64,000 bases of DNA from Tetraselmis striata. Taxonomy: Eukaryota; Chlorophyta; Chlorodendrophyceae; Chlorodendrales; Chlorodendraceae. A model generated the notes under the pieces. It did no database searches. It saw only the letters and a list, made by a program, of their open reading frames with translations, and was not told the origin of the DNA. This document shows, one piece after another, positions 1 through 64,000 of the stretch. The position numbers were made by a program, and so were the translations under genes. Each line of letters begins with the position of its first letter. The first letter of the stretch is position 1. The stretch spans positions 1 to 64,000 of the forward strand of contig VCJN01002223.1 in the NCBI GenBank assembly GCA_006384855.1, given 5' to 3'.

Positions 1-924
1 GTGCTGGCGTCTCGTGTCCTCTCAACCTTCCATGCTCCTAGCGCCTAGGTGCCACTTGTTTTTCAACGGCGGTGCGTGGCTGTGCTTTGCCACCCTTCCA
101 GCGTTTTCCTATTACATTCTGCTAGTACCTGTAGCCTCTCTTCTCGTGTTGTTATTATTGACGAAGTTCCATCGCACCAGTTTTTTAGACCTACAGAGTT
201 CCAGGTACGAAGGATTATGTCGAGATCATTCAGCATGTCTACCTACACCGCCGCTGACTGACGATTACTGTCTACACGGTTACATAATGCAGTTTCCAGT
301 ACTCGAGTTCGGGTACTGATACTACCAGGACGACAAAACATTCGCGCGCTGTACTACTATTGTCTAGTGTAGTAAACGTAATCTCACCGTCGCGCATCGG
401 CCCGCATTCCTGTGCTCCTATCTGTTCTCAAACAATGCACTAACCGTGCCCTGAATAGATGGGCAATACACAACCAAACGATGTACTTAATGCTTCACCA
501 GATCAATTCACAATACGGCTAAGATGTGTCTGTCGGAATTCTTTCAAAAAAGCCAAATCAACAACTCATATGTTGTTCTATTCTGATCTAATTGCCTAAC
601 TTCCATCCTAGTATACTGCAAGTTTGGCAGTGCAATTGCCCCATGTTCCTCGCCCGTGCAGCAGCATCCCTGTTGGCAGTTCTTCTCGCCCCTTTGTTGA
701 CCCGCATGGCATGCAGCTAGTTGGCTGGTCGATGCCCCTAGATCTCTATAGTAGGCGGACATCAGCAACGTGGATTGAAAGTCAGAAATGTTAACTACCT
801 ATATATGGTGCGGAGGTGAGTTAACACTCTAATAATTATTAAGATGATACTATTAGACGATTATTGAAAAGATTATGAAGTTCACACTATTAGAAGATTA
901 TAATAAGACACATATTAAGAATAA
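1..924. other. no supported gene; AT-rich stretch with a short direct repeat
   Basis: Short open frames here show no recognisable domain or consistent splice structure. From about 780 the base composition becomes AT-rich. An 18-nt direct repeat beginning GAGTTAACACTCT occurs at 818-835 and 930-947, enclosing about 95 nt of AT-rich sequence. The 3' end of the minus-strand channel gene may extend into this region. Confidence 0.4.
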
Positions 925-3900
925 TCATTGAGTTAACACTCTAATAAATATTATACATGTACAGATCAGAGCGCAATAGTGCGGAGTTAGGGTGGGCGCA
1001 GGGAGCACCTGCGCCACGTCCTCCTCCGAGGCGGCGACGCACAAAGCAGCTGCGGGGTCCAGCACTGTTAGCACCGCGCCGGCCTTGGAGAGCAGCTCCA
1101 CCGCCATGCTGTTGTTGGACATGAGGGCCACGTGCAGCGGGGACTGCCCCCAGCGGTCTGGGATGTTCTTATCCGCGCCCTCCTCTAACAAGCACTTGAA
1201 GCACCTTTACGTTGCCGCTGGAGGCTGCCAGGTGGGTCACTCTACGGTAGGTGGGGCACACCGTGAGGGCACACCGTGAGGTATGTAAGATGTGACAATG
1301 GCTGCATCAAACACGGGGGGACTCTGCAAACTCCGCCAGATGGATTGCCGCTGTAGCCGGCCAGGAGGGGCACTCACCCACAAAGGTCATAGTTAGTGGT
1401 GTTGACGTCCACGCCCTTGCGGATGACGTTCCGGACAAGGTCCACTTCGCCCATGTCCACCGCGTATATGAGCTGGTTGAGCAGGCCATCACGCGAGCGC
1501 ACGACGGCCTCATGTACAGTCTGCCGCAAGAGCGCAAAGTCCTCATCATCGGTGTCCCCCGACCAGCCCGGCAAGTCCTCGCCCTGGGCGTCCAGCCCAA
1601 AGGTGGCCAGCACGTTGCTGACAATGACGTCGTTCTGCTCCGGGAAGTTGTGCAGCAGCTCGTTGTAGGCCCCGCGAGAGAGCACCAGCACCTTGGCATC
1701 CGCAGTGGAGCGGCACACCACCTAGCGCAGCGAGGTTTGCAGCATCAATGCTGCGCATGGCTTCCCGTGCCCCAGGTAAGCTATGCAGCGGAGTCTTTGC
1801 AGTGGCGCAAGCAGAAGCACCGCAGAAGGGGGGGCAGGGCCCGCACCTTGAATGGCTGTGCACTGCTGAGAAAGAACGCAATCTCTCCCACCACAGACGG
1901 AATGTCCAGATTGTCGCCATACACTGAGCGAACCACCGCCCCGGTGTCTCCCTGGATGATGTCCAGCACGCCGGCAGCAACAAAGCCGAGCTCACGCCCG
2001 ATGTCACCCTGCCGGATGAACTCCTCTCCGGGCATGAGGTACGTCTGCCAAATGTAATATCTGTCAGGAACCTCCCGGGAGAGCTCAATCTTGAACACGT
2101 AGCAGAAAAGAGAGCGGAATCAATGGACACACGTACCACTTGCAGGTTGAAGGTGAGGGTGGAGATGAACATGTCACTGCAGCCACGAAGCGGCGCTCCT
2201 TGTGCCATGCTGCTCTCCACCACGTGGGAGAACTGGGCAGACGCCACTTTCAGCGCCAGCGCGCGCGGAATGTCGATCGCGCCGGCGTAATTCTCCTTCA
2301 GCTTGCGGTAGCTGAACTCCAGGTAGTGCTCCAACCTGTGCCGCAAGTGCGCTGGCAGATCCCGGTCGGCCACAAAGTGCTGCATCATGGACATCTTGCG
2401 GCGGAAGTCCTCCAGCGAGGCGTCCTTGGAGATGAGATGATGGAAGAGGGTACCTGCCAGAAGGCCAAATACCATGTTGGTCTCATCTGTGTGTTGTTGC
2501 TATTAACAGCCAGACTTTCGGCATGTTGGAGAGCGGGCGAGGAGGGGCGAAGTGGGGGGGGGGGGGGGGGGGTCCGTATCGGATGCGTGCTTGCGGCAGG
2601 ATGTCGAGCTCACTAGAATGAACGCCTCCAATATAGTCTGGCAGCCCAATGACAACCACGGCAAACAACATCTCCGACCAGTTGTCAGGCCGGAGGGAGT
2701 CATAGCCAACGTTGCTGAGGGCAGACATGCCTTGAAGAACAGCATGGTGTAGTTCTCCCCACAGCATTCCACCGCCCGGCTCGTACGGTGAGAGAAATAT
2801 GCGCTCATTGAAGCGATACAGCTGGAATTCACAGGACGGGCAGCAAATCAGCGCGGGCAATGAGGGCAGGTGAGGACAGAAAGGGGGGGGGGGGGGGGGG
2901 GGGGGGCACGCAGTTCCTCGCGGGCTCACCCATGTGTGTGGACCGAAGTCGCGCATCATGTCCAGAAAGTAGAAGATGCAGCCAGTCCAGTGAATGGAGA
3001 AGTACAGAATGAGCAGCAGCTTCAATACCTGTGCGCAGGCAGCGGTCGAGGCGATGCGCAATGCATTTCAGCCGAGGAGAAGTGACAACCGAACACGAAG
3101 GAATACGCGCGGGATGTGTCTTTTGCGGAGAGCGGGCAGAACCAGGCGTGGGGGGGAGGGGGGGCTCAGCTTCTGCCCTCACAGCACTCACCTCCAGCGC
3201 CCGTGCGTTCACTTCTGGCTTCATTGTCATTCGGCTGAAGTACTGCGTGAGGAGGTACAGCCGAGGAAGGCGCAGCAGGCTTGCAACCCACCAGACCTAG
3301 GGTTTCCCGAGGCCGAACTGCATGTCAGTGCAGCCAACTTTTGCCCTTATAAAAGGTCAGGGCTGCTTGCTCAACACGTTCCCAGCACCCCCGTGTATCC
3401 ACAGAGTCAGTGACGTGTATAGCAGCGCACCCAGATCGGGACGTTCAGCAAACTGTATATGTACAGCAGCGAGCAGGGCAGGATGTAGATTGGCAGGGTG
3501 TTGAGAATGAAGTGCTGCAGAATAGAGTCCTTGGTTTTGTCCAGCGTCCCGTCTTTCTTCTCCAGTGGAGTCCACAGTCGGCTCAGCATAACGATGAGAA
3601 ACCAGCCATCAAAGACGGTGTCCAGCAGGAGCTGCGGTCCCCAACCTGCAGGTGCATCAGGGTATCAATGGGAGTGCCATTGGGACCTGTCTCATGCTGG
3701 TGCCTTGGCAGGGCGATGCCTCCATCCCCACAAACTTCTGTGCGCCTCAAGGAGTTCTCTCTCAGATATGCCAAAGGGTCTATACACCGCCCCACATGAT
3801 CTAACAGCAATGCTGGCCACGCGTCAATGCCATGCAAAGGCAACGCGCATTGGCATCCAGCAACACACTTTACCGCCACATCGAAACACTGTGAAGCTAA

Positions 3901-5000
3901 TGAGGGTGAATGCGCTGTCTGTGATTGCGCCGTAGACGCTACATGTAGTTCTACTGTGTGCTCATGGGTACTGTAGGCACTGTAAAGCATGTAGCCCCCC
4001 TCCCCTTTAAGACAACTCAGCGAATGCCTGCTGGACTGCACAGAGGGATCTCACCTGGTGTAGCAAGAACGATGCGGAAGCACATAGCCCAGGACTCGTA
4101 CACCAGGGGGGGTACCATGGCATGCTGCCAGTAGATGTAGGTCTTAGAGCCTGGCACTATCATTGGAAGCGCTACCCCTAGCCACGTGATGGTGTCTCTC
4201 TGCGGTCTTGCGCGCGCCCCTCCTTCAAACTGGACACGCCGCCTTTTGATCTGCATGTAGCGCACGATCACACATGAATCCGAAGACACCGTGCAACCCG
4301 AGAGAGCTACAAATCGCTCATACAAAGATTGCATGGACTTACATGGGTTTCGGGGCGCGCAGTCAGCCCTGTGAAATCCGTCGGCTCGCGTAAGATGCCG
4401 TTCTTCCTCCGTTTTTTGCCACCTGGTGTTCAGTGCTGGACGAGTCATGCATGTGCGCACTGCTGGCAAAATCGCTCGCTGTCACACCAGGATCAGAGGA
4501 ATCAATCGGGGGTCCACAGCAGAAGCGCGTGCGTTAAGGGGCATACCTTTGGCCCGGCTCTTGCTGATCGACAGAGATGACAACATTCTGGTCATCTTCT
4601 TTAGATGCGGTTCCGGGCCCGCTGCTATCTTACCGGAGCTTCCAGTTGATGTGCTACCGCTGCCAGGTTTCAGCCCCAGGAATGCTGGCCGGACAACCGC
4701 CGGCTGTGCGTCAATGTCCACACTCTTGCATGGAGACTTGGAATGCCCTTTGTTGTTGTTTCCCAGGTAAGGCATCGCGCTGATATGCTGCGGCTGGGTG
4801 CGACTCCCTGAGGAACCGTCGGACCCGCTTGCACCGCTGCTACTGCCGCCCACATCATGGGCGGAGTGATCCTGAGCCATGCCGAGCGGCACCACCTTGG
4901 CGTATGCCTGTCCCGCCTTCCACTGCCATTGCATCTCTGAAGAATGCACAGAGTCTGCGTCTGTTTGTGGTGCTGCTGCCGGAGCAAACGGCTCCTGCAT
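925..5000 (-). CDS. voltage-gated K+-channel-like protein with C-linker, cNMP-binding domain and ankyrin repeats
   Basis: A six-TM channel subunit laid out like plant AKT/KAT channels. Phase-consistent exons are 5000-4488, 4250-4055 (or from 4199), 3645-3431, 3296-3192, 3028-2930, 2821-2614, 2486-2137, 2089-1847, 1721-1378 and 1241 to about 1000. The first exon gives a low-complexity Ser/Gly N-terminus; its ATG at 5000 has an in-frame stop upstream. S1 lies in exon 2 and S2-S3 in exon 3. Exon 4 holds S4 (LLRLPRLYLL), which has few basic residues. Exon 5 is S5. Exon 6 is the pore, with VGYDSLRPDN where TVGYGD is expected. Exon 7 is the C-linker, exon 8 the cNMP-binding domain and exons 9-10 the ankyrin region. 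S6 as modelled has about 14 extra residues across the exon 6/7 junction. One extra base near 1198 breaks the last ankyrin repeat, so the true 3' end is uncertain. Membrane location and ion conduction are inferred from the family. Confidence 0.8.
2696..2710 (-). other. non-canonical selectivity filter codons (VGYDS)
   Basis: Read on the minus strand these 15 bases encode V-G-Y-D-S between SALSN and LRPDN. The flanking residues align with the usual pore helix and post-filter segment of K+ channels. The second filter glycine is therefore Asp and the following Asp is Ser. No homopolymer lies nearby to suggest a local frame error. Confidence 0.75.
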
Positions 5001-5557
5001 GCTCGAGCCACACAAACGGGGAATGCGGCACCGTGAGTGCGATCGCAGTCAGACAGGATGCCCCCGGTTCGATATGACTCCCCCAGTGGCCGCCCATGAT
5101 TTTGAGCGTTTAAGCCATTATGACTACCTGACTACCTAACTATCATTGATCTAACCCATGATTCTGTGCTAACCCTTGCGCACACAGATGTATAACTGCT
5201 GAGATCGACCGGCCGCATTGCCTGTCGTTTTCCCCTGGTGCTGTGACACATATTCTCACCTGTACCAACTGAGTCACGGGAGCCTCCAAAGTGCAGGAAG
5301 TGGGCACGCAGCTTGCACGTGAGCGTTGCCACTGCGGCTCGCTTGCCAGGTATCCATCGCCTCAAACAGCGTCTTCAACTACGGATATAGCACGAAATTG
5401 TGTTTACCTACTGACTACCTGAACCAACTGGCCCATGCGGGCAGTGCTGCAATGTTCTGGCACGGGAGAGCCACAATGGACATGCGTGCGTGTGGTGCAT
5501 ACGAAAGTGCGATGTTAACCCCCCCCCCCCTTCCAAGGGGCGCACTCGCGCCCCCCC

Positions 5558-5588
<31 letters not shown>

Positions 5589-7371
5589 ATGTTAGCCGTA
5601 CTCAATGACACCGAGTGGTAAAATGGTTGCTGACGAACTCGCCCCTCTGACAAGCAAGCCTGGGTAGTTTCTGGGTTGCTGTATAAAAGTCACAAACCAA
5701 GAATATTCGCGAGTATATATTCCTGTGCACGTCATCTGAGAAAGATACCGGGTCATACTACAGGTGCATAGGTGCATATCCCGACCGGGCTTCGTGTGAG
5801 CATCGAGGGCGGGCGCGAGGCATGGGGGGGACTGCAGCTTGTCTTGGGGTCGGCCTTGAGGGGGGGCGTATATACCCGGTATATATACCTGTATACTCGA
5901 GCCGAGGAAAATACCCGATGCCGGTATAAAAATAAGCATGCCGCAAGCCGCAATCCAGGGCACTGGTATGTGGCCAGCAACGTAGGTACGATTTCGGCTC
6001 TACCCCGCGTACAGACCAGCAAACCCCTTCCGCGAGGTCGGCTGCGAGAGTAAGTGGCGTCGTTGGGCCGGCGCGCCGCCCACGGTTGGAATTGAACGCA
6101 TATAGATACACAATTACCAGCTCCCTATCAGTGACACCAGCCTAGTAGCACAGCGAAACGGGTGGGGATTTGAGTGCGATGAGTGCCGTACCAGAGTCGA
6201 GAAGCTGATGCCCGGCTCCGCCTCGCCTCTGGGCACGAGCTCTTCACGAGGCGTGCCCCAAACAACTCCCACTCCTGGCGATGGGAGGTTTGCGTATTCT
6301 CCTACCGTGTCATCTCCCGGCGGTGGGAGGACCGGCAGTACGGGAACCCTCCGCGGCGGCATCGTCCCACCGCCGAACAGCCTCGGGGTGCAGTAACGGT
6401 AGTGCCGACAGAGATCCCTAACACCTGGGGACGGCACCACGGAGGCCGAGGGTTCGACGGCTCGGCGTTTCAACCCACTTGACTAACCATGGACAGCCAT
6501 TCCGGAAACGCGGACTGCCTTGTTCCTGGAAGTTGCTTTCTGAAGCGAACAAACGACAATGTGGGCACTCTGCTTGTGAATGGGCTCCGAGTATTCACAT
6601 GTACATGCGGATAAAGCAACGCCGCCTACAATACTACATCACGATGGGCGCGGTATGCGCACCTGTACTCGTAGACTTTGCAGTCAGGTCGAAATGGTGC
6701 ACTCGGTTCTTCTGCAGTGGTTTTCTGCCGCTGTCCACGGCACTATGGTTGGGCTTATGACTGTTGAGATGCAGTCTTCCTGGCCTCCATATGTGCTCCG
6801 GAGGTGCCCGTCTCCTGGCTGGACGAGCTCGACTGATATAGGTTTCTCGTTGGATAGTCATCGCTCTTTCTGCTGGTTGTTTTTGGACTTGTCACAACCC
6901 CATATTATACTATTAATATTATATATTGTAAATATGAGAATTCGTTCGGACCACCCGTCCTAAGGTCGAATTTGTGGTTGAAGTAGGTTGAATTTGTGGT
7001 TGTACCTGTAGGTCGAATTTGTCCGTGTGTGATGTGTGTGTGTGCGGCTGTGCGCGCGAGCGTGGAAATATTCGCGTGGTGTCTGTCTTCATATAATCCG
7101 TGATCCTTCAACCAATATATCACCGAATTTGTCCATTCTCTTGACGCTCTCATCCCGCCTGTAACCAAAAAGTACATTGTTACATCGTTGCGATTACTTG
7201 TACCTGTACTTGCTGGCTCTGCAGCGGCAGGGAGCAGGCGGCGTGCGCGCATGCGCCGGGTGGCTTGGCGCGGGGCACGGGTACGTGGGCTACCTGTACT
7301 TGCCTCCCGCCCCACCGCGGCCAGTCGTCGCGGCCGACCCAGTAAGAGAAAGGCGACGACACCGCCTCGAC
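5001..7371. other. divergent intergenic region between channel and GT29 genes
   Basis: The two flanking genes start outward from here, so both promoters should lie in this interval. I see no convincing exon. It holds a C run at 5551-5574 followed by a short AC repeat to 5589. An unassigned minus-strand open frame at 6114-6473 has no recognisable domain. Confidence 0.4.
5551..5589. repeat. C(24) homopolymer plus (AC)n
   Basis: Twenty-four C residues run into a short AC dinucleotide repeat. Similar C or G runs occur throughout the window, mainly in introns. Confidence 0.9.
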
Positions 7372-10300
7372 ATGATGGCAGCGAAACGCGCCGGTACTGG
7401 CAGTGGGCGGCAGCGGCTATCGCCCACACTGGTCCGCCCCCCCTCCCTCTCTGCCCGCCCCTCGGAAACGGCTTCCGCCCTCGTTGACCTGCACGCTGCC
7501 AAAGCTGCGTCCCCCCCCCCCCCCCCCCCCCCCACAACCTAACCTATGAGTGCCAATGATGCCCCGGGCGGGCTGACGCCACCTTGTTGCGCCTCCCACC
7601 CTCGCCCCAGGTGGTCATCAGCTCGTTTATCGCCGCGGCGATCGTGTACCAGGTCCACAATGCGCCCCGGCTCGGCAACGTGCACGTGCGCCTCCCCAGG
7701 CCAGCTGCCGCCTCCAGCCCGCAGATCCAGTTCCGCTGACGCTGGCTGCACGGATTTCCCTCTATGTGCTCCTGCTGTGCCTGTGCTGCTGCTGGGTGGA
7801 GCACTGCAGGGGGCGTGAAGAGGAGAGCCGATGGGGGCGCTGAACCTGCCTCAACCCCCCCTCCTGGTCGGCGCAGCTGTCGGAGCGGCTGAGCCACCTG
7901 CCTAACATGCCGGGGCACGATGCCTGGGACGCGCTGTACCACTACCACCCTCCTGGCGTGGTGCCCGGCGGCAGCCAGCAGGGGGAGCTTCCAGCAGGGC
8001 TGCGGGACGACCACCCGCACGCGGGTGCGCTGCCCTATCGCCCCGGTTCGCACGCAGTGAGGCGGCGCCTCCGTGCGGATCACCGCCTTGACAGCTGTGC
8101 TCGCCGCCGCAGGTGCCCGGGCGGACGACGACGACGCGGCCAAGCTAAGACAGGTGAGAGGCACCTGCGGCGGGCTCAGAGGAAAGCGCAGGGGTGGGAC
8201 GGGCCGCAGCTGGACTGACAGCGGCATGGGTGCGGCGGCGGCGGTGGCTGCAGGAGAATGCGCGGCTGCAGGCGCAGCTGGAGCAGCAGCGGGCGGAGCT
8301 CCATGCAAAAGACGCCGCGCTGCAGGAAGCTCGGGCCAAGTGCCTTCCCCCGTCTCCTGGCCCCGTCTCCCCCCCCCCCCACCCCCCCCCCCCCCCCCCT
8401 CTCGCTATTCCCACGCCGCCTGCACTGATCCGGTGCCATCTGCTCCTGTGCCACCCTTTGCAGGGCTGAGCCTGCCGCCGGACCGGTGGCAGCCCGCGCT
8501 GCAGGTGTGCCCCGGACTGTGCGTGTGGGGTGGGGCAGGCTGGCAATGCGGTGGGTGGGGTCCCAACTGAGGGCGCTTGGTGTGTCGCAGGGGGGCTGCT
8601 CGCGGGGGGTGGGGAGGTAGCGCAGGGGGAGGAGGAGGAGGAAGCGGAGGGGGAGGGGGAAGAGGATGGGGAGGAGGAGGAGGAGGAGGGGGGGAGGATG
8701 CGGCGGACATGGCGAGCGCGGTGGCAGCGGCCATGGCGGTGGTAGGCGGCAAGGCGGAGGACCTGCCGCGGGCTGACGGCGGCCAGGCGGCTGACCCCCA
8801 GGTGGATGCCGGCCCGGGGGCGGATCCCGCTTCACTCCCCACTCTGCAGTGCCCCTTGCTGCCTCGTCTGGCTCATCACTGTCGGAGCCCACCCATCCGC
8901 TGCAGCTAACGGCAGCTTCAGTGTACTAGTATCCGCCGCATCCTACTCAACCCCCCCCCCCCCCCCCCCCCACAACACACACACGCACACACTCGCTCCC
9001 ATTCCAGGGATCTGTGCGCGCTGCGCACTCTCCCCGCTCCTCCCGCCACTCGCCTCACTCTGCACGGAAGGCAAACCTCCAGCATGTGCTCCAGGTGTGC
9101 ATGCCCCCCCCCCCCCCCCCCCCCCCCCCCCAAACATGCTCATTCCCCTCTGCCCCTGCGCCTGCGCCTGAGCCATTTTCCCCTCTCCATCCCAACTGCC
9201 ACATAACACAGAACCACAAGCACCTGCTGGAGGGCCTGGAGCCTTACATCTTCATGACGGAGGCCAACCGCACCTCCGTGTTTGCCACCGCCGAGAACTT
9301 TTTCTACACGCACGCGGGGCCGCGGCTGTCGGCCCGAGCCTACAACTCCAAGTCGGCCAGGGTGCGCCCGGAGTCAGAGCCCCCCCCCCCCCCCCCCCCC
9401 TGCCCCTCAGCCTTCCTCTGTCAGCAGCGACGTGTCAATCGATAACTGAGATGTATCATGACATCGCGCTTCCGAGCCCACATTATCATACGGGCACGAG
9501 CCCGCCTGCGCTGAAGTGCCAGGGGAAGAGTTGTTAGAGAGGGAGAGAGAGAGGGAAGGAGCAAGGGAGAGAGAGATTCGCATTGCGCTCATGCCATTAT
9601 TATTAGAGAGCGGCATGGAGACCTAAAGACCCGCCGCTGAAGCCCCGGCATCTCATGCTGCTACATACATATAGATAGGCGAGTGGCGCTCAACACGGTG
9701 CTAACTACATGAGTATGACTGATACTGATCTCTGTCAATCACTACCGGTGCCGGCGGGGCTATCTAGGAGCACTGCGAATAAGAATCTGCTGCGCCTGTC
9801 AGAGGCCAAATGTAAACGGAACTACGGCAGAACTGCAGCGAATGTCCTTATAGCCAGGTTGGGATTCGAGGGTTACATTAGGTTCTTATCGGTGCGTCGT
9901 CACCCGCAGCTCACTACTACGCGTATCACTCACACAAGTTGTTCAGCTCGGTATGAAAACATAAACTGTTACAACAAAGAAACATTTTTTTGTCAGTTAT
10001 ATAAAGTTTACAAGTTTGCAACTTGCACAACTGTACAAGTAATACATTCCTGTATTAAAAGACACAATATGTGTATGTGCGTCGTTGTGGTGCACTGTTT
10101 GCTGTGTGCTTGTTTGCGCCGGCGGTGCATTATCATCGGCGGAATGAAAACATTCGTTTCGCCTGCCGAATGACTCCTGTGGCGGGAGCGGCTAACCTGC
10201 GCAGCCATGGCGCAGGGCCTGCCGGAGGAGGACGAGCCGCTGCTGTCCCCGACAGGCGCGCCCGACCGCCGGCACAAGAGCTGCGCCATCGTCGGCAACG

Positions 10301-12442
10301 GCGTGCAGCTGCTGTCGGCCTCTTACGGCAAGGAAATCGACCGGCACGAGGCGGTCATGCGCATCAACCAGGTGCGCGCTGGAGAAGCCGGGGGGGGGGG
10401 GGGGGGGGGGGCAGTGCTGCCTCCACCCGTTGCATCGCCACCGGGAGCAGTGCTGACACGTGAGGCAGTGGCTGCCCCCTCATGCTGGTGGTGGTGGTGG
10501 TCAGGCTGAGGCTGTTTCCGGCCGCCGCGCAGGGGCCCTTCCTCGGCTTTGAGCCCTACGTGGGCAGCAAGACGCACTACCGGCTGATCAACCACAAGTG
10601 GGCGGACGCCTACACGACCAACCCGTACCTGCAGCTGGAGAAGAACGCCACGCTGGTTGTGAGCCGCACCGGCTGGCAGGAGTTTCTCACCGTACGGCGG
10701 CTGCACCTGCCGCGGAAGGGGCACCACTCCGCCCCGCCCCGCCCGGTCTCCCCTCCTGCCTCACTTGTTCTGAACCAGCCTCGCGCGAAGGAGGGCGGCT
10801 GACCTGCGGGCGCGCTGTGCTTGCTCAGTGTGCAAGAAAGATGAAGAAGCATCGACCCGACGTGACGATGCGGCTGCTGACCCGCGAGTCGGCGGATGCA
10901 GCCGGCAACATGCTGCGCTTCATGCGGGTGCGTCCTCTCGGGCGCATCGGTGCGGGGCGTCTGATTTACAGGGGTGCCGGCCGCGTCATGGCAACACTGC
11001 CGGAGGTCAAACCTCGATGAGGCTGCAGCTACGGGTGCCGGCGCGGTAACGATAACGCTGCGGATAAGCGTCTGCCCGCCCTGCCAGGGGTCGAATGTAG
11101 ACGCAGCTATAGCTAATGTTGTTACAGGCGGCACACAAACCAAATCTGAGGCTTGTATCAAGGTTCTTCGCCATAGGCGGCGCGTCGGCACGCGTAGTCT
11201 TCCTGTCTGTAGGCAGCATTGAGACCAGCCTCGTTTTTGGGGCCCGCATCGGTGCGCCGATGCCTGCGCGGGCTGCTGGCCGCCGCCGCGCATGCTGAGC
11301 TGCCGACCCTTGCCGGCCGTGCCCCCCATGAGCAGAAGCGTCTGGAGCAGCTGCTGGGCGTGCGGTACCCCGGCAAGGCGTCCCCCTCCTCCGGCTGGGT
11401 GGGCCTCCACTTTATGCTGCAGGTGCGCCGCTCCGCTGGACCCCCCCCCCCCCCCCCCACCGCCCCGCGGCTCAGCTGCGCACCTTGACCGGCAGAGCCC
11501 GCCCCGGTCTCCGCAAGCCATCAATATGCATCGGAATAGTTAAAATAATAAAAGGACTCAAAAGAAAATGCATCGGAACAGCAAAAAGAATAAAAGGACT
11601 CACGGTCTATTCAGTCATATTGGAAGGGAACGGTTTTTCTGAGAGAGGGGGCTTCTCTTTCTTTGGTAAATTTCTCAGGCGTCGACAACCATATCTATAC
11701 TATCTATACGGGTACGACGTTGCAGCAATCATTATGAACACTTCTGGAAGGGAAAAGAAAGAACGCGCATCGCTCTTCGTCCAAATATTAATAGCAATTC
11801 AACAGTCGCCATGCGAGTCTAACCTGCTTTAAGGGAGACACCCACCATGGTAGCGAAAGTCGCTGTCATTATGGGAATTCTCTGTCGTGAATCAACGCCC
11901 GCTGCCTCCCCCTCGCCCCCCCACCCGCCCCCCCCCCCTTCTTGCCCGGGCAGTCGTGCGACACCGTCACCACGTACGGCATCGGCAACGGCCCGCAGCC
12001 CAACAACCCGGGGCAGGTCAACTGGCACTACTTTGAGAATCGGCACTTCAAATACTCCCGCGAGTTTGGCCGCGACCCGCACCACTCCTTTGACCTGGAG
12101 CACGACTCGCTGGAGGTGCCCCCTCCCCTCCTCTCTCTCGCGCGCACGCCTTTCCCGCCCCATGTCGGACACGGTGGCTGCTCCCACCCATGCCATAAAC
12201 CTAAGCCCCCCCCCCCCCCCCCCCCCCCCCGCCCCCCCCCCCCCCCCCCCCCCCCGGGGCCCCTGCAGCTCCTGCAGGCAGGGGGCATCCTGAGGCACGT
12301 GAAGATATCCAGGGGCGACCCGCTGCGGGAGCGAGCCATCATCAAGCAGGTGAAGATCCACCCGGCGATGATCACGGAGCGGCTCCTCCGCACGCCGCGC
12401 GACCTGGAGCCCTACACCCCTGTGGACAGCCCGCGCGAATAG
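7372..12442 (+). CDS. GT29 (sialyltransferase-family) glycosyltransferase, type II membrane protein
   Basis: Golgi-type glycosyltransferase of about 557 aa. Phase-consistent exons: 7372-7431, 7611-7685 (or 7652), 7877-8024, 8113-8153, 8254-8339, 8464-8504, 8591-8616 (least certain), 9008-9094, 9212-9361, 10216-10371, 10533-10691, 10829-10927, 11213-11422, 11954-12115 and 12269-12442. Exon 2 encodes a signal anchor (VVISSFIAAAIVY). Exons at 8113-8339 form a coiled-coil stem. The catalytic part carries all four sialylmotifs: L (CAIVGNG...EIDRHEAVMRIN), S (SSGWVGLHFMLQ...VTTYGIG), III (HYFE) and VS (HSFDLE, an H-x4-E). Animal GT29 enzymes use CMP-sialic acid. Green plants and algae are not known to make ordinary sialic acid, so the donor here may be CMP-Kdo or another nonulosonate; that is inference. 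The stem exons are less certain than the catalytic ones. Confidence 0.85.
11527..11602. repeat. two-copy tandem repeat, 42-bp period
   Basis: Units 11527-11560 and 11569-11602 both begin TGCATCGGAA and end ATAAAAGGACTCA, with an 8-nt spacer. They lie in an AT-rich intron of the GT29 gene. Confidence 0.8.
12206..12255. repeat. C(25)-G-C(24) homopolymer in last GT29 intron
   Basis: Two long C runs separated by one G, ending 13 nt before the last acceptor. It probably forms part of an extreme polypyrimidine tract. Confidence 0.9.
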
Positions 12443-13744
12443 AGCGCCCAGCGCCGCGGCCGAAGCTCCAGTCCGCTATTTAAAACCGCAAATAAATGGG
12501 GAGGTCGGCTTGCCTGGACGCGGGCAACGGAGTTTGAGCACCCAATCGCTGCACTCGCGATGCAGGCGGGGCTGTCATGCGTTTGCCCACAGGATGCTGT
12601 GCGTCGCCACCGACTAAAGCCATCCCGTCGTAAAAACTGTATTCGGAATTTCGGGAATAGACACGTGACGGTCACGTTCGATGGGTTCGCGGCTCGCAGT
12701 CCGCGGGCACAGCCTCTCCGACGAGGAGCAATGCCTGCGCATAGCCCAACTTGGAACTTGCGTAAAGCGGCGTGCGAACAGTATGTGTGAGATGGGACCT
12801 GCGTTGCTTTTGCGGAATACGACCGGCACTGTGTCGTTCTCGGGTTGTTGACATTGTCGCGTTTGCTGCTACCGGCGAGAATATGTGGACTCCCGCGGCG
12901 GATAGTCACCGATACTACGACAGATGTGCGCCCCGTAGTACGCTGTCAACCGCGGTAGCGACCGTACCCGCGGTGGCCGTACGATTTAGCGCGAGCGCTA
13001 CAGGTGCCGCCCCCGCCCGCTTGGCCGCTCGGAAGACGACGTCGTGTGGCGGGGGACAACGGATTCCGAGTGAGCCGCTATAATACACTCTGGACTATTA
13101 ATTCCGTACGATTCCTGTCGCTTCGTCAGCTTGCCGGTGCCCGCGCTGGAGCGGGCCAGTACATACCTCTCTGCGCCTCATCCTGGAAGCGGCGGGCGGA
13201 CTGTTGCGGGGAGGGATGCAGGTACAGCCGATTCGGCGCGCTTGCAAGAACGCAGCTCGTAGTGTAAGCGCGGGGTTCGGGGCATAGTTGGTGCGTTTGG
13301 CCCTGCAAGTCCTGGAAAGGGAGGGCCATCTCACATCGTTTGACATTTTAAATCAGCCATGGTAAACACCCCACGGCATATGCAGATCGATGCTGCAATG
13401 CGCTTATTAGCCACTTCTCACCGAGCCTGGGAGGTAGTTTCCATATGGCACATGTGACTCCGATGTTGGGGATGCCGGCGCTGGTGTTATGTTTCTTTCA
13501 CATTTGTCATCGTAGTCCTGTCACAGCAACGTTGGAATGAGACCCATGAGGGCGTGGTGACAGGCCACATGGGTTTACATTGCATGTTCGAGAAAGGTGT
13601 GCGCCTGGTACATCCCGCCAGCACTTGAGCAGCGTCGCAGTGCCAGCCCGTTGCTGCGCGCTCGTCCAGAATGTCTCCATTTCCCCTTATGTCGAGGAAG
13701 CGCCGCCTCCGCCCCCCCCTGCCCCCCGCCCACCCGCGCCTCCC
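12443..13744. other. convergent intergenic region (GT29 and ING 3' ends)
   Basis: No supported coding exon. An AATAAA lies near 12490 after the GT29 stop. A minus-strand TGTAA at 13575-13579 lies about 170 nt past the ING stop. Confidence 0.4.
13575..13579 (-). terminator. TGTAA poly(A) signal of ING gene
   Basis: TGTAA on the minus strand about 170 nt downstream of the ING stop codon. This is the poly(A) signal typical of chlorophyte nuclear genes. Confidence 0.5.
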
Positions 13745-16000
13745 TCAGATCTTCCCCGCGTCCTTGAGCGCCTGGCAGTCCTTGCAGTACCACTCCTGCG
13801 GCACGTTGTCCGGCGAGACGCCCACGCAGCCGTAGTGGAACCACTCGATCTGCGGAAGCGCCGCGCCGGGGTCAGCGCCCCACGCGGCTCACTGCGGGGC
13901 AGAGGCATGCCAGGAGGCGCAGGGAGCAGAGGAGAGCCTCGGGGGGCGGAAGGGGAGGGGGGAAGGGGGGGGGTGTAAGGGGGGGGGGGGGGGGGGGGGG
14001 GCTCGCACCGGGCAGTCCTCGTTGTCGCAGCCGATCATCTCCCCAAAGGACACCCGCTGGCAGTAGCAGTACACCGGCTCGTTGCTGTCGAAGACGTGTC
14101 CCGCGGTCAGCTCTGCGGCGGCGGCGGTGGGGCAGGGGCGGCGCACGTCAGGCTAGGCCACGACGGGCGCTGGATGCGGGTCTGGTGAGGGGAAAGCGGG
14201 CGGCGAGAAGGACGGGGGGTGGGTGTGGGGAGGGGGGGGGGGGCAGGACCGGGCAGCGGGAGCGGCGCCGCGGGGTCATTGGCGGCGGCGCCCATGGCCG
14301 CAGCCACCGCGGCGTTGGCGTCCTGGATGGCGACCTGCCCCGGATGCTTCCTCTTGTGCGACCGCTTGGAGTCTGCGCCGGGAGCGGGGACAACACGCCG
14401 TGGGGCGAAGGGGGGGGGGTCATGGCCCGCCCCTCCGGAGGCATGGACGGAGGTACAACACCTCTGCCAGCCATACTGGGGGCACAGCCGAGCACGCCAT
14501 ATGGCCCGGCACCCCTTCCCGTACTAGACCGGCTCAGGCTCAGCCGCGCAGCGCACCCTTGCCGCCCGCCAGGGGGTCCGCGGCGTCCCGCTCCTTCTGC
14601 AACTCCGCCTGCCCCGCGCCCACAGGGGGGAAAGGGATGGCGGGGGGGGGGGGGGGGGGGGGCTCAGCCGCTGCCTGCCGGACACCGGCACACACGGCCC
14701 GGCGGCAAACCGGCGGGGAGACGCGTCGGCATGTGCCGTCCCCGTTGCGCATTGAGCAGCGGGCACAGCTGCACACAAGGGCAGCCGGGGGGCGCACCTT
14801 CAGCGCCGTCAGGTCGTCGTCAAGGCGGCGGATGTGCGTGTCTACGTTGTCGTACACCTGCGAGGCCAGCGCCACCTGTGTATCGCCCCATCTCAGCGCC
14901 CTGGAAAATAAGGGAGGGGGGTGATGGGGTGGGTAAACCGGGGCACCAGTCGCCCCGGACGCACCTTTTCGTCCTCAAACTGCAGCAGCTGCTGGATCTT
15001 GGCCTCCGCCTCGTCCCCCAGCGCGGTATCCAGCACCGCCGTCCCCTTCCCGCGGGCCCGCTTCCCCGGGGCCAACGCCTGCGCCCCGCGGTTCAGTGCC
15101 TCACCAGCGACCGGCCAGTGCTGTAACACTCAACTGGGGTTGCGAGTCGGAAAACATGGAATTGATTCGCACAATGGAGGCGGGGATCGCGCGCTGTACT
15201 CGTGGTGGGTTGTGATAGACTTCCAGATACGGGGTCTCAAACTTAAAAACTTTCCCCTTCTTCACGAGCATGTCAGGAGAAAGGATATATAGCAAACATA
15301 AAGCGTAGACAGGGGCCACCCCATCCCCCCCCCCCCCCCCCTTCCCCGGTGTTCCTGGCTCCAAGACTGGCTGCCGGTAAGCCGGGTAATGCTGCAGTGG
15401 CGGGCAGCAGACATAAGGCTGGGGGGAGGAGTGCGGGGGGGGGGGGGGGGGGGGGAGGGGGAGCCTCCCAGCCATCCAGCCCGACCACAATGTCGCACCT
15501 CCAGCTCTGCCGTGCCCGCCCGCAGCGCCGCTAGCTTCTCCCTCGCCACCGCCTGGATCTCCCCGCGCAGCACGTGCGACTTCTCGTCCAGCTCCCGCAT
15601 TACCGCAAAGTTGCGCTTCAGCGCGATCGGAAGCTCGCTCACATCTGGCGGGCCGCCCCCCCACAGCGGCAGCTTCAGTCCCCCCCACCCCCCCCCCACC
15701 CCCCCACCCACCTCCCAAACACACACATACAGCACAGAGACACAGACAGGCAGGCCAAATAAGAGAGAGGGAGGCGGGGGGGGGGGGGGGGGGGAGGAAG
15801 AAGAGGAGGACACAGCTCATTCCTGTATGTGTTTAGGTGTGCAAATGGTAACCCCGTTTCGAAGACTTTGCAGTAGGAATGGCACCTCTCCCGAAGGGAT
15901 TGGGAGGGGGGGGGGGGGGGGGGGGAGGAGGGGGGAATCGGCGTTGGTGCTCACTGTCTACAAAGCTCTGCAGATAGGAGGTGGACGCCGGCGCCGTCAT
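13745..16000 (-). CDS. ING-family PHD-finger chromatin protein
   Basis: Nuclear histone reader; ING proteins bind H3K4me3 through the PHD and sit in histone acetyltransferase or deacetylase complexes. Eight exons: 16000-15955, 15644-15499, 15120-14965, 14875-14798, 14608-14557, 14372-14250, 14112-14009 and 13849-13745. Every phase agrees and the product is 269 aa, normal for ING1/ING2. The N-terminal ING domain covers about residues 5-160: exon 2 has [16 protein letters not shown] and exon 4 has [13 protein letters not shown] basic stretch, KRSHKRKH, is a likely nuclear signal. The PHD at about 210-260 has a full C4HC3 lig set (CYC, CDNEDC, FHYGC, CKDC) and the ING signature [17 protein letters not shown]. 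Its start is 1,074 nt from the divergent fibrillin gene. Confidence 0.95.
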
Positions 16001-17074
16001 TGTGCCAGACCCTGCCTGCCCTGCGCCACTGCGCGCCCCGCAAGCCGACTCGCGGTCCGAGGCAACGGCCGGCTCCCTCGGTCCAGCTGCACCCCGCTGC
16101 CGCGCCGTGCCTGCCACTGATTTGGGTTGCCGCCCGGCGGGGAGGGGTTGGGTGGCGCCAGGTTGGGTGGGAGGAGCAGCGACGGGCCGAGAGCGGCTAG
16201 ACTGTCGCTCGGTGGACCTGGAGTGTGGCAGATCGGGGTGAGATGGGACCAGGCAGCGAGTGGATGGGGAAGGGGTCAGTGCCCTGGAGACTGTTGGTAG
16301 GTTGCTACGTTGCTACCCTGTCCGCAAGGTGGTCCGCAGGGTGCGCCTGGATCGCGTGTCGATATTGTACTGTGTGTAAATAACTTCGCTGTCCGAAACG
16401 GCGGCGCCAGCACAGGTACCCAGGCGGCCGCCCTGCCCTACTGAGCTGCCCGACCGTACCGCCTGTATCCCATACTTGCTTGCCTCATGATGATGGCTGC
16501 TCGCGTGGCGGGTATTTCTAAAACCTTGGCGGTAACGATTACCCTGCATACGCTACAGCAGGTTATTCCTGGAACTAGTACGGCGCTGCTACTAAATACA
16601 AAATGCGACATGCAGCAAGACAGTCGCGATTTCGTCATAACACAGATAGAGTCCCGTGATTTTTCCGTGTAGTTACTTCAATAAAACGGGGCCAAACCGG
16701 GCAAACGATATGATTCATATTTTTACCCTCTGAAAACCCTAGAGCCATACCCCTGAAATTGGCACAGTGCACCCTTGAAAATGTAGGCAAATGAAACAGG
16801 CAAATGCAGGCAGCAATTGACGCCTGACCCATCAGTTGACGCCGGACCCTGGCTGGACCCGCCAGAAAGTGCTGCCACGCAACCACCCCGCCCCAGCAGC
16901 GTCGAGCTCGTGCCTCACCGCACTGGACGGCCCAGTCGCTAAGCACCGGGCGGGCAAGCTGCGATAGCGCTGCCGTCTCATCCCTCCACAGAAGCTTAAG
17001 ATTTCGAGTTCCGAGACCTCACACTGCGCCCCTTCACCTGTAGTGCCAGTTTAGTCGTCCATCTCGCGCCGACG
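16001..17074. other. shared upstream region of ING and fibrillin genes
   Basis: About 1.07 kb between two outward-facing start codons. I see no exon. It probably holds both promoters. Confidence 0.45.
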
Positions 17075-18174
17075 ATGACACCGGCGTGCGCCCCACAGCG
17101 ATGGACGGGTGCCCAGGCTCGACCCCAGCAGCAGCTTCACATGCACAGGAGTATCCCTGCATGTAGACTGCAACGCAGCCAGGTATGCCGCAAGCGGATG
17201 GGTGCTTGCGAGAGGGCCAAAGTGGCAGTTGATTGGGCGACGAGGATTGGTTCTGGGGCCAATTGAAGGCGGCGGGCGTGTCTTGCAGGCGACCGCGCGC
17301 ACAGGTTCAAGGACGCAGAGGCATGTGTGCCTGGCGCTGTTCGGGCGCAAGGCTTCCACGCCCGCAGCCGCGACGCGCCTGCGGGATCTTGCGCAGCAAG
17401 AACTGTTGTCGGCGGCCGACAACAGGGAGATCCTGCAGCTGGTTGGGGAGTTAGAGGCTCTGCAAGCCGATCTGCAGCCAGCCGCCTTCAGGTTGGGCGC
17501 TACCCCCCCCCCCCCCCCTCCCCCCCCACACACACACCCTGCTCGACCGTGGTATTTTTCCGGTGCGCAGCTGGCGCAAGTTAGAGCTTGCCATGCTCCA
17601 TCCGACGGGGTGGCTGAGGCACTGAGCTTTCGCGCCCGTGTTATGATCAAACAGCGGTGTCTGGGAGGTGGTATGGTCGGATGGCGCGCTTACCTGGCGG
17701 GCGCTGGTCAGCCGAGCCGTGCAGCGCATTGGCGGGCGCTGCCGCGCGGGTCAGGTATTTGACGTCTCCTCTGGGAGGGCTCTCAACTGGGCGGAGCTGT
17801 GGGAGGGGCGCTGCATCATCACAGGTGATCCCGCCCGCATGGGGAATAGCATCGCCAGCGTGTACCTGTTGCTCCAACCGCCACACCGTGCTGACGGCAC
17901 AGGGCTGCCAATACGCTCTCGCATCGCAGCCCAGGGAAGATTCCAAGCGGCGAGTGGAAGCAACGGCAAGCGGGGGCGGCGCAGTCTGGGTGCCTGTCCA
18001 GTGCCGTACCAAGTGGCCATCGAGGAGGGCAGCCTGATGGTGGGCGAGAGGAGCTGGGAGCTGCCAATATCCGGGCCTGGCCGCTTTGAGGTGCTGTACG
18101 GCGACGCCAAGCTGCGCATCTTCCGCTCTGCAGGCGGACTTGCTGTCCAGGTGCCCTCAGATTTCGAAATTTGA
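17075..18174 (+). CDS. PAP/fibrillin (plastid lipid-associated) family protein
   Basis: Plastoglobule/thylakoid lipid-associated protein. Three exons, 17075-17182, 17289-17491 and 17655-18174, give 276 aa with matching phases. The N-terminus is Arg/Gln/Ala-rich with little acid, as expected of a chloroplast transit peptide. Exon 2 carries the family's helical start (QELLSAADNREILQLVGELE). Exon 3 opens with SGVWEVVWSDG, matching the conserved dGxWxLxYs strand, then QVFDVSSGRALNW, and ends with FEVLYGDAKLRIFRS, which matches the family's closing yLDxxLRIxR motif. The specific fibrillin subgroup cannot be assigned. The first intron opens with an ordinary donor; the second has a C run 12 nt after its donor. 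Confidence 0.85.
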
Positions 18175-19167
18175 CCTCACCGCTGCTGCGGGATGTGAAA
18201 TGCTGTGCTGCAACAATGAGCACATGGCGAACAGCAGGGAAGAGGGGGCGACCAGGGCACAGGTTTTGGCGGCAGAGTTGTATGCTCAGTGTTCGCTCCT
18301 CATTGCTGTTAAGCCATTCTACAAACCCTTAAGCCATGTTGCAAACCATCGACATCTGGTACAAGCCCGCGGCACTGCGCAGCATGTTGCCCAACTGCTG
18401 GATGCGGTGTTATTTTACCGAAGGTTGACACCTGCCCGTGTGTTGACGTTGATCCGATTTCGCCTTCGCATTGCCCAGGTAGCTATTGCTGGGCCTTGTG
18501 GCTGGCCCCTACCTGGCCTGGGGAGGCTAGTAAAGAGTATATAGCACGGATCCATGTACAGCTGGGAGGTGCGTATATGTCGTGTAAGACTCCAAGAGTC
18601 CAGGGTCCCGAACGTAATGAGCAGCATAGGGCTGCGCCTGCTCAAGTAGCTGCATCTATACTCATATCAAGCGGCAAGTAATTGGACGCCGCTGCATTGG
18701 CTTTGCTTATCACGTTATCATATCATCATTGGCAGGGCACGCATTTCTGTACAGTTTCCACTCATCCTGACGCGGTCTGGACGGCAGGACGTAATACAAC
18801 CATCAGGCCATCACAACTTGATTTGTTGTTTTATGTCCCTCTTTCTTTCAAAGAACACAAGGTGGTTGGGCGGGAGGGAAGGGGGGGGGGGGGGGGTGAA
18901 GGGGACACAGAAGGTGCGCCCAGAAGAACATATTGTCACATAATGCAAAGTTGGGCCGGAGCGCGCTCCGCGGGCAAAGACGATGCATGGTGCGTTGCGT
19001 GCTCATGAGGCCGATGACCTCCATTCTGCTTTGCTGTGGCGCAGCCGGAGAGAAAAAGGGGGGGAGGGGGCACCTAAAACAACAAATCCAGATGTAATTG
19101 CCTTAGAAGGCACATCAACTCTTTTTTATTTTAAATGTTAAATAGTGATATAGTCGCTACTCGTCGT
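18175..19167. other. 3' flank of fibrillin gene; no gene seen
   Basis: No exon or domain recognised. Contains TGTAA at 18583-18587 and a G run near 18881-18896. Confidence 0.4.
18583..18587 (+). terminator. candidate TGTAA poly(A) signal of fibrillin gene
   Basis: First clear TGTAA after the fibrillin stop, about 410 nt downstream. Confidence 0.35.
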
Positions 19168-19243
19168 ACCAGTACGGTCCGCTTTTAGGCGGCTTGCTGT
19201 GTTGATTTTCTAATTCTGGGGAACTGCCCTTTTTGTAATTCAC
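19168..19243 (+). repeat. short copy of non-LTR retrotransposon 3' tail
   Basis: About 75 nt nearly identical to the reverse complement of 40725-40800, the tail of the retrotransposon on the minus strand there. Both contain GTGTTGATTTTCTAATTC and end TTTTTGTAATTCAC. It lies just upstream of the tyrosine-recombinase element. Confidence 0.8.
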
Positions 19244-19262
19244 CCCAGTACGGTACGAGTAT

Positions 19263-19445
19263 GATCTAAACTAGTTTATGGGGGTTCCCTCCTTGACCTA
19301 ACCGCTTTTTAGCTACAAGTGCTCCTCAGTGGTACGGGAACTAGGCACCTGTTGTTGCGCCCTTTTTGGGTGCAGCACGAGTAGACATAAAAGCAGCCAG
19401 AACAGCTGAGCCTGCCATCTTCCAGTTTTCGCTGCGTTCCACGCA
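19263..19445 (+). repeat. left A repeat (A1) of split-repeat element
   Basis: Begins GATCTAAACTAG and ends TTCCACGCA. It differs from A2 at only a few positions. Confidence 0.9.
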
Positions 19446-19561
19446 GCGATGTAAAAACTGTCTCGTAACCCGTTGCGAGCAAGGTCACCCTAGGTTGTTC
19501 AAGACCACACCCGGCTCACCACCCGAGTGTGATATTCTCGTCCGTACGTCCGTGCGTTACC

Positions 19562-20431
19562 ATGCCAGATGGAGAAGAACCCGTCGCCGAGCCGACGTTG
19601 GAGTCGCTGAACGCAGATATGAGGGCCCAGTCTTCATTACTGCGAGAGTTGGCTACAGCTGTGGCACAACTGACGGCTCGTGATCGCGTTGTTGGTGGGG
19701 AAGGGGCACATGGCTCCGGCTCCGGGCAGCGTTTCGCGGGACAGCCGACAGGCAGCGGGGGAGCCGCAGAGCGCCCCGACTTGCTAGAGCTAGCCCAGAG
19801 CGGCCGTGTCGGAGCAAAATCCGCGAGTGCCGAGGACGACTACCTCACGGTGCCAGAGCTACTGCAGAGAGCAGAGTCTGGTTACGAGGCCGTTCGACCG
19901 GTCAGCCGAGTGCATGGACTCTTCCCCCTGAGCACCGACCTAACGAACGAGTACCTCAAGCAGGACGACCGGCGTCTGCCGGCCCGGGAGGAGTATTTGT
20001 GGATGTCGTGTTTCGGGGCCCACATGGCCGCACTTTTCGTAGCTCTCGATGAGCTGCTACCTTACGTCCCTGCTGCTAACCAGGACTTCACCCCCTACCT
20101 CGCGAGAGCTCGGAATCACGCCGAGGCCATCGACAAGGCGTTTCGTTTTCGTCTGGCTTTCCCGCGGAGGCTAAATGAGATCAAGCGTGTGCACGGTGAC
20201 CAAGGTGTTCTGGACGTGCTGCGAGCCCAGCATTTTCAGCCTGCTTCGGAGCATCTGGGTTCCGCGATTTTTGGGGACCTCATGAAGGACTACGAGCGTC
20301 GTGTCTTCGAAGCGACCGTTGCCAGCAGCGCAAAGGCGACCGCTACTGCCCCAGTAGCAGCTGCAGCTGCAGGTCGCGGGCGTGGGCGAGGACGTGGCGG
20401 CGGGCGTGGGCGTACGTGGCCGCGAAGGTGA
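19562..20431 (+). CDS. gag-like protein of the tyrosine-recombinase element
   Basis: A 289-aa intronless ORF beginning at ATG 19562 (MPDGEEPVAEPTLE); the frame is open upstream to 19529. It has a short N-terminal helical stretch (RELATAVAQLTARD), a Gly/Ser-rich linker, a helical core with LFPLSTDLTNEY and AHMAALFVALDELL, and a C-terminal RGRGRGRGGGRGR tail typical of RNA-binding. No zinc knuckle is present. The position between A1 and the recombinase matches ORF1 of PAT/DIRS elements. No database assignment is possible from sequence reading alone. Confidence 0.7.
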   Translation: MPDGEEPVAEPTLESLNADMRAQSSLLRELATAVAQLTARDRVVGGEGAHGSGSGQRFAGQPTGSGGAAERPDLLELAQSGRVGAKSASAEDDYLTVPELLQRAESGYEAVRPVSRVHGLFPLSTDLTNEYLKQDDRRLPAREEYLWMSCFGAHMAALFVALDELLPYVPAANQDFTPYLARARNHAEAIDKAFRFRLAFPRRLNEIKRVHGDQGVLDVLRAQHFQPASEHLGSAIFGDLMKDYERRVFEATVASSAKATATAPVAAAAAGRGRGRGRGGGRGRTWPRR

Positions 20432-20897
20432 GCACGAGTGACGGTGTAGGGCGCCTTTCGCCGGAGCTGCTGGAGCTTTGCGAGGCCACCTTTCGGTGAC
20501 CGCCGCAAGATGCACCCTTGCAGCGCAACGGCGAGATGAGCGCCCTGTGTCAGGACTTGACCCCCCCCCACCTTACAGACTTCATTTAGACCTTCTTCGG
20601 TGCGGCGCTTCTTACAGCTACAGCCGAGTGCGGCTCAACCATCCGCACACCTGCACATGGCGGCTCAACCAACCGCCTTCGTTACCACCCCATCTCTGCG
20701 TCCGTTGGTTGTTACACTACGTGTCAAAACTGGTTCGCAACGACCAAGTTTCGCGCGTGTACGTTATGCACGAGACAGGCGCTACGAGCGCGAAGGGCGC
20801 GCGGGGCGGCCCTCTTACCTGAACCTAGCCCCGCAAACCCGTACTGAAGCTACTGCAAACCCGTCCAGCAGCTACCGGCCAACCGCCGGAAACCTAA

Positions 20898-22106
20898 CCG
20901 CTGCTGCCCGTGTACTTTGCGAACAGTAGTCGTACTGGTGGAACTCTGTCGGTAAAACGACGCACGTACGTAATTGACGAGCCCGCAGCTGTCGCCCCGT
21001 GGGCTGCGTCACTGCGATCCCGGCTGCAGGAGGCGTTCGGCTCGGACGAGCTGGGCCAGCGAACGCTCGACATGCTCTCAAGCTCCCTCAGCGCTCAGAC
21101 ACTCAAGAGCTACGCCGGCAGACTGTCTCATTTCGCGGAGTTTTGCCACGACTCTGAGAACATCAGCCCGCTAGAGGCGACTACTGCTACTGTCGTTCGG
21201 TATGTTGCATGGATCGGGGAGCGAGGGCACATCGCAGCTAAGTCGCTGCAACCCTACATGTCCGCAATCAACACGTTCTTCGAGCTGCACGACCTCGTCC
21301 CAATCGCCAAAGACAGTCTACACCTAACTTCAGCAAGGCGTGGCCTGATGCTGCGTCAGCGCCGGCTAGACGCTGCCCCTTTGCGTGTCCCTCTGCCTGC
21401 GGATGTAGCCTACCGCTTCGTCGCAAAGGCCGAGCTAATTGTGTCTGCTCCTTACCCAGAGTACCACCTCGACTTCCGAGCCCTCTTGGTCTCGGTTGTC
21501 AACTTCATGTTCTTCGCCAGGGGCCTTACTGGCGTGTCCTGTCGAGTGCGAGATGTGCATGTCGACACCTACAACATCACCTTGCAAGTGTACCGCGAGA
21601 AGGGTCGCGCTAGCCGACGGGGACCCGACGACATACGCGTACTTCTCCTTCCAGTGTCCGAGCACCCTCGAGTGGCACGTCTCTTGCACCACTTAATCGA
21701 CAACGTCCAATCCGTCCCCCTGGTTACTGTTGGCTTGGCTACATCAAACTTCTGGGCTGTCACTGCGGCCGAGCAGTCAAAACCTTGGACTGCGGCTACA
21801 ATGTCAGACTGGCTATCTGCAGCCATCAGTCTAGTCAACGCTGCCCCCCCTGCTGGCACTTCCTGGACTTCACACAGTCTTCGCCAGGGCGCAGCCTCTG
21901 CAGCGAACGCCATCGGAGTGCCATTGTCCCACATTCGCTACCAAGGCGGTTGGGCCACTAACTCTGACGTCGTTCTGGACTACATCGACCCCAACGTTCT
22001 TCCTTCACCTGGCGCGTGGTTCTTCTTTGGACACATCGCCCCCATCCGCCACTTCCAAGTCCAACAGGACTCCGCAGCGGTGGCCTTCCCAGTGCCTCCT
22101 TCATGA
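20898..22106 (+). CDS. tyrosine recombinase (DIRS/PAT-type integrase)
   Basis: The open frame runs from 20898 to a stop at 22104-22106. The first in-frame ATG is only at 21072, so full expression may need frameshifting, splicing or a non-ATG start. The N-terminal SAM-like region (QTLKSYAGRLSHFAEFC) precedes the catalytic domain. The catalytic residues are present: Arg in FFARGLTG, a Lys in YREKGRA, HSLRQG (H-x2-R), Trp in RYQGGW and the nucleophile Tyr in VLDYIDP. It should recombine a circular element copy into the genome. The intact catalytic set suggests recent activity or selection. Confidence 0.85.
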   Translation, partial: PLLPVYFANSSRTGGTLSVKRRTYVIDEPAAVAPWAASLRSRLQEAFGSDELGQRTLDMLSSSLSAQTLKSYAGRLSHFAEFCHDSENISPLEATTATVVRYVAWIGERGHIAAKSLQPYMSAINTFFELHDLVPIAKDSLHLTSARRGLMLRQRRLDAAPLRVPLPADVAYRFVAKAELIVSAPYPEYHLDFRALLVSVVNFMFFARGLTGVSCRVRDVHVDTYNITLQVYREKGRASRRGPDDIRVLLLPVSEHPRVARLLHHLIDNVQSVPLVTVGLATSNFWAVTAAEQSKPWTAATMSDWLSAAISLVNAAPPAGTSWTSHSLRQGAASAANAIGVPLSHIRYQGGWATNSDVVLDYIDPNVLPSPGAWFFFGHIAPIRHFQVQQDSAAVAFPVPPS

Positions 22107-22159
22107 CTTGGCGCTACCTCTTCTCCGTCAATCCACCGCTCTCTCCGTTCGCTCAAGAC

Positions 22160-22186
22160 TGGCAAAACCAGACTCAACTTTGAAAT
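22160..22186 (+). repeat. B1 repeat of split-repeat element
   Basis: 27 nt identical to 22466-22492, directly abutting A2. Confidence 0.85.
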
Positions 22187-22370
22187 GATCTAAACTAGTT
22201 TATGGGGTTTCCCTCCTTGACCTAACCGCTTTTTAGCTACAAGTGCTCCTCAGTGGTACGGGAACTAGGCATCTGTTGTTGCGCCCTTTTTGGGTGCAGC
22301 ACGAGTAGACATAAAAGCAGCCAGAACAGCTGAGCCTGCCATCTTCCAGTTTCCAGCTGCGTTCCACGCA
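22187..22370 (+). repeat. A2 repeat of split-repeat element
   Basis: 184 nt, near-identical copy of 19263-19445. Confidence 0.9.
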
Positions 22371-22465
22371 CCGCCCCCCTTGACTCCGTTTTCCCTCCAC
22401 GCTTTCGCGAAACCATCCTGCCAATTTCGGCTCTTGACAGTGTAAAACAGCCTGCGCGACCTTTT

Positions 22466-22492
22466 TGGCAAAACCAGACTCAACTTTGAAAT
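22466..22492 (+). repeat. B2 repeat, right end of element
   Basis: Identical to B1, with 95 nt of non-repeated sequence separating it from A2. Confidence 0.85.
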
Positions 22493-22495
22493 CAC

Positions 22496-22577
22496 AATAA
22501 TATCACCAAAATTATATTGTATACTCGTATTATATTTAAATATAATACGAGTATACAATATAATAATATCACCAAAA
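22496..22577. repeat. 54-bp perfect palindrome between 16-bp direct repeats
   Basis: 22511-22564 is a perfect inverted repeat centred on TTTAAA, very AT-rich. Identical 16-nt direct repeats (AATAATATCACCAAAA) lie at 22496-22511 and 22562-22577. It begins 3 nt after B2 of the recombinase element. Confidence 0.9.
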
Positions 22578-23693
22578 AACCTCGGCGGGGCGGTGCTGGG
22601 GCGGGCGATAAAGTTAGGAGTTTGCAGCTGGCTCATGTAGCGCTAATACTTAGTCGCTACATGAGCTAGCAGCAAAAGGCGATATATCGGAATCATCCAT
22701 TAGTTGCTGCTATGACCCGGGTCATTGGCTGCAAGCGTCCTCGCCGCGGCTGATAGCCCACCCCGGGGCGGGGGTCCCTTTTGTTCCTGGCAGTTAGCAG
22801 TGCGCTTTTCTGAAAGCCCTTATATGTAATTTTTTTAAAAAATCCATAAAGTTATGAAGTTTGCCATGACGTGGGTCATCGGTGTCACGCCGGCGCCGGC
22901 CGGGCCTACTGGTGTGAATTACAAAAAGGGCCTACTGGTACCAATAACACTTTAGTCGCTGGCCTCTAATTAGTATTGCAGAATACTTCGGCAATTCGCT
23001 TCACTCTATTATTAACGGAGCTTCGCCCTCCCAGGGCTTTATGCCCTAAATTGACCGCTGCCTAAACGCCGTCGTAGGGACTCTGCAAGGGTTTCAGTGT
23101 TTCACTGTTGCCAGTCCTGTCCCGGGCGAGGAAAAAACACTACAGTGCCTTTTGTGCCCGAGCCCCCCTGCCCGCCGCCCCTAACTAAGGAGTACTTTAC
23201 CTTTACCCCATTCTACATCACCGTGTTGCAGTGTAGTTTACTTCACGCGCGCTGATGCTGATGCTGAAGTATCCCTGGGGATACCCTACCGTATTTAAAC
23301 TCTGCGACGCTGCGACGCTACATGAGATACAAGCAGACAGCCAGACGAGGTATCAGTAGCGACTACAGGGTCGGTAAAGCTACAGGGCGGGACTACCGTA
23401 GCACAGCTATCGCTTCTTGCGACGTGCATGTGAAATAGCACGGTGCAGGGCCCCAACCTCTGGCCTCGAGGCGCACAGGAAGTCAAACAGCTCAACGCTC
23501 AGAGCGTCGAAGCGTCACCCCCGTTACCCTGCTTGACCGCCGCCCCTCTGATTCAGGCGGGCGATCCTCAGAGCTTCGGGCTGCGGGTTCAGCGCCGCTT
23601 CGTCAGTCCGGGAGCGGCTGCGCGCCTAAACGACCCCTCCCTCAACAACCCCTGCCCCGCTCTCTGGAGAACCACCGGTTCACTTTGGACAGT
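22578..23693. other. intergenic region upstream of Cys-module gene
   Basis: No supported exon. It contains a 12-bp inverted repeat (22631-22642 with 22655-22666, arms GCTCATGTAGCG) and a short copy of the retrotransposon tail at 22908-22930. The promoter of the gene at 23694 should be near the right end. Confidence 0.4.
22908..22930 (-). repeat. short retrotransposon 3'-tail copy
   Basis: Contains GTGTGAATTACAAAAAGGG, the same terminal motif as at 40730, 32940 and (inverted) 19230. Confidence 0.6.
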
Positions 23694-25890
23694 ATGAAAT
23701 CTCAGCGGGGCGTCCTTATCGCCTTGCTTCTAGTGGCTCTTCTGGGAAGCGCTGCCGGGACAAGGTGAGCAGCCCCAGAGCCGCAGCAGTAAAGTGTCGC
23801 GCGTTCGAGCCGAGGCGAGTAGGACGGGCCGCGCCGCGCCGACGAGGAGGCACGAAACTCAGCAGCATCCCCCACGTGGCGGTTTTTCGCATCATAACAT
23901 CATCGTCGCCATGTCGTCGTCGGTACGTACGGGTAGCATGCTTTAGCGACTATATATGGTGCACCGCGATGTCGAAGCGACAGTTACCGTACGAGGTACT
24001 AAGGATTTGTTAGGGTCTGCCTGAAATTGAATGAATAAATTAAATTGAATTTCTTTATTTATCTGATCCCCGTTACCGTAAGGATTACATTCCGCCGAGG
24101 ACACCGCAGTGATACTGCTACGACCTGTATTAACGCACTGACTCCTATGAGTACGGAAGTCGGGTTGGCTGTCGTACCACCACACGGCAGGCGGTCGGCA
24201 GTAGCAGCAGGTGCTGCTGGGCGGCGGTCCGTGGGTGTGGCGTGCCGGGTGGCACTTACATGGGGAGAGAGCGCCCCACAACTGTGCTGCCCTTCCGAGG
24301 GTGGTCACTGACCCACCGAGCGGCACGTCGGCGGATCGTTGGCGCAGGGGGCACTTGCCTCTCCGTCGCGGACTGAAAGCCGTCGACGAGAACAGCTCGT
24401 GCGTGGTCCAGCGGGTTCAGTACAGCTACAAACCGCGCGGCGGCGGCAACTGGCAGGACAAGCACTCTGGGCTCGACACCTGCTTCGACGAGTGCGGCGA
24501 TGAGTACGACTTCTTGGTGCACAACACTCGGACGGACTCCTGCTATGTAAGCCTGGACCACGTGGCCTTTCCTCGCTTTTCGTTTATTGTTTTTATGTAT
24601 ATATAGTGTTATGTTTAAATAAATCTAAACATGAAAAGCTCTACACAATACATGTAAACGCACTCGCATTCGTATGATGTATATATCACTGACACTTGTA
24701 TATAACATGATTATAAGTAATGCAGATTATAAAGTTAAAAAGTCCATGAATCGGGCCATGAGTTGCACTCCTTATTTTGTTACACATCATTTAATTTGTA
24801 GACGCATTTAGTTAAACATTTACTCTTGTACTCGAAAAGTGTAGCCAGGGACCTTGTTGACATGTCATGCCTTGTCTAAATACTCCACTGCCGCATGCCT
24901 TGTTCGTTCGCCAGTGCTGGAGGGCACAGGATGGGCAGCTGGAGTACACAGGGGGCAACGACGACACGTTCGACCTGACCGCCTGCCGCAACACTCGCGC
25001 AGCTTCGGACGACGACGATTCCTCATCGTCATCATCCAACGGAAACCCCCGGGCTGGCGGCGGCGACGTCGAGCCAGCAAAGTGCACGCGCAAATTTAGC
25101 GAATACACCTACAAGCCCCGGAACGGGGGTAACTGGCAGCGAAAGTACGAGGACCTCGATGACTGCCTGCGGCAGTGCCGGGATGGTTACGAGATCATAG
25201 TGCACAATCGAAACAGTGGTAGCTGCTACTGCTGGCGTCTGGAGGACGGCGACTTCCAGCCATCGACCGGTGCTGACCAAACGTACTACATTGGCAACTG
25301 TTACGTCGGGGGACCTGGCGGGAGCACCCGCGCCGGCGAGGATGAGCTTCCCCCAGTTGGCTACTCGTTTAGCGCCGATGAGCTGGAATATTGCATCGAG
25401 GAAGAATATGAAGTGAGTGCACAGCCCAGCTCCGGCGCTGCATTTTCTCCCCAATTACTTTAGTTAGTCCCATGAGCAGATTTAGAAAACGTTTGTGAGG
25501 CATAGACTGACCATTTATTTGGCGGTTGCTTCACAGCCGTGGACCATATTCGGAGATTACGCCTGCACGGGCAGCTTCCACTTCGTAGTCAGGCCAAACT
25601 ACCTGGTGGAGGAGATCGACCCTTACGACAGCGAGGAGGCTGGAAACGTCGGCGAGTTTTACTACGATGGGAGCGTCGAGATGTGTCAGACGATCTTCTC
25701 TCTGGACTATTGGAATGCTCTGAAGGACGAAGCCATTCGCGTGCGCAGCGAGAGCTGGTACACCCACAGTGTACGCACTGGCGAGTGCTGGCTGTACACA
25801 GACGACAGCGACTGCAACCGGCTCACATTCGTGGGAGCTAACTCGGGCATGGAGAGTGGTCGGTACTGCAATGACTGGACCCGCAAGTAG
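23694..25890 (+). CDS. secreted protein with two six-Cys modules and a novel C-terminal domain
   Basis: Four phase-consistent exons, 23694-23764, 24348-24546, 24915-25412 and 25537-25890, give 373 aa. Residues 1-23 are a clear signal peptide (MKSQRGVLIALLLVALLGSA). Module A (about 42-114) and module B (147-220) share the pattern C, then NW, then LD-x-C-x3-C, HN, SCYCW and a final C. A Ser/Asp linker separates them. The module resembles WSC/PAN-type extracellular Cys domains, but I cannot assign it. Residues 257-373 form a separate domain with FYYDGS, SWYTH, ECWLY and GRYCNDW. The same C-terminal domain follows one module in the gene at 48733-50378. Likely cell-wall or extracellular; function unknown. 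Confidence 0.85.
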
Positions 25891-26931
25891 CGACTGAGTG
25901 CTCGACATGCCAGGTTCGACATGACATGCTCGACAACGCACACATCGATGGAGACCCTGCTCGAGTTGGTCGAAGATCACAAGTCTGAATGCAAGTACGG
26001 GTATTCAATGATCTCGCCAGGGATGCTAGGCTGGCATCAGAGGCAGACCTGCCTGCTATACATAGTATGTCCATGCTGGAGGCAGGGTGGAGCTTGTACA
26101 TACCCCAGCATGGGCACCTCTCCAGCGCTGATGCGGCCGCTCGAACGTATATACAGCAGTATGCTTGCAGCCTTTGTTCTCGCCTAAATCAACCCCATGT
26201 CGCACTTTGTAGTTTAACCTGCTTTGTGCTGTAATTGTTGCCAGTTTTTGCTCTGGAGGCCAGCAGTATATCGCAGAATGGGCACGGCTGAGTGGATCTC
26301 TCTTTACTCGGAGCTTCCTGTGATGAGCCCAAGAGTCACTGCTCATTTGAAATTATCGGCATCACCGCAGTTTACCGCTGCAATGATGATAAACCTGCCG
26401 CATATGATGCAGAGCAAAGTGTGCTGGGGCGGAGGGGGCAGCAATAGCTGTACGACAGGCGCACCAAAAGTGTTGAACTGCGAGAGTTGCATATCACGCA
26501 TAAAAATATAATAACGGAGTCATTTGAAAGTTGCCTTATTATCAGCATTGCCGGATCAGCCGCCTGCCCTGCTGTCTGGAATTTTCATTATTTACATGGT
26601 CAAGCATCTGACATGCTTGCATTGGATCAGGGCTACTCTGGCGGCTTCCTAGCAGCCACCCCACGCTGAAATCGGCTGTTATTGCAGTTTTGGGGTATGT
26701 GTGCACCGCTGCCGGCCGCCGCTGTCGGTGGGAGCGATCCGCCCGGCCCAAAACAGAGGGTGCGCCATTCCGTATGTACAGAACAAGGCGTCAGTGTGGC
26801 TTCGGCAGCCTGCATTATCTAATTTGCGTACGGTGTGGTACACATATGTACAGAGATTGCAACAGTTGGCAGTATATACACCGACGGCGGTCTTGCCGTC
26901 TTCAGGCGGCGGCATAGGTCGGGCGCTTTCG
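25891..26931. other. convergent 3' region
   Basis: No gene supported. Contains TGTAA at 26230-26234 downstream of the Cys-module gene. The right part is the 3' flank of the ankyrin-RING gene. Confidence 0.4.
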
Positions 26932-29900
26932 TCAGTAAAAGTTGAAAAGGATGTGCTGGATCTCTTGCCGGCAGATGGGGCAGGCCAGGATGCCGCGCTT
27001 CTTCAAGCCCAGCGCGCATGACTTGCAGCAGCACTTGTGCACACTGCGGCAGGGGGAGGAGGAGGGGGAGAGTGGTCAGAGCGCAGCGTCACACGGCCTG
27101 CCAGAATGCAATCACGCACAAGGCATAGCGAATCGCGGCAGCGTGTACGATACTACCGCTGGTAGTAATAATGTAAGCCACCCGTAGTAGTTAGTGCATA
27201 TATAATGGATTTATGGAATGATGAGGCCGTGTACGACGATCATGTCGTCCCAGCAATATCGGCTCGGCGTGTCCTGGGTTTCCCCGGTTGATGCATCAGC
27301 CCTTCGGGGTTCGAATGAGGCCATGGTCTTAGCAGGGCTATGCCAGACCTACGACTGCACTTGGCGCAAGAGGTCAAGTGCTGGGCCGACGTCTAAGGGC
27401 GAACTTTACTTTTACTTTCACTTTTACGACGATAATGTAGATGATGCTGCTGGCAGCGTATGCGCGATATATGTGGCGCCAGTTGTGCAAAAGTTTACGG
27501 AATATGCAATGCAGATGCAGGTTTCAAAATGTTGTATAAAATATTAATATTGAATAACTGTTAATTATAAAATAAAGCAGTATAACGCCTATTTATGTAG
27601 GAAAGTATATAAACACTGCGCGGATCTATTACTGCTGCTGTTGCGCTCAGCAGACCACCCGCGCAGGCCTCCAGTACCACGCAGCATCACCATACTCGGG
27701 GCGATATGGGAAAGGGGAGTCGCGGGGCAGCGGCGTGGAAGCGCACGGCGCTTTGGCTGCGCACCTGTCTCCGTGAACGAAGCCGGCCGAGCGGGGCTCT
27801 GTGAAGCAGATGACGCACAGTGTGTCCTCGTCAGCCACCTTCCCGGCCTGGTTGCTTGAACCCGACCCCTTGACGCCCTCCGCTGCTGCCGCTCGGGGCT
27901 CCTGAACCGCCGGCAGCGCGGCGACCAGATGCGCGGGGACGCAGAGCTCCTCCACCCCCGCTGGCGAGAGCAGCACACGGGGGCTGTGGGTGGGGACGGC
28001 AGGCAGCTCCTGTGCGTCGAAAAACTCGTCGGCCGGGAGCGGCCGAGGGGCCACGCCTCCGGCGTCCTCTGTAGCCTCGGCCGCGCCGCCGTCATTGAGC
28101 GGCGCACCCTCGCGTGTCGGCGCCAACGTGCCGGCCTCTGCCTCGTCCTCGCCAAACGCAGCAGGAGGCGCGCTGGGCGGCGCAGTCGGCTCCTCGTCCG
28201 GAAGGAGCGGCGGCGCGGATGGGGTCGAGTCGCCCACGGGCGCCGCGCCGGCGACATCGGCTGCGCTGAGCGCCTCGAGCGGAAGGGGCGTGACTGGCGG
28301 GCCTGCAGCCGCGCTTGCGGCGCCGTCCTCCTCCTCGTGCGGCTCCCGCTGCTGCCTCTGCAGTGGAGCAACATAGTGTCACAGAGGTCAGAGAATATGG
28401 CGCGGGAGCACGTGGTTGAGGCTGGAAAAAATAACACCTGGGGGGGGGGGGGGGGGGGGGGAGGGTTCACCTGCGGGGATGGCAGGCTGGCGGCGCGGCG
28501 CGGAGCGACTCTGGTACCAACAGACTGAGCGGACCCTCCAGCCTGGGGCGAGCGCTCCATGGACAGGCTGCACGCGGGCATTGCAGATCACGGGCATTGA
28601 GTGAGTCCCAGGCTCAGGCGGCACGGCGAGACGCAACGAGGATCACACGAAAGGCATGACAAGGAAGGATGATACAAACAACAGCTGTGATGATGATGGC
28701 ATCGACACCGGCCACGAGGCTCATGACACCATATTGGTAGTGCTAGGTATATGGCAGGTGCCGAACGCACCTGCGGGCGCCATTTATAAGAACGAATATG
28801 GGGTGAGAATCTGCCCTGCTTGAGAGTTGAAATGTAGCCGAAGGTATAGCGGAGATATAGTGAATGTTCTTATAATAGATTGCGTCATCAGCAGCCAGTT
28901 TGAGGCAACTCAGGAGGTTTCGTATACATGAGCCGGCATCTTCATAATGCGAATCAATAACACAAACATCCATTTGTGCTAGCACACGAGGCACAGGAAC
29001 ACTCGCTATTACCGACCTCTGACAGTGGGGGCAGCTTCTGATTCACAGTGTTGGGCTGTTGTCATTACTACCGCGTCGGCACCCACAGAGCCAGACACAA
29101 TACTGGCAGATATCAGGATGATGGGAGCATGAAGCTGGCAGCGATCATCGTAATGATGGTAATGATGGTCAAGTGGCGTGCCTAGGCGGCGGCGGGGGGG
29201 GGGGGGGGGGGGGCGGGGGGCATCACCTGCGCATCAGCGCGTGCACCCGGGGGCTGCTCTCCCCCTTGTGGTACTGCGCCTGCAGCCACGCCGCCAACTG
29301 CGCATCGCTCATCCCTGATCTCATCGCACCACACAGCGCCAAGTCGCTCAGCATCCCAGAAAGGCATGCAGTGCAGAAGGGGGCAGGGCCTGCCCCTGCC
29401 CTGCCCCATGATTTTCCTGTTGGATAGGCCCAAGGAAAATCATAAGGAGCTCTGGGGGGGGGGGGGGGGGGGGAGGGGGGACCTGGCGGGGGGATCCGCG
29501 CGCGCGCTGCGGCCAGAGCTGCGTCGCCCGGGGGTACACGAATGTCTGGCATGCTGGACGCGCTGGCTGCCCGTGAGTGACGCCCGGCGTCCAGCGGCGG
29601 GGTCTGCGCGCCATCACGGCATTGGCACCGCTGTCAGTCGCCCATCAGTCGGGGCCGGAGTTACATCCCTGTCTAGCTCTGCCCCAAGCACCGCCCAATC
29701 CATCACGTAGGCCCTGGCCGCACGCCCTGTTGCACTTGCACTGGGCACATATGTGGTACGTGGTATGTGGAGAAGTTGGCGGGGGGGCTGGCTCACCTCA
29801 TACATGCTGTGCGAGCGGGCATGGGAGCCAGGGGTGAGGGGTGCCGGGGGCGGGACGCCCGCAATCGGCACACCGGTGGTGTGTCGGCGCTGCAGGTGGG

Positions 29901-31883
29901 GCTGGGTCCCGGCGTGGCTGTTGATGGCGTTGGCAAACCCCGTGACGGCGGTCCACGCCGCCTGCCATGGCCAGCCAGCGACCCGTCAGTCAGTCGGCCC
30001 ATCCATCAGGACCATGGACAACCAACGCATTAGATATGGGAGCGTGTGTGGAGGATGGCATCGTGGGGCACAAATCAATACGTGAACAACATTTGGGTTG
30101 GCTCGTAGTTGGTGGTTTTGACGGGAAACCCATGCATGAGCCAAATTGTATCCGGGTACTACATCAAATAGGGCAGGCACAAGCAATTCATGGCAGAACC
30201 TACACCTATGCAGCAATAGCATGCTCGGCGGCTGCGAAGCCGATTGAATGGACGGCAACCTCGACTCAACCACATGAACACATTCAATGCCACAGAATCG
30301 ACACATACCGGGGCTGGCTGGATGACGCAGATTTAGGGTTTTGAACCCTGGGCCAGGTGGTCAGGAAGGCAGCCGATGGAGCGGCGCAACAGGGGCGTGC
30401 CTGCTGGGCGATAGCGGGGCCCTCTCCCTCGCTGGCAGCCGGGCGAAACTTGACCCGGCAGCCAACCCGCACGTCGCCCTCCAGGCTGAGGCCTGACACG
30501 GCGGCGGCGGCGGTGCGGCCGGGCGGCAGGCACAGCGTGCACTGCAGCACCTCCTCGTCGGGGGTGGGGCCCGCCTGGAAGCCAACCTCTGCGCGGGCGC
30601 CGTCCAGCCACGCGCGGCTGAATGGCTTGAAGGACTGCACGAGGGGGGGGGGGGGGGGGGGGCGACCGGGATGGATCAGTGCATGCATGAGCATCTACAC
30701 AGTTACTCCCCTGCCTACAAGTTGTAGTAGACGTGCCCCTTTACCACTTGGTGCGGTGACATGCGGGGTTGGTCCAGAGCCGGGGGGGCCAGACCTGAAA
30801 GTCCTTGTAGCAGCAGAGCTGCAGGCGGACCTGCCTGCCAGAGCTGCCCTTGGGGTGCGCGGTGCGCGAGAAGACGGACACCCAGCGGGGCTTCCAGCGG
30901 TGGGAGATGCCGTGGTAGCGGTTGACCTAACGGGCGGGTGAGCAGGCACCCAGCGCGCATCAGCCGGCGCCAAGGAAGCGGCAGGCAAGCGGGCGGTTAG
31001 CTGATGTCGGGCGGGGCGGATGGTGGTTGGGGCTGGCTCACCTTGAGGCTCAGCCAGCCGGAGAAGAGCGCGCGGTTCTCGAACATTCGCACCAGCGTGG
31101 GGAAGCCTTTCATGATGGCAAAGTCCAATGCCGTGAAGCCTGCGCAAGAGCCTCGTGTGTCAGCAAAGGGCGGCCCGCGGGAGTGCGCCGCGGGGTGTTT
31201 GAGGTGTCCTATAGGGAAGAAGGAGAGGGGAGGGGGTACAAGAAGATGTGGGTGGGTAGATGGCAAGGGGCAGCGCTGGGTCGCCTCGCACCCCGCATGT
31301 TCTCTAGGTATGGGTCCGCGCCCACTTCGATGAGCAGCTTGGCCACGGCCTCGAAGCCATTGTGCGCGCACTCGTGCAGCGCACCGCCGCAGCTCTTGGC
31401 GCCGTTGGACAGGCTGTTGACATCGGCGCCTGCCTGGATGAGCTGCGTCGCCGCCCGGGCAGCGTGCCATTCAGGTCAGCGGCTTGCTAAGGATGATTAC
31501 CCCCTCCCCCCTCCCCCCGGGCCATGTTCCTCCTTGCCACGAGTCGCGGAGACCAGACAGGGGCATGCGCAGCACTCGCACCAGCTTTGTCATCAGAAAG
31601 CTGCCGCGCGAGGCCGCCAGCACGATCGGCGTGCGGCCCTGCTTGTCGCGGTGCTCGATGGCCGCCTTCCGCTGCGCCACGCTGCCCGTGGCGGAGTCTA
31701 CCAACAGGTCCTGCCCCACGCAGGCGGCCATCTGTCAGCCCTGCCCAGGCCGCGCCCACACAGCGCCCCACCCGCGGCATGGGCCGGCTGCTCCCGCCGC
31801 ACCTGCAGCCGCTTCACCTCATTGCGCTCCACAAGCTTGTGCACCCGCTCGCCCAGGCTCTTCTTGCGGCCGAAGAGCGGCAT
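26932..31883 (-). CDS. XBAT34/35-like ankyrin-repeat RING E3 ligase with MDM2-type (C2H2C4) RING
   Basis: Twelve exons, all phases consistent, 675 aa: 31883-31803, 31710-31582, 31442-31292, 31139-31042, 30926-30795, 30634-30401, 29961-29797, 29630-29483, 29314-29227, 28567-28471, 28357-27765 and 27043-26932. Residues 45-150 are ankyrin repeats (KQGRTPIVLAASRGS; GGALHECAHNGFEAVAKLL; GFTALDFAIMKGF). A segment beginning FSGWLSLK with RWKPRWVSVF and later AVTGFANAINSHAG matches the middle domain of plant XBAT34/35. A Pro/Ala/Asp-rich linker precedes the C-terminal RING (about 621-672): CVIC, HGDSVH, C-x2-C and CPICRQEI, ending in LFNFY. The His-x4-His spacing is that of MDM2, not the CGH of plant XBAT RINGs. 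Intron 6 appears to use a GC donor. Expected role is ubiquitin transfer. A SINE sits in the last intron. Confidence 0.85.
27251..27427 (+). mobile_element. SINE-like copy 1 (5' truncated), inside last intron of ankyrin-RING gene
   Basis: Shares GGTTGATGCATCAGCCCTTCGG-like and GGGTTCGAATGAGG segments, and a 3' end of GCGAACTTTACTTTTACTTT, with copies at 43869 and 51310. Lies antisense to the host gene. Confidence 0.75.
30401..30402 (-). other. likely GC-AG intron 5' splice site
   Basis: No GT donor keeps the frame at the end of exon 6. CAG|GCACG at this point joins in phase to the acceptor at 29962 and restores the XBAT-like QQ-AAWTAVTGF junction. Confidence 0.55.
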
Positions 31884-33369
31884 CGCGTCCGCCGCCCACG
31901 GCCTGCGCGGGCTGCGGCGGTGGGTCCCATCTCTCAGCCACCTTGCGGACGCTGTGACACCTACCGCCTCTCCGGCGTCCAAGCCCCGCGAGCGTTTCGG
32001 GCAGATGGAGTCTCGGAAGCGGCGCGCCAGTGGGTTGTGCCCGCCGACGACGAGTCGGCGATGTCAGAAGGTGACACTTGTCACCCGCTCAAAACAGAGG
32101 CGCTAGGTACTACCGCAAAGCGGAGCGAACTCGTATCGTATTATTATTGGACTCTGCTCCGCCGCCGGCGGGGCGTCGCGCGAGACGCCCCAGGCGAGGA
32201 AGTAATCCTTAGTAGGTTGTGGCGGTCCTCCCGAACGCCCCGCTTCCTAGGTTCAGGATAAAATCGAGAGAGCACATGCGTGTGGAGGCTGGGAGATGGG
32301 GTGGATGAATTCGAGCGAGCGGCGGGTTGGCCCGTTGTAGATGATAGCGGGTTGGCGTATACGGGTCGTCGGCAGTCCGACGGAGCACCGGCTCGTGAGC
32401 TCAGCACAGTCGTCGCGGACCGCAAAAGGCGGTTGTGCGGAATAGTATGACGTGGGGACTTCAGGACGCCAGCTACAGTGAGCCGTCCCAGCCATCCAAA
32501 GCCCCTGGTAGTGATGGGAAGACACCTTTGCGCGACTGGCTGTGGCCGTAGACCGCCGGCGTGGTGCAGGTTGCGTGGAAGCGTGTATGGTCTGAGGCGC
32601 GGGCGTCTCGGTCGCAGTCATCACAACGTTGCAGGTACAACCGGTCGATATATGCATATCGGTCGCTAGTGGCTAGCGGTCGGTACTATCGGTGTATTCC
32701 TTACATACTGCGCTGCTTATTTGTCTAGTAGCTATTGCCAGTACGGGTACTGCTGTATTACAGGCAATCCTTATTTATTACTTGTAACTACTCGTAAGAG
32801 TGCCTCTCCCGCCGTACCTGTGAATTCATGTTCCGGATTTCTTGCGCTTATTATTCGTCAAAATGTACCGGTATAGGCCGGACGGGACAATCGCTACTCG
32901 TATTGGCTGCCACGGTACCTGCACGAGTACTGCAACATCACTGGTGTGAATTACAAAAAACGCCAGCGCAGAAACACATCCGCCGCTCATTACAGCAGCA
33001 GTAGCGCTCTAACGACCCTATCAAATCTATTATATGTGCAATGCTTAAGGATTATTCGAAATGAAGACTCTAGTTCGCACGGCACTAAGCCGCTTGCAGA
33101 AAGCGGCCCGCATCCGCAGTACCGGCTACCGTAGTTCTGCCTGCTTCCTCGCCGGCCCTCTGCACGACCTGCCAGCTGCCCGCAGCAGTACCGTAGCTCC
33201 GCACCCCCTCTGCAGCGAATAGCTCACCAAAGCAGTAAAACATCCCACCCGGAACATTATCCAGAAGCCAAGCTCCACCGTGTTCTGCATCTCCGTGTTA
33301 TAGCAGCGCCCCCGCCGCGCGCCGCCGCCCCACCTCCCCCCCTCCCCCCACCCACCCCCATCCGCCATC
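31884..33369. other. divergent intergenic region (ankyrin-RING and SR genes)
   Basis: Probably contains both promoters. No exon seen. A short copy of the retrotransposon terminal motif (GTGTGAATTACAAAAAA) is at about 32940-32960. Confidence 0.4.
32940..32960 (-). repeat. short retrotransposon 3'-tail copy
   Basis: CTGGTGTGAATTACAAAAAA, matching the tail motif at 40730 and 22908. Confidence 0.5.
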
Positions 33370-36069
33370 ATGTCGCGCGAGCGCGACGTTGACAGGGAAT
33401 ACCGCCGCGGCCGCGACCGCTACGACGACCGCGACCGCCGTGATGACCGCCGTGATGACCGTCATGGCGGATATGGCGGTGGCGGTGGCCGGGACAGGGG
33501 CGGCTCTGGCGGCGGCGGGGGGCGTGACGCCCCCACCCGCACCTCCGTCCTTCTGCGGGGCCTGTCGAGAAATTCGAGGTGCGTACGCGAATACACACGC
33601 GCGCCAAGTACTGATATGGCGTGGGAGGCTCACGCCCGTGCTGGGCAGAGCCGGGATCGCCCGTCGTCCGCGGCCGACGGGGTTGCCCCGCGAGAAGCTG
33701 GTGCTTGCTGCCACAGATCTCGCCCGGATCCCTGCGCTGCGCTCGGCCTCGCTTAACATCGCGCCGTGGCCGGGACGGCTTTTTTTTCCGGCACCAGTAA
33801 CGGTACAGGTACCAAACGGGGCCAAGTTCACGCGGCTGCCGACCCCTGGCTGACCTAACTAACATCTAGCTGGCATCTCATCGGTCACGGTGATAGGGTG
33901 AGAATATCTCGTCGAGAGAGTACCTGTAACTGCTTTCGGGATATCGGTGCTCACACTCACTATCTTACAATCCTTATATCTGCTCACCTGGTTGACGTCG
34001 AAGATTTTTATTCGTCTCAAATGCCAAAAAGGAAGGTGGGGGGGGGGGGGGGGGCAGCATTGCTAATGCCAACAGCTTGCTCTCATCGTCGACGCAGGGA
34101 TGCAGACGTGCGCTACTACGCAGAGAAGTACGGCCCGGTGCGGGACGTCTATCTGCCCAGGGACTACTACACCAAGTGCGCCCCGCCCCTCGCCCCGCCC
34201 CGGCCGGCGTTCTAATGGGAGCAACGCAGCCGGCCGATGTCGATGCCTGCGAGGAGGCTGACGCCGCTGATGGGGCGGCTCGGCCGGGCCGCAGGGAGCC
34301 GAGGGGAATCGGCTTTGTGGAGTTTGCCACGCCGGAGGATGCGGAGGACGCGCTGCGCGGCCTGAACGGCAAGATAATTGACGGCCGCGAGGTGGGAGCC
34401 CCCCCCCCCCCCCCCCCCACAACGCGTCAGGCATCGAAGGCAGTTGCTGAGTCCTCTCCCGCCCGCCGGAGTGCAGGTGAAGGCCGTCTTTGCTGAGCAA
34501 GGCCGGAAGAAGCCGGTGGATTTCCTTCGCGGTGGTGGCGGTGGTGGTGGCGGAGGCGGAGGCGGAGGGGGCTACCGCGGTGAGATGCGCATCACCCCCA
34601 TTTCACCCCCCTCCCCCTTCCCTTGTCCCACTTTTTCCCACCCCAGCCACAGTGTACGTCGTCGACACAGTGAATCCCCTGCTGACGTAGCATCGGGCCC
34701 TGCCAGGTGGTGGTGGTGGCGGAGGGGGCTACGGCCGGCGGGACGACCGCAGCAGGTGGGCCCAGCCCAGCCCAGTACTCGCCCAGTACTTGCCCCTCCG
34801 CTGGGGGCCACTTCCACTGTCCTCCCTGTGCTGCACCTGCGCTCAGCCCGTCCATCTGCCGCCCTGTAGGTATGATGATGACCGTGGCCGCGCCGACCGC
34901 GAGCGCCGCAGGAGCCACAGGTGGGCTGCCCTCTACCAGGCCCCCTCCCTCCTGCCGACATGCGTCCGCCCATTTCCATTTTCGAGCGCACACCACGTTT
35001 ATAGATATCAGTCGCATGCGGGATCCTGTGTCGTTCTCCTGTGATCGGGAGTGTTCCCGGTTTGGTCGGTATCAAGCTATTTTCACTTCACTGCCCAGCA
35101 TCCCACCTCTGCATCCACAACACCACAACCCAGCCAGCACGTGGGTGGCTTCCTGACGAACACCCCCCCCCCCCCCCCAATCCCCTCCGCCCTCCACCCT
35201 TTTTTGTGCCGCATAGCCGCTCCCCGCCACCCAGGCGCGGGCGCAGCGGCAGCGGCCGTTCACCGCCGCCGCGCCGCTCAAGGTCGCCAGTGGATCGGCG
35301 CGACCCCTCCCCCCGCCGCGGCGGCTCCCGCTCCCCAGCTCGCTCCCCGGCGCGCTCCCCAGCCCGCTCCCCAGCTCGCTTCCCGCGCCGCTCCCCGGCA
35401 CGCTCCCCAGCCCGCTCCCCAGCTCGCTTCCCGCGCCGCTCCCCGGCGCGCTCCCCGGCGCGCTCCCCAGCCCGCTCTCCAGCCCGCTCCCCAGCGCGCT
35501 CCCCAGCCCGCTCCCCGGATCGCCGCCGGCGCAGCGGCAGCCGCTCCCCACCACGTGATGACGATGATGGCGACCGCTCAATGTCGCCCAGGGATCCCAG
35601 TCCCCAGAAACCCCCCAGGTGGGGATGCCCCCCACCCCATCCCTCACCGTAGCCACGCACCTCCCTGGCCTGCGTGCCAAAGTACAGAGAGGCGCTCCGA
35701 AGGGGAAAGTGGGAGCGGGAGGGGGTGGGTAGTGCCTCTGCAGATGGCTCTGCACCACTGATACCGCCCCGAACCGCCGCAAACATGCTGAAACCCATGG
35801 CGGAGCTGAGTCGGTGGATAGGCGGTGGGAGGGTGACAAAAGGCAGTTGGCCTGTTGCATTAGACACCGGTCAGAGGGCTGAGCAGGTGTCGTTACTCGG
35901 GCTAGCTGCACAGCCACCGGCACGTCACCCTCGGCGCAGCCTGCCCGTGCGCGCTCTGACGCAGATGGCTGGGTGGCGCAGGGCGGACGAGGACATGGAC
36001 GGCCAAGACATGGGCGGCGAGGAGGCGCCGCGCGAGGAGGACCGCGCCAGCGGGGAGGATGAGGAGTAG
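33370..36069 (+). CDS. SR-family splicing factor (SCL/SRSF2-like)
   Basis: Nuclear pre-mRNA splicing regulator. Eight phase-consistent exons, 33370-33578, 34098-34175, 34295-34391, 34477-34579, 34707-34755, 34870-34920, 35217-35618 and 35982-36069, give 358 aa. A charged Arg/Asp N-terminus leads to one RRM (about residues 58-145) with RNP2 VLLRGL and RNP1 [23 protein letters not shown] and [10 protein letters not shown] are hallmarks of SCL/SC35-type SR proteins. Two Gly-rich segments follow, then an RS domain built largely of SPAR tetrapeptides, then an acidic tail ([11 protein letters not shown]). SR genes are often regulated by alternative splicing; its many small exons would allow this, but nothing here proves it. 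TGTAA lies 100 nt past the stop. Confidence 0.92.
35333..35520 (+). repeat. 12-bp tandem repeat coding for SPAR units in RS domain
   Basis: About fifteen imperfect copies of a CGCTCCCCAGCC-like unit, twice interrupted by a FPRR-coding variant. Encodes (SPAR)n within exon 7 of the SR gene. Confidence 0.85.
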
Positions 36070-36170
36070 GCACAGTGGCTGCCCCGCCCCTGCCTCCACC
36101 CCCCACCCCTCCCTCCCTCCTCCCCCTTACCCCCGCCTCCTACCCCATCCCTGACCCCCATGTTACCTCC

Positions 36171-36175
36171 TGTAA
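36171..36175 (+). terminator. TGTAA poly(A) signal of SR gene
   Basis: TGTAA about 100 nt after the SR stop codon. Confidence 0.55.
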
Positions 36176-36489
36176 CCCCGTTGCGGCTTCGCTGCGTTCA
36201 ACTGTCAGCGTCGCCGCGCCCAAGGGCGGTCCCTGTCGCTGCGTTATGGAACCACGTCGCCCAGGCTTATGCAGTGTTTGTGCGGTGCGCGCATATATAT
36301 GCCGCCATGCGGGAGCACAGGCGCTGACGCGGTATTCCACATGACAACATAGCGAATACAATCTGCTCTACCTGTCGGAGGTCAGATGTAGACGGCACCA
36401 TGGCGGAGCTATCACGATCCCACGGCAGCACGCAACCCCAATGTGGGACCTCTGCCACAGGTTCTCGTAGCTGCGTCGGCACAAGCCGT

Positions 36490-38542
36490 CTACGCGCTTG
36501 CGCTGGCTGCCGCCGCATACGCGGTCTCAAGCAGTGTCAGCGTGCGCGCGGCGGTCGCCAGCAGCCGCTTGCGCTCCAGGCGGCTCTGCACCGCCACCGC
36601 GGCCCGCCCGCCCGGCTGCCCTCCGCGCGCACGCAGCGCTTCCTCGTCGGCGTCGATGGTGGTGGGGTACGCAGCCAGCGCCCGCGCCGCCCAGTCGGCC
36701 AGAGCGCCCAGCGTGTGCGTCTCGGGCAGCCCTCCTTGCACCGCCGCCAGCTCCGATAGGCTGCGCCAACACGCCTGCACGCGCCCAGCAGCAGGACCCC
36801 GGCACTGAACGGGACTGCAGGGAATGGTGGTGTTGGGAAGGGGGGGAGCCGTAGCGCGCATCGATGACGGTGGTCTATTCAACAAGCCAGAGTGGTCTAT
36901 TGCCGAGTAGCCCGGAAGTGGCACCAAAACTCTGGCCCGTAAATATCCATTTGTATTCCTACGTTGTGTACACGTGTATTTTTGTGGCGGTCGGCACTCT
37001 GTTGATAGTCCCAGTGCAGATACCACCACGTCCATGGTTCCTAGTTACACAAATGGGAGAGGGACCCTCAGGCATCACACAATGGGCATACCAGGGTAGC
37101 GCCAACGGACACCACAACCGTACTTGTGTATCACGGTGCTTGAAGCGGTGCCTCACAGAGCGCTCCAGCTGCGTCCGCATTACAGGCACCCAAACATGCC
37201 CCCCCCCAGCGCCTTGTCCTCTGTTCTCTTTTCTGAGGAGTGGTTCACCCCGGCACCGTCATGGGAGGCCGCTAGGAGCGAACACTACAGGTACCTTGGT
37301 AGTGCAAAGGGGGTGCGTCCCCTTTGCAGCGAGCGCCGTGGTCGCCTGTGGCGGCTAGCGGTAGCGTGTATGCTGCGGCTCCGAGCATGCACTATAAGTA
37401 GAGGGTGGCCCAGCTCACTGCCCGTACACTATGAGGGTTTTGTCGTGGTTGCAGATGCGGCAGTGCGGACATTGCGGATGAGACGCGGCCCAGCAACCTC
37501 TCAGAGGTCGGCAAGAAGGTCGGCATTATTACGGAAGAAAAGCGAATGCTCCGACCGCCTGCGTGCAACCCCAATATGAGGCTTCTTGTAGGTGAGGCGT
37601 TGAATCGGCCTCTTGCGTACGTATTTGTCTACGGGCGTTGGCACCCGCAGGTTGAGCGCCAGCCCGCCTCCGCGTCGGCGGCAGGGGGCAGCCCTTGCCC
37701 GGCGGCCATGTTTGCTGCCTCCCTGCATAGTGATTGCAGGGGGGCACCAGCAGGAGGGGGGAGGAAGTGGGGGGGGGGGGGGGGGGGTTCAAGGAGGGGA
37801 GGAGCCTTCTGAAGGAGGGCGCATTCCGGCGGACAAGGCAACAAAGGGGGGGAGCGGAGGGGGGGTTTGGGGGGGGGGGACCTAGCCACGAGGTCGTGCA
37901 ACCGCTGCATCTCAGGGCTCCGCGGCCCGTAGTCGCTGTCCAGACCCATCGCCGCGACCAGCTGGATCCGAGCCGACCCGCTCGCGTGAGTAGTGAGTAC
38001 AGCCGGCACCGCCGCGCGCCATAGGCATGCCAAGTGTCGAGCTTGCCAATTGTCACACAGAGGCGAAGGCACAGGCAGGTGGGGGTTAGGGAGGGAGGAG
38101 GTGGTGGCACCTTGTCCCGGCTGATCCGCGGCCCGCCGAGCTCGGCTGGATCCGGAAACCCCACGCGATCAAACGGGTTGCCCGGGATGACAAACCCATA
38201 CTGCTCCAGCAGCCTGCGCCGCCGGGGTGCCATGCGAGTATCAGACAGCGCACCATGTGTGTTTGCGCGGCAATGGGTGGGTTTGTTCGCTAAGGCAGGA
38301 CAAGCAGGGATTTCCGTGGACGCAAGTTGTTTGGCAATGCACACGACATCATGGTCGGTGGCATGTCATGTGTAAAACTACACACCGTCTGTACACAGTT
38401 GCACGTACTTAAAATCTGCTTTCTGCTTCCGGAATTCAGGACACCCGTTCACATTCTGCAGCTGCTCTGCATAACCGTAGAGCTCTCTCTTTCCCCCCTC
38501 TGTCTCTCTGTCTCTGTCTCTGTCTCTGTCTCTGTCTCTGTC

Positions 38543-38606
<64 letters not shown>

Positions 38607-38760
38607 TACATACATACATACATATATATACACAGATACATATACATTTATGAAAAATATATATTTTATACATATACAGATACAGATACATGCATATACA
38701 CATGATGTATATACACATGATATATATATATATATATACATATATTATATATATGCATGC

Positions 38761-38792
<32 letters not shown>

Positions 38793-40572
38793 GCATGCAT
38801 ATATATATATACATACGTATACACAGATACACACATATATATACACACATACATGTATATATATGTATGTATGTATGTATCTGTATATGTATTTTCATAT
38901 ATTTTTTATATATTTCATGAACATACATAACTTTACCCATGCAGTACTGTATATGCCCCCCCTCCCACCCCCCCCCCCCCCCCCTCCCCCCCCCCCCTTG
39001 CAGGATGATGCTTGAAATTGATAGGATGCAGGTGCACATAGTCATACCGGCATCGTTCAGGGGGGGGGGGGGAACGCTTCACCGAGCATTAGCCTTGTTG
39101 CCATAGCTGATGATCGCCTCGGCGCCGGGCGACAGCGGTGGCCCCAGGGAGCGCAGCTCAAATCGGGCAGTGCTGGCGTCAAAGTGATGGAAGCAGAGCG
39201 CATGCGGCTCGTGGTTGACCATGTCCAAGAAGGGGACTGCCACTGCGTGCTCGCGCCCGTCCAGCTTGACGGAGAAGGCTCTGCGTGGATGGGGAGGGGC
39301 GGGGCGGGGGGGGGGGGGGGGGGGGGAGTGGCAGACAACATAACCGCTCGAAACTATGAGCAAGAGCCTGCGCTGATAAGCAGCATACGCAGCCTGATGG
39401 GGAGGAAAGCGCCAGAGCTGACAGATGGCTAAACACTGTAGCTGACAGAATCAGCAGCGGCTGCCTGGACGGACTCTCACCGGCTCTCTACGGTACCCAC
39501 GCCCCAGCGCAGCTCTGGCAGGGAGATGGCGGGTACGTCGCTGACCGCGGCGGCAGCAAAGTGCTCCGCGTGCGCATCCCCGACCTGCCGCTGCCAGCGC
39601 CGACCCACCGTCGCCATCCCCTCATCCTGCAGCGCCTCCATGTCCTCCGGCGCGAAGAACAGCAGCGACGTCTGCGCCTCCGCGGGCGGCATGAGCGGCC
39701 GATACTGCTGCCAGAAGGCAAACGCGCTGCCGGGCGGACGCGCCGGCGTGGGGCGGCACGCTACCGCCAGGATGCCGCCCAGCTTGATCTCCCACGGCAG
39801 GCTGCTGGCGAGTAGGCTGACCAGGCAGGGGTCCGAGCGCACCTCAGCAGCGGTGCCCTGCTGAGTCCACCGCCACAGCGAACCACATCACGCCATCGCG
39901 CATGCAGCCTATCCTGAAATAATGCAAGGAAGCGGGTGCCTGGGGGGGGGGTGCGGCACCGGGAGGTCGGCGCTCAGGGTAAGCGCGGCAGGGACGCTCA
40001 GGTACAGCGCGCCGTCCATCGGAGACTCGGCGACTGGTGGCTCCGGCCCGAACGCCTCCTGCTTGGTAGTCATCCCCCTGAGCGAGCACACATTCGTGAA
40101 TTGAGTGAGGCACCATTACCGGTGATAGCTGGTGGCGTTGGCGACAAAGGCCGTGGCGAGTTATGCGCCAGCGCGTTGGACGGCTGGGCGGCTGAGCGCT
40201 GCTGTTGGTGGGGTAAGGGGACCACCTGCCATGCCGCCCATCGGTGAGGTGCAGCCTGCCCCATATGCCTGATCCTCCCGCGAGCCCCTGGAGCAATTTA
40301 TTCGCATCTGCCGTCGACAGCGTGTCCGGCGAGGCCGCCCCGGGCCGTGGACTCGCTCGGATGTCAACGCAGCTTGTCCGCTTCTGGGGCGACACGGGCC
40401 GCGCCGTACGTGCGCGGAAACCGCGACGGCGCGCTGGTGGAGGGCGGAAGGGCGGTGCCATCCGACGGCCCGCGGCGGCAACAAGGACTGTAATCCGCGC
40501 TGCCATCGCGCGTGGTCGCCGCTCGCCGAGGGGCCCGGGCGCGCCAGAGGTATGAGCGGCAACAGATGGCAT
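36490..40572 (-). CDS. SET-domain protein methyltransferase, Rubisco-LSMT-like
   Basis: Protein-lysine methyltransferase of the LSMT/SETD type. Well-supported exons: 39857-39481, 39280-39083, 38213-38111, 37961-37882 and a last exon ending 36490. The 5' exons (ATG 40572 or 40506, then a segment around 40080-39970 with ALYLSVP) and the exons between 37740 and 36810 are less certain. The N-terminus is Arg/Ala/Pro-rich like a transit peptide. SET hallmarks are [11 protein letters not shown] (the NH motif) and [10 protein letters not shown] followed by [15 protein letters not shown]. The C-terminal exon has [12 protein letters not shown] and [12 protein letters not shown], matching the LSMT substrate-binding domain. 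A chloroplast location and substrate are inferred. A large intron (38214-39082) holds long microsatellites. Confidence 0.85.
38505..38930. repeat. compound microsatellite: (TCTCTG)n, (CT)n, (TA)n, (CATA)n
   Basis: CT/TCTG repeats run into TA repeats and then CATA/CATG-rich sequence for over 400 nt. It lies in an intron of the SET gene. Confidence 0.95.
38965..38998. repeat. C-rich homopolymer runs
   Basis: Several long C runs next to the microsatellite, in the same intron; they are G runs on the sense strand of the SET gene. Confidence 0.85.
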
Positions 40573-40712
40573 GAGGGCGGTGAGAAGGTTATATACAGTT
40601 TAAGCTGCCGCGCTTTTATAAGAGTTCCTTCCGGCGCTCGCAACTTGGGTACCTGGGTAGCGGCGAACGATCGAAGCACGCGCAGGCGCGCAGCGTCGCA
40701 CTGAAACTCATC

Positions 40713-43600
40713 CTATTGGCCGGGGTACTGGCGTGAATTACAAAAAGGGCAGTTCCCCAGAATTAGAAAATCAACACAGCAAGGCGCCGAAAAGCGGCCC
40801 GCATCCCGCATAAGGCGGGATGGATGAGTGATGCGCACACGGTTCAGAGTCCGGGCCACGCGAGCACGTGTGTGTGTGGGTGATCCTCGGACCTGCTGTG
40901 CAGCTTCAGCAACGGGATGGCAGACGAATCTGCGCCGTCTGATGAGGCAGCGAGCGCGCTCTCGAGCGGCCACCAAGCTCAGGACCCCGAAGAAATCTCT
41001 TGCGAGCAAGGCCTCCTGGTGAGCCCGGGTGATGCACCGAGTGCCCCGCGATGAGAGGGCACCCCGATTCGCAGCCAAGCATGCGATACCACGCACTGTG
41101 CGGTGCACCCCCTTGCTCACCTCACCCACTGTGCCGAAGACCATGCCCGTGTACTCCGACATATCCAGGATGTCTCGAAGAGGACCCTTCTGTCCGGGCT
41201 CTGTGTTGTGCCACGGCGCATCCCGCGCAGCCAACCCCCGTTGTATGTCGCCCAACAGGGAGCGCTCAAACCGATCCACAGCCGTGGCCCGGGGCATTAT
41301 TGAAGTGTACTTGACCCCGTACCGCATAGTCTTGAACTCCAGCAACTTCAAGCTCCGGGGATCATAGCTCCCGGTCACGATGTTGAACGCCGGAAGGGAG
41401 AGCTCTGCGTCCGGCACTAGGTCCTTGAGTTCATCCCTGGGTACGGTGTTGCCGAGAGGCACTGCCTGCTGGAACAAGTCATCCACCTCCCGCCGTACCG
41501 CGATACCTAGGTCGTGAACACAGTGATCGCGGAAGGCATCTGCGATAGCGTCGTGCTGTACACGCAAGTGAGCGTCTCCAGGCGCTGGGAGGTTCATGAG
41601 CGCGTCGCCGCATAGATCAACAATGACGGGGTTGTGCTCCGTCAAGGGCAGAATGATCTGGCACCCAACCACCGGGGCCAAGCACGGGCTAGGCGGAAAG
41701 AAGTACCCGGCAGCGACTTCCCGCAGCTCATGCGGAGTCATGGCTGTCCGCGCGGTGGGGATGGCCACTGTCCACATGCCTGACGCCGCGTCGAGCTGGT
41801 TGAACAAGATCCGTTCCCTACATGTGGCAGGGAGAGCGTACATCTCATTTCGAAGCCGAGAGTTGTTGGCCTGGTCTAGAAATGCCGTCAGCTCCTTTTG
41901 CGAGCCCGACGCAACCTCCACTTCCCGCTCCATCTGGCGTGCATCTGCGTCGCCGAGATGGCCAGCAGTAGCCGCTTGGAGGCGGCCCCACGCCTCGCGC
42001 ATCTCCGCGGCGTAGCTGTCCGACCCATGAGCATCGTTGAGGAAGTGGTCATACTGGCGGGCGGAAGAATTTGCGTTGAAGCTGCCTCGGCCAAGTACGG
42101 ACCCGAGCTGTGGGCCGAAGAAACCAGGGGTGGGGGTGGGGGTGCCGGAGTTCCTAGTCAGGAACCTTGGGAGGATGGCATTCATGCAGCCGATGAAGGC
42201 GGCATCACGAACGGTAGCCATGCGGCGGATGCCAGCTCCCTTCAATCGAGTGGGGAGGTGAAGCCTGCTGCGCGCCCTGGCCACTGCATCCTCGCTCAAG
42301 GTAGCCACCTCCGCTGCCATGGGGTTGGGGTCGTGCAAAAGCTCCGCCAGGAAATCGGTGACCACCGGATTGGTGTCGGTGCCGTACGTGGAGGGATCAA
42401 AAGAGACCCCTAGCACCCGTTCGACCGCCGCGAGGATGGTGGCATCCACCGCCTCTGCAAAGGCCTCCACCTCGGACGGAAGACAATTGCGGATCCAATA
42501 CCCCGCCTTGTGTTGCATGCAATGCTTGAGCAGGGCCCATGCGTGGTGATGCAAGGCGTGGGTGTACCGACGGCTGGGCTTGGCAGACAGAAGCTTGCTC
42601 AGGCTAGCGTCCACCTCCTCTCGTAGCTCCTCCGCCTTGCCGCGCATGTACGCCTGCACATACTCTGGCGATCCGAGCGGCACGTTCAGGACCGCGATGC
42701 CGTGATGGCCATCTAGCTCAGGCCACTCGATGTCGGCCGGAGCCTCACGCCGCGTGGCCTCCATGTCAGCGCTGTACGCCTGCATCTTGTCGAAGCGCAC
42801 CTCAAGCCCCACGGACGCCTTGATGGACGTGCGGAAGGCGTGAAGAGCCGGCCAAACGTGCTCCGGAAGGCCCACCAGGAATCCATCGTCGGCGTCGACC
42901 CCCAAGCGCGCCGCCCCGTCATTGACCTCCAACGTGGTATCACACTGCTGCACCTCGGGGTGAATCGCGACGCAAAAGGAAGTCGTGGCCAAAGGTGCGC
43001 CCTGTTGCACGCCGTCCTCCGACCGCAGAGGGGCGGACCGGTCGTCCACGACCAGATACGAATCCGTGGAGAGGGAGGCTAGGAGCGCAGGGATGACCGG
43101 GTGCAGTGGGGAGCAATCGATGTGGCGCTGGATGATGGTGCGGCGCCATGCCTCGTTGTAAGCGTTGCGAAGGTCTGTGTGGACGATGACGGCACGTGGG
43201 CCAAGCTTCTCGGCGATGAGCCGGACACCGTGCGTAGATGAGCACAGAGTCGCCCGCGGGAATGCCAACGCCGAGTTGAGATGGAGCGAGCACCGACACG
43301 TATGCCTCCTTCATGTTGTCCACCACTGCCCGCTCCGCTGCGCGCCGCTCCGCCTCCCCGACTGCCACAGGCCGCACGTCCGGGGCCCTCCCCTCGCCTA
43401 GCTTCTTGACAGGTGCCACGAGCCTAGCAGAGGCGAAGAGCCGGTTGAACCACCCGGGCAGGCGACCTTGGAGGTACATGGAGGCAACCTCCGACATGGC
43501 GCGGACTGCCGCGGGCCCGGACGCCGGGGCGTATTCGCCCACCAAGCAGCGGAGATACTCGTTGCGCATGCCTGAGGGCCCCGCCGCCACGTGCTGCTTG
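40713..43600 (-). pseudogene. non-LTR retrotransposon reverse transcriptase, 5'-truncated and frameshifted
   Basis: Two frames together cover an RT. The upstream frame (about 43600-43225) has AAGPSGMRNEYL, RPVAVGEAERR and PSQLGVGIPAGD. The downstream frame (about 43230-40713) has VIVHTDLRNAYNEAW and the catalytic VDADDGFLVG. A one-base shift near 43225-43235 separates them. The 5' end stops abruptly at a tandem repeat, as in a target-primed insertion. A C-terminal region of about 500 aa follows. It includes DPRSLKLLEFKTMRYG, where the E-F-K could be part of a PD-(D/E)xK nuclease; this is only a suggestion. The element's class is not assigned. Confidence 0.8.
40725..40800 (-). repeat. 3' tail of the retrotransposon, shared with other loci
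   Basis: On the sense strand ends CTTTTTGTAATTCACGCCAGTA. Near-identical to 19168-19243, with the terminal motif also at 22908-22930 and 32940-32960. Confidence 0.8.
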
Positions 43601-43601
43601 A

Positions 43602-43685
43602 GTTGCCTTACTGGTATAGTAGCGACTACTGATATTGCCTTACTGGTATAGTAGCGACGGGGTACCGGTATAGTAGCGACTACTG
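43602..43685. repeat. tandem repeat of TACTGGTATAGTAGCGAC-type units
   Basis: Three imperfect copies of a unit containing CTGGTATAGTAGCGAC at the truncated 5' end of the retrotransposon. Confidence 0.8.
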
Positions 43686-44529
43686 ATGGTAGCTAGTGAG
43701 ATACGAGCGAGATATTTGTGAATTGGTTTCGGAGCGCCGCCCAAGCCGCTTTTTTACTACTCGTACAGTACTCATCGGCCGTTTGGGATGTGGTTTCGGA
43801 TCATACTGATCCCCCCTGCTACCTGTACCCTGCATATCTATGCGGCTCATCAGGTACTGTACACCTCCGGTCCTGCTGGGGTTGCCCTGTTGATGCATTA
43901 GTCCTTCGGGGTCCGAATGAGGTCCACTGGCTATGCCAGACGTACGACTGCAGTTAGCGCAGGGGGTCAAGTGCTGGGGCGGCTTCGGCCGATGTCCCGG
44001 AGCGAACTTTACTTTTACTTTTACCTCCGGTCTACGATAATTGTGCTGGTGACCGTCGTATTGTAAAAGTTTGCGAAATGTACTACTGTACAAACAAAGT
44101 CGCCCGCTATGCGGGCATAGCCTGTAGCCTGGGGTATTGTGTAGCGCCAATCCTTGACAAGCTTTATTCGCATTACCCTCGTATTTATTATATTTGGCGC
44201 TCGTCTGATTTTGTCCTCTGCTGGAAATTATGTATAGCACACTGAGCGCGGGCATCCGCGCAGCGGAGATGTGACTACGCCACGTCGCATCTGGAAGCTG
44301 CTCAACCAAGAACGTCGTGCGCGCCGTTCTGCGAAACCCTTGCAGCACACGACTGCTCTGCTCGCCAAGGGTGCAGAGGTGAATTGCCGCGGAGACTGAC
44401 GAACCGTCGACGAACACCCTCGCGTCGAGGCGACAGGCCCCGCAGAGTCGCGGGTGGTATTCGAGCTGTCCCCCTGCCAGCCGAGGGTGAGCGGCCGACG
44501 CTTGCATATATTCGGCCGAGTCAGACGCG
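43686..44529. other. upstream region of transporter gene, contains SINE-like copy 2
   Basis: No exon supported. A SINE-like copy lies at 43869-44024. The promoter of the DMT gene should lie to its right. Confidence 0.4.
43869..44024 (+). mobile_element. SINE-like copy 2 (5' truncated)
   Basis: Matches copy 3 from TTGATGCATTAGTCCTTCGG through GGCTTCGGCCGATGTCCCGG to the 3' end CGAACTTTACTTTTACTTTT. Confidence 0.75.
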
Positions 44530-45796
44530 ATGGCGGCGCTGCAGTCGGTACTCTCCCTCACGGCGAGCGTGGCGACGGTGCGAGTGCCGCGGCGGAGCGA
44601 AGCTCGAATGCAACAACCGGCAGCCTGCAGCACGGTGCCGGCTGCGGGCGGCGGGCGCCGCGCCGTGCGCTGCCGCGCGACTGCGCCTGAGTCGCGCACC
44701 GCCGTTCGGCCGCCTATCGGCGGCAGCCCGCAGCAGCATGGCGGGGAGTCGCCGCGCGCGGGCCCGCGTTGGGATGGATACGCGGAACTGGTGGCGGTAT
44801 CGATGCTGTGGGGTGCGCACCTCGCTCTCCTATACCTTCCGCGCTCCCTCTCACACGCACTTCACCCCGCAGCTGCTCGGGCAGGACGGATGCCAGTGGG
44901 CGTACTGGCGCATTCGAAACATCCGCCGGACGAGGCTGTCGCCCGATGTCTGCCTGGCTACAATGCCCCTCCCCCACTGCCAACCCTTCCAACACACCCG
45001 TTCCCACACCCACCCAACCGCCCCAACACACACCCACCGACACACACACAATGTATCCAGGAACCACCGGCACCAGCACCACCCCCATCCCTTTGCAGCC
45101 CCCGTCCCCTCTCACTCCCGTGCGTTAAGCCATCCGGGCGGGAGCTCCACCTCCACTCAACACCCCTGCCCTGCCTCCCCCCCTCCTCCACCCGCGCAGG
45201 CACATACAACCCCACCCTGAAGCTAATCTACGCGGAGGACCACCCGCTGGATCCCTCCACCCTAACAGCCATCCGCACCGCACTCTCCGCCGGTGCGCTC
45301 ATCACGGCGGCCATCTGGCAGGCGCGTTCGGCGCAGGAGCCAGCGGCAGCCGGGCAGGAGGGCGATGAGGCGGCGGCGGGCGCGGCCGGGCCGCTGCTGC
45401 GGCGGGAGCCGGACCGGCGCGGGCCGCTGGCATACTCTTTTGTGAGTGTGGTGCCAGCGGGCGTGGAGCTGGGGCTGTACAACTTCCTGGGCACCGCGAC
45501 GCAGGCGATGGGCGTGCAGCAGGTCAGCGCCACGCGCGCCAGCTTCCTCGTGCAGACAATCTCGCTGCTGGTGCCGGCCATCGCCTTCCTGGGGGTAACC
45601 CTCCCCCCCCCCCCCCCGCCTCCTTCCCAACGCCCTTCCCTCAAACCCCCAACAAACGCCGCCCTTCAAAGACTGCTTACGTGGAGGGAATCTTTAGCAG
45701 AGATTGAACTGACTCTTTCAATGTTCTGGCTTAGTACGCACAATTGTTTAGTGTTACAATCACCCATTTCATTGCATTTATTTAGTATATCTGATG

Positions 45797-45852
<56 letters not shown>

Positions 45853-48045
45853 ATATTGCATATGTACAGTATATAATGCTGAATGTTTCTGGCAGTGAAA
45901 CACCATTCAAATATCTTTATATTCCATGGTGCATCTAATTGCTTAGAAGTATGTTGTGTGTTTGTTGTGGCGATTGCCCGTCACTCGCCCATTTGGCCTG
46001 ACACACGGTGTCCACGCATGGTGTCCCCGCACGGCAGGGGGAGCGGATCTCCGGCAAGGTGTGGGCCGCGATCGGGGTCGGCCTGGTGGGCAGCTGCCTC
46101 GTGGCGTGGGACGGCCTGCATGCGAGCGCGGCGGACCTGGCCGCAGCGGGCGGCGCGGACGAGCTGCAGGGCCTGGGGCTCGTGATGGCCTCCTGCCTCT
46201 TTTACAGCCTCGCGGTCGTGCGGCTCGGCACATACGGTGAGTGCGGTGTGTGAGCCAGAGCAAAGGGGGGGGGGGGGGGGACTCACGTGAACAGTACGCG
46301 ATACCTTGCTACCATAACCACTTCGGCGGCGTTGGGCTCCCTTACTTGTCTTTATGCCATAACCCCTGCGAAGAGGAAGACTGCATTTGCCATACGGGAA
46401 TCTATCAGACCCACCTGTGGTGCTAGGCAACTCTTTGTGTTTGCGACCCGCGATCCCAATTCAGCGTGAATACAGTAACACTTCAGGGAACACCGACGCA
46501 CATTGACGGTATGCGATACTTATCTACCATAACCACGCCGGCGTTGGGCTCCCGTAATTGTTTTGTTGTCATACCCCCTGCGAAGAGAGAAACGCTGCAT
46601 TTGCCGGATGGAAATCTATCAGAATACTCTGCAAACATAGTGTGCTTCCGAAGCTCAGACCCCGTGGTGCTAGGCAACTCTTTGTGTTTGCGACCCGCGA
46701 TCCCGATTCAGCGTGAATACAGTAAGGCTCGCTTCGTTATTTCAATGTGAGCTGTGTTGTGAGCTGGATCGTGGGAGGTGTGATGCATGGCCGCCAGTTT
46801 GGCTCGCAATCCGAGAGCGGCAAGCGGTTGTCAGTGCTTGGCGAATGACGGCGGCGGTCACCGTTAGTGCCTAGTCTGATGTGACGCCGCTTGTATTCCG
46901 TCGACTGGCAGTGGCGGCACGAGCTATATTCGCATGTGTCCATGGAATAGCAAGTGTGCCGTGTTCAGTACTTTTGGAAATGGTAGTATGGCAGCCTGGT
47001 TTCGGAGCATAGCCATTCCCCAGCTGGGAGGGGGCAGCCCAGGGGGGGGGGGGGGGGGGGGGGCTGATGGCTTTGGAGAATCCCTCTGGCTGCTCCGAAA
47101 CCATGCGAGGCATGTTGCATGGGAGTACACCAGGCCATTGAATTTTCAGAAACTCCCCTCCGCCCACTATCACCGACCAGATTGCACGAATACATCCTCA
47201 ACTCCCAGCCTTTTCTACCCCCCACCATAAATCAGAACAGCTTTGTCTGTTCTCTCGGCACGTCTCCATTCACACATCCACGAAATGTCTGGCTCTACCG
47301 CGCCCCAGTCTGAATGAGCCATCGCAGCTGTGCGGGCCGCTGTCTAAATACCAGCGAGCAGCAGCTGCAGGAGCCGTCCTGCAGCTGCTACCCACTTTGT
47401 ACAACAGTTCCCGCCGGGCAGTAGGCTGTAAAGACGCATTACTTACCACATGCCGCCACTTTGTTGCCTGCTTTTTTTATGCCTGCGGGATGGCAGTCGG
47501 GGGACTGTGCCGCCGCCCTGGCGGAGGGATGGCAGAGCACTGCGCTGACAATTCCCCCCCCCCTTTCCCGGGATACGGCCGCTGCAGCGCCGCGCCACAA
47601 CTCCATCGACCTCACCGCCGTCAAGAAGATCACACTGAGCGCGGCCTCTGTGGTGTGGTTCGCCAGTGGGGTGCACGCGGCCGCAGGAGGCGCCCCGCTC
47701 GGTGATGGCGCCTCCTGGACTGCGCAGCTGGAGGCGCTGGGCGTGCTGGGCCGCCCCGCCGCCAGCTACGCGCTCATCGTGTTCTCCGCGCTGGGGCCCG
47801 GAGCCGGCGCGACCTTCCTGCAGACGCGGGGACAGTCGGCGCTGCCGGCCACTGCGGCCCAGGTCATATACAGCCTGACGCCGCTGTGGAGCGCGCTGGC
47901 GGCGAGCGTGGTGCTGGGCGACGAGGGCCTGGGGCCCGCCAGCTGGGCGGGCGGCGGCCTGGTGCTTGGCGCCAGTCTGCTGTCTGCGCTGGCGCAAGCG
48001 GAGCGGCTGCCGCCGTCACCTCAGGATCAGAAGCGCCAGGCTTGA
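44530..48045 (+). CDS. DMT/EamA-family transporter, likely plastid membrane
   Basis: Four exons with agreeing phases, 44530-44812, 45200-45594, 46038-46236 and 47588-48045, encode 444 aa. The first 75 residues (MAALQSVLSLTASVATVRVP) are Ser/Ala/Arg-rich with little acid, like a chloroplast transit peptide. The TM segments follow the two-repeat EamA plan. The first begins YAELVAVSMLWGTYNP and a later one has GTATQAMGVQQVSATRASFL. The second repeat has ALGPGAGATFLQTRGQSALPA and AAQVIYSLTPLWSALAASVV, matching the conserved EamA helix that follows the A/T-rich loop. Transported solute unknown. Intron 3 carries a 200-bp duplication and intron 2 a TA/TG microsatellite. Confidence 0.88.
45800..45855. 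repeat. (TA)n(TG)n microsatellite in transporter intron 2
   Basis: About 18 TA units followed by about 9 TG units. Confidence 0.9.
46300..46727. repeat. two-copy tandem duplication, about 200 bp, in transporter intron 3
   Basis: Units 46300-46471 and 46508-46727 share GCGATAC, ACCATAACCAC, GCGTTGGGCTCCC, CCTGCGAAGAG, TGGTGCTAGGCAACTCTTTG and TTCAGCGTGAATACAGTA in order. Confidence 0.88.
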
Positions 48046-48431
48046 GCGCAACTTGGCACAGGCAGTTGGGGAGGGGGGGGGGGGGGGGGGGGGCAGTGAG
48101 GAGAGTGATCCGGGGTGGTTTCTTCATGGTGCCGATGATGCGAGGTAGATGTCAAGCGATAAACGCATGCGGCGTGTCCAATTTTAACCCAGCAACTCTA
48201 CCTCCCTACGGCAGAGCCAGTGCGCCCAGTATATAAGGATGCAAGTGCGGCAATTAGAATGAAAATAGACCAGGAATAGGAGAAGGAGTACAGGGCGTAT
48301 TTGTTTTTTTCTTGAAAGACATCGGACAAGTATATTTTAGTCGTCTTGGATAGCACTAAGGACATTGTTTGACTTTGTATTGCCCGTACATTAAGAAAGA
48401 AAGAAAGAAACAGGCATTTCGTTTGAAATTA

Positions 48432-48436
48432 TGTAA
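48432..48436 (+). terminator. TGTAA poly(A) signal of transporter gene
   Basis: TGTAA about 390 nt after the transporter stop. Confidence 0.4.
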
Positions 48437-48535
48437 CAATGCAGGAACGTGCGCTCTGGTGGCGATGTATGTTGGCGAGGTTGATGGGGAACGGAGCGCG
48501 TGGCAGTTTACGCATAGAGCCCCCCAATAAATATT

Positions 48536-48540
48536 TTACA
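48536..48540 (-). terminator. TGTAA poly(A) signal of Cys-module gene 2
   Basis: TGTAA on the minus strand about 195 nt after the stop. Confidence 0.45.
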
Positions 48541-48732
48541 GGTTGTCTGGTTTGCAGATGCTGTACGTGGTGGTACTCCCACTCTCATTCGAATGGAAAA
48601 CTTCCGATTCCGCTACAGTTGTGCGGCTATGCATGCTCAATATGTACAGGCGGTGCGCTCCAGCGGGAGGTGGCAGCTAGGGCCGGGGGTTCCGCGCCGC
48701 TGGTGCACAGCTGAGGCTGCGGGCTCTGCTGC

Positions 48733-50378
48733 CTACATCGCCTCACCCCATGGCGCCCAAGCGTTGCAGTACTTCCCGACCGTCATGTCCCACGAGTAGC
48801 GCAGCTCGCTGCACTGCCGCGCTGCGGGGCCGCCGCTGCCGTCGTAGAGGCGGCACTCTTGCGTGGCCTTGTCGTGCGTGAACCAGCTGCCAACGCCCGC
48901 GCCAATGTCCCAGTACAGCCTGTTGTATTGGTTCAGGCGGAAGAGCTCCAGGCACGCCTCGTAGGTACCATCGTACTGAAACTGCCCAGTGGTTGCCTGC
49001 TGCCTATTCTGCCACTTGGTCTCGGCCGTCCAGTCTGCAAACTCGCGCCGGTCATTTGTCATAGGAAAGGTGTCGTTCATGTTGACCGTCTTGTACGATT
49101 GTGTGACGCACGCGAAGTTGGGGATCACAAGGAACTCGATCTGTCGTGGGCGCGCACGGCAGTGAGAGACCGTAAGAGCATATCAGGACAGGGAAGCATC
49201 GAAGTTGCAAAGCTGTCAAAACGGGCGCACTCCATGTCTAATCTAGGCACTCTAGTCTGTAATGCAGGCAGGATGAGCCCTTCTGCAGAGGGCCTACTTA
49301 CCATAGGGCCGCACTCCATGTCCTCGGGGGTCGCCCCCCAGCGCTGTTCCTCCTCGATGTCGACCGTCTTGGTACGCTCCGAAGAGGTGACCTCCGAAGA
49401 CGATTCAGAATCTTCGTCCGGGTAGCACGAAGAAGTGTCAAAGGTGTAGAGGTCATTGTTATCTGTCCGCTCCCACTCGCCGTCCCCCTGTTTCCAGCAC
49501 TCGCAGCGCTCGTTGCGCTCGTCCCACATCACAAAGTCGATTTCGCAGTCGTCGCAATAGCATTTTTCGACGCACTTCTCCGCGTCGTCGTACGTCTTTG
49601 CCGGACCCTTGCCGCTGCGACCCTCGTATTTCCAGCCTTCCCGGCGCTGAAAGCAGGGCGGAAAAATATCGTCGCGCGACGACTGATCGTCGCTGTCTTT
49701 GGAATCTTCATCGTCAGAGGGGTAGCGGGGGAGATAATACACCTTGTAGCCGTCGTCGTCCTTGCTATCATCCTCATCGTCGTCGTCTTTGTTGTCGTCT
49801 CCGTCGTTGGTATTGCGCCTCTCGTCGTCGTCATCCTCGCGCTCGGTGTCGTCGTTATCGTTGCGCTCGTCGTCGTCGTCGTCTTCGCGCTCGGCATCCT
49901 CATCCTCAATGCGCTCCTCGTCGTCGGAGTCACCCGTGCGGTCACGATCGTCGTCGTTGTCGGTGCGGCCCTCGTTGGCGCCGTCCTCATTGCGCTCGTC
50001 CTCCTCGTCGTCGCCTTTGCTGTCTGCTCCATGTTCGTCGTCCTTGCCGACCTCGTCGTTTGAACCGTCGTTGGCCGCATCATCGTCTACCTCACGCTCC
50101 GCATCGTCCTCATCATCCATACTGGGATCGGCCGGAACGACCTCTTCGTCCACGTAGTCGTCATCCCGTTCCTCAGTCTCATCACCATCCTTGTCATCGT
50201 CACCAGGCTCTGACACCGGTTCCTCGCCGCTGATGAGCTCCCCTTCGCCATCAGTGTTGGCCAGGTCGGTTTCCTTCTCACTACCGATGAGCTCCCCTTC
50301 GCCGTCGGAGTCGGCCGAGTTAGTTCCGGTGGCCCGCAGCTGTCTGGTGACGCAGCCGATACAGATTGTCAGCCACAT
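48733..50378 (-). CDS. acidic protein with one six-Cys module and the same C-terminal domain as the 23694 gene
   Basis: Two exons, 50378-49302 and 49140-48733, join in phase to give 494 aa. Residues about 15-235 are extremely Asp/Glu-rich, coded by CGTCGT-type repeats. A Cys module follows: C, then EKC, CDDC, CECW and a final C. It resembles the modules of the 23694 protein. The last 135 residues share FQYDG, SWFTH, ECRLY and GKYCNAW with that protein, so the two are paralogues. The modelled start (MWLTICIGCVTRQ) is a poor signal peptide. An upstream exon spliced at the CAG at about 50353 is possible, for example from an ATG at 50709. Likely extracellular or wall-bound and perhaps cation-binding; that is inference. 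Confidence 0.75.
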
Positions 50379-50444
50379 AGAGTGCGAGCGGGTGATATGG
50401 GGTGGTATGCATAAACCTTAAAGAAGGTGCGTGGGGTGGGGTGC

Positions 50445-50487
50445 GGGGGGGGGGGGGCGCGGGGGGGGGGGGGGGGGGGGGGGGGGG
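50445..50487. repeat. G(13) and G(27) homopolymers
   Basis: Two G runs separated by CGC, upstream of the acidic Cys-module gene; C runs on its sense strand. Confidence 0.9.
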
Positions 50488-51309
50488 TACCTGGAGACGG
50501 CGCAATGTGGTTGGAAAATCAGGAGCAACAAGAGCACGATCGTGCTTGCTCGCACAACTAACCCCATACTTGCTTTCGTGGGTTGTTGAGCAGGTGGTAG
50601 TGGAAGATGAGTGAGGGAGCAGCGGACGAGTTATCGCAATATATTTGGCTGTGATTAGGTTGGCTGTCGCGGTCAGGGCGCTGTTGACAAGTTGTGCAAA
50701 CAGCGACAAATGTCGTCGAGTTTATAGTTGCTTTCCCCTGGCGGGTGGTGCTGCGCTCCGCCTGACGAGGTTGTCGTCCCCTCGTGGCGGATGATCCGAT
50801 GATTGTAATGGGTTTGGTTACAGTGAAATCATCCGACGATTCGCCGGCTTTACTACAGTTTTGAGGGGAATGCTGCTGGCATATATTACACAACTGTTAC
50901 ATTGCCGGTACAGCAGTATAGTGCCGACAAAAGTAAAGTAAATTTCGCCCCGGGACGGCAGTATAGTGCCGGTACATACTGTACGTAATGCAGTGCACAG
51001 CGGCGGGGGCTGCCGCGAAGCGTAATATATAGGGCACAGGGACGGTACAGGTACCCCCTACGGTAGCAGTTAGCAGGTTCAGTCGTGCTGCGTCAGCGTC
51101 AGATATTGCAACAATGATGATGACGCCCCATATTCTGGGCGCTGCGCTCGCTCCAGGGTGTGATGATTTGACATTCTTGGACGCGTTCTCAGCCGTTTCA
51201 TCGCCACCATCGTCGTAGCCATCATCGTCATCGGTGATACGTCTTCGTACGGGTACTGTGTACTGCCGATAACGGATGGATGATGTCCCACGCGGAGATG
51301 TACACCCCT

Positions 51310-51563
51310 TGTCCGCTCGGTTGAGCGGTCGTCTGGTACGCGAGAGGTCCCGGGATCTATTCCTGGCCATGTATATTCCGGCAATATCGGCCCGGCGTGT
51401 CCCGGGTTTACCCGGTTGATGAATTAGCCCTTCGGGGTTCGAAGTCATTGAGGCAATTGTATTAGCAAGGCTATGCCATACCTACGCTTGCAGTTGGCGA
51501 AAGAGGTCGTGCTGGGGCGGCTTCGGCCGACGTCCCGGGGCGAACTTTACTTTACTTTTATTT
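51310..51563 (+). mobile_element. SINE-like copy 3 with tRNA-derived head
   Basis: The left 60 nt look like a degenerate tRNA gene: A-box region GCTCGGTTGAGCGG (51315-51328), an anticodon-arm-like GTCTGGTACGCGAGAG, and a B-box-like GGATCTATTCC (51353-51363). The rest matches copies 1 and 2 and ends in ACTTTACTTTTA repeats. Such elements are transcribed by Pol III and moved by a partner LINE. Confidence 0.75.
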
Positions 51564-52925
51564 CCCACGCGAACATGCCATTTGGGACATCGCATGACAT
51601 GAAAATCGTCATCGCATCACCGCGTGGTGGAGGGCCGGACCATGCGAATTGCGACAGGGTGCGGACGGCATGCGCACCACCTACGTGATACACAGCCACC
51701 CCCTCAAACTCCAAAAGATACAGCCCCAAGCAGCCGACTTCCCGACAAAATCCCCATACCGCACTAGGGCGTGATGTGGCGTTGTGAGACGGCGCCGGTA
51801 GCGATGGATCTGCCCCCATGTCGCATGTCAACGCTTCGTGGTCGGGGTGCTGCAGGGGTCTTGGCAACTAGCGCGACACGGAAACAATAGCTGCGGCACG
51901 AGGGGCTCGCAAAAAGGGAGGGGGGGGGGGGGGAGGGGGGCACTCGGGAGGGAGGATGATTGGATGAGAGGTATTTCTGTAGGCAGCTTTATACTTATGT
52001 TTCGATGTGGTATACGGGAGGTGTTGGGGGAGTTTTGTTATTGACCCAGGGTTGGGAGGTACCAGGGAGCCATCATCGGTTGTCGCCCCTGGAAGCGCGG
52101 CCGGGCGTTCAGGAGCGACAGGCATCCAGGTTCACCACTTTGTGAACCTATGTTATCTCCGCTGTATGTTGGAACTTACGAAGCTGGGCGGGTCGGTCGT
52201 GCCACGTGTGATGGCGACAGGGCACGTTAATGCCATGCCATGGGGGTGGGACGAGATCTCGGCGGAGGCCCCGCTAGGCCGCGCATCGACGCGGTGACCG
52301 TCGTGTAGTAAAGAACGTTTTTTCCGTCATGATGAAAGGAAGTAGCTTTCATACATGTACTTTGCTCACGTACCACCGACGACGATGACGATGACGGTAC
52401 CGTGCATAGAATGACCCTTAGAAAAGGCCTGTAAAAAATCCACCGCTTCAATGAGTATCATACATGTTGTGCTACACTGCTAAAACTAAAATTTGCAGAA
52501 GCCGTTCCTGAAATAAAGCGGCCCGCATATCTCGCGCGCAGCGCACGACAGACGACCAACAGTACATTTACCGTACTGGTACCCGTATTATGCGCGGCCG
52601 CCCAGCGCGAAGCGCGCGCGGGCGGCGGTTCGTCGGAAGTAAGGCACGGGTACATGTACCTGTACTAACCAAGGGTTACGGTTCCGCCGCCGCCGCGGAT
52701 ACGTATCGACGCGAGGAACAATAATTACACCTGCAGCGATGACAACCGATGACTACCAGTACGAGTAGTCGCTTCGAGGCGCGTCATACGAGCGCGTCAT
52801 AGCGACCTACCAGGTACTTGTACAAGGATTGTAGAGGTACAGCTAGGTACAGGTAATCATTGCTACGAGTACCAGGATACAGGTACGGGTGGCTCTCCCG
52901 ATTTAATATACGCACATTGCGACAC

Positions 52926-53829
52926 GGGTGGACGAGACGGTGGACGGGTTCTAACCCCCGGGAACGTACCGTACGGGTTCAATTCATCCCGTTCACTCGT
53001 TTATTTGAGGGCTCGCGATACGGGTGGACGAGATTTTGGAGTGGACAGGGTGAAATGGCGAATCGGACCGCGCGCGGTGACGGACTCGCTGGGATATTAT
53101 CGCCTAGTGACGACGATGGTGAGGAAGAGATAGCGGAGCCGCCATCATCCGAACGGGGCGCCTTGTCGGAGGCTGCCCTCGCTTCTCCACTGTTGTATCA
53201 AGAGGAACCGATGCGAGGGAACCCTCTGCACGCAGCGCGGACACGTTGGCAGCATGAGGGGACGGGCCGGCTTTAGATGGCGCTTGCTGCGGCGGCTGCT
53301 CACTGGACACCCCGGACAGCCGCCGGACATACCCAGTGAATGCGTCGACAACTATCCCAAGGACACCGCCCGCAAAGGGCGAGGATGCGACGGGGACGTC
53401 TTGAGACGGGTCGGCCATTTCAAGACATTGGCGAGCGCAGTAGACGGCATGTATGTGGCACGTGGCGCCGCAGTGGATGGAGTGGCCAGAACTATCGACG
53501 GGCGACGGCTCCCAATACTTTGCAGCCTCGACGCAAATTCGCAGCGCACGTGATGGTGACGGGCGTGGAGATGCATGAGGGCTCCTGGGCGGGCGGCGCC
53601 GCGGCGCGCGGCATTTAGTAGCATGGGTTGGTGCATGTAAGGGCACTAAGTACTGTTTTGTTTAGGAACTCGTCCACTAAGCGGTGGACGAAATCAGCGA
53701 TTTTGGGCGATTTCAACATGTCCATCGCTCACGTCTGTGGACAAGTTGATACGGGACGCCCGTACAAGTACGCGTGGACGAGATGCTTTTGAACGTTTTG
53801 TACGTACGGGTCCACTGTCTCGTCCACCC
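52926..53829. mobile_element. 0.9-kb DNA element with 23-bp terminal inverted repeats
   Basis: The left end GGGTGGACGAGAC-G-GTGGAC (52926-52948) pairs with the inverted right end 53807-53829 at 20 of 23 positions. Further GTGGACGAGAT copies lie inside near 53018 and 53772, with CGTCCACTAAGCGGTGGACG at 53666. No target duplication is obvious. Confidence 0.55.
53104..53646 (-). CDS. unassigned ORF within the terminal-repeat element
   Basis: An intron-free 180-codon frame; an internal ATG gives MADPSQDVPVASSPFAGG. No recognised domain. It may be a remnant transposon gene or chance. Confidence 0.2.
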   Translation of the reverse strand: MPLHAPTHATKCRAPRRRPPRSPHASPRPSPSRALRICVEAAKYWEPSPVDSSGHSIHCGATCHIHAVYCARQCLEMADPSQDVPVASSPFAGGVLGIVVDAFTGYVRRLSGVSSEQPPQQAPSKAGPSPHAANVSALRAEGSLASVPLDTTVEKRGQPPTRRPVRMMAAPLSLPHHRRH

Positions 53830-53980
53830 GCATCGAAAGGCGCCTAATAACTGCATGTATGGTTTAATCCCCCCCCCCCCACACACACACACACACGATT
53901 CCCCAGCGTCCGCGCTTTGTCGCAATCATTCAAGATTATGCTAAGTATTGTGAGGGCTATGTGTCACATGTTATGCTCTA

Positions 53981-56672
53981 AACATGTTTATGGGGTTTTC
54001 CAACAATTCAACTGCCCTAGTGCAACCCGCACGGTATGCTGGTGGTTTCAAGTTACCGGTACCACCGGGTTATAGTCGTACGGGCTGCCCCATCGCGCCC
54101 GCTAGCTCTGCCTTCCCGCCCGGTAAGCTACTTAGGAGTTTGGACAACCACCAACAGCACGCTTGCCATTTTCTAACTCGCGGCCTTCGGCAGCCCCTTC
54201 GCGTACTGGTGTGCACGACGAGGGTCGCAGAGGATTACCAAGTCCGCACCGAGGTTCGTTTCGCTGGTAAAGTGAGTCGTCATGCAGCCACGCACATGCG
54301 TTACATCATCGGCAGCGATAGTCAGCCCCTTGGTAGTGTGGTTTTCCCGACTCGTGTGCCCGAGGTCGCTTTCCGCTCTTATTGCCATGGCTTTGCAGCT
54401 AGGGCGTTTTCGGGTGGCGATGCGAACGGTAAGCAATTAGAGCTGGGGATCCTTGTTGGGGGTTTTAAACCTCAACACCCGAAGCCGAAGCGAGTCGCAG
54501 TACGGACATTTGTGGGCACCTTCCGTGGATGAGCAACCTCTCGCAGTAGTCAACTCTTGAGGTTAGGTGGGGCGGAGGCGCTCGGTACCAAGGCCAATGC
54601 TCTTCGTAGCTGTCAACGACGACAACTACATACGCCGGAGGAGGACAAATAACATAAAAAATCGGCGCGGACGGAGGATGACGTCCGTGCCATCAGGACG
54701 GCGGCCGCTCTCCGTCATGCAAGACACTTCAACTCGGGCCGCTGCGTGTCCTCGCAACAAGGCGTTGCGGCATCAACGGTCGTCGCGCGTTGTGGATTTC
54801 CCGAACTACCCGCGTAATTTGTCCGTTACGAGGATGGCGCTGCTCATGCGCACGTGTTTTGAGAGGGCCAGTTGCCCTCGCCCTAACTACCGCGCCACGG
54901 CAACTAACAGTTTGTCGTGGTTGCAGTGGGAAGTGTCTATCTACGCGGCTCGGTCCGTCGCGTTTTCGACGCTTCGTATTGCGACCTCGTCGGCACAAGG
55001 ACAAAGACATCTGGCATCGGCCCGCCGCGGGGCGGCTCTACCATCCCATGTACGCGACGTCTCGTGCGTGGTGCGCCCGTAACTATCCTTGGCAGACTCC
55101 GGGTTTGGAACCTCAGCGGCCGTCGGTGGTGCAACAGCAACGGGCACCTCGTCATTATCCTCACCCCGACAACACTAACATCGTTACGGGGCGGCGTAGG
55201 CTGTCGGAGCATGTACGCCGGCCAACCCGTTCGTCCCGACTTCACGACATCCCACCCTTGACATCACGCACGAGCTGCCCACCGGGAGGCAGCTCCGCCA
55301 CTTAGCGCGACATTTGCGTTATTTCGTGATGTCATCGTAGGTCTGCAAGTTGTGCGGTGGTTGGCAGCCGTCGCAGTGCAGCAGCGGCGGCAGCCTCGCC
55401 ACACTCCGCGAAGCGAAATCCGCAACGACGATATACCGAGTCGGCGGTCTGCGACGTCGCCGACAAACGACCCCGACACATCAAAACTGGTACGGCACGA
55501 CCAAATCAAATCCCATGTGCTCGCGCCCCGATGCGTTGTGCGTTTCTGGTGCCGCCTCTCGTGCGAGGCAGCAAGACGATCGCCGCTAGTGCTGGCAGCA
55601 GCCGTACGCCGCCGTCGTCGCGCAGCGTCACATGCCCACCCCTTGATTGTAATGTACACCTCCGTGACATGTGCAGAGTTACCGTCGCGTCGCGTGCAGC
55701 TGCCGTACTTCACATGGATGTACGCGGCGCGCTCGCGCAATTCACTCGGTTTTTCATAAAGGCTTCCCGCAAGAGATTCATACGTCACTGATTTCTATAC
55801 ATCTCTTCATGAAAGCCTCTTTCTTGAAAAAAAAGTTTACAATCTTTCTTTATCGGACCTTCGTTCGCACAGCCCGCACAACCTGACAGCCCGTATTACA
55901 TTGCGCGCACAGCCCGTACTCGTCCTACCTATGCCTCTATGTTGGGGCACCCGTCGTCAACCTTCCCGCTTTTGATGACTACGGTCCGGTTCATGTCGCG
56001 CGCCGCCACGACGGCGCGCGGCAAATGCTACAGAGCGCTTTCGGCGGGAGACGGCGCCTTAAATTATCAACGCGTCCGGCCTATGTCGCCTCGCCGTAAT
56101 TCGCCGACGCCAAGATCTCCCACCCACGTATGCTATGCGTATGCGCCTCGATCGAGGTTTCTGTACATCCTCTCGGCGCGAGACCCGTCTACAACTCAAG
56201 ACATCTTTCGCCTTCGTCTGATTGGCACTCATGCCGACTGCCCACGCTCGCAATCGTAAACGACAAATCAAGTTTTAGTAGCAAAACTGGACTCGATCGC
56301 ATGTTTGAAATATTTTGCACCTTTTAATGGGATGTCGCAACAACGTAATTGTCCTAGTGCAGCCCGTGTGGTCCGCTAGTGGTTTCAACCGGTTAAGTTA
56401 TCGGTACAACCAGGTTTCAGTACGAGCTAGCCATACTTCCCGGCCGGGAATAAGCTATTTAGGACAGCCACCACCAGCTCGCTTGCCATCTTCTAGCTCG
56501 ATGCCTTCGGCAGCGCCCTCCCGTTTTCCGTTCCCGCCTTGCATGCTCCTCCTCCGCCTCCCGCCCCCCTTTTCGCTGAGCCTTCCTAGCCATAAAATGG
56601 TGCCTCTTCCGAGTAAAACCGCCTCCGCACCTCTTTTAGCAAAACCAGACTCGATTGCAAGTTTAAAGTTCC
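53981..56672 (+). mobile_element. relic split-repeat (PAT-like) element
   Basis: A-type repeats at about 53981-54230 and 56321-56520 share CCTAGTGCA, CCCG, GGTGGTTTCAA/GTGGTTTCAA and the TACGGGCTGCC region. B-type repeats at 56278-56312 and 56635-56670 contain GCAAAAC-GACTCGAT and resemble B of the 19263 element. The order A1 ... B1-A2 ... B2 is the same. No intact ORF spans the interior. Confidence 0.5.
54620..54870 (+). repeat. degenerate repeat, homologous to 63120-63345
   Basis: Shares GACGTCCGTGCC, GCAAGACA, GGCATC and ATGGCGC-GCTCATGCGC in order with the right-edge copy. Possibly a decayed coding segment of the split-repeat family. Confidence 0.5.
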
Positions 56673-58432
56673 AGTAATCCAGTGCATTAGTGCATGAGGC
56701 CGTATTAGTGCAGTAGTGCCTCCGATCCAGTCATGCAAATCCTAGGGGACGAGTGCGAGATAATGGCACAAGGACAAAGAAAAGTGAAAAAACATCTGTG
56801 TAATCACACATATTGAGGATTACATATTGCTATTAGCCGATGCGATTGCCTGGTGATGGGGGGGGGGGGGGGGGGGGGGGCTGCGTGGGATGTGCGCCAC
56901 AATGGAGCTGCCTGTCCAAGAGGCGATGTTGTTGTGGGCGGCGGGCCCAGGCCGTTCGAGTGTACGACGGCCCTTGGGTGGGTTGGTGGTATACCGGCAC
57001 CCACGGCTGCGGGCGCGCGCCCACCCATGTTCCCTTGGCACTTGCGGGTGAGTTGCGGGCGGGATAGTCTCCAACGCGTTGGTGTGACGATAGGCGCTGC
57101 CCGTCGCGCGCCACATCAATGGCGATGACGACGCGCTCGCGGGAATGCGCGGACTCGTCAGCGGTTGGGGGCTACTGCTCAAGTACTGGCTCAGTCCTTG
57201 ACAAAGTTTTCCCGTCTAAATAAGTCCCTCCCCCACACTTTTTGTTCCAAATATTTTTATGGGGTTTCCTCTTCCGAACATGCTATAACTGCCCTAGCGC
57301 TTATGGTTTGGTGGTTCCGTCCGGTTACATTTCCCGTACCACCACGTCTTTGTACGGGCTGCCCCACGGGCTGACGCTTCGTTTCATTTCCGGTCGGGAA
57401 GCTACTTGATAGAGCATCCACCACCACTCGTCTGGCCATTTTACAGGTCGTTGCCTTTGGCAACGGCTTTTTGTGCACGTGCGCGTGAAGAGCAACGGCT
57501 GATCAAATTCGCTCCGGGGACAAGTCGTGGGTTGGAGTCATTGCAGTACGCACATGCGTTACCTTTGCCATCGGCTGCGACAGACGCCCCCCCCCCCCCC
57601 CCCCCCCCCCCGGTAACTGTGGTTTACCTGATTTGTACATCAGAGGTGGTTTCCTAGTCATGCCCCATTTGGTCAGCCGAGACAGTTTTGGTGACCATAT
57701 GCACCACGGGGATTGGAGCTGGCTCACCTGGGGGGTCCCCGTTGTGTGTGTGTGTGGGGGGCGGGGGGGGGGGGGGGGGGGGTTACACCTTGCCACCCTA
57801 AGCCGAGACACCATACGGGCTCACTACCTGGGCTCCCGCAGCGGAGCAACTTCTCGCAGCACTCGTTTCACTCTCGTAGTGGTTCACACCATGGAGGGTA
57901 GTTGTGGCGGGCGCGCGTGGTACCATGGCCGCCGCACAGCACATCCTCGTATACTACGCGCGGACATTTTAATATAGCGCACTCGCGGGACAACGAGTAC
58001 GAATACGGCCTCCCCTGCGGCGTTGCGGCAGAACCTACTCACGCCTCGACCCATGACCAACCATCCTGACCGTGCATCCCCGTGTGGTCGCGACTGGTGA
58101 CCAAACTGGAGAAGTGCGCTCTCAACCCTAAAACTTGGCGCCGGGTGCGAGCAGTCGTGCGGAGGTGGCGTCAGCCGTCTGAACGGCGAGCGGCTGGCGG
58201 CTGCAGGTGTGATCCGCGTCCTTTATTTGCCGACTCACCCACCCAACTGCACCTGCTGGTAAAGCACACGGCTCCATGTAGACCTCCGATGCGGTGGCCG
58301 TTTTTTTCGAAACACCTTCTTTAGTACCAAACCTGGCTAGCTACGTGGGGGTTTGGGGAGTTTTGTCGTTTCGACAGAGAAATAGGCGTTCGCCTGACCA
58401 CCCCTTTGGTGGCTGTTTTGTTACAGTTGGCT
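54871..58432. other. repeat-derived stretch without an intact gene
   Basis: Contains the relic split-repeat sequences noted separately and a G run at about 56860-56881. Open frames here are short and show no domains. Confidence 0.4.
57251..57800 (+). repeat. third copy of the A-type repeat family, diverged
   Basis: Shares TTTATGGGGTTT, TAACTGCCCTAG, TACGGGCTGCCCC and CGCACATGCGTTAC with 53981-54330. It is interrupted by C and G runs at 57587-57611 and 57763-57782. Confidence 0.55.
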
Positions 58433-59773
58433 ATGGCGGCAGCAGCCGCCCCCGCGCTGCAGCAAGAGGGCCCATGTCTATTTTGCCTTTCCGAGCAGTT
58501 CAACGACGAGTACGGATCGCAGCCCACCCGCTGGGTCAACCACTCGTGCAGCAACTGCCTAGGCCCTCTGGTAGCGTCAGTGGACCTCGTGGAGCAGGAC
58601 GAATGGGAGACACTCTTCCATGCCGCATGCTTCGAGGAGATGGGTCGCGACTTCAAGATTTCCAACGCGGCGAAGAGCGTCAAGCTTCGCGGCTTCCCCC
58701 CCAGGCTGATGACCACCTGGATGGCTCACGTAAAGAGCGACGCAAGCAACGGCAGTGACCCATGGGACAGGGAGCTGCGTGTGGTGAGATACTGCGAGCG
58801 TGGCAGTTGCGAGAAGCCGGGGGTGGGCTGCAAGGTGCGCGGATGGAACTTCCACACTTATCGCGCGATGGAGCTGTTGGGCGGGTTTCATCACATCCGC
58901 CAGACGGGCAAGGATAAGGGTTATGGGAACATCAGGCGGAGAAGAAACAGCCTCAAGATTATGGTGCCGCCTGGGACCCTTGTGGAGCGGACTTGGAAGA
59001 ACCCCAACGGCGTTATCTCGTCAGAGGTAACCTTCACGTTCAGCACAGCTAAGGTGGTGGTTACTGAGGACCCACCAACCACCTGCAAGCCCAAGATGTC
59101 AGCCGCCCACCCACTTGACACGTCTCCAGAGACAGCAAGTCTCTCGAGGTACCCACACATCCCCCCTTGGGCCTGCAGCCAACGGGACTATGTGCAGTTC
59201 AAGTTCCAGCAGTCTTTGCTACAAGAACCGGAGATATTTATCGCGCAGCTGGAGGTGCCGCACGTGCAGCACCTACTTAATGCGGCAGCCACCTGGAAGT
59301 TCCCGGAGCCCACCATGAGGCAGGGGTGGGACAGAAAAGGCTTTTTGCCACGCATGCCTGCCACAGCGAGGGTGTTCCAGCACCCTCTCCTCACTAAAGC
59401 AAAAGCAGGCTTTGACACGCTTGCAGATGGCAAGCGTATGCTGGCAGAACAGGCTGCGAGGGATGCAAAGAAGGTGGCACTGGCAGCGAAGAAGAAGCAG
59501 GAGGAGGCCTACCTGGAGAAGCGGAACGAGCGGCTGCGGCAGCTTGTCATGCCAGATGGGCGAGCCAACCTAAAGAAGTTCCATCAGTATTCGCCCAGCA
59601 AGGACCCAATGTTTAACGGCATGCACAAGGCAGCTGGAGTGAAGAATGCCATGGAGCTGTCAGAAGTCCCACCCCCTGCTAAAACGCCATATCAATATGA
59701 TCACTGGCTGACTGACTTTATGCAGCGGCCAGAGAACGCCATGCTGAGGCGTTCAAAGCGGAGGAGGCGCTAG
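58433..59773 (+). CDS. uncharacterised 446-aa Cys/basic protein, probable transposon accessory gene
   Basis: Intronless ORF; the ATG at 58433 follows a short upstream open frame. After an Ala-rich start come CLFC and CSNC pairs (about residues 18-49), which could form a zinc ribbon. A segment with YCERGSCEKPGVGC follows, then a basic RRRRNSLKIM stretch. A long charged helix (about 340-380: EQAARDAKKVALAAKKKQ) and a C-terminal SKRRRR, a likely nuclear signal, complete it. It ends 69 nt from the stop of the convergent candidate transposase, and the two have paired TGTAA signals. No family recognised. Encoding a DNA-binding partner of the transposase is inference. Confidence 0.65.
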   Translation: MAAAAAPALQQEGPCLFCLSEQFNDEYGSQPTRWVNHSCSNCLGPLVASVDLVEQDEWETLFHAACFEEMGRDFKISNAAKSVKLRGFPPRLMTTWMAHVKSDASNGSDPWDRELRVVRYCERGSCEKPGVGCKVRGWNFHTYRAMELLGGFHHIRQTGKDKGYGNIRRRRNSLKIMVPPGTLVERTWKNPNGVISSEVTFTFSTAKVVVTEDPPTTCKPKMSAAHPLDTSPETASLSRYPHIPPWACSQRDYVQFKFQQSLLQEPEIFIAQLEVPHVQHLLNAAATWKFPEPTMRQGWDRKGFLPRMPATARVFQHPLLTKAKAGFDTLADGKRMLAEQAARDAKKVALAAKKKQEEAYLEKRNERLRQLVMPDGRANLKKFHQYSPSKDPMFNGMHKAAGVKNAMELSEVPPPAKTPYQYDHWLTDFMQRPENAMLRRSKRRRR

Positions 59774-59814
59774 CTGGCGGTTGTAGCTGTGAGGCAACTA
59801 GGCAGCAGTGGGAA

Positions 59815-59836
59815 TGTAACAATGTTATTCATTACA
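59815..59836. terminator. paired TGTAA poly(A) signals between convergent genes
   Basis: TGTAA on plus at 59815-59819 for the 58433 gene and on minus at 59832-59836 for the 59843 gene. Confidence 0.55.
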
Positions 59837-59842
59837 AAAGTT

Positions 59843-62772
59843 TCATTCCATCTTTGCACGTTTCAGTGCACGGGACTGGTTGAACTGGTGGGAGGGGTAC
59901 TTGTGCTGCAAGCTGGCTTGTGCCTGCACATGCCCCTCCCTTTTGGCCTTTGACACATGGCCAGTGCCAGTGACATGCCTGCCCTTTCGCCGGCCATGCT
60001 GCCTGCGGGATGGCTTGCCGCGGTACTTCAGCAGCATGTGCAGCCGGCTCATCACCACCCCAGACACATTGCCCTTTCTAGCAGACCGCTTTCTAGCAAA
60101 GAATTTGGTCATCTGATGCATGGCTTCAGCCCCCTGGCTGCACCATTTCATCAGCCCTCCCCACTTTCTAACTAGGTCGCCCATGTGGCATGACATGATG
60201 TGCATGTATACTGTCACATCAGTGTCAATCGCAACCTCTAGGTAGGCAGCTATGAATTCAGAGCCTAACCTCTCTAACTCTTGAGCATGTGCCTCCACTG
60301 ATGCAGGATCGTTGTCATCGCATCCTCTTGTGACAGCATCATTGAAGAGGAAGAACATCTCCCAAACAGTCAATGCATCAAGGTAAATGTCACGGTTTAC
60401 CTCCCCCTCCTCATGCTTGTCGATGGCGATGTCGAGGATGTTCTTGAAGTTGTCCAACAGCAGTCGGCATGTCGCGCCAGGCCAACTCTCAGCAGAGACG
60501 TTGAGCTTCTTCACGCCCTTCTCAGTTTGAAGGTAGATGTCCTCGCTGATAACCAGCTTCAGGTTGTCATAGCACCATTGCCCCACCTCTTGCAGCTTCT
60601 CCGCGGTGCAATGCTCCTGAATGGTGTGCAAAAAGATTTGCGGCACCACCCGGAGCATGTTGTGTAGGATGTCTGCGATGTAGTACATCACTGTGGGGAG
60701 GCAGATGTAGGGAGGGCGTCCCCTGCACTGCCCATAGTGCTTCTGCTGCTCCGTCTGGCGCTTGTTGGTGCTCCAGCCATCGACTGATGGCTGCACGCTT
60801 GATGGACTGATCTTGGCATCACATTCTACAGTGTAACAATAATGCATAAGTACATGACCATCACATAATGAGTCCCACATGCAGCACACATCAGATGGAA
60901 AAACACATTACCTGCTGCAGGGCAATCATATGTGTAGTCCAGCACCTCGTGCGCAAGCTCCACCATCCGCTCGATGAACCGCTGTGGCAGCCCACCATGT
61001 GCCGCCCATGCTGCCTTGGATCTGTGCAGAGTGCCCTTGGGTGCCATGCAGTAGATGCATGGATACAAGGATGAGCATCCACACAGTCCTAGCCATCCGT
61101 TGAGCAACTTCAAGTCGCCGCCCATGCACACCTCCACTCCATGCTTCTTGCCGTCTACCATCAGCCCCTCAGCCAGCAGGGTGTCAATCTGTTGAGGCAG
61201 GGTAGGGAGGCTCTTCATGACGTCCTCGTAGCAATCATCACGCAGGAAGAATGCGCATGGCAGGTTGTTCTCCACGGAGTTGACCAGCAGCCCCTCCTTC
61301 CCCTTCACTCCCACCACTGATTCATCATCATACACAATCTGTGGCAATGATAGCAAGCACATTATCACTCACATATGTCTATGTAACAACATGCAGCAAC
61401 ACATGTATACAATGTAACACCGACATGGCATGCATACCTTCACAACAACCACTGTTCCATTTGCCCTTGTAGATGTGAAAATTCCTGATGCATCAGCAAT
61501 CACTTGGATGCGCAGTATGTCCCCTGGTTTGATGACCTTTGCCTTCAACAAGGTGCGGACGCGCTGCTGCAGCACCAATCTCAATTGAAGGGTGGAGGTT
61601 ATCAGGTCGTCTGAGGTCTCCAACCCCACCAAGTTCAGCTCATCCTTCTGCTGGCCCAAGATGATGTCAAGAGATGAAAACTTGCACATGAGAGACCCAG
61701 CAGGCAACACATGCCTAACTAGTTTCTCCAAGTCCGGGTCCCAAACGTGTGACGCAAGATTGATAAGCCGCTGGTACCCATCTTGCGATAGCCGCAAGTC
61801 CGTATAGATTTGCAACCCATTGTGCAACCACAACGCTCGCACAGACATCAAGGCTCGTTCCTCTGCTTCTTTGAAAACATTCTTGAACTGTTTTGAGCGC
61901 AAGATGGCTGAGACTAGCTCAGGGTATCTCGCCAGTAGTGCGCCCAAGATGAAGCGGGGTGTGTGCGCAGCCCTCACTCCCGCTGGCTGCCCCACTAGGT
62001 CCTCTTCCTTCTCAATCTGCTCCCACTCCTGAGGCGGCGGCGGCTGTTTCTGCTTCTTCGCTGTGCCAGCATCATCGCAGTCGTCCGCTGCCTGGCTGTC
62101 GCTGTCGCTGTCACTGTCTACGACCGCCGTTGTGTACATCTCCCTCCAGCTGTCGTCGTCACCAACGATCTCTGTGAGCCAGTTCTCTAGCATGTCGACC
62201 TTGCGGCCGATGTGCTTCCGGATCGTCGCGTAGTTGCGCGCCTCCCTGAGTTTATAGACAAGCCCGCTCGGCCGTTCCCTCACCGACCGGTATGCCGCCG
62301 CCTCCTCACCACCAGAGTCACTCTTAGAGCTGACCTCGTCGCCACTAGCATCGTCGGCAGGCTCGGGACAGTTGTATAGCTGCCGCACTTTGGCGCGGAG
62401 GCGTGATATCGCCTTATCCTTTTTCCGGCGCAGGATCGCATCCTCCTCGCGCTGTTTAGCCTCCTCTGCGAGCAGCGACCGCAACTCCTTCTCGACAGCT
62501 TTTTGTTTGTCCACCACCTCCCGCCAATACTGCTCTGCCTCCTCCGCATCCACTGCTCGCTTGACCAAGTGTTTGAGTTGAGACCTCAAGTTTCCCAACT
62601 CGGTGCTGGCGCGGATCATGCGACGCGCATTCTCTGCGGCTCGCGGGCTGCTGATCGGCAAGGCTGTTGTTGCTGCCGCCGCGCCGCCCGCATTATTGGT
62701 AGTCGCATTCTCCGCTGCCTGCCGGCGCTCGCGCCGTTCTGCAGCTCGCTGCTTCTTAGTCTTGAAGGCCAT
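59843..62772 (-). CDS. candidate DDE-type transposase, 914 aa, unclassified
   Basis: Three exons, 62772-61438, 61338-60912 and 60825-59843, join in phase. The N-terminus is a basic coiled coil (KTKKQRAAERRERR; EKELRSLLAEEAKQREED) to about residue 155, with Ser/Asp-rich linkers. The core has IQVIADASGIF, where the Asp may be the first acidic catalytic residue, GGDLKLLNGWLGLCGCSS followed by YPCIYC, and in exon 3 HIMSCHMGDLVRKWGG and GAEAMHQMTKF. This order of acidic, GL-PCxxC and H..EAxH motifs is like that of multi-domain eukaryotic DNA transposases, but I cannot name the superfamily. The C-terminus is Arg/Lys-rich. Frames are intact, so the copy may be recent. Confidence 0.65.
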
Positions 62773-63736
62773 AGCGCTGTTGTTGGGAGGCGTGTAGGAT
62801 TGAGAGCCGTACGTAGTATCGGTGTCTGGACCAGCAGTTGGCGCATGCACGGCATGCGCCGGTCCAGCGCGTACCGCCGCCGCCGCCCAGCGGCCGCGCC
62901 GCTGGGCAACCCGCCGACCACGTACGGCCCCCAGGGTCCCGTACACACTGTACGGGCTAGGTATGATAGTATCATGCATGTGCGGGGTGCCTACGGGCAT
63001 GTTTAGGGGGTGTTACATTGGTACACATGTACGCGTACGGTAAAATGTCCCAATTTTAGGCCAAAAACTGCGCTGTGCGAGCGTCACACATAGTGTTGAC
63101 GACGAAAGCTACGCCTACCGCAACAACAAACCTGCGCATATGGTGGAGGACGTCCGTGCCCTCGGGACGGCCGTTCGTTGTCTTGCAAGACATAACGAGC
63201 GTCGCGCACCCTCACTACAGGGCATCGCGACATCGGTCGCCGTGTGTGACGGCATTTCGGCTCTACCTTCATGCTCGGTCCGACTAAGGAAATGGCGCCG
63301 CTCATGCGCGGACGTCTTGAGAGAGAGCTCGTTGCTCTCGTTCTAACAGTGTCCCAGCAACGCCATGTGTTGCTATGGCCGAAGTCGACACACCCCGTGC
63401 GCCATAATCGCGCCGCACGGCATGCATCGTCTACCGCACCCCGTCGTCAACTCGATACCCGCTGCGTAGTCTCATGTAAAACTTCTCACTTTCCAGCCGG
63501 CCCTTGACACCGGGCGAAGTACAGCGTATGTACTAAATCCGGGCGAGCGGGCGCGGCTACTGGTACTGGTAGCGTGATCCTCCTGTGAAACGGCGGATCG
63601 ACCGGCGACCGGACGACCCACCACCATGCCAACTGGCGGCCTGCGCCCACAGCGGCGCGAAGATCAGGCCTTCCAGGAGGACACCACAACAGCCAGCATG
63701 GAAACAGACAACCCTGAGAAGCAGTAGGACGCCGGG
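62773..63736. other. upstream of candidate transposase; degenerate repeat
   Basis: 63120-63345 is the second copy of the repeat at 54620-54870. No intact gene. Confidence 0.4.
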
Positions 63737-64000
63737 GTCGGCACCTTCCTGGCCGCACTCCAAGGCGGCAGAGTGCAACAGCCAGCGATCCGAACTGTCG
63801 CCATCGCAAAAAAATTCGCGGGCACCCAACTCCCACCGGCAACCCGCCGCCACATACGCGTGCTGCAACGCCCATCTCACCTGCTTCTGACCGGCCTCCC
63901 CGCCGGTACGGACGACGCCCCCCATGTGGCCCTACTGTTCGGCGATCTGGTGGCCCAGCACCAAGCCATGGACAAGGAGTCGCGCAGCCGGACTGTGTCG
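63737..64000 (+). CDS. partial open frame running off the right edge
   Basis: An 88-codon open frame begins after a TAG at about 63727 and continues to the window end, with FLAALQGGRVQQPAIRTVA and HVALLFGDLVAQHQAM. The frame before the stop is also open and begins near MPTGGLRPQRRED. Possibly a gag-like transposon frame or an exon; not assigned. Confidence 0.25.

Follow-up and report, generated by a model that had tools for sequence, protein, structure and literature searches.

Arabidopsis XBAT35 and XBAT34 have N-terminal ankyrin repeats and a C-terminal RING, and in XBAT35 the motif LFSGW presumably follows the repeats. XBAT35 has two PSAP motifs (PMC13043654, accessible part). It binds the ESCRT-I protein VPS23A and drives VPS23A degradation, and animal MDM2 ubiquitinates TSG101 too (accessible parts of PMC9400068 and PMC13043654). 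A survey of the XB3-like family placed its origin in ferns and, in the accessible part of its text, recorded none in Chlamydomonas or Volvox (PMC3596331). Against that distribution stands the XBAT34/35-like gene of the green alga Tetraselmis striata analysed here. It has the ankyrin and RING layout of XBAT35/XBAT34; its RING resembles those of MDM2 and MDMX (MDM4), which are of the C2H2C4 type.

Gene model and second genomic copy

The window is the whole 64,000-nucleotide stretch of DNA that was analysed. A minus-strand gene is predicted in it from 31883 to 26932, with 12 exons and 2001 coding bases including the stop. The 666-aa product has no internal stops. In it, ankyrin repeats precede an LFSGW-type middle region, after which come a linker rich in proline and alanine and, at the C terminus, the RING. 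Its features are as follows.

31803..31883, minus: exon 1, start codon at 31883, aa 1-27 (indel-free in second copy)
31582..31710, minus: exon 2, start of ankyrin region, aa 28-70 (Pfam; second copy)
31292..31442, minus: exon 3, ankyrin repeats, aa 71-121 (Pfam; second copy)
31042..31139, minus: exon 4, end of ankyrin region and LFSGW, aa 121-153 (gene model; second copy)
30795..30926, minus: exon 5, middle region, aa 154-197 (second copy; no Pfam or PDB match)
30401..30634, minus: exon 6, middle region, aa 198-275, followed by a GC donor (gene model; second copy)
29797..29961, minus: exon 7, end of middle region, aa 276-330 (gene model; second copy)
29483..29603, minus: exon 8, linker (gene model; second copy)
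29227..29314, minus: exon 9, linker (gene model; second copy)
28471..28567, minus: exon 10, linker (gene model; second copy)
27765..28357, minus: exon 11, P/A-rich linker and first half of RING, aa 433-630 (Pfam; second copy)
28166..28222, minus: PSAP (aa 478), PTAP (aa 489) and PSAP (aa 493), by analogy of the kind bound by VPS23/TSG101 UEV domains (motif search; PMC9400068, PMC13043654, accessible parts)
27765..27817, minus: first half of RING, C613..S630, CVIC...HGD (gene model)
27044..27764, minus: phase-2 intron within the RING, shared in codon and phase with the RING on contig C1900 (gene model; C1900 comparison)
26932..27043, minus: exon 12, second half of RING (VHKCCCKSC..CPIC), aromatic tail FNFY and stop (PDB match; second copy)

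When the 12-exon model of the earlier note was rebuilt, it stayed in frame and its junctions at 28357/27765 and 27043 were reproduced. Ten of the 11 introns are GT-AG, the exception being the sixth (exon 6 to exon 7), which is GC-AG. The intron that splits the RING is in phase 2 (GAC AG/T).

A second genomic copy of the gene lies at C2381:27592-32576 (L029). All 2001 of 2001 exon bases aligned with it, with 21 mismatches and 0 gap columns, and the 11 introns gave 2911 aligned bases with 127 mismatches and 116 gap columns, the gaps falling in 8 of the 11. Ten of the coding changes are synonymous and 11 are replacing (pS 0.019, pN 0.0074); the RING is identical in both copies (0 changes).

Two introns are long (intron 9, 659 bases; intron 11, 721 bases), linker exons 8-10 contain no Pfam domain and the model is a predicted one, all of which would suit two same-strand neighbours, an ankyrin/SGW gene and a RING gene, merged by the model. 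We consider such a merger quite unlikely, because 12 of 12 exons are in frame, length and frame are kept in the second copy, and the order of ankyrin repeats, SGW, P[ST]AP linker and C-terminal RING is that of plant XBAT35. The RING exons are part of one conserved gene model, with every exon in frame and free of indels in the second copy.

Pfam recognized the ankyrin repeats of the earlier note (Ank_2, 2.7e-12; Ank with two stretches), which are N-terminal and within the two to seven expected of XB3-like proteins. The XBAT34/35-like middle domain fared less well. LFSGW is present, and the ankyrin plus LFSGW region aligned with an XBAT35 sequence at 8e-18. Pfam did not match the middle region, nor did any PDB sequence at E up to 10. 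Taken alone, it resembles XBAT35 weakly, its score being reached by 42 of 1000 shuffles.

An MDM2-type RING

The RING pattern is C-x2-C-x10-H-x4-H-x3-C-x2-C-x11-C-x2-C, with C613, C616, H627, H632, C636, C639, C651 and C654 as ligands. Only 12 residues lie beyond the last ligand, and the protein ends in NFY-stop directly after a short aromatic tail, as had been proposed. The Pfam family zf-C3HC4_3 matched this region above its cut-off (4.6e-8). In a phmmer search of PDB chains, the best match was MDM2 (5.5e-11, 45 bits), followed by MDM4 (6.9e-9); the next of a different kind was MYCBP2 (3.7e-4). Identity with MDM2 is 44% and the likeness extends along the whole domain. CVIC, CPxCRQ and a short aromatic tail that ends the protein are common to MDM2/MDMX and the algal RING. 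An MDM2-type C2H2C4 RING is supported by the ligands and their spacing, by the best solved match and by a small tree. The claim that the spacing matches MDM2 holds up to ligand 6, but between ligands 6 and 7 the algal RING has 11 residues and MDM2 has 10. The algal HGD also corresponds to HGK in MDM2.

The algal RING does not follow the XB3-like spacing rule. It has 10 residues between ligands 2 and 3 and 11 between ligands 3 and 6, with His as third and fourth ligands, whereas the gaps of the XB3-like C3HC4 RING are 11 and 7 (PMC3596331, accessible part). Neither the ligand alignment nor the tree, in which the RING was set beside MDM2 and other RINGs of the same genome, placed it among ordinary C3HC4 XBAT RINGs.

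The remainder of the protein is unlike MDM2, with ankyrin repeats where MDM2 has its p53-binding domain and RanBP2 zinc finger. Neither this SWIB-type domain nor the zinc finger gave a Pfam match in the 666 aa at E up to 1, a level at which Pfam listed nothing but the RING and ankyrin families, apart from one chance match below threshold. The algal protein is not a member of the MDM2 family. Aureococcus anophagefferens is a different kind of alga, not a green one. Homologues of mdm2 are annotated in it and it is said to lack p53; its authors thought a functional p53 equivalent likely, given the abundant mdm2-like genes (PMC11371579, accessible part). That opinion and the RING likeness would favour a role like that of MDM2 in the present alga, with a p53-like factor under its control. 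We regard this as extremely unlikely, since both MDM2 domains are missing from the Pfam results and the p53 family PF00870 has 0 matches in the genome, the latter being weak evidence because control genomes were likewise empty. The mdm2 homologues annotated in Aureococcus (PMC11371579, accessible part) mean that MDM2 likeness in an alga is not new by itself, and the claim of a first in an alga is weakened.

Other RINGs and the origin of the RING

On contig C1900 of the same genome we found another H-x4-H RING, which is split by an intron that agrees in codon and phase and again has MDM2 as its best solved match. The RING type is therefore not unique to the XBAT-like gene, and the common intron points to sharing or duplication within the algal lineage. 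The 54 PF13920 places in the genome reduced to 44 distinct stretches. None of these has H-x4-H and the third ligand is Cys, not His, in 44 of 44, which makes C3HC4 the common form in this genome. Because this profile search misses intron-split RINGs, the genome has at least two H-x4-H RINGs.

The pairwise score of the RING was 121 with MDM2 and at most 81 with 29 other RINGs of the genome. These 29 were taken from the PF13920 places (44/54) through a pattern that disfavours H-x4-H, so the 44 stretches, not the 29 rows, give the fair ligand count. In the small tree, the RING of the XBAT-like gene and the C1900 RING joined MDM2 (100/95 and 90/85), on 52 columns with mostly open forks and long branches.

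These comparisons bear on whether an XBAT-type C3HC4 RING turned into H-x4-H within algae, with convergent likeness to MDM2 that would say no more about mechanism than is true of every C-terminal dimeric RING. The RING occupies the same place in the protein as that of XBAT, and Cys is the third ligand in all 44 own-genome stretches. XB3-like RINGs share the Pro following ligand 7, the Arg following ligand 8 and the Ile preceding ligand 2, and the 11 residues between ligands 6 and 7 equal XB3-like group III (PMC3596331, accessible part). Against convergence are the extent of the MDM2 likeness over the whole domain (44% identity, 45 bits) and the position of MDM2, nearer than any of the 29 own-genome RINGs both in score and in the tree. 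We judge convergence possible but doubtful. If it did occur, it would be a clean natural case of a zinc-ligand change with the place in the protein kept.

Other candidates of the genome were dropped. L039/L040 end in CPLC...RIYM-stop but the first half of a RING was not seen; L084 is a C-x-H RING; L085, L087 and L089-L091 were noise-like; no RING was seen in L036 or in its region, L042. No RING relative turned up in viral contigs, whether the query was the RING of the window, that on C1900, either of two RING alignments or the ankyrin-plus-middle region. Scans of bacterial and archaeal contigs gave none either (one search empty, one with a single match), such pattern-based scans finding close relatives only. 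Viral loci L093-L095 matched in ankyrin repeats only, had no RING match and were dropped. The single match, L096, is short, at the start of a frame and zinc-ribbon-like without a RING, and was rejected as chance.

P[ST]AP motifs and a possible link to ESCRT-I

The linker ahead of the RING contains three P[ST]AP motifs in both genomic copies, as compared with two PSAP motifs in XBAT35 (PMC13043654, accessible part). Shuffling gave an expectation of 0.17 (P 0.0007) and a Markov control 0.13 (P 0.0003), for motifs that sit in a P/A-rich linker and were searched for after XBAT35 came to mind. The P[ST]AP motifs ahead of the algal RING are new here. Absent from the earlier note, they appear to be the best clue to function.

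On balance, we favour an XBAT34/35-type ankyrin RING E3 whose MDM2-type RING is probably dimeric and which acts on ESCRT-I. By analogy with Arabidopsis XBAT35, the three motifs would bind the UEV domain of an algal VPS23/TSG101, and the ankyrin repeats may bind a further partner. If the RING works as in MDM2, it would pair through the aromatic C-terminal tail and recruit E2-ubiquitin by its CVIC face and by the Arg that follows the last Cys. ESCRT-I would then be ubiquitinated and its amount or sorting altered. A plant scaffold, ESCRT docking motifs and an animal-type RING in one protein would join the XBAT35-VPS23A and MDM2-TSG101 stories, and one could then ask which came first, p53 control or MDM2-type RINGs with their ESCRT link. 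A broader, unlikely extension is that MDM2-type C2H2C4 RINGs are an old eukaryotic class with ESCRT-I (VPS23/TSG101) as an early partner through P[ST]AP on an XBAT35-type scaffold; p53 control would be a later animal use and TSG101 ubiquitination by MDM2 a relic.

A TSG101-like UEV exon (1.4e-13) is present in two copies in the same genome, and 7 of the 7 solved matches listed are TSG101. One stretch of the UEV only was found (profile positions 42-95 of 121), and the later exon tested had no Pfam domain.

Gene model and second genomic copy

Reading of the minus strand between 33500 and 26000, with exons joined by splice signals and frame, gave a 12-exon gene running from ATG at 31883 to TGA at 26932.

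Exons of the ankyrin-RING gene, each joined by splice signals and frame
31883-31803, minus strand, exon 1
31710-31582, minus strand, exon 2
31442-31292, minus strand, exon 3
31139-31042, minus strand, exon 4
30926-30795, minus strand, exon 5
30634-30401, minus strand, exon 6
29961-29797, minus strand, exon 7
29603-29483, minus strand, exon 8
29314-29227, minus strand, exon 9
28567-28471, minus strand, exon 10
28357-27765, minus strand, exon 11
27043-26932, minus strand, exon 12

The 2001 bases encode 666 aa with no internal stops, and the introns are GT-AG (10 of 11) or GC-AG (one). TGTAA, the usual polyadenylation signal in green algae, is found at 26596-26592, ~340 bases 3' of the stop. Several introns carry C runs of ~15-20 on the coding strand (~30660, 29470, 29210 and 28450, minus strand), some directly 3' of the donor site.

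A search of the 224-Mb assembly revealed a second copy on another contig (C2381:27592-32576). All 12 exons were matched, exon 9 only within a longer match, and all 12 were present upon direct alignment, which supports the 12-exon model of the earlier note. The exons aligned over 2001 of 2001 bases with 21 mismatches and no gaps, while the 11 introns (2911 aligned bases) had 127 mismatches and 116 gap columns, confined to eight of them. This alignment supports the predicted exon boundaries, among them the one that splits the RING. The RING protein sequence is identical in both copies. The 11 replacing and 10 synonymous changes (pN 0.0074, pS 0.0195; small numbers) and the conserved exons support a real and apparently constrained gene. 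The genome is that of a photosynthetic organism and is consistent with a green alga, given 63 chlorophyll a/b-binding matches and a single match to the RuBisCO small subunit, within a long frame of a 90-kb contig.

An MDM2-type RING

The RING ligands are C613-x2-C616-x10-H627-x4-H632-x3-C636-x2-C639-x11-C651-x2-C654, with 12 residues from C654 to the stop. The best match among PDB chains was MDM2 (5.5e-11, 45 bits), followed by MDM4 (6.9e-9); the next different kind was MYCBP2 (3.7e-4). CVIC and CPICRQ are retained, as is the short aromatic tail, here FNFY; the Lys of HGK in MDM2 is replaced by Asp. Ligand spacing, best match and tail support the MDM2-type C2H2C4 RING that had been proposed. 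Excerpts on MDM2 state that Ile440 is required for E2-ubiquitin binding and that the C-terminal Y489, F490 and P491 pack in trans on ubiquitin (PMC7190642); in frog MDM2, V430, I431 and R470 contact E2 and ubiquitin (PMC7895813). In an excerpt of a survey of 187 XB3-like proteins, ligands 2-3 and 3-6 are spaced by 11 and 7 residues in all three groups, in contrast to 10 and 11 here; in both, Pro and Arg follow ligands 7 and 8, respectively, and Ile precedes ligand 2, and the 11-residue spacing of ligands 6 and 7 is that of group III (PMC3596331).

All 54 PF13920 places in the genome were read, and none of the 44 distinct stretches contained H-x4-H. A second MDM2-type RING on another contig (C1900, ~142146-142464) has the sequence CIICMHEPSTIAFLHGDS / LHTCCCAACASTYMKGAQENGKLTCPYCRQPCEGVYTNYTV-stop. 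Its intron ("/") falls in the same codon and phase as that of the window RING (GAC AG/C; splice inferred by reading). The two RINGs share 42-44% identity, and among PDB chains the C1900 RING again matched MDM2 best (1.6e-5; next kind TRIM30, 0.049; MDM4, 0.087). The 9.6 kb 5' of it had no ankyrin or SGW match to the window protein (hits only at E 2.2 or worse), so it belongs to a different gene. Just before it lies a tandem array (L081, ~135000-140000) with long frames repeated every 1521 bases, at 135005, 136526, 138047 and 139568.

In pairwise comparison the window RING scored 154 with C1900 and 121 with MDM2; its scores with 29 other RINGs of the genome did not exceed 81. In a tree of 32 rows and 52 columns, with 17 of 29 inner branches open, the bootstrap not settled and C1900 on a long branch, the two algal RINGs joined at 100/95 and MDM2 joined the pair at 90/85. 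Since this tree was built without land-plant XBAT RINGs or other protist RINGs, common ancestry with the MDM2 RING is favoured, not proven.

XBAT35-like layout and putative ESCRT-I-binding motifs

Pfam matches above cut-off were confined to ankyrin families and the RING. For the middle region, from LFSGW (aa 145) to ~290, there was no match to any Pfam model or, at E up to 10, to any PDB chain. When aligned with an approximate XBAT35 sequence of Arabidopsis, serving as a lead only, ankyrin plus LFSGW gave 8e-18; the middle region alone scored 39, which 42 of 1000 shuffles reached. It is therefore the layout, LFSGW and the P[ST]AP motifs that carry the XBAT34/35 label; the middle domain first proposed is not proven.

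The linker 5' of the RING contains PSAP (aa 478), PTAP (aa 489) and PSAP (aa 493) in both copies. Shuffling of the 312-aa linker predicts 0.17 motifs (P = 0.0007 for at least three) and a first-order Markov control 0.13 (P = 0.0003); these P values are not blind, as XBAT35 prompted the search, with the motif itself fixed by literature. Among 36 P/A-rich frames of at least 150 aa in the window (7159 aa), only that of this protein has more than one motif; the other 35 total four. XBAT35 (XBAT35.2), in excerpts of two reviews, has two PSAP motifs and binds the UEV of ESCRT-I VPS23A, with the result that VPS23A acquires K48 chains and is degraded (PMC9400068, PMC13043654); TSG101 ligases include MDM2 (PMC9400068). 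Two copies of a UEV exon, matching profile positions 42-95 of 121 at 1.4e-13, are present in the genome, with TSG101 in seven of seven among the PDB matches listed; one further exon of the UEV gene gave no Pfam domain.

The likeliest reading is an E3 of the XBAT34/35 type that acts on ESCRT-I and has an MDM2-type RING, probably a dimer; it would work like XBAT35 with an engine resembling that of MDM2. Because one tested defining feature fails for each family, the protein does not belong fully to either. What the earlier note observed is confirmed, and its interpretation is partly supported.

Novelty and other features of the window

Our literature search turned up neither an ankyrin ligase carrying an MDM2-type RING nor a green-algal gene of the XBAT35 type. 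H-x4-H RINGs also occur in other protists. These, and several annotated mdm2 homologues in Aureococcus, an alga said to lack p53 (PMC11371579, in part), weaken full novelty. The excerpted XB3-like survey reports no XB3-like genes in Chlamydomonas or Volvox (PMC3596331), but it required C3HC4 RINGs and might have missed genes like this one.

A 398-aa frame at 20910-22106 (plus strand) matches Phage_int_SAM_1, a phage-integrase-type SAM-like domain (4.6e-8; Phage_integrase, 0.0029, below cut-off), and is a predicted tyrosine-recombinase mobile element; the preceding frame (19529-20431, plus strand) had no Pfam match. An 851-aa open frame at 40713-43268 (minus strand), with no Pfam matches at 0.01, resembles by eye a reverse-transcriptase-type retroelement frame. 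A tandem repeat with periods of 12 and 48 lies at 35327-35523 within a long minus-strand frame.
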